Assembly: GCF_007747655.1 (NCBI RefSeq)
Contig: NZ_CP036274.1
Span: forward strand, 2,852,001 to 2,916,000
Source: Anatilimnocola aggregata
GTDB lineage: Bacteria > Planctomycetota > Planctomycetia > Pirellulales > Pirellulaceae
Direction: 5' to 3'
DNA: 64,000 bases
In this document: positions 1-64,000 of the stretch, piece by piece
Layout: each line of letters opens with the position of its first letter
Numbering within the stretch: the stretch's first letter is position 1
Notes under the pieces: model-generated
Database searches by the model: none
The model's input: the letters and a program-made list of their open reading frames with translations, nothing else
What the model was told of the DNA's origin: nothing
Position numbers and translations under genes: made by a program

Positions 1-183
1 CTTGGTTCGGTGATCTTGGAGAACTTGACGATCTCACCAGGCGCCTGGGTGGCGTAACCACGAAACTTGTCGATCGCATCGTCGATCGACTCCATAGTCC
101 CGAGCGACGCCGTGTAGTCCAAGCGGAAGTGCACACGGTTGCTTTCATTGAGCCCTTTGCGCAAGACGGCCTTGAGCAATGCA
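1..183 (-). pseudogene. Unrecognised gene fragment at left edge
   Basis: An open minus-strand frame runs from about 183 off the left edge of the window. It reads as protein-like sequence (for example KAVLRKGLNESNRVHFRLDY and, further on, SIDDAIDKFRGYATQ), mixed charged and hydrophobic with no low-complexity bias. It stops being protein-like exactly where the neighbouring transposase remnant appears to end (around 184-190), so I infer that an insertion interrupted the gene and this is its downstream part. I do not recognise the family. Whether it is still expressed cannot be judged from the part shown. Confidence 0.35.
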
Positions 184-185
184 CT

Positions 186-655
186 AACAGCCCGTTGAAA
201 TAGGCTTGGTTTTCAGTTGATAGAGGCAATGAGCGCGGGGGGCGGGCCAAGTTCTTGAAAGGTGAGCGTAGCGAGTTCCTCAGGTGGCTACAGGCGGTTG
301 CGAGAACTGCCATGAGAAGGCAGGCGAAATACAAAGGTGAAACAACCGCCGCCAGGTCATTCGCGAATTGTTGCAGGCCGCGCGGCGTGCCCATCTTGAA
401 GAGTACGCGCATCAGCACGCTCAGGTTGTGAGCGGCAGCTGCGATCAAGTAGCGTTTGCGCAGCTTGTCGATGCCCGTGAGCCAAGTGCGTCTCGCGCCG
501 CCGGTCTCGCAAACGTGAGCGAAGGTTCGCTCCATCTTCTCGCTGCGGAGCCGTTGCAGTTGTTTGCCGCGCTCGCCACGCGTGCGACGGCGATTGGCGT
601 AGACCGCGGCCTTCTGCTCCGGCGGCTTTCGGCAACGCGATGAATTCCAGTTCAT
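186..655 (-). mobile_element. IS1182-like transposase remnant (C-terminal part)
   Basis: Reading the minus strand from an ATG at 655 gives RGKQLQRLRSEKMERTFAHV, then a CETGGARRTWLTG-like stretch and KRYLIAAAAHNLSVLMR followed by GTPRG. This is the characteristic C-terminal end of DDE transposases of the IS1182 type: a conserved ER-F-H--E-GG--R block, then R-KR-LI-AAA-NLS-LMR. The N-terminal two thirds, with most of the catalytic DDE residues, are absent because the neighbouring peptidase gene begins at 655. The sequence CTAACAGCCCGTTGAAA at about 184-200 lies where the element should end and may be its terminal repeat. A frame ending Ser-Thr-Gly-Cys-stop is present there in a different register, which suggests a frameshift as well. 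The ATG at 655 overlaps the stop codon of the M23 peptidase gene. The remnant is almost certainly inactive. Confidence 0.7.
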
Positions 656-2193
656 CTGCAAGGTTTAGCATTCAGCGGGCTGCGGGAATTCGGTTTCTTT
701 TTTACCTGTACTTTCAGTCGCGCAGTCGCGGTGAAGCCGCGTCGATTGGTCCGAGAAACCTGCACCAGGTAGGTTCCCGGTTTCTCGAAGCGGTGCACCG
801 TCGGAACATATCCGTCTTTTGCCAACTGCACGACATTACCATCGCTGTGCACTACAACAGTTGGACTCCCGTCGTCAAAGTTCCAGGTTTCTTCTCCGTC
901 GGTCGTGCGAAAGGTGCGAACCAGAAACTTCACGGCATCGCCGGCGCGAATTCCTTCGGTCGGTGCGTACGCCGCGTGAATAGACGGCGGCAGTTGCTCG
1001 GGATGTTCACGGTCGATGACATTGACAATCGCAAAATCGTAATCGACACGCCCCTCGCGATCGGTAATCTGCAGGATCTCACTGTAAACGCCCGGACGGG
1101 CATAGGTCCGTTCGAGTAGCGGTCCTTCGGCCTGCTGACCATCGGTGCATTTCCAGTGGTATTTCGCGATCGGGCCTGCCGCAGTCCAGGAACGACTACC
1201 ATCGAGTTGTACTTTTTCGTTTACCGAAACGAAATGATGAGGTCGCGCCACCGCAATTAGTTGTGGTTTCCGCTCACGCAGATTCGCCTCCCAGAGGAAT
1301 GCGTAGCCATCGATAATGCCCCACTGACCCGACGGTTGCCGCCCGCTGATATCGAAGTGCAAGTGCGACCAGCCGCCACTGCCTCCTTCTTTGCCCAACA
1401 GCCCCAGGGGTTGCCCGCGTTTTACCTGCTCGCCGGGTTTCAGCCCGGCCGCAATCGTGTGGAGGTGGCTATAGCGATAGAACCAGCCGCGGCTATCGAG
1501 CAGATAGACGACGTCGTAACGCGGAGCGACGGGAGTTCCCGAGTAGCCGGGCAGCACTTCCTTGCCCACGGAAACCACGAGCCCGTCGGTGGCCGCGACG
1601 ACATCTACCAGGCCCTCGGCGCCGCCGATGTCGAGGCCGTAGTGGTAGTAGACATTCCCCTTGCCGGGATTTTCCCCGCCATCGACATAGGTTGGCTCGT
1701 TCGCCATTTGCGTTGCGCTCGCGAACCAAGCTTGCCTTGCGGGGTAATCAAAGGTTCCCGGATTGAGCCACGGCGAATCCGCCGGCCAGAGCCGCAGGCG
1801 GGCATCCTTCACGAGGCCCCAGGGGGCGTGACCTGCTGAGGACCGAGTGGAGTTGAGTGTGTAGCCGCGCGTGATGGGGCAATCGATCTGCACGTCGCCG
1901 ATCTTCATCGGCAACCGGTAATTCGCGGAGACGAGGGTGAATGTCTGTCCCGCCACCTCGACGTCGACTTCTGCGCGACGAACGGCGTTGCGGAGGGAAT
2001 CGCTTTGCTCGCGCAGGTCGCGTAGCTTCACCAAGACCTTTTTGCCGGCAAGCATTACTTCCTGCGAGTCACCGACGTTGAGGTCAATCGTCTGGAACGG
2101 CGGTTGGAGTGTCGGTTCAGGAATCGCTATTTGCGATTGCGCAGTGGAGTGGAACAGCAGGACTACAATGGCGACTGGCAACAACCTTATCAT
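652..2193 (-). CDS. Secreted M23-type metallopeptidase with PKD domains
   Basis: The predicted exported protein of 513 residues is a LytM/M23 peptidoglycan-type endopeptidase fold followed by PKD-like beta domains. The zinc ligands are visible as H184/D188 in HYGLDIGG, the HLH at about 243-245 and the HLHF at about 277-279, in the right order for M23. PKD-like segments with W-F-DG and Y-PG-Y motifs occupy about 305-390 and 405-500. I chose ATG 2193 because it follows AAGG with 6-nt spacing and begins a standard signal peptide (MIRLLPVAIVVLLF). The same frame also has ATGs at 2217 and 2223 and a TTG at 2328 that overlaps the upstream DUF1501 stop. The gene is last in the minus-strand block that starts at 6219. 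Its C-terminal end runs into the transposase remnant, so the last residues may be insertion-derived. Substrate is unknown; several planctomycete M23 proteins lack a classical role in lysis. Confidence 0.8.
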   Translation of the reverse strand: MIRLLPVAIVVLLFHSTAQSQIAIPEPTLQPPFQTIDLNVGDSQEVMLAGKKVLVKLRDLREQSDSLRNAVRRAEVDVEVAGQTFTLVSANYRLPMKIGDVQIDCPITRGYTLNSTRSSAGHAPWGLVKDARLRLWPADSPWLNPGTFDYPARQAWFASATQMANEPTYVDGGENPGKGNVYYHYGLDIGGAEGLVDVVAATDGLVVSVGKEVLPGYSGTPVAPRYDVVYLLDSRGWFYRYSHLHTIAAGLKPGEQVKRGQPLGLLGKEGGSGGWSHLHFDISGRQPSGQWGIIDGYAFLWEANLRERKPQLIAVARPHHFVSVNEKVQLDGSRSWTAAGPIAKYHWKCTDGQQAEGPLLERTYARPGVYSEILQITDREGRVDYDFAIVNVIDREHPEQLPPSIHAAYAPTEGIRAGDAVKFLVRTFRTTDGEETWNFDDGSPTVVVHSDGNVVQLAKDGYVPTVHRFEKPGTYLVQVSRTNRRGFTATARLKVQVKKKPNSRSPLNAKPCR

Positions 2194-2324
2194 TTTGGGC
2201 CTTGTTCCTGTGGGCATAGTCATCGTCCAAGCCTGATTTTCGGGTAGTGGGATTTTATGTTGCAGAGGGCGACCGCGATTTTCATTTGCCGCCGAGTTGG
2301 CTGCGTTCGAGGTGCGTTCGAAAT

Positions 2325-3734
2325 TCAAGACGCAAAGACTTCGTGTACTACTTCGCCGCCATTCACGGTAACCAGTTCGCGGCGGTTGTTGCGTTCGTAA
2401 TAGAGGCGATGCTGATCCAGTCCCAAAGCATGCAGAATCGTCGCGTGCAGATCATGGGGCGAGACCGGCCGCTCCACTGCCGCGTAACCCACAGAATCGG
2501 TCGCGCCAATCACCTGGCCGCCGCGGACGCCCCCTCCGGCCAGCCACATTGAGTAGCCCGAGGGAGAATGATCGCGACCTGGCTTGCCGGCGCCGGGCTG
2601 GGCGGTGGGAGTGCGTCCGAACTCGCCTCCCCAAATGACCAGCGTTTGCTCCAGCAGGCCGCGGCGCTTGAGATCCTGCAGGAATCCGGCGATCGGCCGA
2701 TCCGTCGCCTGGCACTTCTTGGAGTGATTCCCCAGCAAATCGCTATGGGCATCCCAGCCTCCGCTCCGAATTTGAATGAACCGCACACCCCGTTCGATCA
2801 GCCGGCGCGTAGTCAGGAGAATTCGTGCATACTCTTTGGTCTCGGCATCGTGCAGCCCGTAGAGATTCTCGGTCTCGACCGTCTCATGGCTGATATCGAA
2901 AGCCTCCGGAGCCGCTGTTTGCATCCGGAACCCCAACTCATACGAGGCAATCCTGGCTTCCAACTCCGATCGATCGCTGAACTCGGCGAGATGCCGGGCA
3001 TTGAGCCGCTGCAGGAAATCGAGCTCGGCGCGGCGTTGTTGCTCCGAGACGTGCGTCGGTCGCTGCAGATGCGAAATCCCTTGCTCGCTATCGACGAAAA
3101 TCCCTTGATAACGGGTGGGAAGAAATCCTGCGGCGGTCGTCGGCGGGCGCACGGTCTCGCCGGTCTTGAAAACGAGAAAGCCGGGGAGATTCTGATTCTC
3201 ACTCCCCAGGCCATACGTCAACCAGGCTCCCAGGCTCGGGCGGTCTCCGAGTAATGATCCGGTTATCGACAAGTATTCTGCGGGTGCGTGAATGGGTGAG
3301 TCGTGGCGGCAACTTCGAATGACGCACAGGTCATCGGCACATCCGGCTACGTGCGGAAAGAGTTCGGATATCTCTAGCCCGCTTTGTCCTGCGCGCTGAA
3401 ACTTCCAAGGGCTGGCGAGCAAGTTGTGCAGAGGCGCGCGAGCAATCTGAGGAACATCACTGGCGATCGATTCCGGCACATTCTGACCATGCAAACGGGT
3501 CAACTCCGGCTTGGGGTCGAAGGTATCATTCTGCCCCGGCCCGCCACCCAGAAAAATAAAGACAACCCGTCGGGCCGTTGCGCGGCGTTCCGTCGTCGCT
3601 GGCTCCTTGGCCGACAGGCCATCGTCGCACAGCAACCCGGCCAGCGCGGCAGCGCCGAATCCCAGCGTTGATCGTTGCAACATTTGTCGGCGGGTGAGAT
3701 TCACCAAGGGTTCACTCCACATAAATGAACTCAT
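2325..3734 (-). CDS. DUF1501 Tat-exported protein
   Basis: A 469-residue DUF1501 protein; the family belongs to the alkaline phosphatase/sulfatase-like superfamily and its substrate is unknown. A twin-arginine signal (TRRQMLQRSTLGFGAAALAG) lies at about 14-33, so export in folded form is likely. The family signature appears as FLGGGPGQNDTFDPKPE near the start of the mature part and as WGGEFGRTPT followed by GRDHSPSGYSMWLAGGG toward the end. The start overlaps the stop of the upstream DUF1549/DUF1553 gene by 23 nt (a second ATG at 3722 would shorten this to 11), which indicates translational coupling of the pair. This is the order seen throughout the window: heme-motif protein first, DUF1501 second. 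Metal-binding Asp and His residues in the two signature blocks suggest a hydrolase, which is inference from the superfamily. Confidence 0.9.
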   Translation of the reverse strand: MSSFMWSEPLVNLTRRQMLQRSTLGFGAAALAGLLCDDGLSAKEPATTERRATARRVVFIFLGGGPGQNDTFDPKPELTRLHGQNVPESIASDVPQIARAPLHNLLASPWKFQRAGQSGLEISELFPHVAGCADDLCVIRSCRHDSPIHAPAEYLSITGSLLGDRPSLGAWLTYGLGSENQNLPGFLVFKTGETVRPPTTAAGFLPTRYQGIFVDSEQGISHLQRPTHVSEQQRRAELDFLQRLNARHLAEFSDRSELEARIASYELGFRMQTAAPEAFDISHETVETENLYGLHDAETKEYARILLTTRRLIERGVRFIQIRSGGWDAHSDLLGNHSKKCQATDRPIAGFLQDLKRRGLLEQTLVIWGGEFGRTPTAQPGAGKPGRDHSPSGYSMWLAGGGVRGGQVIGATDSVGYAAVERPVSPHDLHATILHALGLDQHRLYYERNNRRELVTVNGGEVVHEVFAS

Positions 3735-6219
3735 TCAAATTGAGGAGTGCCTGGCAAACGCTCGCCGGGATTTGCGAAACATCGGCCGCCGGTTTACCAG
3801 GGATAAGAACCGGCCACAACTCTTGAGCAGCCGACAGTTCTTCAGCGGAAGGTTCGCGCAGGAGGATATGGCGAAATGCACGGTGAATCAATTCCGTCCG
3901 ATCGTTGGCTCCTTTCGACAGCCGTGCGGCCAGTACGTTGCTCTGACGGACCGCGAACGGGCTGTTGAGCAAGAACAGTGACTGCAGCGGCGAAGTCGAC
4001 ACGTCTCGCCTCGCCACGCTGGCTGCGCATTCCTGCGGGCCGTCGAAGAGTCGCTGCACATCAGGGGCCTGCCCGCGCCGTTGAGACAGGTACAAACTGC
4101 GGCGTGTCGATTCCTCGCGTTGATCAATCGGAACGCTGGGTCCCAACACGCGGGGATTGAGTTCACCCGAGGTCGCCAACCAGGCATCGCGAATCATCTC
4201 CGCGGTCAGCCGCCGGGGGACATGCCGGGTCAGCCAGCGGTTGTCGGAATCGCGATGCGCCGAGTCGGCAGACGCGAGCGCTCTCTGCTGGTAAGTGGCT
4301 GAACTCACGATCATCCGCTGAATCTGTTTTGTGCTGCCACCGCCAGCCAGGAACTCCGCCGCCAGCCAATCGAGCAATTCCGGATGCGACGGTCGGGCTC
4401 CGCGCAGACCGAAGTCGTCGGCTGTCGCGACAAGTCCTCGCCCGAGGTGTTGTTGCCAAATTCGATTGACCCAAACTCGCGGCACTAGCGGTTGGTCGGG
4501 CTGCGTTAACCATCGCGCGAGTTCCAAACGGTTCCGCGGCGAATTCGTTGACGTGCGGCGCAAGACCTCAGGAAAGCTTGGCTGCACTTCGTTGCCCAGT
4601 TGATGCACCTCACCCCGATTGAGGATATAAGTCTTTAGTGACGCCAGTTCGACCGGGTCATACGAAAGTGGATAGAAGCCCAAACTGGGAAGCACCTGCA
4701 GGCGATGCGGACTCGTAACGGGAGAGTAATAGGCAAAGGTCTGGGGAATGGGCGGCGTCGCGGCGGTGAGTTCGTTCGTCCGCTTCTTCAGCTCGTCGTA
4801 CAACTTGCGATTGGCCGGCGAGATTCGCTTTTCAATTTCGCCGTTCGACTTCTGGAACTTCAGACTGATCTTGCGGGCCCGCAACTCTTCGGCCGGCGTT
4901 CGTTGATCGGCAGGCAAATCGTAAACTCGCCGATTCTCAGGCGATAGTTGCTCACGAATTTCGGCGAAGAGTGCAGCCTTCCCTTGTTCGAAGAGCGTCC
5001 GTTGCAGCGCGACGGCCGGCGCTAACTCCGCTGGACCGACACGATCGTAATCGGCCTGGACCTCCCGCGACTGCAACTCGATATTCAGCGGCAGGCCCCG
5101 GACAAAAAACGAGTGCAGGCCGTAATAATCGCGGGCGGTGAGGGGATCAAACTTGTGATCGTGGCATTGGGCACAGTGAAGCGTCAGCCCGAGCAATCCG
5201 TTGCTAACAGCATTTACGATGTCGACGGCGACGTCGTTCCGCTGCAGCGCCTTGTCTTCTTCGTTGCTGCTAATGCGTGTGGCAGCGAGGAAACCGGTGG
5301 CGATCAGATTTTCGTCGGAGTACTCCGGCAGTTCATCGCCGGCAATTTGTTGCACGATGAACTCCGCAAAGGGCTGATCGCGATTGAATGAGCGAACCAC
5401 GTAATCGCGATACCGCCAGGCGAACGGCCGTGGGTGATTGCTCTCAAAACCCTCCGATTCCGCCCAGCGGGCCAGGTCGAGCCAGAGGCGGGCCTGATGT
5501 TCGCCATAACGGGGATCGGCCAGCAAGCGATCGATGAGTCGCTCCACCGCATCGGGACTTTGATCCGCCGCGAACGCTTCCCCGTCTTCCCAAGTCGGAG
5601 GGAGACCGCAGAGATCGAGAAACAAACGTCGAACTAGTACCCGCCGCGGCGCCTCAAGCGCGGGAGCAAGTCCTTGCTCCTGATGTTTCTGCATGACAAA
5701 CGCATCGACCGGTGAGCAAATCCAGTTGCCGCTGGTGTCGGGAACACTGGGCCGCCGCACTGCTTGAAACGACCAATGTTGCTGGGCGGCGATTCTCTCC
5801 GGCAGAAGATTCGTATCCCAGGGGAGTCCCGTATCGATCCAACGGGCGAGGATAGCGATTTCAGCGGGCTTGAGTCTGGGACCTTCCGGTGGCATTCGAC
5901 GGTCTGGGTCGGATCCGAGAACGGCCCTCAACAAACGGCTTTCAGCGCTCTTCTTGGGAACCACAAGTGGTTCGTTGCCGTTCTCCCCGAGCAACTCCGA
6001 CCGCAAATCAAGTCGCACTCCGGCGCGAGGCTGATGGCCTTCGTGGCAACGAAAGCAGCGTTCGCGCAGGATCGGCAACACATCCCTGCCGAAATCAACG
6101 GCTGTTCGCTCAACGGCCGCTGCTGGTTGCAGCCAACTGATGGCCGCAACCAAGCACATCCAAATCATGTTGATTGGTCGCGTAGACAAAGGTTGCACTC
6201 GAGGAGAGTCCGTGAACAA
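3712..6219 (-). CDS. PSCyt1-DUF1549-DUF1553 heme-motif protein
   Basis: An 835-residue planctomycete-type protein with, in order, a signal peptide (hydrophobic MIWMCLVAAISWL at 18-30), a cytochrome-like PSCyt1 domain with a CFRCH heme motif at 55-59, a DUF1549 domain containing a second motif ([11 protein letters not shown]), a charged linker rich in Glu/Lys/Arg, and a C-terminal DUF1553 domain beginning near RVWVNRIWQQHLGRGLV. A second possible start (M18 at 6168) sits directly before the hydrophobic segment. The protein probably acts in the periplasm/paryphoplasm as a heme-bearing partner of the DUF1501 protein encoded immediately downstream, whose start overlaps this stop by 23 nt. Function is not established for the family. 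The 199-bp region upstream (6220-6418) presumably carries the promoter. Confidence 0.9.
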   Translation of the reverse strand: MFTDSPRVQPLSTRPINMIWMCLVAAISWLQPAAAVERTAVDFGRDVLPILRERCFRCHEGHQPRAGVRLDLRSELLGENGNEPLVVPKKSAESRLLRAVLGSDPDRRMPPEGPRLKPAEIAILARWIDTGLPWDTNLLPERIAAQQHWSFQAVRRPSVPDTSGNWICSPVDAFVMQKHQEQGLAPALEAPRRVLVRRLFLDLCGLPPTWEDGEAFAADQSPDAVERLIDRLLADPRYGEHQARLWLDLARWAESEGFESNHPRPFAWRYRDYVVRSFNRDQPFAEFIVQQIAGDELPEYSDENLIATGFLAATRISSNEEDKALQRNDVAVDIVNAVSNGLLGLTLHCAQCHDHKFDPLTARDYYGLHSFFVRGLPLNIELQSREVQADYDRVGPAELAPAVALQRTLFEQGKAALFAEIREQLSPENRRVYDLPADQRTPAEELRARKISLKFQKSNGEIEKRISPANRKLYDELKKRTNELTAATPPIPQTFAYYSPVTSPHRLQVLPSLGFYPLSYDPVELASLKTYILNRGEVHQLGNEVQPSFPEVLRRTSTNSPRNRLELARWLTQPDQPLVPRVWVNRIWQQHLGRGLVATADDFGLRGARPSHPELLDWLAAEFLAGGGSTKQIQRMIVSSATYQQRALASADSAHRDSDNRWLTRHVPRRLTAEMIRDAWLATSGELNPRVLGPSVPIDQREESTRRSLYLSQRRGQAPDVQRLFDGPQECAASVARRDVSTSPLQSLFLLNSPFAVRQSNVLAARLSKGANDRTELIHRAFRHILLREPSAEELSAAQELWPVLIPGKPAADVSQIPASVCQALLNLNEFIYVE

Positions 6220-6418
6220 CGCTTCACTTCAACTGCAAGGATAGTCCGTCTTTGATGCGAAGAGCAAGCAATCACTACGCACAGGGTCACCAAAAGGATT
6301 CACATGGGAGCAACGGGAAGGCAAGAATACACGCTTGGATGTTGATGCGATTTCGGTTACGCCTCCCTCCACTTCGTCCCCGGCTGACCGAGGCGCTCGC
6401 GCGAGGAAGGACTGCCAC

Positions 6419-7243
6419 TCACTTCTTAAATTTCTCGCGAATCAGGGGCGTCAGGAACTTGGCGGTTTCATCGCCGATGACGTGATAGCCGGCGAGATTA
6501 GGGTGGCGATCGCCAAACCAGCCCGGCAGATGGCCGAAGTGAGCATCGAGCCGATTGTCGAGAACTTCCACGCTCGGATTAGCTCCCGGAACGACGAATG
6601 GCTTCACAAACTCGCGCCGGTTCTCTGGGATCTTCTCCAGGGGAAACCGGCGGTAGTTGAGCATGTCCGGGCCGCGTTTCAGCTCGGCGGCATAACGAGG
6701 ATAGATATCGAACAGCCGCAGTCCTTCCGCTTTCGCGACGTCCGCGTTGAGTTTGTTCAGCCGCTGAGCTACTTCTTCGCCGCCGTAAGGAATGACCGTC
6801 ATCACAATCAGCGAGGCCCGTGGATGATCCTTCCTGAGCCGCTCGATCAGCTCGTGATAATCCTTGGGGAAATTCTCGGCGAAGTTCTCGCGGCGGGCGT
6901 TGTCGTTCAAACCGTACCGAATCAGAACGAAGTCGATTCCGGGTAGTTTCGATGCTGCTTTCTCGTATCGGCCAGATTCCAATAGCCGTTGAATGTACTC
7001 GCCACTCAACCCCAGATTGATCACGTTGGTCGGCGGCAAGTCCTTCTCCGCAGCTAGTAACTCGCGTATCACGTCTTCCAGATGCGGTCCCTTGGGCACA
7101 TGACGTCGCGGCACACTTCCCTCCGTCGTGCTGTCGCCGAGCAACAGGATTTGCACTTTGCCTTCGTGCTCGGCCTGAAGCGGACGGCTGCTGAAGGAGA
7201 GCGAGAAAACAATCGCAAGGAGCAGACAAACGCGGCAGCGCAT
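6419..7243 (-). CDS. Secreted SGNH/GDSL hydrolase
   Basis: This 274-residue protein carries the SGNH esterase blocks: GDST with the nucleophile S38, the block II glycine in LGLSGEY, block III YGLNDN with N113, and block V GDRHPN with D245 and H247. A signal peptide (RCRVCLLLAIVFSLSFSS) leads the protein. I chose ATG 7243 because AAAGGA lies 7 nt upstream of it; a further in-frame ATG at 7264 adds seven residues. Such proteins usually remove acetyl or other ester groups from polysaccharides or lipids. It is the last gene of a minus-strand set starting at 11310 (DUF1549/1553, DUF1501, WD40, SGNH) with short gaps, suggesting the same transcript. The substrate cannot be told from sequence. Confidence 0.85.
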   Translation of the reverse strand: MRCRVCLLLAIVFSLSFSSRPLQAEHEGKVQILLLGDSTTEGSVPRRHVPKGPHLEDVIRELLAAEKDLPPTNVINLGLSGEYIQRLLESGRYEKAASKLPGIDFVLIRYGLNDNARRENFAENFPKDYHELIERLRKDHPRASLIVMTVIPYGGEEVAQRLNKLNADVAKAEGLRLFDIYPRYAAELKRGPDMLNYRRFPLEKIPENRREFVKPFVVPGANPSVEVLDNRLDAHFGHLPGWFGDRHPNLAGYHVIGDETAKFLTPLIREKFKK

Positions 7244-7294
7244 CGTAGTATCCTTTGGGTTCATGGTGCAAACAACGGACGATCGGCGACGAAT

Positions 7295-8287
7295 TCACTC
7301 CGACCACTCATACACAGTTAGTGATCCGGAGTCTGGATAAGAGCGTTGCCCGATCATTTGTGTTACGACACAGCGTTCGCCGCTCGGCTGAACATCTAGG
7401 CTCGTACAAGGGCCGATAGTGGCGGTGGTGGCGAGTGATTCATCCTTGGTGGGATCCCACGCACGCAGCTCGCCTTTGCCGATATCGCCTCCAGCCGTGA
7501 GTAGAAAGCCTTGCGCGTGAAATTGAGCCGAATAATAAAAGCCCTTCAACTGTGAAGCAAGTTTGAGTTTCAGTTCACCGGTCGCGATGTCGAACAGCAG
7601 CGCGCAAGCAGGGCCCGAGTATTCGTTACTGCCGCAGGCGACAAGCGTGTTGCCATCCGGCGAAATCGTAATCCCTCGAATGCCGCCCCACTCGATATCT
7701 TCCACGCGGCGATACGCAGAGAGTTGAGGCACATCGATGCTGCGTTGCTCCTTGCCGGTTGCAAACTCCCAGACCTTAAGCCGCGGCTTCTTCGGCTGAC
7801 GGTCGGCAGAGATCAGTCGTTGACCATCCGGATGAAACGCCAGCCCGTACACAGGATGGCCCTCAATCCGCAACTTGTGCATACGCTTTCCATCACTGGC
7901 CTGCCAGACGTGTATGTTGCCATCGCGGTCACCGGTCGCGAACAGCTTGCCGTCTGGGCTGGCAGCCAGTGCGTAGATGGTGCTCGCATGAGCGGTGATC
8001 TTCCAGCGCTGCCGAGGTTTATCGCCTGTGCAGTCCCAAGCGAAAACCACACCCGCAAAGTCCGCCGTCAGAATCAGGTCTGTACCGGAACGTACGATGT
8101 TGCCGACCCAAGTCTCGTGGCCCGATAGCTCCGTGGTTGACTTAGCAGCCACATCGAGGCAAAGGATGTTGCGGTCTCTTCCTCCGGCCAGCACAAACCG
8201 GGCGGTCGGATCGAACGCGCAAGAAACCAGCGGCGAGTGGTGTTTGTATTCAGCCACTTCCTTGATTTTGGTGGGATCACTTTTCAT
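7295..8287 (-). CDS. WD40-repeat protein
   Basis: A 330-residue protein made of WD40/beta-propeller repeats. Typical blade ends and turns are visible, for example IYALAASPDGKLFATGDRDG followed by NIHVWQ, VYGLAFHPDGQRLISADR followed by LKVWE, and ITISPDGNTLVACGS. About six or seven blades would fit the length. There is no signal peptide, so it is probably cytoplasmic, unlike its neighbours. It lies 23 bp downstream of the DUF1501 gene and upstream of the SGNH hydrolase on the same strand. WD40 proteins next to DUF1501/DUF1553 genes are common in planctomycetes; a scaffolding role is likely but unproven. Confidence 0.85.
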   Translation of the reverse strand: MKSDPTKIKEVAEYKHHSPLVSCAFDPTARFVLAGGRDRNILCLDVAAKSTTELSGHETWVGNIVRSGTDLILTADFAGVVFAWDCTGDKPRQRWKITAHASTIYALAASPDGKLFATGDRDGNIHVWQASDGKRMHKLRIEGHPVYGLAFHPDGQRLISADRQPKKPRLKVWEFATGKEQRSIDVPQLSAYRRVEDIEWGGIRGITISPDGNTLVACGSNEYSGPACALLFDIATGELKLKLASQLKGFYYSAQFHAQGFLLTAGGDIGKGELRAWDPTKDESLATTATIGPCTSLDVQPSGERCVVTQMIGQRSYPDSGSLTVYEWSE

Positions 8288-8310
8288 GCATTGCCGCCGG
8301 AAGAAATGGA

Positions 8311-9579
8311 TCAGGCGAGTAGTTCGTCAATCGGTTTCGCCGCTGGGTCTGCCACCGGATTGGTTTGTCCGCCGATGCTGTAAGATGCCGATGAATCGAT
8401 ACCTACGGCTCGCAAATAAGTGTGAAACAGATCACCGAGTTTGACGGGCTTGTCTTTGACTTCCGTACCGAGGTCGTTCGTCGAACCATACACCACGCCC
8501 GGCTTCACACCACAACCGGCCATAGCCACGCTCCAGGCGCGGCCCCAGTGATCGCGGCCGCCGAGCTTATTGATCTGCGGCGTGCGGCCCATCTCGCCCG
8601 AGATCACGACCAGCGTGTGCTCCAGCATGCCGCGCCGCTCGAGGTCGTCGAGCAAGGTGACCAGCGTGCGGTCGAACTCGGCACACCGGATTTGGTGCCA
8701 GTAGAAATTGTCCTGATGAGCATCCCAGTCGAAGTGAGTAACTTTCACGCAAGTGACGCCAGACTGCAGCAGCCGGCGGGCGAGCAAACAATTCTGACCG
8801 AATTCGTGCTTGCCATATTGTTCGTGATCAGCACCAGATTCTTTCGTCAAATCAAATATCTCGCGCCGATCCATCAGTGCCTGCGCTTGTTCGAATGTCG
8901 TCCGATAGGCGTCAATTGGCGCTGCATCGCGGCCCTGCCGGAAGCGTTCATCGTTCGATTTCCGGATGCGATCGACGGTCTCGGCAAGGGTTGGTTTTAC
9001 CGCAGCAGGCTGGACGAGATTCTCCGGAGGCTGATTGTTGACGACCCGCACACCTTGGTACTTCGCACCCAGAAAGCCTGCATCGCCGACATCGGTGTAC
9101 GCCTTCGGCCCATCGCGCCGGATCGAAACGTAGCCGGGCAACACGTCCTCGGATCGTTCTAGCAGCTTTGCTACCGCGGAGCCGAGCACCGGATAACCGG
9201 GCGCGATGCGGCCCGATTGCATGGCGTAATGTCCTTGGAAATGATCCGGGATGTTCGAATTCAGGCTGCGCACCACCGTCAGTCGATGCATGATCTTCGA
9301 CGTGTGGGGCAGAAGTTCGCCGATCTGCACGCCAGGGAGTGATGTCGAGATCGCCCGGAACGGGCCGCCGGTTTTGGTGCCCGTTTTAGGGTCCCAGGTT
9401 TCGAACTGGCTCGCACCCCCGGATAGAAACAAGAGGAGCAGTTGTTTGCGAGGTAACGTCGATACCTCGGCACGCAACGGTTGCTCAATTGCCCCCGCTC
9501 CGAGTGCAGCAGCAGTCCCTTGCAACCAGGTGCGGCGTGAGATCTCCGAAGCTGCGGTACGTGATTGACGCCCTGCCAT
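8311..9579 (-). CDS. DUF1501 Tat-exported protein
   Basis: A 422-residue DUF1501 protein. The twin-arginine signal SRRTWLQGTAAALGAGA is at about residues 14-30. The N-terminal family block is FLSGGASQFETWDPKTG and the C-terminal one is ISGEMGRTPQINKLGGRDHW. Met replaces the Phe that the other six copies in the window have after Gly-Glu, and AGCGVKPG replaces the usual AGGGxxGG. It is one of the two shortest DUF1501 proteins here. It follows its DUF1549/DUF1553 partner with a 15-bp gap. As for the family generally, it is expected outside the cytoplasmic membrane, and the hydrolase-like fold is inferred from the superfamily rather than shown. Confidence 0.9.
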   Translation of the reverse strand: MAGRQSRTAASEISRRTWLQGTAAALGAGAIEQPLRAEVSTLPRKQLLLLFLSGGASQFETWDPKTGTKTGGPFRAISTSLPGVQIGELLPHTSKIMHRLTVVRSLNSNIPDHFQGHYAMQSGRIAPGYPVLGSAVAKLLERSEDVLPGYVSIRRDGPKAYTDVGDAGFLGAKYQGVRVVNNQPPENLVQPAAVKPTLAETVDRIRKSNDERFRQGRDAAPIDAYRTTFEQAQALMDRREIFDLTKESGADHEQYGKHEFGQNCLLARRLLQSGVTCVKVTHFDWDAHQDNFYWHQIRCAEFDRTLVTLLDDLERRGMLEHTLVVISGEMGRTPQINKLGGRDHWGRAWSVAMAGCGVKPGVVYGSTNDLGTEVKDKPVKLGDLFHTYLRAVGIDSSASYSIGGQTNPVADPAAKPIDELLA

Positions 9580-9594
9580 CTGCTGCTCCTGAAA

Positions 9595-11310
9595 TCAGTG
9601 GTTCAAACGAAATTCAGACGACAACAGCAAACCCCACAGCAGAGCTTGCAACGGTTCACGCCGCTCCTTGGGAGTTTTGATCGACTGGAGCAGTTGCCGA
9701 ACTTCGGCCACTTCATCCTCCGTTGGCAGGCGTGACAGCACGCTCAGATACAGTCCATCGGCCACCGACTGGATGTCGGACATCTGGTTGAGGCGCGCGA
9801 GCAGAGTGCCAGAGTCCTCTTGGAGAATCGGTAAAAGCTTCGTGCTGTTGCGAAAATACAGCGCCTGATCGACCACCGGTTGAAAGCCCTCTTCCGGTTG
9901 ACCGGGAAGCCCCGTGAACGCGGCCACCAAGCTAACAGACTGACGTTCCAGGGCTTCGTTCCGCGTGATCTTCTCTTTCCAAGCCGGTGTGGGACTGGCT
10001 TCTGGCAATGGCGAAGTTTTCTTCGTTTGAGCATCGAGCCGAGCGTAATGCAATTCAATCCGACCCGTGGCCTGCAGCACCGACCACCGCAATTGTTCAG
10101 CGCTCAGCCCACGCAAAGACGCGACGGCAAATGACTGTTCCGGCAAATCCTTTGAGTCAACCGTCATCAAACTGGACCGCTGATAGGTATCGCTAAGCGC
10201 GACTTCGCGGAGAAAGCCCCTGATGTCGTAATGGTTCTCAACCAGCCAGCGTTCCAGCACGGCGAGCAATTCGGGATGTGAAGGTGGATTGGCAGCGTGA
10301 TGAAGATCGAGGGGGTGTACCAATCCTCTTCCCAGCAAGATGGCCCACAAACGATTGGCGATGTTTCGCGTAAACCCTAGCGTTTCCGCGCGGGGAAGCT
10401 GCTCAGCCAGTTTCAATCGCCGGCTATAAGTGGGGACGCCCCGAACTTTTGGCTCCGGTTTGACGAGGTACTCTTTATCCTTTTCGAGCGGCGGGTCGGC
10501 AATCATTTCGCCGCCGGGCAAGCGGGGACTGGTCTCTCCGGACTTGGTCGTGAAGACCGAGACAAACGTCGTTTTGCTCGCGGCGGTTTCTGCCAGTTGT
10601 GCTCCGCGCGGCGAGAGCGGGTGCATTTTGGACCGTTCCAGAAACGCGTAAATGCCGAAGTAGTCTGCCTGGCGATAATCCGCCACGTGCGGGTCGTCAT
10701 GGCACTGGGCGCACTGCAGGTCGACTCCGAGAAACAGACGTCCGACATCGCGCGTCAGTTGATGGGAAGCAACATCCCGGACGATGTAAAACTTGAATGC
10801 ACCCGCAAGCTTCGCATCGGTGCCGTCACTGGCCAGCAACTCCCGAACAAGCTGGTCCCAGGGTTTATTGGCGGCAAACGACTCGGCCAAATACTCGCGC
10901 CAGGTCGCTGCGGGCACATCGTACAAGTTGCCTCCCGCCGCAATCCGTTGCTCGGTGAGCATGACATCAAACACCCGGGCCATGTGCAGTGCATAGTCGG
11001 GGCTGGCGAGCAAATCGTCAATCAGCTTTTGCCGTTTATCGGTCGCACTGTTCTCCAAGAATGCCCGAGTCGCTTGCGCTGTGGGAATGACGCCGGTCAG
11101 ATCCAAATGCACGCGGCGGATGAACTCGGCGTCACTGCTAGGTCCCGCCGGTGTGACCTTCAGTTCGTCCAGCCGCTGGGAAACAAGTGAATCAATTTGC
11201 TGATGCAACGGAGGTGCATCAGCAGCGACCATAGTTAGCGAAGTCACAGCCCAGACCGCGAGGCAGATCGTCCACGCAACTGCCCTTGAAATGCCATAAA
11301 TTGTGTGCAT
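9595..11310 (-). CDS. DUF1549-DUF1553 protein lacking the PSCyt1 domain
   Basis: A 571-residue secreted protein (signal peptide AVAWTICLAVWAVTSLTMVA) that starts directly with DUF1549 (RRVHLDLTGVIPT, then LIDDLLASPDY) and carries one heme motif, CAQCHDDPHV. It ends with DUF1553 (ANRLWAILLGRGLVHPLD, then YLSVLSRLPTEDEV). The N-terminal cytochrome domain and its heme motif, present in the other five related proteins of the window, are absent, and the protein is 170-270 residues shorter as a result. It heads a minus-strand run with DUF1501, WD40 and SGNH genes. A divergent 137-bp region separates it from the plus-strand SGNH gene. Confidence 0.88.
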   Translation of the reverse strand: MHTIYGISRAVAWTICLAVWAVTSLTMVAADAPPLHQQIDSLVSQRLDELKVTPAGPSSDAEFIRRVHLDLTGVIPTAQATRAFLENSATDKRQKLIDDLLASPDYALHMARVFDVMLTEQRIAAGGNLYDVPAATWREYLAESFAANKPWDQLVRELLASDGTDAKLAGAFKFYIVRDVASHQLTRDVGRLFLGVDLQCAQCHDDPHVADYRQADYFGIYAFLERSKMHPLSPRGAQLAETAASKTTFVSVFTTKSGETSPRLPGGEMIADPPLEKDKEYLVKPEPKVRGVPTYSRRLKLAEQLPRAETLGFTRNIANRLWAILLGRGLVHPLDLHHAANPPSHPELLAVLERWLVENHYDIRGFLREVALSDTYQRSSLMTVDSKDLPEQSFAVASLRGLSAEQLRWSVLQATGRIELHYARLDAQTKKTSPLPEASPTPAWKEKITRNEALERQSVSLVAAFTGLPGQPEEGFQPVVDQALYFRNSTKLLPILQEDSGTLLARLNQMSDIQSVADGLYLSVLSRLPTEDEVAEVRQLLQSIKTPKERREPLQALLWGLLLSSEFRLNH

Positions 11311-11447
11311 GGTGAGATGATGCCGGTGACACGCAATTCAAAAGGTCTTCGCTGGAAACATCAGTCATCGCTTATGCTTCATGGTAAGTAGTTCAATCGG
11401 CGGCTGCAATTGGCCGTTACAGGCATCCATTGATTGAAGGAGCGAGC
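11311..11447. promoter_or_regulatory. Divergent intergenic region, probable promoters
   Basis: This 137-bp gap separates two divergently transcribed secreted-protein operons (minus strand from 11310, plus strand from 11448), so it must hold both promoters. I could not identify a convincing -35/-10 pair or operator. AAGGAG at 11437-11442 serves as Shine-Dalgarno for the plus-strand gene. Confidence 0.4.
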
Positions 11448-12746
11448 GTGAAAATGGCTCTTCGTTCCATATCTCTCCCTGGTAATTTCGGCCTGCGTGC
11501 GCTTCATTTGGCATGGGCCTGTTGTGCACTTATCGCCTGGCAGGTTGAGTCGCACGCTGCGGAGGATTTCTCGTTGCGAGATGGTGACACCGTGGTCTTT
11601 CTGGGGGACAGCATTACGGCAGCGCGCACGTACACGAAGATCATCGAAAACTACACCCTCCTGCGCTTTCCACAGCGGCGCATACGCTTCTACAACGCCG
11701 GCATCGGCGGCGATACGGCAGCGGGGTCGCTCGCGCGATTGGAGCGCGATGTGTTCTCGCGCCGTCCCACCGTCCTCACGGTCTGCTTCGGATTGAATGA
11801 CATCGGCTGGGGCTTGAAAGCCGATGATGAGCACAAGGCGCTCTATGTCAACTCACTGCGCACGATCATCGACAAGTGCCAGGAACGCAAGATTCGGGTC
11901 TTCATCTGCTCGGGTCCGATCACAGCCGAGGATCCTGACAAAGGCGAAGCGGGCTACCTGCAGAAAATGTGCGACGAAGCGTTCGTGATGGCCAAGGCGA
12001 AAGGAGCGGGAACCATCGATGTGCAGCGTCCCATGCGCGAGATCCAGCGCCGCGTGCTGAAAGTGAACCAAGGGATTGCCGACGAATCGAAGCACACCAG
12101 GTTGCATTTGGCGGATGGTGTTCACTTGAACGATCTTGGCCACCTCGCAATGGCTTACGCATTTTTGCAGGGCTTCAATGCACCAGGGGACATTTCGCAG
12201 GCCGAGATCGATATTCCGACAAAGAAAGTCACTGCAGCGGGCTGTCGGATCAGCGACGTTCGACAACTTGATGATGGCTGCGAGTTCACCCGGTTGGATG
12301 ACGGATTGCCGTTCAACAACGGTTTGTTCTTTGCCCTGAATTTTGCCTACGTCCCGCTTCATCGCGATTTCAATGCCTATCGACTAAAGATCACGGGTCT
12401 GGCGGACGGAAGATATGAAGTCACCGTGAATGGCCGCAGCACGGCGAAATTCACCGCGAAGCAATTGGCGGCTGGAGTCGACATCGCCTCGACGACGACA
12501 AGTGCGTGGCAACCCGGAGGGCCCTGGGATGCACAAGCCACGGTCCTGCGTTCGCTCACCGAGGCTCGCCACGAGGTGGATACCGCCCGCTTGTTGTCTC
12601 GCCTTTACCTCGCGGATCAGCCAATCGTCGCTGAGTTAGATCGCAAGTCACAGCCTGCCGAAGAACAACTGATCGAATTGCAACGACTCGCAGCGCGGCC
12701 ACGCCCTTATCACTTCGTCATCCGCCCGGCCGCTGAGGCTCCTTAG
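11448..12746 (+). CDS. Secreted SGNH/GDSL hydrolase with C-terminal extension
   Basis: A 432-residue protein with a signal peptide followed by an SGNH esterase domain: FLGDSITAA (nucleophile Ser), NAGIGGDTA (block II), FGLNDIGWG (block III Asn) and ADGVHLNDLGH (Asp/His block V). Roughly 180 residues follow the catalytic domain, including a stretch like the extra beta domain often found after planctomycete SGNH domains (GLADGRYEVTVNGRSTAKF). I placed the start at GTG 11448, 5 nt after AAGGAG; an ATG at 11454 is the alternative. It probably deacetylates glycans outside the cytoplasm. It stands alone on the plus strand, 166 bp before the next operon. Confidence 0.85.
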   Translation: MKMALRSISLPGNFGLRALHLAWACCALIAWQVESHAAEDFSLRDGDTVVFLGDSITAARTYTKIIENYTLLRFPQRRIRFYNAGIGGDTAAGSLARLERDVFSRRPTVLTVCFGLNDIGWGLKADDEHKALYVNSLRTIIDKCQERKIRVFICSGPITAEDPDKGEAGYLQKMCDEAFVMAKAKGAGTIDVQRPMREIQRRVLKVNQGIADESKHTRLHLADGVHLNDLGHLAMAYAFLQGFNAPGDISQAEIDIPTKKVTAAGCRISDVRQLDDGCEFTRLDDGLPFNNGLFFALNFAYVPLHRDFNAYRLKITGLADGRYEVTVNGRSTAKFTAKQLAAGVDIASTTTSAWQPGGPWDAQATVLRSLTEARHEVDTARLLSRLYLADQPIVAELDRKSQPAEEQLIELQRLAARPRPYHFVIRPAAEAP

Positions 12747-12912
12747 AGGCCCCGCGAATCGTATTCCCCCCAGACGTTTGATTGACTCCGCAGAGCCATT
12801 CGCATTAGGCTGGTTTTATGGGTAAGCCGCTTAGACAATGCTAGGCGTGGCCAATCCCGTCAATTACCCTCCCACCCACCCTCCCTCCTGATCGCTTCCC
12901 CACCGTAAGAAA

Positions 12913-15156
12913 ATGGGCATACTCCCTCGAGTTGCGTTACGCCGAATACTGCCTGCGGAAAACTTCGCTGCCGTAGTTTTGTTGGCGATGGCAGCTACAC
13001 AGTTCAGCAATGCCGCTGAGCGACCCGTCAGCTTTGTCAACGATGTCATGCCGGTTTTGACGAAGTCGGGTTGCAATGTCGGCGTCTGCCACGCCAAAGC
13101 CGGCGGAGGTCAAAACGGATTTCAACTCTCGCTGCTGGGATTTGAATCAGCTGATGACTATGAACACATCGTCAAGGAAGGGCGCGGACGACGGTTGCAA
13201 CTCGCCGCGCCGGAGCAAAGCCTTCTCCTTCTCAAAGGGACTGCAACAATCCCACATGGCGGCGGTGTTCGCCTGGAACTGGGTGCTGAGAATTATGCCG
13301 TGCTCCGCGAGTGGATCCGCCAGGGAGCGCCGTTGGATCAGGACAAGGCGCCATCACTGACCGGGTTCGAAGTTCAGCCCGGACGAGGTTCAATTAATCG
13401 CCAGGGAGAGCAGCAGCTCACCGCGATCGCTCGCTACTCGGATGGTCAGACCCGCGATGTCACGAGGCTCGCCATCTATGAGTCCAATGATCCCGCCATG
13501 GCCGAGGTCACCGAGCGGGGCCTGGTGAAGATCCTCGATATTTCGGGCAACGTGGCCGTGATGGTTCGGTATCAGGGCAAAGTTGCCGTCTATCAAGCCT
13601 CCGTTCCGCTCGGCGCCCCGGTTGAGAGTTTCCCCGCACCAGGTAACTTTGTCGACGAACACGTTTTTGCGAACCTCAAGACGCTCGGCATTCCTCCTTC
13701 CCCCCTATGCGACGATGCCACGTTTCTCCGGCGCGTGACGTTGGACATTGGTGGGCGGTTACCGACGGAGAGCGAAGCGGCAGCATTCCTGTCGAGTCAA
13801 GATGCCGACAAACGTGACAAGGTGATTGACGAGTTGTTGCGCAGTCCCGATTACGCCGACTTTTTTGCCAACAAATGGACGGCGTTGTTGAAGAATCGCC
13901 GGGACGATGCCAGCGACATCGTTTCCAACTTTGCGTTTCATGCCTGGGTGCGCGACAGCCTGCTGGCCAACAAACCTTACGACCAATTTGTCCGCGAATT
14001 GCTGGGGGCAACGGGCAACGTGCTCGGTAATCCGCCTGTCGCCTGGTACAAGCGCGTTCAGGATCCGAAGCAACAAATCGAAGATGTCGCGCAGCTCTTC
14101 CTGGGCGTTCGCATGCAATGCGCCCAGTGCCATCACCATCCGTTCGAACGCTGGAGCCAGGACGACTACTACTCGCTTACAGCATTCTTCAGCCAGGTTG
14201 GCAGAAAGCCATCGGGAACGCGCGGCGAAGACTTGATTTTTCACAAACGTGGGATCGCCGTTGCTAACAACATGAAGACGGGCTTGCCGCTGAAACCGGC
14301 AGCCCTGGGAGACACGATTCCTGAGATTGCCCCGGATGAAGATCCCCGCCTACGACTCGCCGATTGGATGGGGTCCAAAGACAACCCGTTTTTCGCGAAG
14401 GCGCTGGTGAATCGCTACTGGAAGCACTTTTTCCAGCGCGGCCTGATCGAGCCCGAAGATGATATCCGCGATACGAATCCGCCGACCAACCCGGCGCTCC
14501 TCGCCGCGCTTGAAAGACACTTCATTGCAAGTGGCTTCGATCTGAAGGAACTCGTTCGCGTCATTACGCGGTCGAGTGCGTATCAATTGAGCGAAGTGCC
14601 GAACGAGCACAATCGCGCGGATCGGCAGAACTATTCCCGTTACTATCCGCGGCGGTTGCCAGCCGAGGTGCTGCTGGATGCCATCGATGCCGTCGCCGGG
14701 ACGCAAACCGACTTCGCGAATTTGCCCCTGGGAACGCGAGCCGTCGCGCTGCCCGACAACAGTTACAACCGCTCGTCACCTTTCCTCCGAGTATTTGGAC
14801 GACCGGAAGGGGCGAGTGTGTGTGAGTGCGAGCGAGTTCAATCGTCCAGCCTCGCGCAGAGCCTGCACCTGATCAATGCGCCGGACATCAAGGCCAAGCT
14901 GAGTAACGCGAATGGCCGAGCTGAACGATTAGCCAAAGATCCAAAGCCTGTGGAAGCAAAAGTTCGGGAACTTTATCTGGCGGCTTTCTCGCGCGAGCCG
15001 CGTCCTGACGAGTTGAAGACCGCCGTGACTTATCTCACTGAGCCTGCCGTCGCTGCTGACGGCTCTCCCGTCGATCCTGCCAAGGCCGCTCGCGAGAATT
15101 TCCAGGATCTGATTTGGGCGCTGATCAACACCAAAGAATTCCTCTTTAACCATTAG
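12913..15156 (+). CDS. CX4CH-type heme/BIG2/DUF1549/DUF1553 protein
   Basis: A 747-residue exported protein. After a signal peptide (AAVVLLAMAATQFSNA) it has an N-terminal cytochrome-like domain whose heme motif is C54-N-V-G-V-C59-H60, that is CX4CH rather than CX2CH. Next comes a BIG2/Ig-like domain at about 150-235 (QLTAIARYSDGQTRDVTRLA), then DUF1549 with C403-A-Q-C406-H407 (CAQCHHHPFERWSQDDYYS), and DUF1553 beginning near ALVNRYWKHFFQRGLIEPED. It leads a three-gene set with a PPC-domain protein (7-bp gap) and a DUF1501 protein. The Ig-like domain suggests adhesion or carbohydrate contact. Function is unknown. Confidence 0.9.
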   Translation: MGILPRVALRRILPAENFAAVVLLAMAATQFSNAAERPVSFVNDVMPVLTKSGCNVGVCHAKAGGGQNGFQLSLLGFESADDYEHIVKEGRGRRLQLAAPEQSLLLLKGTATIPHGGGVRLELGAENYAVLREWIRQGAPLDQDKAPSLTGFEVQPGRGSINRQGEQQLTAIARYSDGQTRDVTRLAIYESNDPAMAEVTERGLVKILDISGNVAVMVRYQGKVAVYQASVPLGAPVESFPAPGNFVDEHVFANLKTLGIPPSPLCDDATFLRRVTLDIGGRLPTESEAAAFLSSQDADKRDKVIDELLRSPDYADFFANKWTALLKNRRDDASDIVSNFAFHAWVRDSLLANKPYDQFVRELLGATGNVLGNPPVAWYKRVQDPKQQIEDVAQLFLGVRMQCAQCHHHPFERWSQDDYYSLTAFFSQVGRKPSGTRGEDLIFHKRGIAVANNMKTGLPLKPAALGDTIPEIAPDEDPRLRLADWMGSKDNPFFAKALVNRYWKHFFQRGLIEPEDDIRDTNPPTNPALLAALERHFIASGFDLKELVRVITRSSAYQLSEVPNEHNRADRQNYSRYYPRRLPAEVLLDAIDAVAGTQTDFANLPLGTRAVALPDNSYNRSSPFLRVFGRPEGASVCECERVQSSSLAQSLHLINAPDIKAKLSNANGRAERLAKDPKPVEAKVRELYLAAFSREPRPDELKTAVTYLTEPAVAADGSPVDPAKAARENFQDLIWALINTKEFLFNH

Positions 15157-15163
15157 GCGCATA

Positions 15164-17443
15164 ATGAACGACCGGGTTCGAAATAAGACGGGCACGACCA
15201 TCGTCTCCTTATGGACGCTCGTCGCTGTCTGGCTCTGCCTGCAATCCGTTTCGCTGGCTCAATCGGTCGGTTTGCCCGCTCCCCGCCTGCTGACGACGAT
15301 GCCGATGGGGGGCCAGGTCGGGTCTCAGGTCGAGGTCACCATCAGCGGCGAGTATCTCGACGACGCGGATCACCTGACTTTCTCCGATCCGCGCATCACA
15401 GCAGTCCGCAAACTGGATTCTGCGGGTCAACCCGTGCCAGGTAAGTACGTCGTCACGATCGGCGCCGATTGCCCGGCCGGACTCTACGAAGCCCGCGTGA
15501 TGACTCGACTCGGGATTTCATCATCGCGGGCCTTCTCCGTGGGAGCGCTTCGAGAAGTCGTGCAGACAAAGGCCAATACGTCTCTGATGACCGCGCTGGA
15601 ACTGCCGCTGAACTCGATTTGCAATGCGGCGATGACCGCTCGTGCGGTGGATCACTATGTGTTTGAGGGCCGCAAAGGTCAGCGCGTGATTGTCGATTGC
15701 GCGACACGGGGGATCGATTCCAAGTTGGACGCGGTAGTGATCATCGCCGATGCGGCTGGTCGCGACTTGCTCGTGGAACGTCGTGGCGGGGCGCTCGACT
15801 TTAAGGTTCCCAGTGACGGCCGGTATGTCATCAAGGTTCACGAGATGACTTTCAAAGGTGGGCCGGCCTATTACTATCGACTGGGCGTGTGGGAATCCCC
15901 CGCGGATGCCCCGCTCGTTCGCATGCCCACGACCAGGCCCGTCAACTCATTCTCCTGGCCGCCCCAAGGGCTGCCAGAAGTGGCAACAACCACGGAAGCC
16001 GAGCCCAATAACGAGCGAGCGAAAGGGCAAAAGATCTCGCTCCCTTGCGATCTGGCGGGCAGTTTCTTTCCTGCCGCCGATGTAGACGTCTTTGAATTTG
16101 AGGCGAAGAAGGGAGATGTCTGTTGGGTGGAAGTTGGTTCCGAGCGGTTTGGTTTGCCGACCGACCCGGCGATTCTCGTTCAGCATGTCAGCCGGACTGG
16201 CGATGAGGAGAAACTGACCGATGTTGCTGAGTTCAGCGATATCGCCAGTCCCGTCAAGGTTTCGAGCAACGGCTACGCCTACGACGGCCCTCCTTACAAT
16301 GCCGGCTCTGCCGACATTCTCGGCAAACTCGAGATCAAGGAAGATGGCCTCTATCGTTTGCAATTGTCAGACCTGTTCGGCGGCACGCGCAGCGATCCCC
16401 GCAATATCTATCGCCTGGTGATTCGCAAGGCAGCTCCGGATTTTGCCCTCGTCTCGTGGGCGCTGCACATGGAACTGCGGAACGGCGATCGGAATGCCGT
16501 GTCAAAGCCACTGGCTCTGCGCGGCGGAGCGACGATGGCCTTGGAGGTGGTCGCCATTCGGCGTGACGGCTTCACTGGCGACATCGACCTGACCATGGAA
16601 GGTTTGCCGGAAGGAGTGACCGCGCACGGCTTGAGAATCCCCGCCGGGCAGTCGCGGGGCTTGATGCTCGTGACGGCGCGTGACGATGCTCCGCGCGGGA
16701 TTGCGAACGCAACCTTTACAGGACGCTCGACGATCGACGGCGTCGCGGTAATTCGTCCTTGCCGAGTCGCGTCGATGGCATTTCCCATTCCCGATGCCTG
16801 GGGCGAGATTCCGAGCCCGCGACTGGTGGCTGATGTTCCTGTGGCCGTCAGCGGCTTGGAATTGGCTCCGCTTACCATCTCGCCTGCGAGCAAAGAGCCG
16901 TTGACCGTTGTAGCGGGCGAAAAGTTGACGATTCCGCTGAACCACACGCGCCGCGGCGAGTTTTCGGGATCGACTCTGAATTTGCGTACGATGGGGGCCG
17001 TGTTCGAACGCGCCCCGGCGTTTAATGTTCCGCTGACTGCAGACAGTTCGCAGGCTATTCTCGATACTGGCGCTTTGAAGGCGCCTCCGGGAGATTATTT
17101 GATCGCCTTTTACGGCGGTGTGGTGACGAAGTATCGGCACAATCCTGATGCGGTTCCTGCACTGGAGGAAGCACGCCGACAGGCTGAGCAAGAACTGCAG
17201 AAAATTGACGCCGAGTTAAAAAACTTAACCGATGCATCGAAGGCTGCACTGGCCGAAGACAAGAGTGAGGCCGAGAAGTCTCTCGAAAGCATGACCGCAA
17301 AGCAAAAGGCCGCAGCCGCTGCCTTGGCTACCGCGACCGAGCGACTCAAGACCGCAACCGAGGCTGCCAAGCCGCGCGACATTGTCGATATTCTGGTTTC
17401 CGAGCCTATTGCCATTCGGGTCCTGCCGGCGGAGAAAAAATGA
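15164..17443 (+). CDS. PPC-domain protein with C-terminal coiled coil
   Basis: A 759-residue secreted protein (signal peptide IVSLWTLVAVWLCLQSVSLA) built of beta domains: an IPT/TIG-like domain at the start (LLTTMPMGGQVGSQVEVTIS), two PPC-type domains (for example RAVDHYVFEGRKGQRVIVDC and VDVFEFEAKKGDVCWVEVGS) and further beta-rich segments. The last about 110 residues are very different: an Ala/Glu/Lys-rich alpha-helical coiled coil with repeats like LEEARRQAEQELQKIDAEL. It has no catalytic motif I can recognise. It lies between the CX4CH heme protein and a DUF1501 gene, and its stop overlaps the DUF1501 start by 4 nt (ATGA), so the three products are likely made together. It may be a structural or binding partner. 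Confidence 0.85.
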   Translation: MNDRVRNKTGTTIVSLWTLVAVWLCLQSVSLAQSVGLPAPRLLTTMPMGGQVGSQVEVTISGEYLDDADHLTFSDPRITAVRKLDSAGQPVPGKYVVTIGADCPAGLYEARVMTRLGISSSRAFSVGALREVVQTKANTSLMTALELPLNSICNAAMTARAVDHYVFEGRKGQRVIVDCATRGIDSKLDAVVIIADAAGRDLLVERRGGALDFKVPSDGRYVIKVHEMTFKGGPAYYYRLGVWESPADAPLVRMPTTRPVNSFSWPPQGLPEVATTTEAEPNNERAKGQKISLPCDLAGSFFPAADVDVFEFEAKKGDVCWVEVGSERFGLPTDPAILVQHVSRTGDEEKLTDVAEFSDIASPVKVSSNGYAYDGPPYNAGSADILGKLEIKEDGLYRLQLSDLFGGTRSDPRNIYRLVIRKAAPDFALVSWALHMELRNGDRNAVSKPLALRGGATMALEVVAIRRDGFTGDIDLTMEGLPEGVTAHGLRIPAGQSRGLMLVTARDDAPRGIANATFTGRSTIDGVAVIRPCRVASMAFPIPDAWGEIPSPRLVADVPVAVSGLELAPLTISPASKEPLTVVAGEKLTIPLNHTRRGEFSGSTLNLRTMGAVFERAPAFNVPLTADSSQAILDTGALKAPPGDYLIAFYGGVVTKYRHNPDAVPALEEARRQAEQELQKIDAELKNLTDASKAALAEDKSEAEKSLESMTAKQKAAAAALATATERLKTATEAAKPRDIVDILVSEPIAIRVLPAEKK

Positions 17444-18888
17444 GCGATTCAGACAATGCCAACTCGAATCCTGTCTGCCCCGGTCCGATCACGACCTCTG
17501 GCAATCGTCGCGCCTTCCTGCAGGCTGGCCTCGCCGGTTTCGCGACGCTGAGCCTGCCAGGCATCCTGCGGTTACAAGCACAGAACCAGTTGCTGGCAGC
17601 AGAGCGAAATTTGGCTCGCGAAAAGACCGCGGTGATCATGGTCTGGCAACCGGGCGGCTGTTCGCATCTTGAGACTTATGATCCCAAACCCGATGCCGGC
17701 AGTGAGTACAGTGGGCCATTCGAAACGATTTCCACCAAAGTGCCCGGGCTGCGTTTTTGCGAACTCCTGCCGCGGCAGGCGGCCATTGCCGACAAGTTCA
17801 CGGTGCTCCGCTCGATGCGTCAGGCGGCAGGCGGTCATCCAGCTGGCTCGATGCAGCTGCTCTCAGGCGATCCGGACACCCGTGATAAACCGAAGCCGAA
17901 ATTGCCCGACTGGATGTCGGTGACCAATTACCTTCGGTCGCAGGCCGGTCCGCGTCAGAATCCCTTGCCTGCCTACGTCGGCATCAATCCGCCGCTGGAA
18001 TACAACGGCCCCGCGTATCTCGGTGATGCCTATTCACCGTTCGTCGTCAGCGGAGATCCTAGCAAGCCGACGTTCACGGTTCCCAACATCGGACTGACCG
18101 ACGCCAATGAAGTCCGTCGCCTGGGTCGCCGTTCGTCGTTGCGGCAAAACCTCGATACGCTCGAACGCTCTTTCGATCAGCAGCGCGAGTTGGCTGCGCT
18201 CGATGAATTCGAGTCGCAGGCCATGACCTTGCTCACCAGCCCCAAGGCCAAGGAGGCTTTTGATCTCACTCGTGAAGACGAGGGCACGCGAGATCGGTAT
18301 GGCCGGAATTCCTGGGGACAACAACTGCTGCTCGCGCGACGTTTGATCGAAGCGGGCGTGGATGTGGTGACCACCAGTCTCAGCGGACCGTTGTGCGGAC
18401 GGGTGAACAACTGGGACGATCACGCGGTGAATCATCATGTATTCGACGCCATGCGTTTTCGCTCCGTGGCTTACGATCAGGCGGTTTCGGCGCTGATTGA
18501 AGATGTCTATGAGCGGGGCTTGGACCAACGCGTGCTCGTCGTGGTCACGGGCGAGTTCGGCCGCACGCCCAAAATCAGCTACGCCGCCAGCACCGGCGCG
18601 GGCGATGCCAGCGCTCCGGCCGGCACGCAACAACCGGGTCGCGACCATTGGCCGCGGGCATTCTCGAACATTTGGGCGGGCGGCGGCATTCAAACAGGCC
18701 GCGTAATTGGCGCCACGGATAAGCGCGGCGAAGATTCGGTCGAGCGAATCTGTGGTCCGGGCGACTTCCTGGCAACCATCTATCACCACCTGGGCATCGA
18801 CGCAGCGAAGACGCTGATTCGGGATTTCAACGGACGCCCCACGCCGATTGTCGATCACGGGAAACCCATTCCGGAACTGATGGGATAG
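17440..18888 (+). CDS. DUF1501 Tat-exported protein
   Basis: A 482-residue DUF1501 protein, the longest of the seven in the window. The twin-arginine signal (GNRRAFLQAGLAGFATLSL) begins near residue 22. Family blocks are WQPGGCSHLETYDPKPD and TGEFGRTPKISY, with the terminal GRDHWPRAFSNIWAGGG separated from it by a Gly/Ala/Ser-rich insert. The start overlaps the upstream PPC-protein stop by 4 nt. Placement after a CX4CH heme protein and a PPC protein sets this set apart from the simpler two-gene sets. A hydrolase-like fold is inferred from the superfamily only. Confidence 0.9.
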   Translation: MSDSDNANSNPVCPGPITTSGNRRAFLQAGLAGFATLSLPGILRLQAQNQLLAAERNLAREKTAVIMVWQPGGCSHLETYDPKPDAGSEYSGPFETISTKVPGLRFCELLPRQAAIADKFTVLRSMRQAAGGHPAGSMQLLSGDPDTRDKPKPKLPDWMSVTNYLRSQAGPRQNPLPAYVGINPPLEYNGPAYLGDAYSPFVVSGDPSKPTFTVPNIGLTDANEVRRLGRRSSLRQNLDTLERSFDQQRELAALDEFESQAMTLLTSPKAKEAFDLTREDEGTRDRYGRNSWGQQLLLARRLIEAGVDVVTTSLSGPLCGRVNNWDDHAVNHHVFDAMRFRSVAYDQAVSALIEDVYERGLDQRVLVVVTGEFGRTPKISYAASTGAGDASAPAGTQQPGRDHWPRAFSNIWAGGGIQTGRVIGATDKRGEDSVERICGPGDFLATIYHHLGIDAAKTLIRDFNGRPTPIVDHGKPIPELMG

Positions 18889-18957
18889 TCCAGACAATTC
18901 GTCAACCGCCTACTCCAGTCATGACCGCGCATTCCTGGGCTGCACGAGGAACAAGAG

Positions 18958-21513
18958 ATGATCTTCCGCAGCCCGTACTCAGTTTCAGTGTTGTTCTTCG
19001 TCCTGTGTCTGACCCGATTTGCCACAAGCTCTGCTACTGGGCAATCGCCGCCGGTTATCAACGTTCTCTTCCCTGCTGGCGGAAAGGCGGGCCAAGCCGT
19101 GGTGGTGACGGCCAGCGGTAGCAATCTGCAGGGACTTCAAAAGCTGCACAGCAACATTCCTGGTTTCCAATGCGAGCGGCTCGATGGAGGCCGTTTTCGG
19201 TTGACGATCCCCGAGGGCGTGATGCCCGGACTTTATGACCTCTGGGGACAAAGTGATAATGGACTCAGCGCCCCCAGGACGTTTGCCATTAGCAATCGCA
19301 CGGAGCATCAGGAGACTGAGCCCAATGATTCAGCCTCGGCGGCGATCTCCATTCCCATCGATGCTGTGATCAATGGGCGGATCGACAAGGTAAGCGACGT
19401 CGACTTTTTCCAGTTCTCGGCCAGGCAAGGACATCGCGTGGTGGTCGAATGTTGGGCTGAACGGATCGACTCCCGCCTGCGCGCGGTGCTGGAAGTGTTT
19501 GATTTGGCCGGTCGGCGACTGGCGGTGAACCGAGGCTATTTTGGGATCGATCCACTCATCGACTTTCGCGTGCCGGCCGACGGTGGCTACATCATCAAAG
19601 TGCAGGATCTGATTTCTGCAGGCAGTGCTGAACATTACTACCGACTCGACATCGACACCGGGCCTCGCGTGGCCTTTTCGTTGCCGAATGTCGTCGAACG
19701 CGGCCAGACGTCACGGGTCGTATTGTTTGGCTGGAATCTGTCGAAGAGCGGCAATCTCGCGGCTGGGACTGCCAAACACACCGACGACAATGCAGTCCAT
19801 TTTGATCAGATCGAAGTCGAGATTCCCGCGGCGCTCGCGCGAGAATCTTGGCCTTTGCCTGTGAAGTTGTTGCCCCCTCAAGCGGTACTCGCAGGCGCGT
19901 CCTTCCCATACTTCCTGCGTGGCAGTCATGCGCCAGTACCCATTGGCGTGACGGATGTGCCAGTCGTCGCGGATCACCGTGATAATCACTCGCCCTCATC
20001 GGCCCAGAGAATTGACGTTCCCTGCGAAGTGAGCGGGCAGCTTGCAACCGCCGACGAACGGGATTGGTTTACCATTCAAGCGCGTCGCGGCGAAGTGTTT
20101 CAGCTGGAAGCGTTTGGGCAACGCATCCAGTCGCCAGTCGACTTACAGGTCAGAGTGCTCGACGCAGCAGGCGAACGGGAGTTGGCAAGGTTCAGCGACG
20201 AGGTGCGCAACAGCAGTGGTCCGTTTCCAACCGCTCATCTCGATCCAGCTGGTCGTTGGGTCTGCCCGGCAGATGGTCGATACCTGCTGACGATAAGTTC
20301 TTTGATTGGTGGCTCGAAAACGGACTTACGCCGGACCTATCGGTTGAGCATCCACCGTGAGGAACCTGACTTTGAACTCATTGCCCTTCCCCGTCGCGAC
20401 AATCTGTCGGCCCTCAATATTCCGCGTGGAGGACGTGAAGCAATCGACCTCTTGGCGCTACGCCGCCGAGGCCTGCAGGGAGCCATTCGTGTTTTCGCCA
20501 AGGATTTGCCAGCAGGAATCGAATGTCCCGATGTTTGGCTCGGTCCCGGCGTCGATCGTGCGACCGTCATTGTCTCCGCCCAGCGCGACGCGGCCCCGTT
20601 CGGAGAGCTGAAACTGGATGGTGTTGCAGCCGACGTTCCGGAACTCGACGGGAAAAGTTCACCCATCGTTACAGCTGACATCATACCCAAGGTCGCTGCG
20701 CCGTCGGCCGCGGACATCCGTCGCCCAGTGTTGGGTGGCACGATTGTCCGAACGGGAACGCCTAATGGCTGGGGCCGCATTACTTCGCAAATGCCGCTGG
20801 CAGTTGCGGGCGATTCGCCCCTGCGAATCACGGCCGATGCTCACGAAATGCTCGATCATCATCTCTATGGAAAGTTGCAAGTGAGGCATTCCCCGGGCAG
20901 CTTTCTCGACGTCGCAGTCCACGTGGAATGGCAAGATGCCGGGCGCCAGGAAGCCGTTCGTTGCATCGGTGTGGGACTTCCTGAGTTGGTTCAGAATCAG
21001 ACGACTAAGATTCCGCCTGGACAACAAAAGGGGTACGTGAGTTTCTATCTTCCGCCAGCGCTTCCCGTTGGTCGCTACTCTCTCGTCATTCATGGGGAGA
21101 CCTCGCTGCTTGCTCAGGGCAAGAAACCCGAAACCGTCGTGGTCTACAGCAATCCTGTGACCTTTGATGTGCATCCTGCCGCGTTCTTGGTCGAAGTTGA
21201 TCCATTCACCGAGAAACGGGTTAAACGCGGCGATGTGATCAAAGTCACCTATTCGTCAAAGCGTTTGAACGGGTTCATTGGTAAGATGCACACCGAATTA
21301 GCCGTACCGGGTCGTGTTACGGAAGTCAGTGGATTCCTCGGGCGCGGCGAAACATTTGTCGGTCAGTCCGAAACGGGTGCGTTGCAAATCATCATCAACG
21401 GCGACGCCCCTTTGGGACGGCAGTCTGATCTGCGGTTGTTGACCGTCGGTGTGCTTGAAGAAAAGCCCGTGTTCTTTGGCAGCAGCTCCCTTCCGCTGGA
21501 AGTTGTCGAGTGA
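18958..21513 (+). CDS. Large PPC-domain/beta-rich secreted protein
   Basis: An 851-residue exported protein, paralogous in layout to the one at 15164: an opening IPT/TIG-like segment (INVLFPAGGKAGQAVVVTAS), then PPC domains (DVDFFQFSARQGHRVVVECW; RDWFTIQARRGEVFQLEAFG), then several beta-sandwich-like stretches. It lacks the coiled-coil tail of that protein. ATG 18958 follows an AGGA Shine-Dalgarno-like sequence at about 18947-18950 and starts a signal peptide. It comes before, not after, its heme-motif partner at 21570, and 69 bp after the previous DUF1501 gene. I see no catalytic motif. It is likely a binding or assembly partner of the neighbouring exported proteins. Confidence 0.82.
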   Translation: MIFRSPYSVSVLFFVLCLTRFATSSATGQSPPVINVLFPAGGKAGQAVVVTASGSNLQGLQKLHSNIPGFQCERLDGGRFRLTIPEGVMPGLYDLWGQSDNGLSAPRTFAISNRTEHQETEPNDSASAAISIPIDAVINGRIDKVSDVDFFQFSARQGHRVVVECWAERIDSRLRAVLEVFDLAGRRLAVNRGYFGIDPLIDFRVPADGGYIIKVQDLISAGSAEHYYRLDIDTGPRVAFSLPNVVERGQTSRVVLFGWNLSKSGNLAAGTAKHTDDNAVHFDQIEVEIPAALARESWPLPVKLLPPQAVLAGASFPYFLRGSHAPVPIGVTDVPVVADHRDNHSPSSAQRIDVPCEVSGQLATADERDWFTIQARRGEVFQLEAFGQRIQSPVDLQVRVLDAAGERELARFSDEVRNSSGPFPTAHLDPAGRWVCPADGRYLLTISSLIGGSKTDLRRTYRLSIHREEPDFELIALPRRDNLSALNIPRGGREAIDLLALRRRGLQGAIRVFAKDLPAGIECPDVWLGPGVDRATVIVSAQRDAAPFGELKLDGVAADVPELDGKSSPIVTADIIPKVAAPSAADIRRPVLGGTIVRTGTPNGWGRITSQMPLAVAGDSPLRITADAHEMLDHHLYGKLQVRHSPGSFLDVAVHVEWQDAGRQEAVRCIGVGLPELVQNQTTKIPPGQQKGYVSFYLPPALPVGRYSLVIHGETSLLAQGKKPETVVVYSNPVTFDVHPAAFLVEVDPFTEKRVKRGDVIKVTYSSKRLNGFIGKMHTELAVPGRVTEVSGFLGRGETFVGQSETGALQIIINGDAPLGRQSDLRLLTVGVLEEKPVFFGSSSLPLEVVE

Positions 21514-21553
21514 TGCATGTTCACCAAACCGCTGTGTGGCGGCCTTCGCTCGC

Positions 21554-21560
21554 GAGAGGA
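21554..21560 (+). promoter_or_regulatory. Shine-Dalgarno site deciding the 21570 start
   Basis: GAGAGGA lies 9 nt before ATG 21570. The same frame has upstream GTG/ATG codons at 21510/21513 that overlap the previous stop, but they would put 20 extra residues in front of the signal peptide, so 21570 is preferred. Confidence 0.55.
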
Positions 21561-21569
21561 CTACCTTAC

Positions 21570-23816
21570 ATGACCACCACCAGACTAGTTTGGCGGCAAC
21601 TACTGCTGCTGCTCGTTGCCTGTGGCAGTACATGGACTGCAGTGGCGTGGTCGGCTGAGGGTGCAAAGGTCAGCGATGTCCACTTCGGCACCGACGTGGT
21701 GCCGATCCTGACTAAGCTGGGATGCAATGGCGGTGGGTGCCATGGCAAAGCGACCGGACAGAATGGCTTCAGGCTGTCGCTGTTCGGATTTGAGCCTGAC
21801 GTTGACTATGACGCGCTCGTCTATGAGGGCCGCGGCCGACGCGTATCTCGCGCTGCTCCCGACCACAGCCTGCTGCTGCTGAAGGCAACGTCTCGCGTGC
21901 CGCATGGTGGCGGCCGGCGACTCGAAGAAGCGAGCGAAGACTATCGCCTGTTGCGGGACTGGATCGCTCAGGGAGCGAATCCCCCACGGGCCGATGATCC
22001 GCATCTGGATCGCATTGAGGTTTCACCGGGAGAGCAAGTCCTTCAACCAAACTCCTCGCAGCAACTGCGCGTGACCGCGTACTTCTCGAATGGAACCTCC
22101 CGCGATGTTACTCGTCAGACGGTGTACCAATCAAACGAAGGCGGCATCGCTGCCGTTGACGCGACGGGGTTAGTAAAGGCGAGTTCGCGTCACGGCCTCG
22201 CTTCGGTAATGGCTCGGTTCGGTGAGCAGATCGCCACTTTCCATGTGGCCGTCCCGTTTGCTGCGGATGGTTCGAAAATGGCAGCAGCGCAAAGTGAACT
22301 AGATGTGCTGGAACGGCAGTCGGACTCGTCAAAGATTAATCGCCTGTTGTTTCGTCAGTGGCGACGGATGGGCGTCGTGCCATCGGCAGTCGCTGACGAC
22401 GCGACTTTCATTCGCCGGGCAACTCTCGACATCTGTGGAACGTTGGCGACGAGCGAGGACGTGACGGCCTATCTGGCGGATCAACGTAGCGACAAGCGTG
22501 CGCGATTGATCGACCATCTGCTGGCGCGGCCGGAGTACGCGAGCTACTTTGCGCTCAAATGGGCTGACATTTTGCAGAACCGCGGCGCCGGGTACTCGAC
22601 GAGCAAGCAACGGGCGGGGACGACCCTGTTCTCTGCGTGGCTTCGCGACTCGCTTGAATCCAATAAACCGTATGACCAGTTTGTGTCGGAAATCCTCACT
22701 GCCAGTGGTAGCCAACGCGAGAACCCGCCGGCCATCTGGTATCGCACGGTGCGGAAGTCGCCTGAATATGTGGAATCGGTGGCCCAGGCGTTTCTCGGCG
22801 TCCGCGTTCAGTGCGCGCAATGCCATCACCATCCGACGGAAAGCTGGAGCCAAGAGGACTATTTTGGTCTCGCGGCCGTCTTCTCTCGCGTGGGTCGCAA
22901 AGGGGGCTTCGCCGATGCGGAAGTACCGACCGACGAGATCATTTACCTGAAGGAGCATGGCGAGGTTGTGCATCCGCGCACCGGAAAAATACTCATGCCA
23001 CGGCCCTTGGGCGGGAGTGAGTTTTCGCTCGGTACCCAGGATGATCCCCGCCTCAGCCTCGCGAAGTGGATGACGAGCCGAGAAAATCCTTATTTCGCCC
23101 GGACGATGGCCAATCGCTTGTGGGCCCACTTTCTGGGACGCGGCCTCGTTCACCCGATCGATGACGCGAGAAGTACGAATCCGCCGAGCAATCCGGAACT
23201 GCTCGACGCGCTGTCGCAGGACTTTATTGCCAGCGGCTTTGACGTGAAGCAACTCGTGCGCAAGATCGCCCTCAGCCATTCCTACCAGTTGGATTCTGCA
23301 CCTCACGCCGGCAATGCCGGCGACATGCAGACTTTTGCAAGGTTTTATCCTCGCCGCCTTTCGGCCGAAGTGATGCTCGACGGCATGAGCCAAGTGCTGG
23401 ACGCGCCGACCATCTTCCCGGGGGTTCCCGCTGGCACTCGGGCGATTGAACTGCCGGATGAAAACGTCGCAGCGCATTTTCTCGATGTCTTCGGCCGTCC
23501 CGCACGGATGTCAGCCTGCGAATGCGAGCGCGTCGATGCGCCAGCCCTAGCCCAAGGCCTGGAATTGGTGAACTCGACCGAAATCCAACGGAAGCTGACG
23601 GTCAAGACAGGCTATGCGGAAAGATTGGCGACTAGCCACCAGTCAACAGCTGAAGTTGTGACAGAAGTCTTTCTGCGAGCACTAGCGCGACCACCGCGAC
23701 CCGAAGAGTTGAAATTCGCGGTCAACTTTCTCGCTGCGGAGTCCGATCGCGCTGAAGCCATCCGCTCGCTGCTTTGGTCGCTGATAGCCACCAACGAGTT
23801 TTTGTTCAATCACTGA
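21570..23816 (+). CDS. CX4CH-type heme/BIG2/DUF1549/DUF1553 protein
   Basis: A 748-residue protein closely parallel to the one at 12913: signal peptide (WRQLLLLLVACGSTWTA), N-terminal cytochrome-like domain with C52-N-G-G-G-C57-H58 (CX4CH), a BIG2/Ig-like domain (QLRVTAYFSNGTSRDVTRQT), DUF1549 with C415-A-Q-C418-H419 (CAQCHHHPTESWSQEDYF), and DUF1553 (TMANRLWAHFLGRGLVHPID). It follows a PPC-domain protein and precedes a DUF1501 gene by 21 bp. A longer form starting at 21510 is possible. As with its paralogue, heme attachment to a CX4CH motif would need a tolerant cytochrome c maturation system. Function is unknown. Confidence 0.9.
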   Translation: MTTTRLVWRQLLLLLVACGSTWTAVAWSAEGAKVSDVHFGTDVVPILTKLGCNGGGCHGKATGQNGFRLSLFGFEPDVDYDALVYEGRGRRVSRAAPDHSLLLLKATSRVPHGGGRRLEEASEDYRLLRDWIAQGANPPRADDPHLDRIEVSPGEQVLQPNSSQQLRVTAYFSNGTSRDVTRQTVYQSNEGGIAAVDATGLVKASSRHGLASVMARFGEQIATFHVAVPFAADGSKMAAAQSELDVLERQSDSSKINRLLFRQWRRMGVVPSAVADDATFIRRATLDICGTLATSEDVTAYLADQRSDKRARLIDHLLARPEYASYFALKWADILQNRGAGYSTSKQRAGTTLFSAWLRDSLESNKPYDQFVSEILTASGSQRENPPAIWYRTVRKSPEYVESVAQAFLGVRVQCAQCHHHPTESWSQEDYFGLAAVFSRVGRKGGFADAEVPTDEIIYLKEHGEVVHPRTGKILMPRPLGGSEFSLGTQDDPRLSLAKWMTSRENPYFARTMANRLWAHFLGRGLVHPIDDARSTNPPSNPELLDALSQDFIASGFDVKQLVRKIALSHSYQLDSAPHAGNAGDMQTFARFYPRRLSAEVMLDGMSQVLDAPTIFPGVPAGTRAIELPDENVAAHFLDVFGRPARMSACECERVDAPALAQGLELVNSTEIQRKLTVKTGYAERLATSHQSTAEVVTEVFLRALARPPRPEELKFAVNFLAAESDRAEAIRSLLWSLIATNEFLFNH

Positions 23817-23837
23817 TCTTCCTCGGGGTTCTTCGCC

Positions 23838-25166
23838 ATGCTTCGAATCGAGGGCAAGTCCTTCCAGAACTGCTCCGGTGTTACACGCCGCAACTTTCTG
23901 CAGATCGGTGTGCCGTTGCTTGGATTGGGACTCGCCGATTTGTTGCAACGCGAGTCTCAGGCGGCCGAGAACGGCGCCACGTCCAGCAAAAAGTCCCTGA
24001 TCGTCTTCTGGACGGATGGGGGCGTTAGTCAGCAGGATACGTACGACATGAAGCCGGATGCACCCGCCGAGTATCGCGGCATGTACCAGCCAATTCGTAC
24101 GAGTGTTCCTGGGATAATCCTCAGTGAGCGACTTCCGCAGCAAGCGAAAGTGATGGACCGGCTCTCGATCGTGCGCTCGGTCCATCACGAGAATGGCATT
24201 CACGCTCCATCGGCTCACTGGATGCAAACCGGCTACTTTGGTCCGACCCTGGCCCGCAATGCGGCCCAAAAGCCATCGCTTGGTTCGGTCATTGCGCGGT
24301 CGCTGGGCCCCCGCCAGCCACCGCTACCCGCGTACGTGAGCATTCCCAAGTCGGAAGCGTTTGGATATCAGGGCGCCGTCTATCTGGGCAAGGCCTTTAA
24401 TCCGTTCGAAGTGGGCGCCGATCCCAATGCTGCCGACTTCAAGGTTCCGAACCTGTCGCTGCCGAGCGGGCTCACGTCGCGCAGCGTCGATTCGCGGCGC
24501 ATGTTGCTCAAACAATTCGATACGCTCCGCCGCGACATTGATGAGAGTGGTGTGATGGACGGACTCGACACCTTCAAGATTCAGGCGTTGGAAATGGTCG
24601 CGGGAGATCGCATGCGAGCCGCCTTCGACCTCAGTTCCGAAGACTTAGGCCTGCGCGAGAAGTATGGCCGACACCGTTATGGGCAAAGCGCCATGCTCGC
24701 GCGGCGACTCGTTGAGGCAGGTGCGCGCTGCGTGAACATCAACACGGGAAATTGGGATCATCATAACGATATCGCCAAAGGGCTCGAGCAACACTTGCCG
24801 CCCCTTGATCGCGCCATCGCCACGCTGGTGGAAGACCTGGAAGCGCGGGGCCTATTGAACGACGTAATCGTGTATTGCGTGGGCGAGTTCGGCCGCACTC
24901 CACGCATGAACGGCCATGCGGGCCGTGACCATTGGTCAGACTGCTTCAGCGTGCTACTGGCTGGCGGCGGCATCCAGGGAGGGCGCATCGTCGGTGCGAG
25001 CGAAAAGTGGGGTGGCGGGGTTCTCGAACGGATGGTATCGCCCCTCGACCTGCTCGCAACGATATACCACACACTCGGTATCTCGTTGGGTACTCACTAC
25101 GAAGATGCCAGCGGCCGCCCGGTGAGCATCGTCGGTGGCGGTCAAATAATCCGAGAACTAATGTAA
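23838..25166 (+). CDS. DUF1501 Tat-exported protein
   Basis: A 442-residue DUF1501 protein with the twin-arginine signal TRRNFLQIGVPLLGLGLADL at about 16-35. The family blocks are WTDGGVSQQDTYDMKPD and GEFGRTPRMNGHAGRDHW followed by LLAGGGIQGG. The spacing of 21 bp from the preceding heme-motif gene supports one transcript. The middle region includes the histidine-containing VHHENGIHAPSAHWMQTG, a conserved-looking part of the fold. Expected outside the cytoplasmic membrane. Catalytic function is inferred from the superfamily. Confidence 0.9.
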   Translation: MLRIEGKSFQNCSGVTRRNFLQIGVPLLGLGLADLLQRESQAAENGATSSKKSLIVFWTDGGVSQQDTYDMKPDAPAEYRGMYQPIRTSVPGIILSERLPQQAKVMDRLSIVRSVHHENGIHAPSAHWMQTGYFGPTLARNAAQKPSLGSVIARSLGPRQPPLPAYVSIPKSEAFGYQGAVYLGKAFNPFEVGADPNAADFKVPNLSLPSGLTSRSVDSRRMLLKQFDTLRRDIDESGVMDGLDTFKIQALEMVAGDRMRAAFDLSSEDLGLREKYGRHRYGQSAMLARRLVEAGARCVNINTGNWDHHNDIAKGLEQHLPPLDRAIATLVEDLEARGLLNDVIVYCVGEFGRTPRMNGHAGRDHWSDCFSVLLAGGGIQGGRIVGASEKWGGGVLERMVSPLDLLATIYHTLGISLGTHYEDASGRPVSIVGGGQIIRELM

Positions 25167-25203
25167 GGCTGCAACGGTAGATAAGCGGGACAAAGGGTTA
25201 CCG

Positions 25204-26259
25204 ATGAGTCGATACAAGGAGATCGAAGTTGCCGGTTTGCCGCGCGCGATGGGCCGCCAAATCGGCGAGGCAGCCCGCGAGGAAATTCGAGGATTTTGTG
25301 CGATTGCTTTGTCGCTTGTGAACAAGTCAATCCACGTATCCCGGGCAGCAGCCGACGAGATCATCGCCTCGACGCTTCGCAGCGCCGAGTTATATTCGAC
25401 CGACATGGCCGAAGAACTCCGGGGCATGGCAGAGGGTGCGGGCGTTCCGCTATCGGATCTCATGCTGCTCCAAATCCGCAATCAGTTGCAACCGGACGCA
25501 GATGCGGGCTGCACATCCCTCTCGCTGCCAGGGCAAAGAGAAAACCGGAGCGGCCGAATCGTCGCCCAGAATTGGGACAATGACCCGGCGTTGCAACCCT
25601 TCACGCTAGTGCTCACCCGCCGTCCCATTGGAAAGCCTGCCCTGATGACCGTTACGCAAGCTGGGTTGATTGCCTACATCGGGTTCAACGAGGCTGGGAT
25701 CGGCGTTTGTCTGAACACACTCCCAGCACCGTCTCGACGCTTTGGTGTGCCGCACTATTTCACGGTCCGTGGCGTTTACGAAGCCGATTCTCTCGAAACG
25801 GCCTTACATGCGGTCCAGCGAGCCGACCGAGCCATCCCAGCCAACATCATGTTGACGACACCCCAGGGACCGGCCGACCTCGAGGTGACGCTGGACTGCG
25901 TTCATGTCTTGAGCAATGAGGGCGACGCAGGCATCACGCACACGAATCACTGCCGGCATCCGGAACTGCAGACGATCAACCAACAATTTCCCGAACTAAT
26001 TCAGTCGCACGAGCGACAGTCGCGAGTCGACCAACTTCTGGATTTTCCAGTGCAACATCCCGGCGTGAAAGAAGTGATGAGCCTGCTGTGCGATCATGTG
26101 GGATTTCCCCGATCGATTTGCCGTCACGCCAACGACGATCCCCAGACCGGCAGTTGGGAGACTGTCTTCTCGGTCGTCATTGAGCCTGCTGCCCGGCAAA
26201 TGCATATCAGTCGCGGCACACCATGCAACCACCCCTACGAGGTCTACAATCTCACCTAG
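25204..26259 (+). CDS. C45-type acyltransferase/autoproteolytic hydrolase
   Basis: A 351-residue protein of the family that includes acyl-CoA:6-aminopenicillanate acyltransferase and related Ntn-type hydrolases. The expected processing site is visible as AGC103TSLSLPG: cleavage before C103 would expose the nucleophilic cysteine. Following blocks GRIVAQNWDNDP and AYIGFNEAGIGVCLNTLPAP fit the family. No signal peptide is present, so it probably acts in the cytoplasm on amide or acyl-CoA substrates. It is 37 bp after a DUF1501 gene and 66 bp before an M14-like peptidase, and all three may be on one transcript. The substrate is unknown; amidase and acyltransferase activity are both possible. Confidence 0.8.
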   Translation: MSRYKEIEVAGLPRAMGRQIGEAAREEIRGFCAIALSLVNKSIHVSRAAADEIIASTLRSAELYSTDMAEELRGMAEGAGVPLSDLMLLQIRNQLQPDADAGCTSLSLPGQRENRSGRIVAQNWDNDPALQPFTLVLTRRPIGKPALMTVTQAGLIAYIGFNEAGIGVCLNTLPAPSRRFGVPHYFTVRGVYEADSLETALHAVQRADRAIPANIMLTTPQGPADLEVTLDCVHVLSNEGDAGITHTNHCRHPELQTINQQFPELIQSHERQSRVDQLLDFPVQHPGVKEVMSLLCDHVGFPRSICRHANDDPQTGSWETVFSVVIEPAARQMHISRGTPCNHPYEVYNLT

Positions 26260-26325
26260 TCGTCGCCGATTGGCCGCAACCATTTTGCGCCGCGAATCTC
26301 CATTCACCAGCGAAAACCACACACA

Positions 26326-27483
26326 ATGCGCAAGCCCTCCATAGACGCCAGGTCAGCCAGCCGTCGGACAATATTACAAGCGAGCGGCGCACTAGCGGTC
26401 GCGGCGATGCTGCCCCACGCCGCCAGCGCACAATCTCATGCAGCGGTGGTCAAACCGCTATCCAGCTACTCTGAAGTGTTAACCACGCTCGCGAAACGTG
26501 GCCGCAAGTTTCGCGTGCTAGGCTCGGCTCCCGATCAATCACCTATCGTTGCGGTGAAATGTGGCGGCACAAAATTGCCGGCCATCTTCATCAGCGGCGG
26601 AGCGCACTCCACGGAGCATGCAGGAGCGCTGGCGACCGTTGATGTGATTGAGCAACTAAAGACGGATCATGTGGTGTGGGTCGTGCCGGCTCGCGACCCG
26701 ATTGGGCTCAGTGGATTTCGACATGCACTGAGTTTGGGGCTCGGCAAAGCTCCAGATTTGAAGTCGGTTGACGATCTGGATGACTTCCTGCGCAAAAATG
26801 GCGAAGTGCTGTTCGATTCGGAGGGCACCCTACTCGCAATGATCGGTGAATACGGGTACTCCAACCGCGGACTGCTGGGGAAGTTTCCCAAAGGCGCTGC
26901 ATTTCTCGCACCCTTACTCGGCCGGCGAATTTGGTATGCGTCCAAGCGTTTGGATACTCCCGGCTCAGCACCGCTCGAGCGTGCTTACACGTTGATTGTC
27001 ACACCCGAGGGCGAGATCCTGCATCTCAATCGTTTTCACGATACGCGCTGGGCACCTGCCGAAGTGCAGTGCGTGCGCAAGCTGATGGCTGAAATTCAAC
27101 CTGGATTGACATTTGACTTGCATGAGCACGATCACGGTCCGCATTTTTGGATGTCGGCTCGCAAGCAGAAAACGGAAGAGCACGAAATCTGGGAGCGACG
27201 GATGGCCGCGCAGGCCGCTCGCGCAGTGGCTGCCAGCGGTGCGGAACTTGCGCCCGATAACTATTCCCCAGGTACGTTTTTTGAAAAGCTGGAACGAGGA
27301 ATATTCTGGCTGGATGCCGGTAAGCGGGGAGAAGGACTGAACCTGGTCGATTTCGCGGTGGCAAAGTATGGCCCCGGTTTCACGATTGAAACCGGAATGC
27401 AATGTCCCTTTGAAGAACGCGTTCGCCAGCATCTGCTGGTTGTCCAGACGGCGGTCAGCGTCTTTGAACAACGGTATGCCTAA
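26326..27483 (+). CDS. M14-like zinc carboxypeptidase family protein
   Basis: A 385-residue protein with a twin-arginine leader (ASRRTILQASGALAVAAML, residues 11-29). The zinc-binding signature of M14 peptidases is present as H94-S-T-E97 in GGAHSTEHAG, the third ligand as H266 in LTFDLHEHDHG, and a late Glu in IETGMQCPFEE could be the general base. It is expected to be exported folded and to trim peptides or amino-acid conjugates, possibly acting with the C45-type enzyme encoded just upstream. It ends 112 bp before the next heme-motif gene. An alternative is a succinylglutamate desuccinylase-like (AstE) deacylase, which shares the zinc site. Confidence 0.75.
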   Translation: MRKPSIDARSASRRTILQASGALAVAAMLPHAASAQSHAAVVKPLSSYSEVLTTLAKRGRKFRVLGSAPDQSPIVAVKCGGTKLPAIFISGGAHSTEHAGALATVDVIEQLKTDHVVWVVPARDPIGLSGFRHALSLGLGKAPDLKSVDDLDDFLRKNGEVLFDSEGTLLAMIGEYGYSNRGLLGKFPKGAAFLAPLLGRRIWYASKRLDTPGSAPLERAYTLIVTPEGEILHLNRFHDTRWAPAEVQCVRKLMAEIQPGLTFDLHEHDHGPHFWMSARKQKTEEHEIWERRMAAQAARAVAASGAELAPDNYSPGTFFEKLERGIFWLDAGKRGEGLNLVDFAVAKYGPGFTIETGMQCPFEERVRQHLLVVQTAVSVFEQRYA

Positions 27484-27595
27484 TACTCTCTTGGCGGCGG
27501 ACTCCCGCAGCAGAACTCTGCCCGCTCGCAGTGGCAATCGCCAGTTGGTTCGGCGATACTGAAGTTCCCGCCCAACAGCCGCGAGGCGCCTCCCC

Positions 27596-29926
27596 ATGTT
27601 TCCCCCTCTCTCCGCCAAAATCGCTTTTTGCGTATTGGCTATCGTTGTCGACGCTGCCACGGCGCGCGCCCAGGTGCCGTACGCCGACGATCTGAAGTTT
27701 TTCGAGAACAAGATTCGCCCCGTCTTGGTGAAGCACTGTTACGCTTGTCACTCCCAGGACGCGAAAGAGGTGGGAGGCAAACTGCTGCTCGACACCCGTG
27801 CTGGTCTGCGGAAGGGGGGCGAATCGGGGCCGGCTCTGGTGGAAGGAGAGCCGGAGGAGAGCTTGCTGGTTCAAGCGCTGCTTTACGATGACCTGCAGAT
27901 GCCTCCCGAGGAGCCATTGCCCGAGGCGATCATTAACGATGTGAAGGAGTGGATTCGCCGAGGTGCGCCCGATCCTCGCCAGCCCAAGAAGGTGGTGCGG
28001 CAGCGGGATGGTTCAACCGTCGTCAGCGACGAGGCGCTTTGGTCGCTGCGGCCGCGGCTCAACCCTGCGGTGCCTGAGGTGCAAACTGCGGAGTGGTGCC
28101 GCGATCCGCTCGATCGCTTTGTCTTGGCGCGCATCGAAGCAGCCAACCTGAAGCCCGCGGGCGATGCGGAGCCGGCGAAGCTCGTCCGGCGACTCTACTT
28201 TGACTTGCTCGGTCTGCCGCCGACGAAAACTGAAGTCGATCAGTTTGTCGCCGATCATCAGCGGCGCGGCGCTGTGGCCGTCTCGGCGTTAGTTGATCAG
28301 CTGCTCACAAGTCCGCAGTTCGGCGAGCGCTGGGGGCGGTTCTGGCTCGATTTCGCGCGGTACGGCGAATCGAACGGGAACGACGGCCTGGGGCGGAACC
28401 CGACCTTTCCGCATGCCTGGCGCTATCGCGATTACGTGATCGCCGCCTTCAACGCTGACACGCCTTACGATCGCTTTCTGACGGAACAGATCGCCGGAGA
28501 TCTGCTGCCGAGCGATTCGCCGGAACAGCAGGATCGTCAGCGGGTGGCAACCGGGTTCTTGGCCTTGGGTTCGAAACCAGCGAAGGCCATGAACACCAAT
28601 TTCGAAATGGATGTCGTCGCCGATCAGATCGATGTGATCGGCCGCGGCATCCTCGGTTTGAGCGTGGCTTGTGCCCGCTGCCACGACCACAAGTTCGATC
28701 CGATTCCCACTCGTGACTATTATGCGCTGGCTGGAATCTTCACGAGCACCGAAACCCTATGGGGAACGGCGGCCCATGAGGGCTTGACTGCGCCCGCAAC
28801 CGATCTGCACGTGCTACAAGCCGCTCCTCACGTTACTCCACCCGAGGGCTTTGTGGAAACGGTGTTGGTGCTCGAATCGAACACTGGAAGGCCAAAAACG
28901 CCTCCCAAGTCCAAGTGGAAGTCCGGCACACCGCTCGCCATGGGCGTGCGCGATCGCGCGAAACCAGCCGACACGAAGGTCAACGTCAAAGGTGAGATGT
29001 CGAAGCTCGGCGAGGTGGTGCCACGAGGCTTTCTTTCGGCTTGCGAATTGTCGGAAAACATCGAAGTCGATCCAACTCAAAGTGGCCGGTTACAATTATC
29101 GCAGTGGATCACTCATCGCGATCATCCACTGACTGCGCGTGTGATGGTGAATCGAATCTGGCAGCAACTCTTTGGCACGGGAATCGTCGCGACGCCGGAT
29201 GATTTCGGCGTTTATGGTGAGCGGCCAACACACCCCGAACTGCTCGACCATTTGGCGACGCGGTTTGTCAGCGGCGGCTGGTCCGTCAAGCAAATGGTCC
29301 GTTCCATTGTGCTGAGTCGAACTTATCAACTGGCCAGTGATGCGGACGCAAAATTAATCGAGGCCGATCCGCAGAATCGATTGCTCGCCCGGCATGCGCG
29401 TCGCCGGCTTGAAGCGGAAATGCTGCGCGACAGCATGCTGCTCGTCAGCGGACAATTGCAATTAGTGCCGGGCGAGGGTTCGCTCGTCAGACACCGCGAT
29501 ATCCTGGTGAATCTGGCAGGCAGTCTGCACCAGGCCAGCAGCCACCGCAGTATCTATCTTTGCTATCTGCGCAGTTCACCGCCACCGGAACTGGCTGCCT
29601 TCGATTTGCCCGATTTCACGACCGTGATCGGGCAGCGCGACGTGAGCATGGTACCGAGTCAAGCGCTGCACCTGTTCAACAATCCGTTTGTCATCGACCA
29701 GGCAGGACATTTCGCCCGATTGGTCACGAATGAAACAGCTTCTCCTGAGGGACGAGTGCGAATCGTTTGGGAGTGGGCTTTCGGCCGAGAACCCAGTCCC
29801 GCCGAAATTGAGAAAGCCTTAGAACTGGTGCGTGTCACCGAAGTGGAACTATCCGACAGAGAGAAAGCCTGGGCCAGCTTGTGTCAGGCTGTATTGATTA
29901 CCAACGAGTTTCGGTATGTGGATTGA
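27596..29926 (+). CDS. PSCyt1-DUF1549-DUF1553 heme-motif protein
   Basis: A 776-residue exported protein with signal peptide ([15 protein letters not shown]), PSCyt1 cytochrome domain with C48-Y-A-C51-H52, DUF1549 ([19 protein letters not shown]) containing a second motif [18 protein letters not shown], and a DUF1553 domain ([20 protein letters not shown]). It has the common CX2CH type and no Ig-like domain. It leads a two-gene set with the DUF1501 gene 57 bp downstream. The protein is similar in plan to those at 3712 and 31394. Heme binding is predicted from the motifs; the biological role is not known. Confidence 0.9.
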
Positions 29927-29983
29927 TGATTGGTCACGACGATAGCATTTCATAAAACTGTGCTTACCTGCGTGAAGAATTCC

Positions 29984-31348
29984 ATGGCTTACTCACGACG
30001 CGACATGCTGCAGGCCACCTCCTGCGGCTTTGGCTACCTGGCCTTACAAGCCTTAATGGGCGAGCGCGCGTCGGCGGCACCAAATTCGCTCCCGCTGCCG
30101 AAGGGCCTTGCGGCACGACAGCCGCCGCTGCCGGCGCGAGCCAAATGCGTGATCTTTCTGTGCATGAGCGGGGGGCCGGCGCAGCTGGATACGTTTGATT
30201 ACAAGCCGCAGACCGGCGACAAGAAGCATCCGGGCTCGGTTTTTCCCTTTCAACAGCGTGGCCAGAGCGGATTGTGGATTTCGGATTTGCTGCCGGAAAC
30301 CGCGCGCCATGCGGACCAATTGTGCGTCATCAACGGCATGCATGCCGACACGGGCATTCATGCCCAGTCGTTCCTGCAGTTGCACACCGGCGACCGTTTG
30401 CGGCAACGCCCCAGTTTGGGCTCGTGGATTAGCTACGGGCTGGGTACCGAGAATCATAACTTGCCCGGGTTCATCAGCCTGAATACTTCCAAGAGCTCGG
30501 TATATTCCAGTGCTTTCCTGCCCTCGATTTACACTGGGACTCCGATTGGCGTGAACGGCGAGAACATGTCGTCTGCCACGATCAACAACGTGACCAGCGA
30601 TCATTTGCCGCTCCCCGCCAAACGCCGGCAACTCGATCTCGTGCAGTCGCTCAATCGGCAGCACCAGGCCGATCGTCCACATGATGAAAAACTGGAAGGC
30701 GTTATTCAGTCGATGGAACTTGGTTTTCAAATGCAGGCGGAAGCGCCGGGCTGGCTGGACCTCAGCCGCGAAACGCAGGCGACGCTGGACCGTTATCGAG
30801 TCAGCAAACAGGGCGAATCGATTGGCGTTTGCAAGGAATCGGACTTCGGCCGCCAATGTTTGCTGGCCCGCCGCTTCATTGAGGCCGGGGTGCGATTCGT
30901 CGAACTGAATCACGGCAGTTGGGATCAGCACAAAAATCATCGCCGCGACTTGCAGGCCAATTGCGCCGCGACCGATGCACCGATCGCGGCTTTGCTGGAA
31001 GATCTCAAGCAGCGCGGCCTGCTGGAAGATACGCTCGTGATCTGGGGCGGCGAGTTCGGCCGCCCCGGTTTGACTCCCGACGATGGCAAGGACGAGACCG
31101 ACCACAACTTTCGCGGTTTCACCTTCTGGCTGGCCGGCGGCGGTGTGAAGGGTGGTTATGTCCACGGCAAGACGAACGAGACCGGCGCCCAGGCCGTCGA
31201 GGGCAAGGTCCACTTCCGCGATCTGCACGCCACGGTCCTGCACCTGCTGGGCCTCCCGGCGAATGAACTGACCTACTGGTACGCCGGCCGCGATCATCGC
31301 CTGACCGGTCCCGAAGGTGGTAAAGTGGTCCACGAGTTGTTTGCTTGA
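29984..31348 (+). CDS. DUF1501 Tat-exported protein with altered C-terminal motif
   Basis: This DUF1501 protein (454 residues from ATG 29984) has the leader [20 protein letters not shown] right after the start, which is why I prefer this start to an in-frame upstream codon at 29930. The N-terminal block is [17 protein letters not shown]. The C-terminal block differs from its six relatives in this window: [20 protein letters not shown] replaces the GEFGRTP...GRDH pattern, so Thr-Pro and the Gly-Arg before Asp-His are changed while Asp-His itself is kept. Gene order and a 45-bp gap to the next heme-motif gene suggest continued transcription. Activity may be altered. Confidence 0.88.
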
Positions 31349-31393
31349 GCTTTTATTTCGCCGCAATCGAACGCTGAGACTGGTTGAGTTGTG

Positions 31394-33904
31394 ATGAGCA
31401 TGGGTCGACGAACAATTCGCTGGCTGCTGGTCGCGCTGGGCGCCGCCGCGCAGGTCTCCGCGCAAGCCGCGGACGACGGCATCGAGTTCTTTGAAAAATC
31501 GATTCGCCCGATCCTCGTGCAGCATTGCTACGAATGTCATTCGCAGGCCGCAGCCGAGAAAGGGAAGCTCCAAGCGGGATTGTTGCTCGACAGCAAGCAA
31601 GGCGTACTCACCGGCGGTGAAAGTGGCCCGGCGATCGTCGCGGGGAAGCCCGACAAGAGCCTGCTGATCGGCGCGCTGAAGTATGAGTCGTACGAAATGC
31701 CTCCCAAGGGGCGTTTGCCAGCGAGCGTGATTGCTGACTTTGAAAAATGGGTGAAGATGGGCGCGCCCGATCTGCGCGAAGCCATGTCTGCGCCAGCACC
31801 GCGGCGGACCGCGTTTCAAATCACAGCCGAAGACTGGGCTCACTGGGCGTTTCAGTCCCTGCACAAGTCGCCGCCGCCGAAGGTCCACGATGCTGCCTGG
31901 GTTCGCGACGACCTCGACCGCTATGTCCTGGCAAAGCTCGAACAAGCCGGGCGGCGTCCAAGCGGGGAGGCGGATCGAGCGGCGCTGATGCGGCGCACCA
32001 CCTTCGCGCTCACCGGACTGGCTCCGACTCCTGAAGAGATTGCCGCCTTCATAGCCGACGACCGGAGCGATGGTTTCGAGCGCGTCGTCGATCGGCTGCT
32101 CAAATCGCCGGAGTTCGGCGTGCACTGGGGCCGGCACTGGCTCGATGGCGTGCGCTATGCCGACAACATCGACAAATCGGGCGAATATCGCCGCTGGGTC
32201 GTCCGGGCTTTCAATGACGATTTGCCATACGATAAGTTCCTCAAGCTGCAGATTGCCGGCGACCTGATTCCCGCCGACGAAACGGCTCCCGCAGATCGCG
32301 TGCATGAGAGCGGCGCGTCGCTCGATGGGATTACCGCCACGGGGATGATGAGCCTGGCTGTTTGGGAACAAGTGGGTCGCGACCTGGCCGTCGCCGAGAT
32401 CGTCGATAGCCAGATCGATCTGGTCGGACGGCAGTTGCTGGGCCTGACGCTCGCATGTGCTCGTTGTCACGATCACAAGTTTGATCCGATCTCAACCAAA
32501 GACTATTACTCGCTGGCCGGCGTATTGTTCAGCAGCCACATCGCCACCGGCAAACTGATCGCCGACGACCGCTTGGGAACCGATCTGGTCGAGGTTCCGC
32601 TCCTCAACGCTGAGCAGGCTGCGGCGAATCGGACGCTCGATGAACAGATCGCCGAGGCCGAGGAGAAGATCGCCTCCCTCGCCAAGAAAATTCCGCAAGC
32701 CGCAAAACTGGCTGACCTGACGAAGACGTTCCCCGACCTGGAAGCTCAATTGGCGAAAGCCACCACCTCCGCCAATAAGAAGAAACTGAACGAGCAGATC
32801 GCGAAAGCCAAAGCTGAACAAGAGAAACTCACCGCCGATCAGAAATCATCCGGCTGGGAGGTCAATCCGCCTGAACTGCAGGAGATCGCAACGATTCGGG
32901 CGGAGATTGCCGACCTGCAAAAGCAAAAGTTCAAAGCCCCGTCGGCGGTTTCGATTCGCGAAGGGGGCGTGCCTGGCAGCAATCGCGCAAAGATCGGCGA
33001 TGCGCCGATTTACTTGCGCGGCGAATACACGCGCGAGGGAGAGATTGTTCCGCGGCGTTTCCCAACGATCCTGGCTGGTGAGATGCAGATCCCGCTCGGC
33101 GAACGTACCCAGCAAAGCGGACGGCGGGAACTGGCGGAATGGATCGCCTCGGCCGAAAACCCGTTGACCGCGCGGGTCATGGTGAATCGCGTCTGGCAGC
33201 AATTGATCGGCAGAGGGCTGGTTCGCTCCCCCGATAATTTCGGCAAACTCGGCGAGCGACCGACGCATCCCGAACTGCTCGACCATTTAGCTCAGCGGTT
33301 CTTGGCTTCGGGCTGGTCGGTCAAGCAGTTGGTGCGCGAGATCGTCCTCTCGGCCACCTTCCGGCAAGCAAGCTTCGTCTCCGCCGAGGAAGCTCGCCTC
33401 GATCCGGACAATGCCGCCATCAGCCACATGAACCGCCGCCGGTTGACGTATGAAGAACTACGCGATTCGTTGCTCCGCTTGGGCAGGACCACGAGCGAAG
33501 ATGCGCCCACCACAACTTCAGCTGCAGCCACCGAAATGCCGCGGCGGACAATGTACGAAGCCCTCGACCGCCGCAAGACGGACGTAACCGCCGCGATTTT
33601 TGACGGTCCCGATTCCAAAGCGATCGTCCCCTTCCGGGCGGAAACAACGACCGCGCCGCAAGCCCTGTTTTTGATGAACAACGCGCTGGTGGTCGATACT
33701 GCCAAGCGCCTGGCCGCTCAACTGCAGAAAGACCCGCAACTGACCACGGATAGTCAGCGGCTCGATCGACTGTGGTTGCTGACTCTTGGTCGCCCGCCGG
33801 AAACGGAAGAAATGGAAACTGCCTTCGGGTTCATCGGCAAGCACTCGTGGGAAGGATTTGTTCAGGCGCTGTTGGGTTCCAACGAGTTTGCTTATCTGGA
33901 TTGA
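31394..33904 (+). CDS. PSCyt1-DUF1549-coiled coil-DUF1553 protein
   Basis: An 836-residue exported protein. The PSCyt1 domain has C45-Y-E-C48-H49; DUF1549 contains a second motif [18 protein letters not shown] at about 355-372; DUF1553 begins near MVNRVWQQLIGRGLVRSPDN. Between DUF1549 and DUF1553 is a long charged helical insert at about 415-515 (EEKIASLAKKIPQAAKL and KKLNEQIAKAKAEQEKLTAD) that is probably a coiled coil. A GTG at 31391 directly precedes ATG 31394; I chose the ATG. The DUF1501 partner starts 36 bp downstream. The coiled coil could mediate dimerisation or contact with other proteins of the set. Confidence 0.9.
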   Translation: MSMGRRTIRWLLVALGAAAQVSAQAADDGIEFFEKSIRPILVQHCYECHSQAAAEKGKLQAGLLLDSKQGVLTGGESGPAIVAGKPDKSLLIGALKYESYEMPPKGRLPASVIADFEKWVKMGAPDLREAMSAPAPRRTAFQITAEDWAHWAFQSLHKSPPPKVHDAAWVRDDLDRYVLAKLEQAGRRPSGEADRAALMRRTTFALTGLAPTPEEIAAFIADDRSDGFERVVDRLLKSPEFGVHWGRHWLDGVRYADNIDKSGEYRRWVVRAFNDDLPYDKFLKLQIAGDLIPADETAPADRVHESGASLDGITATGMMSLAVWEQVGRDLAVAEIVDSQIDLVGRQLLGLTLACARCHDHKFDPISTKDYYSLAGVLFSSHIATGKLIADDRLGTDLVEVPLLNAEQAAANRTLDEQIAEAEEKIASLAKKIPQAAKLADLTKTFPDLEAQLAKATTSANKKKLNEQIAKAKAEQEKLTADQKSSGWEVNPPELQEIATIRAEIADLQKQKFKAPSAVSIREGGVPGSNRAKIGDAPIYLRGEYTREGEIVPRRFPTILAGEMQIPLGERTQQSGRRELAEWIASAENPLTARVMVNRVWQQLIGRGLVRSPDNFGKLGERPTHPELLDHLAQRFLASGWSVKQLVREIVLSATFRQASFVSAEEARLDPDNAAISHMNRRRLTYEELRDSLLRLGRTTSEDAPTTTSAAATEMPRRTMYEALDRRKTDVTAAIFDGPDSKAIVPFRAETTTAPQALFLMNNALVVDTAKRLAAQLQKDPQLTTDSQRLDRLWLLTLGRPPETEEMETAFGFIGKHSWEGFVQALLGSNEFAYLD

Positions 33905-33940
33905 TGTCGCTGGCTGCAGAATTGATTGGACGGACGAACG

Positions 33941-35338
33941 ATGAATGACATGACGACAACGATCGACCGCCGGCAAATGCTCAGTTGCCTTGCCGGGGGA
34001 TTCGGTTCGGTAGGATTGGCCGCGATGCTGGGCGAATCAGCGGCAGCGGATTCAACTCCTTCCAAGCTGAGCCTGCCTCACCATGCGCCGCGCGTGAAGC
34101 GGGTCATCTTTTTGTTCATGAACGGCGGTCCGTCGCAAATCGACACCTTCGATCCCAAGCCGGAGCTCGCTCGCTGGGAAGGGAAACGGTTGCCGGTCCT
34201 CGATCAGAATACGAACAAACTGCTCGGTAAACCACGGCCGCTGGGCAATGCCTTTCCTTCCCCTTGGAAGTTCGCCAAACATGGGGAATCCGGCCTGGAT
34301 GTGAGCGAGTTGTTTCCGCACGTCGCCCGGCACGCGGACGATCTGTGCCTGATTCGTTCGATGTGCTGCGACAGTTTCTTTCACGCCCAAGGGACGCTCG
34401 AGATGATGACCGGCAGCGGTCTCTTCCTTCGGCCGAGCATGGGCTCGTGGCTGACGTACGGCCTAGGGACGGAGAATCGCAACCTGCCTGGCTTCGTCGT
34501 TCTCGGTAACGTGATGGGGAATGTCGACGCTACCAAGGTGTTCAGCTCCGCGTTCCTGCCGGCCGAGTTCCAAGGGACGCGCTTGGCGAATCTGAAAGAG
34601 CCCATCCCGAACTTGAAATCGCCTCTTGCCGATGATGAGCAGCGGGCTCGGCTCGACGTCATGCAGCAGTTCAACGCCCGGCATCTGAGTCGCCGGAACG
34701 ACACCTCGGCCTTGAACGCGCGGATTGAAGCATTCGAACTGGCGTACCGCATGCAAACGGTGGCGTCGGATGCGTTCGATCTGGCGAATGAATCGGCCGC
34801 GATGCAGCGTTTGTACGGTCTCGACGAAACGAAGACGAATGCCTACGGCCAGAAATGCCTGCTGGCACGCCGGCTCGTCGAACGGGGCGTCCGCTGCGTG
34901 GTGGTGAACCACATCGATTGGGATCAACACAGCAACCTGATGGCGGGACATGCGAAGAACGCTGGCGAGGTCGATCAACCAATCGCCGGACTGCTGACGG
35001 ATCTGAAGCAGCGGGGCCTGCTGGAAGATACGCTCGTGATCTGGGGCGGCGAATTCGGCCGCACGCCGAACACCGAGGGGAAGAACGGCCGCGACCACAA
35101 CACGGCTGCATTCAGCATGTGGCTCGCCGGCGGCGGCGTGAAAGGTGGGCACATCCATGGCGTGACCGACGAATTCGGCGCCTACACGGTCGAGGGCCGC
35201 ACCCACGTGCACGACCTGCACGCTACGATCCTGCACCTGCTAGGCATCAACCACGAGCAGTTCACCTACCGCTATGGCGGCCGCGACTACCGGCTCACGG
35301 ATGTCTTCGGAAATGTCGTCCGGGAAATCCTGGCTTGA
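33941..35338 (+). CDS. DUF1501 Tat-exported protein
   Basis: A 465-residue DUF1501 protein. ATG 33941 is preferred to an in-frame upstream codon because it places the twin-arginine leader (DRRQMLSCLAGGFGSVGLA) at residues 9-27. The blocks are FMNGGPSQIDTFDPKPE, then WGGEFGRTPNTEGKNGRDHN and [11 protein letters not shown]. It follows a PSCyt1/DUF1549/DUF1553 gene. The stretch [15 protein letters not shown] is shared almost exactly with the DUF1501 protein at 29984, which suggests recent duplication of this pair. A secreted hydrolase-like role is inferred. Confidence 0.9.
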   Translation: MNDMTTTIDRRQMLSCLAGGFGSVGLAAMLGESAAADSTPSKLSLPHHAPRVKRVIFLFMNGGPSQIDTFDPKPELARWEGKRLPVLDQNTNKLLGKPRPLGNAFPSPWKFAKHGESGLDVSELFPHVARHADDLCLIRSMCCDSFFHAQGTLEMMTGSGLFLRPSMGSWLTYGLGTENRNLPGFVVLGNVMGNVDATKVFSSAFLPAEFQGTRLANLKEPIPNLKSPLADDEQRARLDVMQQFNARHLSRRNDTSALNARIEAFELAYRMQTVASDAFDLANESAAMQRLYGLDETKTNAYGQKCLLARRLVERGVRCVVVNHIDWDQHSNLMAGHAKNAGEVDQPIAGLLTDLKQRGLLEDTLVIWGGEFGRTPNTEGKNGRDHNTAAFSMWLAGGGVKGGHIHGVTDEFGAYTVEGRTHVHDLHATILHLLGINHEQFTYRYGGRDYRLTDVFGNVVREILA

Positions 35339-35424
35339 TCGCGATGTGGATCTTCGTCAATTCAATGAACTGCTCAATCGCTAATAAATGTCCTTGGATA
35401 GCCTTTTTTCTGAAGCAATTCTCC

Positions 35425-36561
35425 ATGCGTAATCGAACTCCTTGGTGGCGGCCGTGGGGATTGTTTATCGCTGCAATAGCGATCTGGAATCAAGGGTCTG
35501 GGCCCGCGCATGCTCAGCAACCCTTCGCTGCAGAGCCGCTGAGCCGCGTTGCTTTTGGCTCATGCGCCAAGCAGGACAAGCCGCAACTCATTTGGGACGC
35601 GGTCATCGAAACGAAGCCGCAATTGTTCTTGTTCCTGGGGGACAACATTTACGGCGACACCCAGGACATGCAGGTGCTCCGCGACAAGTGGAACCTGCTC
35701 GGCGCTCAGCCTGGTTACCAACGGCTCAAGGAGACCTGCCGGATCCTGGCGACCTGGGACGACCACGATTACGGCGCGAACGACGCAGGGGCGGACTATC
35801 CGAAGAAGCACGAATCGCAGCAGATCTTTCACGATTTTTTCGGCGTACCGGAGGACAGCCCGCGGCGGAAGCACGAAGGTGTGTATCACGCGCAGGTGTT
35901 TGGTCCGCTCGGCAAACGGGTGCAGATCATGCTGCTTGATGTACGTTATTTTCGCAGTCCGCTCGTCAAGGGTTTCAAGCCGGGCGAACCAGGGGACGGT
36001 TATCGCGGCGTGTATCTTCCGAACGATGATCCCGCCGCAACCATCCTGGGCGAGGCTCAATGGAAATGGCTCGCAGAGCAGTTGCGATTACCAGCCGAGT
36101 TGCGTCTGATTTGCTCCGGCACGCAGATCCTGCCGGACGAACATGGTTCGGAATGCTGGGCTAACTTCCCCCGCGAGCGGAAGAGGCTCTTCCAGACCAT
36201 TCGCGAGTCGCAAGCTAAAGGCGTGGTGCTCCTGAGCGGCGATCGGCATCTCGCGGAAGTGATGAAGCTCGGGCCGGAGGAAGCCGGCATCGGCTACCCG
36301 TTGGTCGAAGTGACTTCGAGCAGCTTGAACGCCCCGAGCGGCAATGTGACAAAGGCGGGCGTTCGGTTCGCCAATGAAATCAATCGCTATCGAGTCGGCT
36401 TGACGTACTTCGACATCAACTTCGGCAACGTGCTGATCGATTGGGAGCAGGCCGATCCGCTCGTGCGCGTGCAGATCCGTGAAGAACAAGGCCAGGTTGT
36501 GCTCCAGCAGCGAATCTTGCTCAGTCAACTGCAGCCAAGCCAGCCGCCAGCTAACAAGTGA
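35425..36561 (+). CDS. Secreted PhoD-like alkaline phosphatase/phosphodiesterase
   Basis: A 378-residue metallophosphoesterase of the PhoD type: AFGSCAKQDKPQ near the mature N-terminus, FLGDNIYGD (metal-binding Asp/Asn) at about 70-78, TWDDHDYGANDAG at about 108, SGTQILPDE, and SGDRHLAEV late in the protein. I placed the start at ATG 35425, which begins a leader MRNRTPWWRPWGLFIAA; the frame stays open far upstream, but that part is an antisense-like shadow of the DUF1501 gene. An ATG at 35344 is another possibility. It probably releases phosphate from organic phosphodiesters or monoesters outside the cytoplasm, and could respond to phosphate limitation, though I see no Pho box. Confidence 0.88.
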   Translation: MRNRTPWWRPWGLFIAAIAIWNQGSGPAHAQQPFAAEPLSRVAFGSCAKQDKPQLIWDAVIETKPQLFLFLGDNIYGDTQDMQVLRDKWNLLGAQPGYQRLKETCRILATWDDHDYGANDAGADYPKKHESQQIFHDFFGVPEDSPRRKHEGVYHAQVFGPLGKRVQIMLLDVRYFRSPLVKGFKPGEPGDGYRGVYLPNDDPAATILGEAQWKWLAEQLRLPAELRLICSGTQILPDEHGSECWANFPRERKRLFQTIRESQAKGVVLLSGDRHLAEVMKLGPEEAGIGYPLVEVTSSSLNAPSGNVTKAGVRFANEINRYRVGLTYFDINFGNVLIDWEQADPLVRVQIREEQGQVVLQQRILLSQLQPSQPPANK

Positions 36562-36702
36562 TCGTAAAGATCAAACTGCGCTGCGCGCGGGAGTCGCGAA
36601 GGTCGAACTCTGACGCTGCAACTTGCGAAAAATACATGCTTGGACTTTGATGTGTTTTCGGGTAGGCTTCACGCAACTTCGCCCGACTGTTCGAGGTGCC
36701 CC

Positions 36703-38037
36703 ATGCAAACGCAGGCTGCTCTCCCCACTCTGTTGAACGTCGGTCGCCGGCGCTGGCTCCTGCAGGCTGGGCTGGGTGTTCTGACGGGGCTATCCGTTCC
36801 ACAACTCCTGCGAGCGCGAGCGGTAGCGGCGGAACGCGGCCAGGAAAAATCACAGGCGGCAGTCATTCAAATCTGGTTGTCCGGGGGCCCGAGCCAGATT
36901 GATACCTGGGACCCGAAGCCGGAGATGCCAGCGGAGATCCGTGGGCCGTATCAGCCGATCGCTACTTCGGTGCCCGGCATTTCGCTCTGCGAACACTTGC
37001 CGCTACAGGCAGCAATGATGGAGAAGTTCGCCATCATCCGCTCGATGGACGCCAGCTCGAGCAATCACACGCCGATCACGTTTCAGGCCGCCAATCCCAG
37101 TGCGCAACGCACCGAAACTGGACGCCAAGGGGGCGGCTATCCGTCGATGGGTTCCGTCGCCGCAAAGTTCCGTGGCTCCAATCAGCCGGGGATGCCGCCG
37201 TTCGTGGCGCTGGCGAAGAGCATGGTCAGCGACATCTATGGCGCCGGCGACTTGGGGCAGGCGTTCGAGCCGCTCGACGGACTCAATGTCAACGGACGGT
37301 TCGCCATGCCGGAAGGCCTAACCATCGATCGCTTGCAGGATCGGGCCGCCCTGCGACAGAAGATGGATCGGTTCGAGCATAGGGTTGCCACAACTCCGGG
37401 GTTTGGCGATCAAGACCGCAGTGTGCGTGAAGCGTTTGACCTCGTGCTCGGCGGAGCCGCTCAACGGGCTTTCGATTTGAGCCAGGAATCGGAGGCCACC
37501 CGCGATCGCTTCGGCCGGGACTCGCTCGGCGAGAAACTGCTGCTCGCGCGGCGGCTCGTAGAAGCCGGCGTGACCTACATCACGCTCAGTGATGCCTGGG
37601 GGCACTGGGATCATCACGGCGATGAAGTTCGCTGGGGCGGCATCGTGAAAGGCTTGACGCCGATGCTGCCAGTCCTCGATCGCGCGATCACGACGCTGAT
37701 CAAAGATCTCGACGAGCGCGGCTTGCTGGACAACACCCTTGTGATCGTCGCGGGCGAGTTCGGCCGCAGTCCGATCATGACCAAAACAGCCGGCCGCGAT
37801 CACTGGCCGGCGGTCATGTCACTGCTGCTCGCTGGTGGCGGGATCCGCGGCGGACAAGTCATTGGCAGCACCGATCGCCGCGGCGGTGAAATCCGCGACC
37901 GTCCGCTCGGCCCCGGCGATCTGGCGGCAACCGTGTTCCAGCACTTGGGCATCGCCCCCCATGACCATTGGATCAGCCCTTCAGGCCGTCCGACGCCGCT
38001 GGTCGAAAAAGGGAAACCGATCGCCGAATTGTTCTGA
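36703..38037 (+). CDS. DUF1501 Tat-exported protein, unpaired
   Basis: A 444-residue DUF1501 protein. ATG 36703 has GAGGTG 5 nt upstream and sets the leader VGRRRWLLQAGLGVLTGLSV at about 13-32. Family blocks are WLSGGPSQIDTWDPKPE, GEFGRSPIMTKTAGRDHW and LLAGGGIRGG. It is the only DUF1501 gene in the window without an adjacent DUF1549/DUF1553 gene: a PhoD-type gene lies upstream and an alpha/beta hydrolase gene starts 8 bp downstream. This suggests that DUF1501 proteins can work without, or apart from, the heme-motif partner. Confidence 0.9.
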   Translation: MQTQAALPTLLNVGRRRWLLQAGLGVLTGLSVPQLLRARAVAAERGQEKSQAAVIQIWLSGGPSQIDTWDPKPEMPAEIRGPYQPIATSVPGISLCEHLPLQAAMMEKFAIIRSMDASSSNHTPITFQAANPSAQRTETGRQGGGYPSMGSVAAKFRGSNQPGMPPFVALAKSMVSDIYGAGDLGQAFEPLDGLNVNGRFAMPEGLTIDRLQDRAALRQKMDRFEHRVATTPGFGDQDRSVREAFDLVLGGAAQRAFDLSQESEATRDRFGRDSLGEKLLLARRLVEAGVTYITLSDAWGHWDHHGDEVRWGGIVKGLTPMLPVLDRAITTLIKDLDERGLLDNTLVIVAGEFGRSPIMTKTAGRDHWPAVMSLLLAGGGIRGGQVIGSTDRRGGEIRDRPLGPGDLAATVFQHLGIAPHDHWISPSGRPTPLVEKGKPIAELF

Positions 38038-38045
38038 GGCTAACG

Positions 38046-39146
38046 ATGCTCCTGTGGAAGATTGTTCGCGTCGCTCTGGCCGGACTGTTGACGATTGCTC
38101 TGCAACACCGCGGCTTCAGCGAGGAGCCGCCAGCGCCGCGAGCAAAAGATCATCAGCGGGTAATGTACTTCGTCGATGAGCAGGGCGCTGAGCGTCCGGT
38201 CACGAGTCGCGCAGACTGGGAGCAGCGCCGCCGGGATATCGTCACGGGCTTCGAAGCCGCGTTCGGCCCGTTGCCGGATCGCAAGAATCTCGGGCCGGTG
38301 AAGTTTCATGTCGTCCCGGGAACGCGCACCGAACTCGAAAAGTACACTCGCGAGAAACTCGAAATCGAAGTCGAAGAAGGGGACAAGCTGCGAGCCTGGC
38401 TCCTCGTTCCCAAAGGGCTCAAAACTCACCTGCCCGGAATCATCGCCATTCATCAAACGAACGGCAAGCTTGGCAAGGATGAAGTCTCCGGTCTCAGCGG
38501 GTTGAAGAATCTGCACTACGGCCTGGAGCTGGTCGAACGCGGTTATGTAGTCATCGCGCCGGACTATCCAACCTTGGGCGAGTATGCCTACGACTTCGAG
38601 AAGGACCGCTACCAGTCAGGCTCGATGAAGGGCATCTGGAATCACATGCGATGCGTCGATCTCCTCTGCGCGCACGAGCAGGTCGATTCGGAGCGGATCG
38701 CCGCGATCGGCCATTCGCTCGGTGGTCACAACTCGATCTTCCTCGCCGTGGTCGATCCGCGCGTGCAAGCCGTGGTCAGCAGTTGCGGCTGGACGCCGAT
38801 GCACGATTGCTACGGCGGCAAGCTCGCGGGTTGGGCCGGCGAGCGATACGCGCCGCGGATTCGAACCGTCTACAACCTCGATGCGAATCGCGTCCCGTTC
38901 GACTACTACGAACTGATCGCCGCCGTCGCGCCGCGGGCATTCTTCACTTGCTCGCCGGTGGGGGACAGCAACTTCGACGTCGCCGGCGTGAAGAAAGCCA
39001 TGCCGGTTGTCCGCGAGGTGTATGATCTGTTCGGAGTCGCCGACCGCCTGCAAGCTCGTTATCCGGAATGCGGCCATGATTTCCCGCCGGAGGTGCGCGA
39101 GGAAGCGTACAAGTTTCTCGACCAGGCGCTGCAGGAGCGCCGCTAA
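38046..39146 (+). CDS. Alpha/beta hydrolase (dienelactone-hydrolase/acetyl-xylan-esterase-like)
   Basis: A 366-residue exported alpha/beta hydrolase. The leader is KIVRVALAGLLTIAL. The nucleophile elbow is GHSLGGH in IAAIGHSLGGHNSIFLAVVD; the catalytic His is likely in PECGHDFPPEV near the C-terminus, and an Asp lies between. An oxyanion-type stretch IIAIHQTNGKLGKD comes earlier. ATG 38046 follows TGAGG and starts 8 bp after the DUF1501 stop, so the two are likely co-transcribed. The fold is typical of planctomycete secreted esterases annexed to carbohydrate or lipid breakdown; the substrate is unknown. Confidence 0.82.
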   Translation: MLLWKIVRVALAGLLTIALQHRGFSEEPPAPRAKDHQRVMYFVDEQGAERPVTSRADWEQRRRDIVTGFEAAFGPLPDRKNLGPVKFHVVPGTRTELEKYTREKLEIEVEEGDKLRAWLLVPKGLKTHLPGIIAIHQTNGKLGKDEVSGLSGLKNLHYGLELVERGYVVIAPDYPTLGEYAYDFEKDRYQSGSMKGIWNHMRCVDLLCAHEQVDSERIAAIGHSLGGHNSIFLAVVDPRVQAVVSSCGWTPMHDCYGGKLAGWAGERYAPRIRTVYNLDANRVPFDYYELIAAVAPRAFFTCSPVGDSNFDVAGVKKAMPVVREVYDLFGVADRLQARYPECGHDFPPEVREEAYKFLDQALQERR

Positions 39147-39167
39147 ACATTCACCGTAGAAGTTGGC

Positions 39168-40172
39168 ATGTCACTTCGCATTCCCACGATTGCCGATGTC
39201 CGCGCCGCGGAGCCGATCATTCGGCAACATGTGTTCCCGGCGCCACTCATTCGCTCGTATACGCTCGAACGCGAACTGCAGCTGCCGCCGACGCGGCGCG
39301 TCTGGCTCAAGGACTATGGCTGGACACCCGCCGGCTCGTTCAAGTTGCTCGGCGCTCTGAACTGGATGGCAAATTCACTGGAGCGCATTGGCGACCGCCC
39401 GGTCGCGGCGCATTCCTCTGGCAACTTTGCCTCGGGAATTGCCTTTGCGGGCATGCGCTACCAGAAGCGGGTGATTGTCGTCATGCCGGAGACCGCGCCG
39501 CGGATCAAGTTTGAACGAACCCGCTCCTTCGGGGCGGAGATCCGCACCTACGACATTGCCCGCGATCATGAGACGGGCGAGCGGGACCGAATCACGCGCG
39601 AGATCGCCGAGCAGGAGCAGGCCGTGCAAGCTTCCCCGTACGACGATCCGTTCGTGATTGCCGGCAACGGCGTGGGCGCTTGGGAGGTTGTTCAGGACCT
39701 GCAGCGCGCGAGGCGCGGCGTTTCGCATTTTTATTGCCCGATCAGCGGCGGCGGACTGATGGCGGGGCAAGCCCTGGCCATTGCCGACGGTTTTCCTGCG
39801 GCGCGGATCATCGGCGTCGAACCAGCCGGGGCGGACGATTTTCGCCAGTCGTTGGCAGCGGGCTCGATCGTGCGGCTCGCGAAGCCGACCAGCATCTGCG
39901 ATGGGCTGCTGTCCTACGATGTCGGCCAGCATAACTGGCCGATCCTCCAGCAACTCGTTCGGCAGTCGCTGGCGATTGCGGACACAGCGACGCAGCAAGC
40001 GATGAAATGGCTCTACGACCAGCACGGTCTGCGAACCGAACCCTCCGGCGCCATTACCGTAGCTGGATTGCTGGGCGGCCAGATTGATCTGACGGGCGAC
40101 GGCGACATCGTCGTCGTGATCAGTGGCCGCAACGTGGATGAGAACGCGTTTCGAAGGTTTATTGGCGATTAA
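39168..40172 (+). CDS. PLP-dependent threonine/serine dehydratase-like enzyme
   Basis: A 334-residue fold-type II PLP enzyme. The Schiff-base lysine is K59 in [10 protein letters not shown]; the substrate/PLP loop is SSGNFASG at about 84-91; the phosphate-binding glycine loop is SGGGLMAG at about 190; and a late Ser/Thr motif lies near TEPSGAI. These fit threonine/serine dehydratase and related 3-hydroxyaspartate ammonia-lyases. It has no leader, so it is cytoplasmic. It is 21 bp after an exported hydrolase and 16 bp before a ceramidase-like gene, in one run of plus-strand genes, which points to amino-acid or amide degradation. Exact substrate cannot be set from sequence alone. Confidence 0.82.
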
Positions 40173-40188
40173 GGCGGGAGAGGCATCG

Positions 40189-41577
40189 ATGCGTCGATTG
40201 GTTGACGTCAAGTTCTGTGCTTGGATCGTATCCTGGGCGTTCCTGCTCGCCGGCAGCATCACTGCCGTGCAAGCGGCCGAGCCGTCAGCGGTGAAGCTGG
40301 CCGTGTTCGATGTCGATGCCACGCCGCCGCTCGGGTCGGCGATGGCCTACGATCCGGTCAAGCGGCTCGATGAAATGACCCTCCGCTGTCGTGGTATCGT
40401 GTTGGTCGGTGAAGAGAAGCCGATCGTCCTATGCGCGTTCGATTGGATCGGGATCGCTAACGAAGGGCACGATGAGTTTCGCGACGCGCTCGCCGAGGCC
40501 GCGGGCACGACGCGCGAGCGAGTCGCCGTACACACGCTCCATCAGCACGATGCGCCGGGCTGCGACTTCACGGCCGAGCGGATCCTCCGCGAGATGGGTC
40601 AGATGAACTACGGGCGATTCGAGGGGACCTTTCATCGTCAGGTCATCGCCCGGGCTGCCAACGCGATCCGAACGGCGCTAGGCACGGCCCAGCCAGTTAC
40701 GCACTACGGCTGGGGACAGGCCGACGTGAAGGAAGTCGCCTCGAACCGCCGCATCAAAGGCCCGGACGGCAAGGTGCGGGCCACTCGCTACACTGCGACC
40801 CGCGATCCCGCCCTGCGGGCGGAGCCGGAGGGGGTCATCGATCCGCAGGTCTCGATCCTGTCGTTCTGGAACGGTGAGAAGCCGCTCGCGGTGCTGAGCT
40901 ATTACGCTTGCCATCCGCAGAGCTACTATCGAACGGGTGTTCCCAGTCCCGATTTTCCCGGCCTGGCCCGCTTCATCCGCGGTCAGGCGGTTCCCACGGC
41001 GCTGCATGTTCATTTCAACGGCGCTGGCGGGAACATTGGCGCTGGCAAGTACAACGACGGCAACTTCGAAAATCGCATGCTCCTGGCGCAACGACTGGCC
41101 GCAGGGATGAAGCAAGCTTTTCTGGCAACGGAGAAGGCTCCGTTGTCGCCCGCCGATATTCGCTGGCAAGCGGTTGCCGTGAGTTTGCCAGTGGCGCCGC
41201 ACCTGAAGGAAGACGAACTGGTGGCAGCCATCAAGACGGAGCCGCCGGCGGGTTACATTGCCAAAGCCGATCAGTTGGCCTGGCTCAAGCGGCGTCAGGC
41301 TGGGCATGAGATCGATGTTACGTGTCTGCGCGTAGGCAAGGCGCGCGTGCTGCATCTGCCGGGAGAACTATTTGTCGAGTATCAGCTGGCCGCGAAGGCG
41401 CTGCGGCCCGATCTGCAGGTGGCGCTGGCTGCCTATGGCGACTACGGCCCCGGATACATCGGCACCGCAGCCGCCTATCCCGAAGGAGGCTATGAAACGA
41501 GTCCTCGCGCGAGCAATGTCGCGCCGGAAGTCGAGGAAGTCTTGATGAATGCCATGAAGAAGCTGCTCAGCAAATAG
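40189..41577 (+). CDS. Neutral/alkaline ceramidase-like protein
   Basis: A 462-residue exported protein resembling the N-terminal domain of neutral/alkaline non-lysosomal ceramidase: leader [16 protein letters not shown], then [20 protein letters not shown], a metal/active-site-like [24 protein letters not shown] and [16 protein letters not shown]. The start ATG 40189 follows GGGAGAGG. It ends just before the alcohol dehydrogenase pseudogene that comes from the other strand. Many planctomycete members lack proven ceramidase activity; amidase activity on lipids or peptides is likely. A second member lies at 43181. Confidence 0.8.
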
Positions 41578-41589
41578 CAGCCACCCGCG

Positions 41590-42225
41590 CACTCCCACCG
41601 AGCGCGAGATGGTCAGCCGTTCGTTTACGCCGTCGATCGTGAAGATCCTGGTTGCTCCGCGCAGCCAAGCCCCGACGGTGGCGCACAAGCCAATGGGGCC
41701 TTGGGCAAAAACAGCGACGGAGTCTCCGATGTGAATGCCTCCACGCTCGGCCCCGGCGGATCCTGTGCTCATGATGTCCGGGCACATCAGAACCTGTTCG
41801 TCGGTGAGACAATCCGGGATTGGTGCGAGGTTCGTCATCGCATCCGGGATCAGCACAAGTTCCGTCTGGCAGCCGTCAATGGTGTTGCCCAGCCGCTATC
41901 CGCCCATCGGCTTGCCGCCGCGCTGGGAATGGTTGCCACTCAGGCAGAAGTAACATTGGCCGCAGGGCGTGATTGCCCCGGCGATCACGGGTTGCCCGAC
42001 TTCGTAGCCCGTCACAGTGGAACCGAACTGCTCGATAACGCCCATAGGTTCATGGCCGACCGTCAACCCGCGTGCGACCGGATACTCGCCCTTGAGAGTA
42101 TGCACGTTGGTACCGCAGATCGTGGTCGTCGTTACGCGCAACAGTGCGTCGCGAGGACCGACTTGTGGAATCGGTTTGTCCTCCAAGACGATCCGACCTG
42201 GCTCGACGAAAATGGCGGCTTTCAT
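41590..42225 (-). pseudogene. Zinc-dependent alcohol dehydrogenase, truncated with in-frame stop
   Basis: On the minus strand from 42225 the reading gives a clear zinc-type medium-chain alcohol dehydrogenase N-terminus: KAAIFVEPGRIVLEDKPIPQ, CGTNVHTLKGEYP and GHEPMGVIEQFGSTV, with a Cys-rich loop CGQCYFCLSG. At 41896-41898 a TAG interrupts GKPMGG-stop-RLGNTIDGCQ; the codon in functional relatives is expected to be Trp (TGG), so this looks like a single G-to-A nonsense mutation. The frame then continues to ELVLIPDAMTNLAPIPD and GIHIGDSVAVFAQGPIGLCA, and homology fades near 41590, directly next to the ceramidase-like gene's stop. The coenzyme-domain C-terminal half is missing. The gene is decayed and not functional unless read through and completed by something else, which is unlikely. 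Confidence 0.8.
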
Positions 42226-42404
42226 GAACAGTGCCTCCCAATGCGTCTAGCACCCACCGCCCGACGAACGCATCAGTTGTTGGCGTTCATCTGAGGACCG
42301 AGTTCTTTGAAAAGCTCCACCCACGACAGCCAAATCACATTCTGAATGGTTGCTTTTCCGGTCCTCTTGAGCTCCGCAAGTTCCGCCGACGATTCGTCAG
42401 TCCA

Positions 42405-42731
42405 ATGACCACCCGCCGCACGGAATGGGTCCGCGAAGAGCGATTACTCAAGACAGTGCCGCTGTGGCAAAAGGCGCAACCGATCAAAGAATATGTGGCA
42501 GCCGTGCGTGAAGAGGCCCAGCGCCGCGTGGCTCAGATTGACGCTGAAAGTGAACTCGGTCGGTGGCTACGTTTGGTGGAGCAATACGTGGAGTCCATCG
42601 CCCCTCTAGCTATTGGTCACGATCTTCCCACATTTTCGCTGACCTCGCCGGAGCTGGAGGTCCTCTGGCGGGAGTGTGAAGCTGATCGGCAGCCCTATTC
42701 AGCGACATTCCGTCCGAAGCAGCTACGGTAG
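42405..42731 (+). CDS. Small hypothetical protein, possible gene remnant
   Basis: A 108-residue reading from ATG 42405 gives plausible protein with amphipathic helices (EERLLKTVPLWQKAQPIKEY; VREEAQRRVAQIDAESELGR; then WLRLVEQYVESIAPL). Its W-KAQ-IK-Y-AAVREEA and GRWLRLVEQY pattern resembles C-terminal tails that I have seen on bacterial proteins of unknown function, so it may be the tail of a lost gene rather than a full one. The frame extends upstream to 42231, but that part is not protein-like. It sits in a decayed region between a pseudogene and a gene-free stretch. Confidence 0.4.
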   Translation: MTTRRTEWVREERLLKTVPLWQKAQPIKEYVAAVREEAQRRVAQIDAESELGRWLRLVEQYVESIAPLAIGHDLPTFSLTSPELEVLWRECEADRQPYSATFRPKQLR

Positions 42732-43180
42732 TTTCGTGGTGCGTTCCAGCGCCGAACCCGCGACGGCTGGATTATGAATGAAGACAATACGCGTAAGAAA
42801 GCAGAGTTAATCGCTGAACGAATGTGGACATCAGCGAATTACAGCTAAGGGAAGGAATCGCCATCTCTTCCTCATGCGCAAGCGGAACGCAAAGAGTTTT
42901 CGTATCGCGGTGGATACATGACCATGTACACGGTGGAATACGGAAGCAGCTTATGTTTCCTAACGTGCTTCTTCTGTAGCACTTAGACGCCCGTTTCTTA
43001 GGGAGCCGATTCGAACTTAATCGGCTTTGGCGACGCAATGCCACTTTTTTCGCAACGACAATGGTTACCGGTTGGTGGTCGGCATGTCATACCGGCCTGG
43101 CAACGATAATGTTTGTTTCGCGAACCCACAATAATCAGTGCCATTCCGCGAGCGGTAGCGAAGGTGTGAGCGTCAGCGGC
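42732..43180. other. Gene-free stretch
   Basis: I see no supportable gene here. Short open frames on both strands have no protein-like features. The base composition looks more A/T-rich than the flanks by eye. A hairpin at 43004-43026 is listed separately. Confidence 0.5.
43004..43026 (+). terminator. Weak hairpin, terminator-like
   Basis: AGCCGAT at 43004-43010 and ATCGGCT at 43020-43026 form a perfect 7-bp stem around a 9-nt loop containing TCGAACTTA. It is followed only by TTGG, not by a run of T, so intrinsic termination is doubtful. Confidence 0.2.
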
Positions 43181-44680
43181 TTACGGTTTCCCTGACTTAA
43201 GCTCGCCGAGCATCTCGGCCAATGCGTCCACCAACTTCACCGAGGCGTCGAGTTGCACCTTGTTGACGCCGATCCATGTTTCGTACCCGCCGAGCCGGTG
43301 TTGCTCGGGAGTCGGCAGGTAGCCGTGCGAGCCGTGGGCGATGGAAATGTTCATCAGCGGCTGGATCGGGCTGCGCTGCTTGAGGTCTAAGCCGATCTCT
43401 GCGAACACCTCGAACGGCATCGCGGCCACGGCTAGATCGCCGATGCGATGCGTCTGCACGATTACGTCGATGGTCGGCGGCATCTCCGGCGAGTTATAGG
43501 CAAGCACCGTACTATAAGTGCTGTATCGGCTAGTGCTCATGGGCTTGATTTTCTTAGCCTTCACTGCCTCGGCCCACTCCACTTCCTCCTTCGTCGGATA
43601 GCGCCGCTTGAACGTGAGCGTCCGCTGCACCGACGTGAGTTTCACATGATCGTGCCACTTGAGCGTCTTGTGCGCCTCCGTCACCTTTTCCGCACACAGG
43701 TTCGCAACTTCCCGGGCCTTCTCATAAGGTAAATATCGTTTGGTCGGCGGCGGGCCTCGCTTGGCGAGCTCTTCATCGGAGTAGCGGGCCAAATTGTTCA
43801 CGTCGCCGCTGGTACCGTTGGCCATGAGGCCGACGAAGGGTGGATCCTGATGTCGATCGGCACCGACTAACTCGCCTACGCGGTCGGCGAACATTGCGAA
43901 ATAGTCGGCCGAGATTGTATTTGCCGGTATCCCGCCGACATAGTGCAGACCATAGGCAGCGAACAGCGCGATCGGCTTGCCCGAGGTCGACTGTACCGAA
44001 AGAAAGGTGATTTGCGGATCCACGGGACCGGCGGGCCGAAGCAAGCCGCTATAACCCGGGTTCGTATCGACTTGCTCGATGTTATCGTGCGCGCCGTAGA
44101 TCGGGCCGCGTTTGGCAGTCAGAAACCAGCGGCGGTTGAAGACTTGCGTCCGCTCCTCGGCAACGCCCCAACCGATCCGCGCCGGTTCGAGTTGATTCAC
44201 AGCACGCAGCACACCCTCGGCAATCCGCCGCGTGAGCAGCGCGCTGTAGTCGTAATACGGCACACTCTCTCCCTCTTCCAGCTTGGTGCCCGTCGAGGTG
44301 TGTGTATGAGTCGCTGAGACGAGTACGCATTCCGGTGGGATGCCGGTCGTCCTTTGGATGATCTGCTTGGCGTTAGCAACGACTTCGGCCGAAATGTGCC
44401 GCAGGTCGCAGACGACGAGCGCGAGCTTTGATTGCCCGTCGTCGAGGACCAGGCACCGAGCATGCAGTTCGTCATGCACGTGTGTCGCTGGCGGTTTGCT
44501 GGTGCGAACATTCGGGTCTGCGCCGATCGACGGGGTGATGTTGCTCGTCGCAGCACCGGCACGAAACACGCGGTCGTCCGGAGTGGCGACGTCGACAAGG
44601 CAGAGCGAAAGAAATGCCAGGCAAAGGCCTGCGAAGATCATCTGACGCGGGGTATTCATGGCGATGTATCTTTTGATCAT
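43181..44680 (-). CDS. Neutral/alkaline ceramidase-like protein
   Basis: A 499-residue exported protein of the same family as the one at 40189: leader MIFAGLCLAFLSLCLVDVA, then FRAGAATSNITPSIG, CLVLDDGQSKLALVVCDLRH, SATHTHTSTGT (metal/active-site type block), YGLHYVGGIP and MANGTSGDVNNLARY. The MIFAGL segment is preceded by two possible starts, 44680 and 44659. It is transcribed opposite to the paralogue. The next gene on the same strand (an S9 peptidase) is 72 bp upstream, so the two may be co-transcribed. Amidase activity on lipids or conjugates is likely; the exact substrate is unknown. Confidence 0.8.
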   Translation of the reverse strand: MIKRYIAMNTPRQMIFAGLCLAFLSLCLVDVATPDDRVFRAGAATSNITPSIGADPNVRTSKPPATHVHDELHARCLVLDDGQSKLALVVCDLRHISAEVVANAKQIIQRTTGIPPECVLVSATHTHTSTGTKLEEGESVPYYDYSALLTRRIAEGVLRAVNQLEPARIGWGVAEERTQVFNRRWFLTAKRGPIYGAHDNIEQVDTNPGYSGLLRPAGPVDPQITFLSVQSTSGKPIALFAAYGLHYVGGIPANTISADYFAMFADRVGELVGADRHQDPPFVGLMANGTSGDVNNLARYSDEELAKRGPPPTKRYLPYEKAREVANLCAEKVTEAHKTLKWHDHVKLTSVQRTLTFKRRYPTKEEVEWAEAVKAKKIKPMSTSRYSTYSTVLAYNSPEMPPTIDVIVQTHRIGDLAVAAMPFEVFAEIGLDLKQRSPIQPLMNISIAHGSHGYLPTPEQHRLGGYETWIGVNKVQLDASVKLVDALAEMLGELKSGKP

Positions 44681-44752
44681 GGTTGAGCACGTAGGAGGGC
44701 AACAACGCAGTCAGATGGATTGCGGCTCGAGTGAGGTCAAAACATGTTACAT

Positions 44753-46828
44753 CTACCGGCCCGATGAATGTGCGGCCGGCCGATTGTCGTGCGTTGCAAA
44801 CCAAGCGAGGGTTCGCCGCAGCACGTCAACCTGATGCTTTGGCTGGCGGATACCATGCCCCTCATCGGGATAGATCACTAGCTGCGTCGGCACGCCGCGA
44901 GCGAGCAGAGCCTGATGGTACATCCGGCTCATCGGCAAAGGGACGCGACGATCATCGTGCGAGTGGACAAGCAGGGTCGGCGTGGTCACCTTTTGAACAT
45001 GACTATAAGGGCTGCGTTCGTGCATCCGCTCGGGTACTTCCCACGGCAGCCCGGAGAGCTCGTACTGCGTCCAGCTTTGAATATCGGATAAGCCCCACAT
45101 CACATTCATGTCTGTCACTGCATTCTGTGCGACGGCGGCACGAAACTGCCGGGTATGGCCAATGAGCCAGGTTGTCATAAAGCCGCCGTAGCTGCTGCCG
45201 AAGACGAACTGCCGATCGGGATCGATCAGTTTTTCTTGTTTGAGGTGTTCGATGCCGGCGAGGATGTCGCGCATGTCGCCCCCGCCCAAATCATTCCGAT
45301 CTGCGTCGAGAAACTTCTTGCCATAGCCAGTCGAGCCGCGAAAGTTGGGTTGAAAGACGGCGTAACCCGCGTGTGCCAAAACATGTGCAGTTGCACCGAA
45401 TCCCTTGCTCGAACGACTATGCGGGCCGCCATGCGGATACAGAACAAGCGGATACGGGCGCTTTGCAATCTCGCGAGGCGGCAGCGTCAACACTCCTTCC
45501 AATTCCAGGCCTTCGTTCTTCCATCGCAACACGTGGTCTACCGCTATAAACCGCTCCTTCAGAATCGGATTGCTGGGAGGCGAGTATTTTTTGGACAGAG
45601 TCACTTGGCGAACCGCGGGCGATAATTCATTGTTGGAGTAATCTTCGCCGACGTTCAGTTCGATCCCTTTGGCGCTTTCAATCTCGACGCGGATCGTTTT
45701 GTTCTCCACTCCCACAAGCGTGGAGTAAATGACTGCCGACTCACCGTCCCAACAGGGATCAGGCAAAGGGAATGTTGGAATTGAGTGGGGCGGTTCGACC
45801 GTCAATTCTGCATGATGATCAAATAGGTTAACCGCCGACGGCTTGCCGAAACCCGCAACGGTGAAGTCTACCCACTGCAAATTGAAAACGTCGGCATGCG
45901 GTCCCTTTCGCGGTGAGCTGAGGCAGATCAAATGCTCACCGTCCGGATGCAGCCGAGGCGACACTTCCGGCCCAGGTCCGAACGTCAGTTGATGCTGTCT
46001 CGTGGTCGCCACTTCGATCAGAAATATGTCATAGTTTTTGTTGATGCTGAAGCGCACTGCCTCGACGTCGTTTGTCTTGTTGGCGTGTACCACGAGCCAT
46101 TTGCTGTCCGGTGTCCACTGTGGATCGCCATACCAGACGTCGTCATTGGTCACTTTAAGAAAGTTGCTGGCGGCAAAGTCGCCCGGCTCTTCTTTCAACT
46201 CAGCCACCCAAATACGAGCGGTGCCATAGCCGGTGTACCCTTCGCCCTGATCGGGCCGATCCACATAAACGTCGGCCTCAATCTCCTCCTTGGTCCGCGG
46301 ATCGACACCGTCATCAGCAACAAAGACGAGTCGTTTGCCATCGGGGGAAAACGCCACACGGCCATAGAAAGGATCATTGAACACGCGGCCATACGGTTTC
46401 TCCGGTCCCGCGAGCGGGATCGCTTGTTTGCCGTCGGTTGAGACCAGCCAGATGTCAGTTGCGACGTCTGACTGCAACGGCGTTGCTGGAATCTGTTTCC
46501 ATCCTTGTGGGCGCAGTCGAGTAGATCGGACCGCAAGCCATTTGCCATCGGGGCTGACAGCGACATTACGCGCGTCCGGCTCATCTTTTTCAAGCAGGCG
46601 ATATCCTTCCGAATCCGACCAACCTAGCGCAAACCGCTCCTGCTTCGACGTCTGATCGACGCGGCGGTAGATAACTGCAGCGGCACCTGTCTTCGGAGAG
46701 GCGACAGTGAGCTGCGGACCGGCGAGCTTGTAAATATCCTCCGGCACGAGGCGAGTTGGCTCTGCCGCGAGTATCAGCAAAGAATGGGTAACCGCCAGGA
46801 AGAACGCTAGGTGGCAAATCGGGCGCAT
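44753..46828 (-). CDS. S9 family peptidase (prolyl oligopeptidase/acylaminoacyl-peptidase type)
   Basis: A 691-residue exported serine peptidase. The N-terminal part is a beta-propeller built of TolB/WD-like repeats (DARNVAVSPDGKWLAVRS; RVAFSPDGKRLVFVADD), with the catalytic alpha/beta hydrolase domain at the C-terminal end: nucleophile in GSSYGGFMTTW, catalytic Asp in HSHDDRRVPL and His in YPDEGHGIRQP. A leader (HLAFFLAVTHSLLILA) points to export. It would cleave small peptides or N-acylated amino acids. It is the last minus-strand gene before a long gene-free region in front of the PEP synthase. Confidence 0.9.
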   Translation of the reverse strand: MRPICHLAFFLAVTHSLLILAAEPTRLVPEDIYKLAGPQLTVASPKTGAAAVIYRRVDQTSKQERFALGWSDSEGYRLLEKDEPDARNVAVSPDGKWLAVRSTRLRPQGWKQIPATPLQSDVATDIWLVSTDGKQAIPLAGPEKPYGRVFNDPFYGRVAFSPDGKRLVFVADDGVDPRTKEEIEADVYVDRPDQGEGYTGYGTARIWVAELKEEPGDFAASNFLKVTNDDVWYGDPQWTPDSKWLVVHANKTNDVEAVRFSINKNYDIFLIEVATTRQHQLTFGPGPEVSPRLHPDGEHLICLSSPRKGPHADVFNLQWVDFTVAGFGKPSAVNLFDHHAELTVEPPHSIPTFPLPDPCWDGESAVIYSTLVGVENKTIRVEIESAKGIELNVGEDYSNNELSPAVRQVTLSKKYSPPSNPILKERFIAVDHVLRWKNEGLELEGVLTLPPREIAKRPYPLVLYPHGGPHSRSSKGFGATAHVLAHAGYAVFQPNFRGSTGYGKKFLDADRNDLGGGDMRDILAGIEHLKQEKLIDPDRQFVFGSSYGGFMTTWLIGHTRQFRAAVAQNAVTDMNVMWGLSDIQSWTQYELSGLPWEVPERMHERSPYSHVQKVTTPTLLVHSHDDRRVPLPMSRMYHQALLARGVPTQLVIYPDEGHGIRQPKHQVDVLRRTLAWFATHDNRPAAHSSGR

Positions 46829-47970
46829 TGTGGTCTCGCGAAGTGGGGCAAAGAACGAAATGCCGTCGGCGCAGTCTACATTTCCTGCGATTGCACTTGC
46901 TAGACAGATACTCGCTTCTTCAGGGAGCGTAACGAGGAGTCAAAGTCAGTAGACTGCCATCAGGCGGGATGAGAGGGCTGTGCACGAGTAGGACTGAATA
47001 AATGCTCGTATAACTTCCGCGGACGCATAGGGCAGGGATTGTGGGCGCTGTATCCCCAAGCCCGGCGACTCGCTCCCTGTGTTGTTGTAGCCGGAAGATC
47101 AGGAGCCAAAATCTGCTTCGGCGTGTCGGTCGAATGGCACGTAGTTGAGGAGTTTTGCGACAAGTTAGGGAGGATGCGTGGCTGCCCATCTCTCCCAGCA
47201 TTACGATTTTAAGCCTAATCTACATGCCATTCGCGTGTCGGTCCGAAGCAGGTTAGAAATTAGAACACTTTCGATATTGCTGGCCAGCGCTAGCTAGGTT
47301 TCCGGGAGATTTACTGGGGATTTTCAATAACTTAGCAATCGGTTCCAACGCCATTTTGCCGCTCGTTGGATCATACAGCACTGCTGGGGCGTTCAGGATT
47401 GCGAGTTCGCGCCGTTTGCCGAGCACTTCTCGTCTTGCATCTTTGTGCCGATCGGCCAAAGGCATTGCTAGTGGCAATACGATTGACAATGTCGGCCAGC
47501 GGTGTGCCGTTGGCGAGCAGAATGCGTTACTGGTTCCACGAGACTTGGCTTCGAACCAATTAGACATTCGAGGTGTGCGATGACACGGAGTGCGCGCGGC
47601 CCTACTGTGCGGGAGGGCGCGCTGGGGCAGTCGGCGAGAGCGCGCGACCCACTAAAGTGCGAATTTTTGCCGTGAATTTGCCCGAAAGTTGCAATCCAGC
47701 AGTGCCAGGCACGTCATCTGCAATTATTCGCATTCTGCAGGCTGTGGCGACGCCCTGGGCAACCGACGTGATCGTCAAGGGTATAGACGCGCGGAGCGTG
47801 TTGCTGAGGAAAGTTAGGGGCGACACGTTGCTGATTACGTCACGTGAGGCAGGAGGTCCTTGATTACTTACGCAGTGAAGTTCACACATCGGATGCACGA
47901 ACTCGTCAGCTTTTCCGACGACTAACATACATTTCCTTCTCGAATCTCTCCTCCCGAAGCGCGCCCCACG
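46829..47970. other. Long region without a convincing gene
   Basis: About 1.1 kb separates the divergently transcribed S9 peptidase and PEP synthase genes. Short frames exist, the most protein-like being minus-strand 47253-47567 (104 residues, LYDPTSGKMALEPIAKLLKI near its end), but I recognise no family and the coding character is weak. A GC-rich patch at about 47595-47650 repeats GCGCGC-type motifs. Promoters for both flanking genes must be here. Degenerate remains of a lost gene are possible. Confidence 0.45.
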
Positions 47971-50376
47971 ATGAATCATCGCACCGAACAGCCCTACATC
48001 ATGTGGTTCGCCGATATCACCATCGGCGACATTCCGATCGTCGGCGGCAAGAACGCGTCACTGGGGGAGATGGTCCGCGAACTCACGAGCAAGGGAGTGA
48101 AAGTGCCCGATGGATTCGCCGTCACGGCCGAAGCCTATCGCCATTTCATCCGCGAAGCCCGGATTGATGAACGGATTCGCGCGACGCTCTTCGACCTCGA
48201 CACGCAAGACACCGCTAACCTGAGCGAGCGCGGGCACGCCGTGCGTCAGGCCATTCTCAGCGCGACACTGCCGCAGGACCTGCAGGACCAGATCGCCGAG
48301 GCGTATCGCCGCTTACAGGGGAATACCAATGTGCCGCTGGATGTGGCCGTTCGCTCTTCGGCCACCGCGGAAGACCTCCCCGATGCTAGCTTCGCCGGGC
48401 AGCAGGAGACGTATCTCAATGTGCAGGGGATCACGGCGCTCTTGGAGACGTGCAAGCGCTGTTTTGCTTCGCTCTTCACGGATCGCGCCATCAGCTATCG
48501 CGTGGACAAAGGTTTCGACCATTTTAAGATCGCGCTCAGCATCGGCGTGCAACGGATGGTCCGGTCCGACCTCGCCTGCTCCGGCGTGATGTTCACCATT
48601 GATACGGAGTCAGGGTTCCGCGACGCCGTCCTCATCAGTTCGGCTTACGGCCTGGGTGAGAATGTGGTGCAAGGCTCGGTCACTCCCGACGAGTTCATCG
48701 TCTTCAAGCCGACGTTGAAGACCGGCCACCGGCCCATCCTGCAAAAGGTTGTCGGCAGCAAGGAGTTTGCGCTGGTGTACGACGTGGGTGGCGGAAAGAT
48801 GGTCAAGAATGTTCCGGTGCCACCCGCAGATCGAGCGCGATTGTCTCTGACCGACGACGAAGTGCTCGAACTCGCGCGCTGGGGATGCATCGTCGAAGAC
48901 CACTATTCCGCGAAACGAGGCCAGCCGGCGCCAATGGACTTGGAGTGGGCCAAGGACGGTCGCACCGGCGAGTTGTTCATCGTGCAAGCGCGGCCTGAAA
49001 CGGTGCAGTCGCAAAAGAATCCTGACGTGCTGGAGTCCTATCAATTGGGTCAGCGCGGCAAAGTGCTGATCACGGGACGCAGCGTCGGCGAGAAAGTAGC
49101 CACGGGAAGAGTGCGGGTCATCAAGAGCGCACAGTTCATCGGTCAGTTTCAGGAAGGAGAAGTCCTCGTCACCGACAAGACTGACCCCGACTGGCAGCCG
49201 ATCATGAAGAAGGCGGCCGCCATCATCACCAACCGAGGGGGCCGCACTTGCCACGCGGCGATTGTCAGCCGCGAATTGGGCGTGCCGGCGATTGTCGGCA
49301 CGGATCATGGCACTAATGCGCTCAAAGACGGCCAACTGGTGACCGTGAGCTGCGCCGAAGGGGACACGGGCTTCGTCTACGAGGGTGAGTTGCCTTTCGA
49401 AGTGAAGCGCACCAGCTTGAAGACACTCGGCCATCCGCGCACGAAGGTCATGATGAACCTGGCTAATCCCGAAGAAGCATTTGCGCTTTCCTTCATCCCC
49501 AACGAAGGCGTCGGACTGGCGCGAATGGAGTTCATCGTCACGACCTATATCAAGATTCACCCGCTCGCTCTGGTGAACTTCGAGCAACTCGAGGACCTGG
49601 CCGCCAAAGCTGAGATCGAGCGACTCACGACAGGGTACACCGACAAGCCACAATTCTTTGTGGATAAGCTGGCACAGGGCGTCGCGATGCTCGCCGCAGC
49701 GTTCTATCCCAAGGACGTCATCCTGCGATTAAGCGACTTCAAAACGAACGAGTATGCGAATCTCATCGGCGGCAAAGCTTACGAACCGGTCGAAGAAAAC
49801 CCGATGCTGGGCTTTCGGGGGGCGAGTCGCTACTACCATCCGCGCTATCAGGCCGGGTTCGCGTTGGAATGTCGCGCTGCGAAGAAAGTGCGAGACGAGA
49901 TGGGGCTCACCAATCTCAAGCTGATGATTCCCTTCTGTCGCACCGTGGAGGAAGGCCGTCGCGTGCAAGCCGAAATGGCCAAACATGGCCTGCGAAGAGG
50001 AGAGAACGACCTCGAACTCTATGTGATGTGTGAAATCCCCAGCAATGTCATCCTTGCCGATGAGTTCGCGGACATTTTTGATGGCTTCAGCATTGGCTCG
50101 AACGATCTGACGCAACTTATTCTGGGCGTGGACCGCGATAGTGATATTGTTGCGCCCATCTTCGACGAGCGCAATGCCGCGGTGAAAAAGATGATCGCCC
50201 AAGTCATCGCGACGTGCCGCGCACGGGGTCGAAAGATTGGCATCTGCGGACAAGCGCCGAGCGACTATCCCGAGTTCGCACAGTTCCTGGTGGAGCAAGG
50301 CATCAACAGCATCTCGCTTAACCCGGACACCGTCCTTAAAACTACACTGGCAATCCTAGAAAAAGAGAGCTCCTAG
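47971..50376 (+). CDS. ppsA: Phosphoenolpyruvate synthase (pyruvate, water dikinase)
   Basis: An 801-residue protein with the full PpsA plan: an N-terminal ATP-grasp domain (GGKNASLGEMVRELTSKG at about 26-43; RSSATAEDLPDASFAGQQET), a central phosphohistidine domain with the swivelling His in GGRTCHAAIVSRELGVPAIV, and a PEP/pyruvate TIM barrel with MIPFCRTVEEG, SIGSNDLTQLILGVDRDS and GICGQAPSDYPEFAQFLVEQ. It converts pyruvate, ATP and water to PEP, AMP and phosphate for gluconeogenesis in the cytoplasm. It lies 161 bp upstream of the hydrogenase operon on the same strand; no strong terminator is visible between, so partial co-expression is possible. Confidence 0.95.
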   Translation: MNHRTEQPYIMWFADITIGDIPIVGGKNASLGEMVRELTSKGVKVPDGFAVTAEAYRHFIREARIDERIRATLFDLDTQDTANLSERGHAVRQAILSATLPQDLQDQIAEAYRRLQGNTNVPLDVAVRSSATAEDLPDASFAGQQETYLNVQGITALLETCKRCFASLFTDRAISYRVDKGFDHFKIALSIGVQRMVRSDLACSGVMFTIDTESGFRDAVLISSAYGLGENVVQGSVTPDEFIVFKPTLKTGHRPILQKVVGSKEFALVYDVGGGKMVKNVPVPPADRARLSLTDDEVLELARWGCIVEDHYSAKRGQPAPMDLEWAKDGRTGELFIVQARPETVQSQKNPDVLESYQLGQRGKVLITGRSVGEKVATGRVRVIKSAQFIGQFQEGEVLVTDKTDPDWQPIMKKAAAIITNRGGRTCHAAIVSRELGVPAIVGTDHGTNALKDGQLVTVSCAEGDTGFVYEGELPFEVKRTSLKTLGHPRTKVMMNLANPEEAFALSFIPNEGVGLARMEFIVTTYIKIHPLALVNFEQLEDLAAKAEIERLTTGYTDKPQFFVDKLAQGVAMLAAAFYPKDVILRLSDFKTNEYANLIGGKAYEPVEENPMLGFRGASRYYHPRYQAGFALECRAAKKVRDEMGLTNLKLMIPFCRTVEEGRRVQAEMAKHGLRRGENDLELYVMCEIPSNVILADEFADIFDGFSIGSNDLTQLILGVDRDSDIVAPIFDERNAAVKKMIAQVIATCRARGRKIGICGQAPSDYPEFAQFLVEQGINSISLNPDTVLKTTLAILEKESS

Positions 50377-50537
50377 AGAACTGGAGCAACGCTCCTCGCC
50401 GTGTGCCGAAACTCAACATTCATTGCTGTTCCGGCGGTAGACTTTCGATTCCAGCCGAACGACCCTCTGGTTCTGCCTGGCAATGGACCTCAAGATCCAG
50501 ATGCGGTCCGGATCATCACTTTGGGAGCGAGGTCATA

Positions 50538-51038
50538 ATGGCGCTGGAAGATATTTATAAGAACCTGTCTGAACTGGGGTTGTTTTCGAAACTCCCAGAA
50601 ACGATGTTGCGCCAACTGGCGCAACTGGCCGAGCTACGCTCGTACGGTGCTGGCGGACTGCTGTTCCACGAAGGGGCACACTGCGCTGAGTTGTTTGTGC
50701 TGCAGAGGGGAAAGGTGCAGTTACAAATGCGCGTGCCGGGACGTGGATGCATCCCCATTCTGACCTTAGGGCCCGGGCAGCTTGTCGCCTGGTCCGCTAT
50801 GTTGGGAACGGGTGAGATGACGACTTCGGCAACTGCGTTAGAGGAGACTTCGGCGTTCGCCTTGCCGGTAAGCAAACTCAAGGAGCTATTTGAGCAAGAC
50901 CACGAATTCGGCTATCGGTTTATGGAACAATTGGCAAACGCGTTGGCTCGGCGATTGGTGGCGACCAGGTTGCAATTGTTGGACCTCTGCTCAACTGATG
51001 CGCAACAGATTTCTGTCAAGGAGGAACCGCATGGCTAA
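50538..51038 (+). CDS. Cyclic-nucleotide-binding-domain protein without HTH
   Basis: A 166-residue protein with a Crp/Fnr-type effector domain (beta-roll RSYGAGGLLFHEGAHCAELF; LQRGKVQLQMRVPGRGCIPI; LGPGQLVAWSAML) and a C-terminal helix pair (GYRFMEQLANALARRLVATR), but no helix-turn-helix DNA-binding domain. ATG 50538 follows GAGG with 5-nt spacing. Its 3' end overlaps the start of the Fe-S subunit gene by 8 nt, so it is the first gene of the hydrogenase operon. Small proteins of this kind occur beside group 3b-type hydrogenases. It could sense a nucleotide or redox state and act on the enzyme directly; this is inference. It could also be a truncated former transcription factor. Confidence 0.8.
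   Translation: MALEDIYKNLSELGLFSKLPETMLRQLAQLAELRSYGAGGLLFHEGAHCAELFVLQRGKVQLQMRVPGRGCIPILTLGPGQLVAWSAMLGTGEMTTSATALEETSAFALPVSKLKELFEQDHEFGYRFMEQLANALARRLVATRLQLLDLCSTDAQQISVKEEPHG
51018..51024 (+). promoter_or_regulatory. Shine-Dalgarno site for the hydrogenase beta subunit
   Basis: AAGGAGG, a near-perfect ribosome binding site, sits 6 nt before ATG 51031 and inside the 3' end of the preceding cNMP-domain gene. It decides the start of the beta-subunit gene, whose frame is open further upstream. Confidence 0.75.
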
Positions 51039-52155
51039 GTCTCAAGAAACAGACGATAGGCCGCCGCGGTATCTGGCCAAGGCAGCGTTTAACCGATTGT
51101 TCGCCGTGCTGGCCGAACGGGGATATCAGGTACTCGGTCCAACAATTGACCAGGAAGCGATTGTGTATGCTCCCATCCGGTCGGTAGAGGACTTGCCGCG
51201 CGGCTGGACCGATGAGCAAGCCCCTGGCAAGTATCGCATTGTGCGGCGTGACGACGAACAATGGTTTGGCTTTGTGGTCGGTCCGCACTCCTGGAAGCGT
51301 TATCTTTTTCCACCACTGACGACCGTCAGCAAAGCCGACAAAACGGCTGACGGCTGGCAGTTCAAGTCGGCGGACGATTCACCGCCGAAGCAGGCGTTTC
51401 TCGGTGTGCGGGCCTGCGAAATTGCCGCCATTCAAGTGCAGGACCGCGTATTTTTAAATGGCTCCTTTGTTGATCCTGTGTACCAACGTCAGCGATCACA
51501 ATCGCTCATCATCGCGGTCAACTGTACGCAAGCTGCCCCCACATGCTTTTGCACTTCCATGAATACCGGACCAGAGTGCCAGTCGGGCTACGATATCGCG
51601 CTCACCGAATTGCCTGAGGGGTTCGTCGTCGAAACAGGAACGCCCGAGGGAGCAGCGATCGTCGCTGACTTGGAGACCCGCCCCGTAGAGGCCGATGACC
51701 TGGGTGCGGCAAAAATCGCCCGCCAGCAGGCCGTGGATCAGATTCAGCGGAGCCTGAACACGGACGGTATTCGGAATTTGCTGCTGGGCAATCTCAATCA
51801 TTCACGCTGGGATGATGTCGCCAGCCGTTGCCTTTCCTGCAGCAACTGCACGATGGTCTGTCCAACGTGCTTTTGTGCTTCGGTCGAGGAAGTTGCGGAC
51901 CTTTCCGGCGACCATGTGGAGCGGCAACGAAAATGGGATTCGTGCTTCAGCATCGACTTCAGCTATATGAACGGCGGGGAGGTGCGAGATCAGATTCGGT
52001 CTCGCTATCGGCAATGGCTGACGCATAAGCTCGCCTCGTGGATCGACCAGTTCGGTACTTCCGGTTGCGTCGGCTGTGGACGGTGCATCACGTGGTGTCC
52101 CGTGGGCATTGATCTGACTGAAGAAGTGGCGGCCATCCGCGGAGCAACACAGTGA
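51031..52155 (+). CDS. hydB: Hydrogenase beta subunit, 4Fe-4S (HydB/HyhB-type)
   Basis: A 374-residue iron-sulfur protein of the family of anaerobic sulfite reductase subunit A/sulfhydrogenase beta. The C-terminal half has two 4Fe-4S motifs: [14 protein letters not shown] at about 270-283 and [14 protein letters not shown] at about 345-358. The middle carries further cysteines ([22 protein letters not shown]) typical of the family. Role: electron transfer between the flavin subunit and the hydrogenase small subunit, in the cytoplasm. Start set by the AAGGAGG site. It overlaps the next gene by 4 nt (GTGA), and the gamma, small and large subunit genes follow. Confidence 0.9.
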
Positions 52156-53027
52156 GTGCAGCGCAAACCCGATTCGACTGTGAATCTGCTCCCAACCCCA
52201 ATCCCTGGTTGTCAGAAACGGCGGTCATTCGCGAGATCACTGCCGAAGTGGAGGGTGTCGCCACCTATCACCTGGCGTTTGTTAACGAGGCGCGCGGCGC
52301 AACCTACCGGTTCCAACCCGGGCAATTCAACATGCTGTATTTGCCCGGCGCTGGCGAAGTACCCATCTCCCTGAGCGCCGATCCGGAAAGTGCCGGTACC
52401 TGGGCACACACAGTGCGCGCGGTGGGAAATGTAACGAAGACGCTCGCGCGACTAAAGCTCGGCGATACATTAGGTCTGCGCGGACCGTACGGCAGCGGTT
52501 GGCCTTTAGCGGAATGTGTGGGGCGCGACGTGCTCATCATCGCTGGTGGCCTGGGACTCGCACCGCTTCGGCCAGCGATTTACCACTTGCTGCGGCAGCG
52601 TGGACAGTTTGGTCGAGTCTGGCTGCTCTATGGTTCACGTTCTCCAGAACTGCTCTTATACGAGCGGGAATATCCGGACTGGATTACGAGCGGTATTTCT
52701 GTCGAAGTGACCGTGGACCGTGCTGCTCCGGGTTGGCAGGGCAATGTCGGCGTGGTGACGGTGCTGGTCGAGCAACTCAGTGACTTCGATCCAGCCAAAT
52801 GCGTGGTGCTCTGTTGTGGCCCGGAAGTGATGATGCGGTTCGCGGCGCAGGGTGCATTACGGCGGGGCGTGCCCGCATCGCGAGTTTGGGTCTCGTTGGA
52901 GCGGAACATGCAATGCGCGGTCGGCTTTTGCGGCCACTGCCAACTAGGGCCGGAGTTCGTCTGCAAAGATGGACCCGTGATCCGCTACGATCGAGTCGCG
53001 TCCTGGCTGAAAGTCGAGGGACTGTGA
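52152..53027 (+). CDS. hydG: Hydrogenase gamma subunit, FAD/NAD(P)-binding (HydG/HyhG-type)
   Basis: A 291-residue flavoprotein of the ferredoxin-NADP reductase fold, as in sulfhydrogenase gamma and anaerobic sulfite reductase B. The FAD-binding beta barrel contains [20 protein letters not shown] followed by ISLSADPE; the nucleotide-binding part has [19 protein letters not shown] and [16 protein letters not shown]. The C-terminal part carries a [2Fe-2S] site, [17 protein letters not shown]. It starts with GTG 52152, overlapping the previous stop by 4 nt. It exchanges electrons between NAD(P)H and the hydrogenase. Cofactor preference (NADH or NADPH) cannot be set from sequence alone. Confidence 0.9.
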
Positions 53028-53806
53028 TGAGCGGCAAACCGAAACTCGCGGTCTTTAAGTTTGCGTCCTGCGATGGGTGCCAATTATCGTTGCTGAGCGC
53101 CGAAGACCAGTTGCTGGAACTTGCCGGTAAGGTGGAGATTGTTCACTTCCTTGAAGCGACCAGCCGAATCGCGGACGGTCCCTACGACGTGACGCTGGTG
53201 GAAGGTTCCATCACCACGCCGCATGACGTGGAACGCATCCGGGAGGTGCGGCGGCAGTCGGCGTATCTGGTCACGATCGGCGCTTGCGCGACGGCCGGTG
53301 GCATTCAGTCGCTCAGGAACTGGGCCAACCATCAGGAGTTCTTGCAGGCAGTTTACGCGTCTCCTGAATACATTTCATCGCTGGCTCACTCCACGCCGAT
53401 TGCCGCCCATGTAAAGGTCGATTTTGAGTTGCGTGGTTGTCCGATCAACCAAAACCAACTCGTCGACGTCCTCTCCTCATTGTTGGCGGGTCGGCAGCCG
53501 CGCGTGCCACGACATACCGTTTGTCTCGACTGCAAACTGCGGGGCACGGTGTGCGTGATGGTCGCCCAAGGTCAGCCCTGTTTGGGGCCGGTCACTCATA
53601 CGGGATGTGGCGCCATCTGCCCATCGTTTAATCGCGGCTGCTACGGCTGTTATGGTCCCGCGGCACAGCCCAACCTCATCAGCTTAACGACGGAGTTCTC
53701 GGCGACGGGAGTTCCACGCGAACAAGTGATCCACAGCCTGCGGAGTTTCAATGGCTACTCTGAGGAGTTCCGCCAAGAAAGTGAACGGCTGCAGGATTCA
53801 CCATGA
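53027..53806 (+). CDS. hydD: [NiFe] hydrogenase small subunit
   Basis: A 259-residue small subunit of group 3-type hydrogenases with twelve cysteine ligands for three Fe-S clusters: C15 and C18 (SCDGC), C87 (GAC) and C138 (RGCP) for the proximal [4Fe-4S]; then C166, C169, C176, C185, C194, C198, C205 and C208 for the others. There is no Tat signal, so the enzyme is cytoplasmic. ATG 53027 overlaps the previous stop by 1 nt (TGATG), and the stop overlaps the next start by 4 nt. The next gene is not the large subunit but a CoA-transferase, which is not usual. Confidence 0.93.
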   Translation: MSGKPKLAVFKFASCDGCQLSLLSAEDQLLELAGKVEIVHFLEATSRIADGPYDVTLVEGSITTPHDVERIREVRRQSAYLVTIGACATAGGIQSLRNWANHQEFLQAVYASPEYISSLAHSTPIAAHVKVDFELRGCPINQNQLVDVLSSLLAGRQPRVPRHTVCLDCKLRGTVCVMVAQGQPCLGPVTHTGCGAICPSFNRGCYGCYGPAAQPNLISLTTEFSATGVPREQVIHSLRSFNGYSEEFRQESERLQDSP

Positions 53807-55101
53807 ACCAATACCTCGATCCCGCCGTCACTACGTCGGAAGCAGTCGAACAACTGCAGAGCGGCATGAATATCTTCGTGCATGGCGCGTCAGCGACACC
53901 GACTCCTCTGCTCGAAGCGCTGTGCCGCCGCTGCGATCTTACCGATGTGCGGCTGTATCATATGCATACCGCTGGTCCGGCGCCCTTTGTAGAACCGGCC
54001 TGTCACGGCCGTATCCAGTCGGTGTCATTATTCACCGGCAGCCCGGTTCGGCAAGCCATTCAGGACGGGCAGGCGGACTTCATTCCGGTGTTCTTGTCCG
54101 ATATCCCGGGCTTGTTTCAAAGCGGTCGGATTCGTCTCGATGCGGCGCTGCTGCAGGTTTCGCCGCCAGACAAGCATGGGTTCTGTTCGTTAGGAACATC
54201 GGTGGATGCAGCCCGCGCCGCCGCCGATTGCGCGCCGCTGCTGATCGCCGAAATCAATCGCCAGATGCCGCGCACGCACGGCCACAGTGTCGTGCCGCTA
54301 AAATCATTCGCGGCGTGGACCGCAACGGATCGCCCGCTGCACGAACACCCGCCGATGCCGGAAACACCTGTCGAAGCCGCGATCGGCGAACAGATCGCTC
54401 AGTTGATCAAGGATGGTGCCACGCTGCAAACCGGAATAGGTGCAATTCCCGATGCAGTGCTGAGCCGCTTAGGCAGCAAAAGCGACTTGGGCGTTCATAC
54501 GGAAATGTTCTCTGATCGAATCGTTGATCTGGTTCACGCGGGTGTCATTACGAACCGCTGCAAAAAAATCTATCCAGGGCAGATCGTGACCAGTTTCGTC
54601 ACGGGCACTCGGCGACTGTTTGATTTTGTAGATGACAACCCGCAAGTGGCGTTCTATCCCTGCGACATTACGAACGACACGAACCTGTTGCGCAAGATCG
54701 ACAAACTCGTGGCCGTGAATTCCGCTTTGCAAATTGATCTTACTGGGCAGGTCTGTGCGGACTCGATCGGACATCGCATCTATTCGGGAATTGGCGGTCA
54801 AATGGATTTCATCCGCGGCGCGGCGATGTCGCCGGGTGGGCATGCGATCATCGCACTTCCCTCCACGGCCGTGAGAGGTACAGTGTCGCGGATTGTGGCG
54901 GAACTAGCGCCGGGAGCGGGTGTCGTGACAACCCGTGGACATGTGCAATGGGTCGTCACGGAGTACGGTGCTGTCAATTTGCATGGACTGTCGCTGCGGC
55001 AGCGGGGTGACGCGCTGATCGCGATTGCGCATCCCGACTTTCGTGGCGAGTTGCGGCAGCAACTCAACCAGCTCCGTCACTTTGGAGGGCTCACGCCATG
55101 A
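53803..55101 (+). CDS. Acetyl-CoA hydrolase/4-hydroxybutyrate CoA-transferase family protein
   Basis: A 432-residue family I CoA-transferase. The catalytic glutamate is E234 in LGVHTEMFSD, followed by VDLVHAGVIT; the CoA-binding glycine loop is SGIGGQMDFIRGAAMS at about 328-343; an earlier FLSDIPGLFQSG block fits the family. It transfers CoA between an acyl-CoA and a carboxylic acid (acetate, 4-hydroxybutyrate, butyrate or similar), or acts as hydrolase. The gene overlaps the small subunit stop (53803/53806) and the large subunit start (55098/55101) by 4 nt each, so its translation is coupled to both hydrogenase subunits. I do not know this arrangement from characterised group 3b operons. The substrate is not evident. 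Confidence 0.9.
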   Translation: MNQYLDPAVTTSEAVEQLQSGMNIFVHGASATPTPLLEALCRRCDLTDVRLYHMHTAGPAPFVEPACHGRIQSVSLFTGSPVRQAIQDGQADFIPVFLSDIPGLFQSGRIRLDAALLQVSPPDKHGFCSLGTSVDAARAAADCAPLLIAEINRQMPRTHGHSVVPLKSFAAWTATDRPLHEHPPMPETPVEAAIGEQIAQLIKDGATLQTGIGAIPDAVLSRLGSKSDLGVHTEMFSDRIVDLVHAGVITNRCKKIYPGQIVTSFVTGTRRLFDFVDDNPQVAFYPCDITNDTNLLRKIDKLVAVNSALQIDLTGQVCADSIGHRIYSGIGGQMDFIRGAAMSPGGHAIIALPSTAVRGTVSRIVAELAPGAGVVTTRGHVQWVVTEYGAVNLHGLSLRQRGDALIAIAHPDFRGELRQQLNQLRHFGGLTP

Positions 55102-56405
55102 CGCCTGACCAATCGACTCGGACCATCAAGATCGAAGCACTCACGCGAGTGGAAGGGGAAGGCGGCCTGCAGGTGCGCTTGCGCAACGGTGTGATCGAAG
55201 ATGTGCAATTGCAAATTTACGAGCCACCTCGTTTTTTTGAGGCATTTTTGCGCGGCCGGTCCGTCGAAGAGGTTCCCGACATCACCGCCCGAATTTGCGG
55301 CATCTGCCCCGTGGCCTATCAGATGAGCAGCGTGCATGCGCTGGAATGCGCACTCGGCGTGAGCGTCACGCCGGAGATTCGGCGACTACGGCGGTTGCTG
55401 TATTGTGGCGAGTGGATCGAAAGCCACGCCCTGCACATTTACTTGCTGAATGCCCCCGATTTTCTCGGCTTCGAGAGTGGTCTGGAGATGGCCGAACGCT
55501 TTCCCGATGAGGTAAATCGCGGCTTACGACTCCGGAAGATCGGCAACCAGCTATTGGAAGCTCTCGGCGGCAGGGCCATTCATCCCATCAATGTTGCCGT
55601 GGGGGGCTTTTATCGCTCGCCCTTGCGCGAGGCGCTGCAGCAGTTAATCCCTCAGTTCGAATGGGCGGTCGAGGCGGCCGTAGAAACGACGCGCTGGGTT
55701 GCGGGATTCGAGTTTCCTGACCTTACCTGCAACTACGAGTTGGTTTCACTTACACATCCCGACGAGTACCCGATGAATGAAGGTGTGATCTCGGGATCAT
55801 CGGGCTGGTCGGCGCCGGTCTCCGATTTCGAGACGGAATTTATCGAACGGCAAGTGGCACATTCGACCGCTCTGCATTGTGTTCGCACGGGTGGTACGAG
55901 TTACCTCGTGGGACCGCTCGCACGAATTGCTTTGAACCTGGAACAACTGTCACCGACGGCCCGCCGCCTGGCGCACGAATTGCCGCTGGTTTGGCCGTGT
56001 CTCAATCCCTTCCAGAGTATTGTCGCCCGCGGCCTGGAACTGATTCACGCCTTTGAAGAAGCGCTCTCGATATTGCGAAGCTATCAGCCCGCGCAGCCCA
56101 CGAGAATTCCGTACGAATATCGTCCAGGTGTGGGTTGGTCCGCCACCGAGGCCCCTCGCGGACTCCTTTATCACCGCTATCGCGTGGACGAGGCCGGCCT
56201 CGTGTGTGAAGCCAAGATCGTGCCTCCGACGTCGCAGAATCAGCGGCAAATCGAGTTGGACCTGAGGCAGTGGCTGCCCGACATTATCGCGCAACCAGAC
56301 GAAATCGTCGCTCGCAAGAGCGAGAACCTCGTACGTTGCTACGACCCCTGCATCAGTTGTTCCACGCACTTCCTGCGCGTCGTCATTGAGCGAGGCACGT
56401 CATGA
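55098..56405 (+). CDS. hydA: [NiFe] hydrogenase large subunit (group 3b-like)
   Basis: A 435-residue large subunit with both metal-binding motifs: L1 at 65-74, RICGICPVAY (C67 and C70), and L2 at the C-terminus, DPCISCSTH (C418, C421, H424). The Ni-Fe site would bind these four cysteines. Residues 425-435 after H424 form the short C-terminal extension to be cut off by the dedicated protease encoded next. Early motifs EPPRFFEAFLRGR fit group 3b. In place of the His at the end of L1 in many groups there is Tyr74. The protein is cytoplasmic and has a 4-nt overlap with both neighbours. Group assignment as 3b rests on the subunit set (Fe-S, flavin, small, large), not on phylogeny. Confidence 0.93.
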   Translation: MTPDQSTRTIKIEALTRVEGEGGLQVRLRNGVIEDVQLQIYEPPRFFEAFLRGRSVEEVPDITARICGICPVAYQMSSVHALECALGVSVTPEIRRLRRLLYCGEWIESHALHIYLLNAPDFLGFESGLEMAERFPDEVNRGLRLRKIGNQLLEALGGRAIHPINVAVGGFYRSPLREALQQLIPQFEWAVEAAVETTRWVAGFEFPDLTCNYELVSLTHPDEYPMNEGVISGSSGWSAPVSDFETEFIERQVAHSTALHCVRTGGTSYLVGPLARIALNLEQLSPTARRLAHELPLVWPCLNPFQSIVARGLELIHAFEEALSILRSYQPAQPTRIPYEYRPGVGWSATEAPRGLLYHRYRVDEAGLVCEAKIVPPTSQNQRQIELDLRQWLPDIIAQPDEIVARKSENLVRCYDPCISCSTHFLRVVIERGTS

Positions 56406-56905
56406 CCGACAGTGGACAACGTGCTTCGAAGCCACGCAAGCTCGCCGTGGGCATCGGGTCGCCGCATGGCGACGACCAGATTGGCTGGGCCGTGATGCGA
56501 GAACTTGCGGTTGCGATGCAGGGTGAGCTGCAGGTCAAAACGGCCAGTCAACCTCTTGAACTGCTCGACTGGTTACCGGACTTAGATCAGCTCATCATCT
56601 GCGATGCTTGCCAGGCTGACGGCGCGCCGGGTGACATTTATCGGTGGCAGTGGCCAACGGAATCTCTGGCCACATGCAAGCGCGGCGGCTCGCACGATCT
56701 AACATTGCCGTTCGTGCTCTCACTAGCGGAGCAGTTGGAGAGACTACCGCAGCAAGTCATTGTGTGGGGAATAGAACTTGGCGACACCTCGCCGGGCGCT
56801 CCGCTCAGCAGTGCAGTGCGATCCGCCATCCCCAAGATCGTGAAGCTCATAAGCGATGACCTGCAAATGACGCTTTCCAAGTCGGAGCCGATCAGCCATG
56901 CATGA
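56402..56905 (+). CDS. Hydrogenase maturation endopeptidase (HyaD/HycI family)
   Basis: A 167-residue protein of the hydrogenase-specific protease family: the N-terminal GIGSPHGDDQIGW corresponds to GNxLxxDDGxG with the nickel-binding Asp, followed by LIICDACQADG with another conserved Asp region, and a late His in GGSHDL. It would cleave the large subunit after H424 once Ni is inserted. ATG 56402 overlaps the large subunit stop by 4 nt, and its own stop overlaps hypA by 8 nt. Sequence match between its substrate and the extension FLRVVIERGTS is expected but not checkable here. Confidence 0.88.
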   Translation: MTDSGQRASKPRKLAVGIGSPHGDDQIGWAVMRELAVAMQGELQVKTASQPLELLDWLPDLDQLIICDACQADGAPGDIYRWQWPTESLATCKRGGSHDLTLPFVLSLAEQLERLPQQVIVWGIELGDTSPGAPLSSAVRSAIPKIVKLISDDLQMTLSKSEPISHA

Positions 56906-57269
56906 ATGGTCGTTTGCCAGGAAGCTGCTGCAGCAGGCGACCGGTATCTGCCACGCGAACGGCGCGAGGCACTGCTTGGAAGTGCGGGTCCAGATTGGGC
57001 CGCTGTCGGGGATCGAGGCCACCTTGCTGGAAAGTGCTTTTGAACAACTGGCCAGCGACCACGAACTCGCACCCACACGACTGGTGATCGAGCGAACGCC
57101 GCTCGTGGTACGTTGCCGCGATTGCGCGGCCGAGTCGGAGTTGTCCGATTTCGATTTCTACTGCCGATTGTGCGGTGGTCGTGCTGTGCAAGTGGTGGCG
57201 GGGGACCAATTGCAACTGGTGAGCGTCACCGTGGATGATGCGGCGTTAATGATCAAAGGTACGACATGA
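56898..57269 (+). CDS. hypA: Hydrogenase nickel incorporation protein HypA
   Basis: A 123-residue HypA. It begins MHEW, with the N-terminal His2 that binds nickel, and has the zinc ribbon CRDC...CRLC at about 74-94. It delivers Ni to the large subunit with HypB. Length is normal. Its start overlaps the protease gene and its stop overlaps hypB by 4 nt. It is the first of the six hyp genes, in the order A-B-F-C-D-E. Confidence 0.93.
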   Translation: MHEWSFARKLLQQATGICHANGARHCLEVRVQIGPLSGIEATLLESAFEQLASDHELAPTRLVIERTPLVVRCRDCAAESELSDFDFYCRLCGGRAVQVVAGDQLQLVSVTVDDAALMIKGTT

Positions 57270-57946
57270 GCAAACAAGTGATCGTCGTCAGAAGAGATGT
57301 GCTGGCAGAAGAGCGGGCCGACGCTGCTGCGGAACGGGCCCGACTGGCGGGGCGCGGGACGCTTGCGGTCAACTTGTTGTCGTCTCCCGGAGCAGGGAAA
57401 ACTTCGCTGCTGGAAGCAACCGCGCAATACTTCCAGAGCCGCCGCACGATGGCAGTGCTCGTGGGAGACCTCGAAACAGACCGCGACGCGCAGCGGCTTG
57501 CGCGCTATGTTCCCACCGTGCAACTCACCACGGGCGGAGCCTGCCATTTAGAGTTGCCGCTCGTTAAACGCGGTCTGGTGCAGCTCGGCGACCCGCAGGT
57601 CGATTTTCTGTTCATCGAAAACGTCGGTAACCTAGTATGCCCCGCCTCACACGATTTAGCGGAACATTTGCGAGTGGTTTTGCTCAGCACGACAGAAGGA
57701 GATGACAAGCCAGGCAAGTATCCGAAGATGTTTCGCACGAGTCAGGCAATGGTCATCACGAAGCTCGATTTGCTGCCGCACGTTCCCTTCTCCAGCGAAT
57801 CGGCCGTGCAAGATGCGCAGCGCATTCAACCGAATCTCGATGTCTTCAACGTGTGCGCACTCGATGGCCGCGGCATTGAGGAGTGGTGCCAATATCTAGA
57901 ACAACAACGGGATGCAATGCTGCAGAAGCGAGACCAGCACCCGTGA
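57266..57946 (+). CDS. hypB: Hydrogenase maturation GTPase HypB
   Basis: A 226-residue HypB GTPase with the P-loop SSPGAGKTSLLEA at about 39-51, a metal-binding TTGGACHLELPLVKRGL, and a later FIENVGNLVCPASHDLAEHL (Walker B/switch region). The N-terminal His-rich nickel-storage stretch found in many HypB proteins is absent, so it can deliver but probably not store nickel. It overlaps hypA (4 nt) and the hypF start (GTG 57943, 4 nt). Confidence 0.93.
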   Translation: MSKQVIVVRRDVLAEERADAAAERARLAGRGTLAVNLLSSPGAGKTSLLEATAQYFQSRRTMAVLVGDLETDRDAQRLARYVPTVQLTTGGACHLELPLVKRGLVQLGDPQVDFLFIENVGNLVCPASHDLAEHLRVVLLSTTEGDDKPGKYPKMFRTSQAMVITKLDLLPHVPFSSESAVQDAQRIQPNLDVFNVCALDGRGIEEWCQYLEQQRDAMLQKRDQHP

Positions 57947-60210
57947 CGGATGTATTGCCTAGCGCAGTTCATGTGACGTTGACCGGCCGGGTCCAGGGTC
58001 TGGGTGTAAGACCCGCAATTGCGCGGTGGGCCCGCCAGTTGTCTTTGATGGGTTGGGTGAGCAACACCTGTCGCGGGGTGGAGATCGTCGTGGGGGGCAC
58101 CTCCGATGAAGTTGAACAGTTCATCCGCGAACTTCCCCAACGACTGCCCCGCGCCGCAATCGTAGAAAGCCAGGAGTGCGCGCCGATTGAACCTCCCATG
58201 TGCAAGACATTCGCCATTCGGAGTGAATCAGTTTCAGGCGCGCTAAAAGTACGCGTGCCCCCAGATCTCGCCGCTTGTGAAGACTGTCTTCGCGAAACAC
58301 GAAGCGCTACGGACCGGCGTTCGAGATACCCGTTTGCCAGTTGCACGGCATGTGGTCCTCGGTATTCGATCATCGAGAAAATGCCGTATGAACGCGCTCA
58401 CACAACCATGCGGAACTTCACCCTTTGCCCAATCTGTCAGAGGGAATTCAATTCGCCTGCAGATCGAAGGTATCATGCGGAGACGACCGCTTGTCCGGCT
58501 TGTGGACCGCACTGGTGGTGTTGCGACAACACAGACCGAACGATCGCCACCGGCAGAGACGCGATCCAAGCGGCGGCCGCGACCATTCTTCGCGGCGAGA
58601 TCGTCGCCTTGCAGGGACTCGGCGGGTATCAACTCATTGTCGATGCCACCTCAGAGACAGCCGTCAATCGACTGCGAACTCGGAAACAGCGCAACGGCAA
58701 ACCCTTCGCGGTCATGGTCGCGAGTGTCGAACAGGCCTTGCGCCTCGCGCGGTGCGACCAGACCGAGCGTCAGGCGCTCGCGTCACCTGCGGGGCCAATC
58801 GTCATCTTAGATCAGCAGCAGGGGAACGAACTTGCTCACGGTGTCTCACCCGGACTTGATACGCTGGGGCTGATGCTGCCCACGTCACCTTTGCACGATC
58901 TGCTGCTGATCGCCTGCGGGCGGCCACTCGTCGTGACCAGCGGAAACCGAGAAGGAGATCCGCTAGCGTTCGAGCACCGAGGGGCGCATATCCGCCTAGC
59001 AGCCATTGCCGACCTGTGGCTGGAGCATAACCGCCCCATTCGGCGACCCGTTGACGACAGCGTGGTCCGCGTCATAGCGGGGCGAGTTGCGGTCTTGCGT
59101 TCGGCACGCGGATTTGCGCCACTGCCTTTAGAAGTACATTCGCCGAAGCCGCTCCTGGCGATTGGGGGGCATCACAAGGCTGCCATTGCAATCAGCAATG
59201 GTGCGCAAGGCGTGCTTGGGCCTCATGTCGGCGACTTGGATTCTGCCGCTGAACGTGAGCGCTGGGAGACTCATGTTGCCGATCTGCAGAACCTATTTGG
59301 TTCGTCGCCTGTGGCGCTTACTGGCGACTTGCATCCCGATTATTACTCAAAACGTTGGGCCGCGACGCAGCCGCTTCCTTGCATGCAGGTGCAACATCAT
59401 CATGCGCATGTTGTTGCCGGAATGGTCGAGCATCGCTGGCTGGACCGAGCCGTTTTGGGCGTGGCCTTTGATGGCACTGGACTCGGCGACGATGGAACCA
59501 TTTGGGGCGGCGAGTTTCTCCTGGCCACATCCGCTGAGTTCAAACGCGTTGCCCATGTGTTACCATTCGACCTGCCCGGAGGCGAACGTGCCGTTCGCGA
59601 GCCGTGGCGGGTTGCTGTGTCATTGGCACAGCGCGCTGTCGGCAGTGAACGCGCCTCGAAACTCGCATTTCAGGCCGGATCTCCCCAAGTGCTCCTGCCT
59701 CTGATAGGAAATCCGCGGTTCTCACCCGTCACGACCAGCGCCGGACGCTTGTTTGATGGTATCGCCGCGCTGTTGCTCGGAGTGGAGGTCGCACAATTTG
59801 AGGGACAGGGGCCCATGGTGCTGGAGGCAGTCTGTGATCGCACTGCTGCCGGTTGTTACCCCATGCCTCTTCAGGGGACTAGGCCGTGCGTCCTTGATTG
59901 GCGACCAGCCGTGGTGCAAATTCTGGGCGATCTACAAGCCGCAGTCGCACCGGGTGTGATTGCGATGCGGTTTCATCGTGGTTTAGCGAAGGCCGTGTTG
60001 GCGGTCGCGCGTCGGTATCCGCAAAGCCCGGTTGTCTTAGGTGGCGGCTGTTTTCAGAATCGCATCCTCGTCGAATTGCTCGTCGAAATGTTTGCACAAA
60101 CGGGCCAATTAATCGGCCTACCGGGACTGATCCCGGTGAATGATGGTGGTCTCGCTGCCGGACAATTGGCGATCGCTTCCAGTCAACTTGAAAATCAATA
60201 CAGCAGGTGA
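57943..60210 (+). CDS. hypF: Carbamoyltransferase HypF
   Basis: A 755-residue HypF. In order: acylphosphatase-like domain (GRVQGLGVRP at about 15-24), two zinc fingers (CEDCLRE, CTACGPRYS, CPICQREF, CPACGPHW at about 110-190), a YrdC-like domain (AAAATILRGEIVALQGLGGY) and a Kae1-like domain (VQHHHAHVVAGMVEHRW; GTGLGDDGTIWGGEF). It makes thiocyanate-linked carbamoyl for the CN ligands of the Ni-Fe site. The GTG start at 57943 overlaps the hypB stop by 4 nt. An upstream in-frame start at 57883 is unlikely because it lies within hypB. Confidence 0.93.
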   Translation: MTDVLPSAVHVTLTGRVQGLGVRPAIARWARQLSLMGWVSNTCRGVEIVVGGTSDEVEQFIRELPQRLPRAAIVESQECAPIEPPMCKTFAIRSESVSGALKVRVPPDLAACEDCLRETRSATDRRSRYPFASCTACGPRYSIIEKMPYERAHTTMRNFTLCPICQREFNSPADRRYHAETTACPACGPHWWCCDNTDRTIATGRDAIQAAAATILRGEIVALQGLGGYQLIVDATSETAVNRLRTRKQRNGKPFAVMVASVEQALRLARCDQTERQALASPAGPIVILDQQQGNELAHGVSPGLDTLGLMLPTSPLHDLLLIACGRPLVVTSGNREGDPLAFEHRGAHIRLAAIADLWLEHNRPIRRPVDDSVVRVIAGRVAVLRSARGFAPLPLEVHSPKPLLAIGGHHKAAIAISNGAQGVLGPHVGDLDSAAERERWETHVADLQNLFGSSPVALTGDLHPDYYSKRWAATQPLPCMQVQHHHAHVVAGMVEHRWLDRAVLGVAFDGTGLGDDGTIWGGEFLLATSAEFKRVAHVLPFDLPGGERAVREPWRVAVSLAQRAVGSERASKLAFQAGSPQVLLPLIGNPRFSPVTTSAGRLFDGIAALLLGVEVAQFEGQGPMVLEAVCDRTAAGCYPMPLQGTRPCVLDWRPAVVQILGDLQAAVAPGVIAMRFHRGLAKAVLAVARRYPQSPVVLGGGCFQNRILVELLVEMFAQTGQLIGLPGLIPVNDGGLAAGQLAIASSQLENQYSR

Positions 60211-60213
60211 ATC

Positions 60214-60474
60214 GTGTGCCTCGGCGTTCCAGGGAAAGTAGTGCGCTGGATTGAACGTAGTGGCCCTTTGGCCCGCGCGGATGTCGAGTTCGCAGGAATA
60301 CGCCGCGTTTGCCACCTGGCCTTGGTGCCGGAAGTTGAGGAAGGTCAATTCGTCTTGATTCATGCGGGTATCGGTATCGGCCGGATCGATGAGGCCGAGG
60401 CTCAGCGGTTGATCGTCGACCTGGCGCGGTTGGCGGATGGTGCTGATTGGTCGCGCACTGGAGACCGCACATGA
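60214..60474 (+). CDS. hypC: Hydrogenase maturation chaperone HypC
   Basis: An 86-residue HypC: MCLGVPGKV with Cys2, the residue that carries the Fe(CN)2CO group, followed by a short OB-fold domain (GQFVLIHAGIGIGRIDEAEA). GTG start 60214 is 3 nt after the hypF stop, and its stop overlaps the hypD start by 4 nt. It works with HypD to assemble the iron ligands and pass them to the large subunit. Confidence 0.92.
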   Translation: MCLGVPGKVVRWIERSGPLARADVEFAGIRRVCHLALVPEVEEGQFVLIHAGIGIGRIDEAEAQRLIVDLARLADGADWSRTGDRT

Positions 60475-61571
60475 AGTATGTAGATGAATTTCGAGATCCC
60501 GAAGCCGTCCGACGACTGGTTGAGGCCATTCGTCGCATGGCCACGCGGCGCTGGACGCTGATGGAAGTCTGTGGCGGTCAGACGCACAACTTGTTGCGGT
60601 ACGGGATCGATGAGGCGCTGGAGGGCTGCATCGAACTGATCCACGGCCCCGGGTGTCCTGTCTGTGTGACGCCGGTCGAGACCATTGACGCGGCACAGGA
60701 ATTGTCCCTGCGGCCGAACACGATCTTGGCCAGCTTTGGAGACATGCTTCGCGTGCCAGGCAGTCACGGCACGTTGCTCAGTTCGCGGAGCAAAGGTGGG
60801 CGTGTGGCGGTTGTCTATTCGCCGCTCGACGCTGTGGAAATTGCCCGCGAGCGACCACAGGATCAGATTGTGTTTTTGGCCGTGGGTTTCGAGACCACAG
60901 CGCCTGCCACCGCACTGGCAGTGCAGCAGGCAACTCACTACGGCCTCGACAATTTCAGTCTGCTGGTGGCCCATGTCTGCGTCCTGCCGGCCATGCAGAT
61001 GCTGGCAACCGCGCCGGACCACCGCGCTAAGGCCTTTCTGGCCGCCGGTCACGTTTGCGCAGTCACCGGCTTCGCAGAATATGACGAGTTTGTCCGTCGA
61101 TTTCGCCTTCCCCTGGTGGTGACCGGCTTTGAACCGGTCGATCTGCTGGAAGGCATCCTCGCCTGTGTGAGACAATTGGAGACCGGTGTTGCCAGCGTGG
61201 AAAACTGCTATGCGCGTAGTGTTCGCCGCGAGGGGAACCTGGCAGCCCAGCGCCTGGTCGAGCAGATTTATGAAGTACGAGATACGCCGTGGCGCGGTTT
61301 CGGTGTCATTCCTCGCGGCGGCCTGAAACTCAGGGAGGAGTGGCAGCGATTCGACGCACGGCAGCGATTCTCGGCGACGCCTGAGGTCGCGGCCTGCGCT
61401 ACGGAGTGTCCGGCGGGCGACGTGCTGATCGGTCGAATCAGGCCGACGGAGTGCCCGCACTTTGGGACTCGCTGCACGCCCGACTCGCCGCTCGGAGCAC
61501 CCATGGTGTCTACCGAAGGTCCATGTGCCGCCTACCATCGCTATCGAGTTGCCAGCCACGCGGGGAAGTGA
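60471..61571 (+). CDS. hypD: Hydrogenase maturation protein HypD
   Basis: A 366-residue HypD. The family motifs are visible: EVCGGQTHNLLRYGIDEAL at about 31-49, HGPGCPVCVTP, and the C-terminal cysteine cluster that holds a [4Fe-4S] (ACATECPAGDVLIG, then CPHFGTRCTPDSPLGAPMVS and EGPCAAYHRY). ATG 60471 overlaps the hypC stop by 4 nt. It supplies the platform on which HypC/HypE assemble the CN and CO ligands. Length is normal. Confidence 0.93.
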   Translation: MKYVDEFRDPEAVRRLVEAIRRMATRRWTLMEVCGGQTHNLLRYGIDEALEGCIELIHGPGCPVCVTPVETIDAAQELSLRPNTILASFGDMLRVPGSHGTLLSSRSKGGRVAVVYSPLDAVEIARERPQDQIVFLAVGFETTAPATALAVQQATHYGLDNFSLLVAHVCVLPAMQMLATAPDHRAKAFLAAGHVCAVTGFAEYDEFVRRFRLPLVVTGFEPVDLLEGILACVRQLETGVASVENCYARSVRREGNLAAQRLVEQIYEVRDTPWRGFGVIPRGGLKLREEWQRFDARQRFSATPEVAACATECPAGDVLIGRIRPTECPHFGTRCTPDSPLGAPMVSTEGPCAAYHRYRVASHAGK

Positions 61572-61576
61572 GAACC

Positions 61577-62653
61577 ATGCCTCCAGAATCGGTTTCGCGA
61601 ACAAACAACGAAGGACTTTCCTGCCCCATCGAGTTGAATCGTGATGTGCCGCACGTGACCTTGGCGCACGGCGATGGCGGCCGGCTGACGCGGCAACTCG
61701 TGCGAGAACACATTACCAATCGACTGGCCAATGTTCACTTGCAGTCGCTCGATGATGCTGCGTGTTTGCCGCAACCGGTAGGGCCGCTGGCGGTCACGAC
61801 CGATAGCTTTGTGGTTACGCCGTTGTTTTTCCCCGGCGGCGACATCGGCTCGCTTGCGGTGTACGGAACCGTTAATGACCTGGCTGTCTCGGGAGCGCAC
61901 CCCTGTTGGTTAACGCTCGCGCTCATCCTGGAGGAAGGACTGCCGCTGGCCGTTCTCGATCAAGTGATCGCGAGTGTGGCCAGTGCCGCGCGGCGTTCCG
62001 ACGTGGCGATTGTGGCTGGCGATACGAAGGTTGTTCCACGCGGCGCGGTGGATGGGTTGTTTATCAACACAACCGGAATTGGCGTTTTCCACTCGCCCGT
62101 ACCTGCGGGGCCGAAATCGCTTACACCAGGAGACGAACTGATCATTAGCGGGCCCGTCGGTCAACATGGAATCGCGGTCATGGCCGCCCGCGAACGACTG
62201 AGTTTCGATCCCGCTCCTCACAGCGACTCACTGCCGCTGGTCAAGCCGATTCGAGTGTTGAGAGAACAACTCGGATCGCGCGTCAAAGCCATGCGCGACG
62301 CCACGCGAGGCGGCGTGGCAGCCGTGCTGCACGAATGGGCCGAAGCAGCCCGCGTAACGCTGGCCGTCGAGCAAGCCACGTTTCCCATGCCTGACGAACT
62401 CCGCGGCCTGTCAGAATTGTTGGGCGTCGATCCTCTTTACTTCGCCGGTGAAGGGGTCTTCTTGCTGGCCGTTGAACCGGGTGCCTGCGAGGCAGCCTTA
62501 GCCATCCTGCGCTGTCATCCAGAATCAAAGCTTGCCGCTCGCGTCGGTGAGGTCCAGGCTCAACAACGCTTCCCGGTAACCATCCGACGTGCCCTGGGAA
62601 CGACGCAACCACTGGACGAACCAACCACCGCTTTGCTCCCGCGTATTTGCTGA
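61577..62653 (+). CDS. hypE: Hydrogenase maturation protein HypE
   Basis: A 358-residue HypE of the PurM-like fold: HGDGGRLTRQLVREH at about 33-47, SLDDAACLPQP, VYGTVNDLAVSGAHP, VVAGDTKVVP-like DTKVVPRGAVDG, and the essential C-terminal Pro-Arg-Ile-Cys, whose cysteine is carbamoylated and dehydrated to thiocyanate. ATG 61577 lies 5 nt after hypD. It is the last hyp gene, and no further gene follows in the operon. Confidence 0.93.
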   Translation: MPPESVSRTNNEGLSCPIELNRDVPHVTLAHGDGGRLTRQLVREHITNRLANVHLQSLDDAACLPQPVGPLAVTTDSFVVTPLFFPGGDIGSLAVYGTVNDLAVSGAHPCWLTLALILEEGLPLAVLDQVIASVASAARRSDVAIVAGDTKVVPRGAVDGLFINTTGIGVFHSPVPAGPKSLTPGDELIISGPVGQHGIAVMAARERLSFDPAPHSDSLPLVKPIRVLREQLGSRVKAMRDATRGGVAAVLHEWAEAARVTLAVEQATFPMPDELRGLSELLGVDPLYFAGEGVFLLAVEPGACEAALAILRCHPESKLAARVGEVQAQQRFPVTIRRALGTTQPLDEPTTALLPRIC

Positions 62654-62658
62654 TGGAG

Positions 62659-62677
62659 ACGCATTACGTCATTGCGT
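62659..62677 (+). terminator. Weak hairpin after the hydrogenase operon
   Basis: ACGCA at 62659-62663 and TGCGT at 62673-62677 can pair around a 9-nt loop centred on ACGT, followed by TTG. The stem is only 5 bp, so it is at best a weak terminator of the operon. Confidence 0.2.
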
Positions 62678-62728
62678 TTGTGTGGAGCATTGAACCGGGG
62701 ACAACTGGTTTCTGAATGAAGCTAAATT

Positions 62729-63367
62729 TTGCCGCACAACGGCCGGCTATCAGGATTCATCCAACCTGCGTCGCCCGGTTATTTCGACTTCGCTGCGCAG
62801 CCCTCGCTGAATCGCGTACTGGTGGCGGAGCTCTTGCGGTGCGAGTTCGTGGAACGCCGCGAGTCGGTGATCTTCCTGGGGCATCCGGGTATGGACAAGA
62901 CGCATCTGGCCACCGCGCTCGGCATTGCCGCTTGCCAGCGGGAGAAACGCGTCCGCTTCTGCCGCGTTACCGAACTGATCACGCAACTCATGGAAGCTCG
63001 GGAAGAACGGACACTGTTGCGGATGAAAGCGTCCTTGGCGAAGTTCGATCTGCTGATCCTCGACGAGCTGGGTTACGTCCCCGCCAGCAAGCTCGGCGCG
63101 GAGCTACTCTTCGAGGTGATCAGCAGCGCGTATGAACGGCAGTCGTTGATCGTGACGACTAATCTGCCCTTCGAGCAATGGACCGAAGTCCTTGGCAGCG
63201 AGCGGCTAACCGGCGCCGTGCTCAATCGGCTGACGCACCACTGTCACATCCTCGAATCGACCGGCGAAAGTTATCGCTTGCAAGATGCACGGAGACGCCG
63301 CAAGGGATCGCGCCCGAAACCCGCGACCTCCTCCTCGTCACCTGATGACGAATCGGCAGAATCCTAG
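62729..63367 (+). mobile_element. istB: IS21-type IstB ATPase remnant
   Basis: The frame reads FDFAAQPSLNRVLVAELLRC and continues through FVERRESVIFLGHPGMDKTH, the AAA+ core of IstB, the helper ATPase of IS21-type elements, then FDLLILDELGYVPAS (Walker B) and VTTNLPFEQW. Two defects are seen: the N-terminal about 60 residues of a normal IstB are missing, so the frame starts in unrelated sequence, and the Walker A motif reads GHPGMDKT at 62879-62902, with Asp where Gly is normally required before Lys-Thr. The transposase IstA is absent. The element is almost certainly dead. It lies 75 bp after hypE. Confidence 0.8.
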
Positions 63368-63387
63368 CCGCCGTTAAAATCGACAAG

Positions 63388-63415
63388 ATCCTTCCTCCTC
63401 CGGAGGAGGAAGGAT
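63388..63415. repeat. Perfect 28-bp palindrome
   Basis: Positions 63388-63401 are the exact reverse complement of 63402-63415, with no loop; the half-site starts ATCCTTCC. The match extends outward imperfectly on both sides (AAG before, TTCTT after). It lies 21 bp after the istB stop. It could form a hairpin acting as a terminator of the element or be a protein-binding/recombination site. A run of T does not follow directly. Confidence 0.75.
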
Positions 63416-64000
63416 TCTTACTGGAATACTCCCGCACCCTGATTTAGACTGAGACCCTCATCCACCCCGGCGCCACACTTTTCAACCGCCACGCGCTGCA
63501 CTATTCGACCGTCGTTTACAGCGACTGAGTGAACATCGGATCCGGTAATCGCACCGTTGGGTCAATTGGGTGATCGTGTACCTATGCAGAGCTGCCAGCG
63601 AGTATGTGGTCGCCGGGGTCGGCACGAGTTCAGATCCTTGCCGAATTGTTTGCCGGCGTGCCCACTCGAACAAGATCACAATTGGCTTCTGTCGAATTCG
63701 TCATCAGCACGCAGAATCATCGGCAACATGTCGATTTCGATAGGTGGCCCGCCAGCGTGACTGAATTTGGTCGCGATCTGCCTAAACGGCGCCCCGGAAG
63801 CTCAAGCGATCAGCACTTCCATCCCATTAAACCAGGCCGCTGCAAGATTCTTTTTGGATTCCGTGGCGGCGTTCACGGCTGGCCTGCGAGCTAACTAAAA
63901 AGGGCTGTCGAATACAACCCCCAGCTTGACCGAATGGAAAGTCACGGCCGGCATTTGGGCCGCAGGCCTGATGTTGTGAACTGTGTCTCTCAAAGTCGCC
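63416..64000. other. Right-end stretch without a supportable gene
   Basis: Short open frames at 63557-63760 and 63604-63894 have no recognisable domain or signal peptide. The sequence GGGCTGTCGAATACAACC around 63903 could belong to another insertion-element end, but one copy does not support this. I see no promoter or RNA gene. Confidence 0.45.

Follow-up and report, generated by a model that had tools for sequence, protein, structure and literature searches.

Recurrent linkage of a family I CoA-transferase gene to NAD(P)-linked [NiFe] hydrogenase operons in Planctomycetota and Verrucomicrobiota

What is a CoA-transferase gene doing between the genes for the two catalytic subunits of a [NiFe] hydrogenase? 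The question arises from the first-pass annotation of the window (the whole 64,000-nucleotide stretch analyzed here), which had reported a complete family I CoA-transferase (CoAT) in this place, joined to its neighbors by a 4-nt ATGA overlap on each side. Direct reading of the frames bears this out: the CoAT gene (53803..55101) lies between the genes for the small subunit (53027..53806) and the large subunit (55098..56405) of a group 3b-like, NAD(P)-linked hydrogenase, sharing 53803-53806 with the former and 55098-55101 with the latter. An assembly artefact, named in the same annotation as something that would undo the observation, is unlikely, since the host genome is a single contig (9,007,740 bases), in which a search gave one CoAT match; CoAT occupies the same place in five other genomes, so that both an artefact and an oddity of this genome or of one close relative were rejected. 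To our knowledge, the survival of anoxia by planctomycetes and verrucomicrobia regarded as aerobes is poorly known.

All genes of the locus are on the + strand, in the order beta, gamma, small, CoAT, large, protease, hypA, hypB, hypF, probable hypC, hypD and hypE. Directly upstream of the hydrogenase genes, phosphoenolpyruvate (PEP) synthase is encoded by ppsA (47971..50376; TIGR01418, 1202 bits at a cut-off of 740), followed by a cyclic-nucleotide-binding-domain protein (50538..51038) with PF00027 as its sole match (2.6e-13) and no DNA-binding domain. The hydrogenase beta (iron-sulfur) subunit (51031..52155) matched Fer4_22 (3.3e-33), with HydB/ShyB as the top NCBIfam models, below cut-off; the gamma (FAD/NAD(P)) subunit (52152..53027) matched NAD_binding_1 and DHODB_Fe-S_bind, with PRK08345 at the top and ShyC among the next, below cut-off; the small (delta) subunit matched Oxidored_q6 (7.9e-25), with ShyD/HydD below cut-off; and the large (alpha) subunit matched NiFeSe_Hases (1.1e-21), with ShyA/HydA below cut-off, and Sulfhydrogenase 1 alpha in the PDB (2.5e-67). 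Downstream lie genes for a maturation protease of the hycI type (56402..56905; PF01750; TIGR00072, 82.9 bits, cut-off 47.5), hypA (56898..57269; PF01155, 2.6e-24), hypB (57266..57946; cobW/HypB, 6.9e-18), hypF (57883..60210; TIGR00143, 674 bits, cut-off 466), a probable hypC (60214..60474, start approximate) identified by eye from its translation (VCLGVPGKV...), hypD (60471..61571; PF01924, 1.8e-139) and hypE (61577..62653; TIGR02124, 388 bits, cut-off 252). With a GC content of 0.587 and a GC3 of 0.647, CoAT is on par with the neighboring genes and thus bears no visible sign of foreign origin.

All four cytosolic subunits of a group 3b enzyme (Fe-S beta, FAD/NAD(P) gamma, small and large) were found, and the translated large subunit contains RICGICP and CISC, the cysteine motifs of the NiFe site. 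The NCBIfam equivalog cut-offs for Hyd and Shy were missed (e.g. ShyA, 267 of 700 bits; HydA, 251 of 880 bits); as these models are narrow, we name the enzyme group 3b-like. Group 3b enzymes are reversible. Concerning the wider genome, a family search yielded one match to acetate kinase, one to POR_N (PFOR/KFOR-type) and none to the PFL family. A pattern search for FNR-type boxes, allowing one mismatch, gave none near the operon and two matches elsewhere in the window, with 1.56 expected. Between 3 and 11 kb past the end of the window are genes for a prismane protein, protoglobin, an ornithine cyclodeaminase-like protein, PPK2 and a universal stress protein, which may constitute a low-oxygen or nitrosative-stress neighborhood.

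The CoAT protein is of the butyryl-CoA:acetate / 4-hydroxybutyrate type, with both the N- and the C-terminal AcetylCoA_hydro domain (PF02550, 3.8e-19; PF13336, 4.4e-63). Its closest solved structures, 2OAS (1.2e-139), 9VAG, 3EH7, 3D3U and 3GK7 (1.9e-98), were all deposited as 4-hydroxybutyrate CoA-transferase, and at 267.9 bits it is below the 674.8-bit cut-off of TIGR03948, the equivalog model for butyryl-CoA:acetate CoA-transferase, under which it was therefore not filed. The HTEMFSD and GIGGQ motifs are present as annotated, with the catalytic Glu at position 234 and GIGGQ as the CoA loop. None of the 141 aligned CoAT rows, which represent 129 distinct sequences and include 27 linked to a hydrogenase, departs from Glu234, Gly213, Gly331 or Gln333. 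A comparison of linked and unlinked CoATs, excluding three divergent-type loci, revealed 8 positions of partial, mostly mild difference, with all four active-site positions checked being identical. As the catalytic residues are kept and there is little difference from unlinked copies, CoAT probably exchanges acyl-CoA and acids in the ordinary way and is predicted to serve anaerobic redox balance.

For a view of its distribution, genome contigs were scanned for CoAT, and the best 80 loci kept of at least 574 confirmed relatives. Hydrogenase structural genes were on the same stretch in 16 of these 80, compared with about 0.3 expected from a rough random-placement estimate; as this estimate ignores relatedness, the number of separate gains counts for more. 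Among the best 80, the order small-CoAT-large was seen in L001-L004 and the order CoAT-crp-beta-gamma-small in L007-L011, while L015, L041, L042, L044, L047, L053 and L066 have CoAT beside or near hox genes of a group 3d-like hydrogenase, a label given by gene content and order rather than by a curated classifier. At L015, hoxE begins 3.5 kb from CoAT, with other genes in between, and the fetched stretch stops inside hoxU; at L044 the order is hoxEFUY-CoAT-hoxH, so that in a second hydrogenase group, too, CoAT separates small from large. One further candidate link, in G236, was not counted, the CoAT there being accompanied by two weak hoxU/hoxF matches (37-40%) and by no small or large subunit match.

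Overall, 3b operons with a linked CoAT were found in 19 planctomycete genomes including the window, and the first-pass statement that group 3b operons have their four subunit genes in a row without a CoA-transferase has to be corrected to that extent. CoAT lies between the subunit genes in 6 of the 19 (five besides the window), at the operon head in nine, and in divergent orientation or at the operon end in four. The same CoAT subfamily also turned up beside or near group 3d-like hox genes, namely in nine further genomes from Opitutaceae, Gemmataceae and their kin, in one of which it lies in the slot between small and large. The slot is thereby occupied in the window, L001-L004 and L149 for 3b (with one more gene in the slot of L001) and in L044 for 3d, and CoAT is outside it in 21 of the 28 linked genomes, in some on the opposite strand. 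The slot contains no CoAT in any of 28 other 3b operons (L112-L140 except L130), whose stretches are too short to show an upstream CoAT. In four draft genomes (G802, G401, G795 and G400), CoAT stays with crp-beta-gamma-small and the large subunit and protease genes are on other contigs without a small subunit gene next to them. Provided that these assemblies are correct, CoAT would seem to be tied to the part of the enzyme that handles NAD(P)H and not to maturation. In G748, CoAT is followed by a ppsA 70% identical to that of the window; in the fetched stretches, which vary in length, ppsA was seen beside CoAT or the operon in these two genomes only.

Among the slot-type loci compared, an overlap on both sides of CoAT is confined to the window. 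The 4-nt overlap of the small subunit gene with CoAT recurs in L002, L003, L004 and L149; L001, where another gene lies between small and CoAT, overlaps on neither side. Between CoAT and the large subunit gene there is a gap of 12 to 223 nt in L001-L004, and the two matches do not touch in L149. In the nine upstream-type loci, CoAT and crp overlap by 4 nt in L010 and L011, by 4 nt in L007, L008 and L151 given an upstream start, and by 1 nt in L009 and L152, with gaps of 5 nt in L150 and 132 nt in L153, so that an overlap of 1 or 4 nt is possible in 7 of 9. Such overlaps would keep CoAT and hydrogenase made together. According to the accessible part of PMC10666635, translation of overlapping gene pairs is tightly coupled and the pairs often encode subunits of a complex; gene order and assembly is also the theme of PMC4742563, as far as its accessible part goes.

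The frequency of linkage was determined in whole-genome samples. In Planctomycetota, CoAT was present at E 1e-100 in 71 of 392 genomes and a large-subunit match at 1e-20 in 110, with both in 32 (Fisher p 5e-4), 4 of which (G000, G373, G149, G178) have them within 4 kb. At a CoAT cut-off of E 1e-150, 7 genomes are left, 3 with a large-subunit match, 2 of these linked; conversely, 54 genomes have a large-subunit match of 1e-120 or better, 14 of them with CoAT at 1e-100 and 4 linked, leaving 50 of 54 without a linked CoAT. In the order to which L001 belongs, CoAT (1e-150) occurs in 20 and the 3b large subunit (1e-100) in 77 of 170 genomes, both in 18 (Fisher p 1.4e-5, relatedness ignored), and CoAT is at the hydrogenase locus in 16 of its 20 genomes. 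These comprise five with CoAT between small and large (G392, G393, G394, G395, G788), nine with CoAT upstream (G398-G402, G692, G795, G802, G803), G769, which is divergent with CoAT placed as in G373, and G748, in which CoAT-ppsA lies beyond the hyp cluster and on the opposite strand. Of the unlinked four, G687 and G396 have no large-subunit match at this threshold, G810 has both genes apart, and in G797 CoAT reaches the contig end; 61 of the 77 genomes with a 3b large subunit have no linked CoAT. Acetate kinase, which served as a control, is present in 164 of the 170 genomes, yet among the 150 rows listed, covering 54 of the 77 hydrogenase genomes, it was never within 20 kb of the large subunit gene; 20 of these rows are on the large-subunit contig, the nearest 253 kb off. 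As the CoAT link recurs while the control is unlinked in the rows listed, this comparison of gene positions argues for a functional tie between CoAT and hydrogenase.

In the order of L044, 10 of 102 genomes have CoAT; hox genes adjoin it in 6 (L042, L044, L053, L066, L158, L159), and no hydrogenase link was seen in 4 (L157, L160, L161, L162). Among 240 Verrucomicrobiota genomes, 8 have CoAT: beside hox genes in G430, the search center; 3.6 kb from a different, membrane-type hydrogenase in G563 (judged by its NiFe_hyd_SSU_C small subunit); and without a hydrogenase link in the fetched stretches of the other 6. Searching 50 CoAT genomes, namely those of all 16 linked and of 34 of the 64 unlinked loci, for [NiFe] hydrogenase (NiFeSe_Hases at 1e-8) gave a match in 29 and none in 21, which speaks against a role of CoAT confined to hydrogenase; some of these absences may be gaps, the genomes being mostly MAGs. 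The immediate neighbors of unlinked CoATs, 100 of the 116 listed being compared with protein families, are dominated by no family; they include PocR/AraC regulators (7), lactonase (5) and methylmalonyl-CoA mutase (3).

CoAT and hydrogenase genes probably differ in their history. The slot-type CoATs form one clade (SH-aLRT 94, not starred; 5 rows, in a tree without L149), built after 8 duplicate rows had been dropped (118 to 110 rows). Between the window and L001, the CoAT proteins are 91% identical, whereas identity is lower for beta (69%), gamma (65%), small (69%) and large (69%); at the DNA level, the two CoAT genes are 78-90% identical except in the first and last bins (67 and 65%), as against 50-79% for the small and large subunit genes. 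Among themselves, L001, L002, L003, L004 and L149 show similar divergence in CoAT (89-96%) and the hydrogenase subunits (85-97%). In a concatenated gamma-small-large tree, the six slot-type operons formed one clade in 6% of bootstraps, and the clade was rejected by an AU test (p 0.0215), a modest value for a group defined by gene order and tested after the single-subunit trees already pointed that way; this tree and test comprised the 41 rows with both small and large, leaving out 5 of the 9 upstream-type loci (L009, L010, L151-L153). Slot-type operons came together in 0% of 200 replicates of the large-subunit tree (4 slot-type rows) and in 46% for the small subunit (5 slot-type rows), both after removal of L130 (a copy of L141). 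L081/L111 were likewise dropped, as copies of the window. As the CoATs are one clade and the hydrogenase genes around them are not, CoAT was probably exchanged between operons, or the hydrogenase genes were replaced around it. The arrangement varies by clade (between, upstream, divergent, convergent, downstream; 3b and 3d), for which reason linkage was probably gained more than once. Two gains are needed if the 3b and 3d links are separate, and gene orders together with the CoAT tree suggest up to five: the 3b slot/upstream clade, the 3b divergent G373, the 3b divergent G149/G178 (whose CoAT is 50-51% identical to that of the window), 3d in Opitutaceae, and 3d in L044's order plus Gemmataceae.

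On balance, we consider it probable that a cytosolic and reversible [NiFe] hydrogenase, linked to NAD(P), is the center of a module for redox balance under anaerobic conditions, and that CoAT belongs to this module as an accessory enzyme. At a shortage of oxygen or another acceptor, the hydrogenase would re-oxidize NAD(P)H and release the electrons as H2; meanwhile CoAT, predicted to be catalytically intact, would swap CoA between acids, e.g. acetate, propionate or butyrate, freeing acids from acyl-CoA and handing CoA to another acid, from whose thioester ATP can still be gained. The two would be co-expressed, and in our view they more likely act separately in the same pathway than joined in a stable complex. 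Besides the recurrent linkage and the shared active-site residues, we counted as context in favor of this redox-balancing role the adjoining PEP synthase, the low-oxygen-type genes past the window, the single acetate kinase and POR_N matches, and the methylmalonyl-CoA mutase neighbors of unlinked CoATs. Counted against it were the absence of CoAT from most 3b operons, the CoAT genomes without a [NiFe] hydrogenase match, the low share of linked genomes among Planctomycetota with both genes, the unlinked cases in L044's order and in Verrucomicrobiota, and the acetate kinase, which gives the host another acetate route. The module proposed by the first-pass annotation is thus supported in part: its conservation beyond one genome, with same-strand overlaps in several relatives and links to two hydrogenase groups, holds up, but 3b hydrogenases may not require it, most of their operons having no linked CoAT.

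The same enzymes could also run in reverse, H2 uptake feeding NAD(P)H while acetate or another acid, activated by CoAT, is assimilated and PEP synthase leads on to gluconeogenesis. We deem this possible but unlikely: group 3b reversibility, the PFOR/KFOR-type gene and the ppsA adjoining the operon in the window and CoAT in G748 agree with it, but ppsA accompanies CoAT or operon in just these two genomes among stretches of varying length. That CoAT is instead a physical partner of the hydrogenase, its slot reflecting assembly or substrate hand-over, appears quite unlikely. Its place in the small/large slot of two hydrogenase groups, 3b and 3d, would fit a partner, as would a slot filled twice or kept during gene exchange (the hydrogenase clade being rejected and the CoATs being one clade), and overlapping pairs often encode complex subunits (PMC10666635, accessible part); yet most linked genomes have CoAT outside the slot, partly on the opposite strand, linked and unlinked CoATs differ mildly, and in G802, G401, G795 and G400 the large subunit gene is elsewhere. 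It is distinctly doubtful that 3b and 3d hydrogenases of Planctomycetota and Verrucomicrobiota repeatedly recruited one CoAT subfamily as such a partner, in an assembly joining H2/NAD(P)H turnover to acyl-CoA/acid exchange.

A mobile, common gene might also have landed in a labile operon without any functional tie. The discordant similarity of CoAT and hydrogenase between the window and L001, the further gene inserted beside CoAT in L001 and the breakup of some 3b operons are in keeping with such hitchhiking, which we nevertheless regard as improbable in view of the 16 of 20 linked genomes in one order, the several arrangements, the kept overlaps, the unchanged active-site residues and the unlinked acetate kinase among the 150 rows listed. 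Finally, a 2025 review describes the anoxic source of the CO ligand as unresolved and suggests that a CoA transferase might produce formyl-CoA (PMC12134894, accessible part), and CoAT is linked to two hydrogenase groups. That it supplies formyl-CoA for the [NiFe] site under anoxia is nonetheless highly improbable: 21 of 50 CoAT genomes lack a [NiFe] hydrogenase match, a linked CoAT is absent from 61 of the 77 genomes of one order that have a 3b large subunit, large subunit and protease are apart from CoAT on other contigs in the four draft genomes named above, and the host has no PFL family match.

With a CoA-transferase encoded inside the hydrogenase operon, a definite partner enzyme can be named, the module can be recognized across genomes by this gene, and the exchange of acids and H2 becomes open to direct tests. 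It is unusual that two hydrogenase groups have a gene in the slot between the catalytic subunits, and this may bear on assembly. In the literature searched, with most subscription journals outside its scope, no description of a CoA-transferase gene in a hydrogenase operon was found, nor is one given in the accessible parts of PMC12134894, PMC2864759 and PMC10173188; within these bounds, the first-pass suggestion of an undescribed module is supported.

Compared to known systems, the window shares the order beta, gamma, small, large, with hyp genes after, with the group 3b operons of sulfhydrogenases 1 and 2 (HydBGDA and ShyBCDA), and the top solved-structure match of its large subunit is Sulfhydrogenase 1 alpha; it differs by the CoA-transferase gene between small and large and by not reaching the Hyd/Shy equivalog cut-offs. 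Group 3d (HoxEFUYH) clusters are a second hydrogenase type with the same CoAT subfamily, in L044 likewise between small and large, whereas the window hydrogenase belongs to the other group, being 3b-like. Among family I CoA-transferases of the 4-hydroxybutyrate/butyrate type (AbfT, 3GK7; 2OAS; TIGR03948), the window CoAT is alike over near full length, in the Glu and in the GGQ loop, but is below the TIGR03948 cut-off and sits inside a hydrogenase operon.

The gene for a CRP-like protein (window 50538-51038), of a type that recurs in many of the 3b operons examined, encodes a cyclic-nucleotide domain, while a domain search of the protein gave no helix-turn-helix match; the product is perhaps a sensor without DNA binding. 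In the planctomycete locus L001, an additional gene (L001:2946-4283) is placed between the small subunit and CoA-transferase genes, and its product, judged by eye, looks like a DUF1016-type nuclease. For G802, G401, G795 and G400, the large subunit and protease genes (loci L174-L177) were found on contigs separate from the CoA-transferase-crp-beta-gamma-small part (L152, L010, L153 and L009, respectively), and the hydrogenase operon is apparently divided in these genomes. Beyond the window end, genes for a prismane protein, a protoglobin, an ornithine cyclodeaminase-like protein, PPK2 and a universal stress protein are clustered (locus L170:5452-12680).

In genome G563 (L163:6645-9877), the CoA-transferase gene shares a 4-nt overlap with a GNAT acetyltransferase gene; a membrane-type hydrogenase and a PocR/AraC regulator are encoded nearby. 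Many planctomycete CoA-transferases of 45-55% identity are contained in open frames of ~620-660 residues (e.g. in G211, G161 and G115), and are perhaps joined to another domain. In the Phycisphaerales loci L045, L054 and L063, CoA-transferase genes without hydrogenase genes nearby are adjoined by methylmalonyl-CoA mutase genes, which hints at propionate metabolism.
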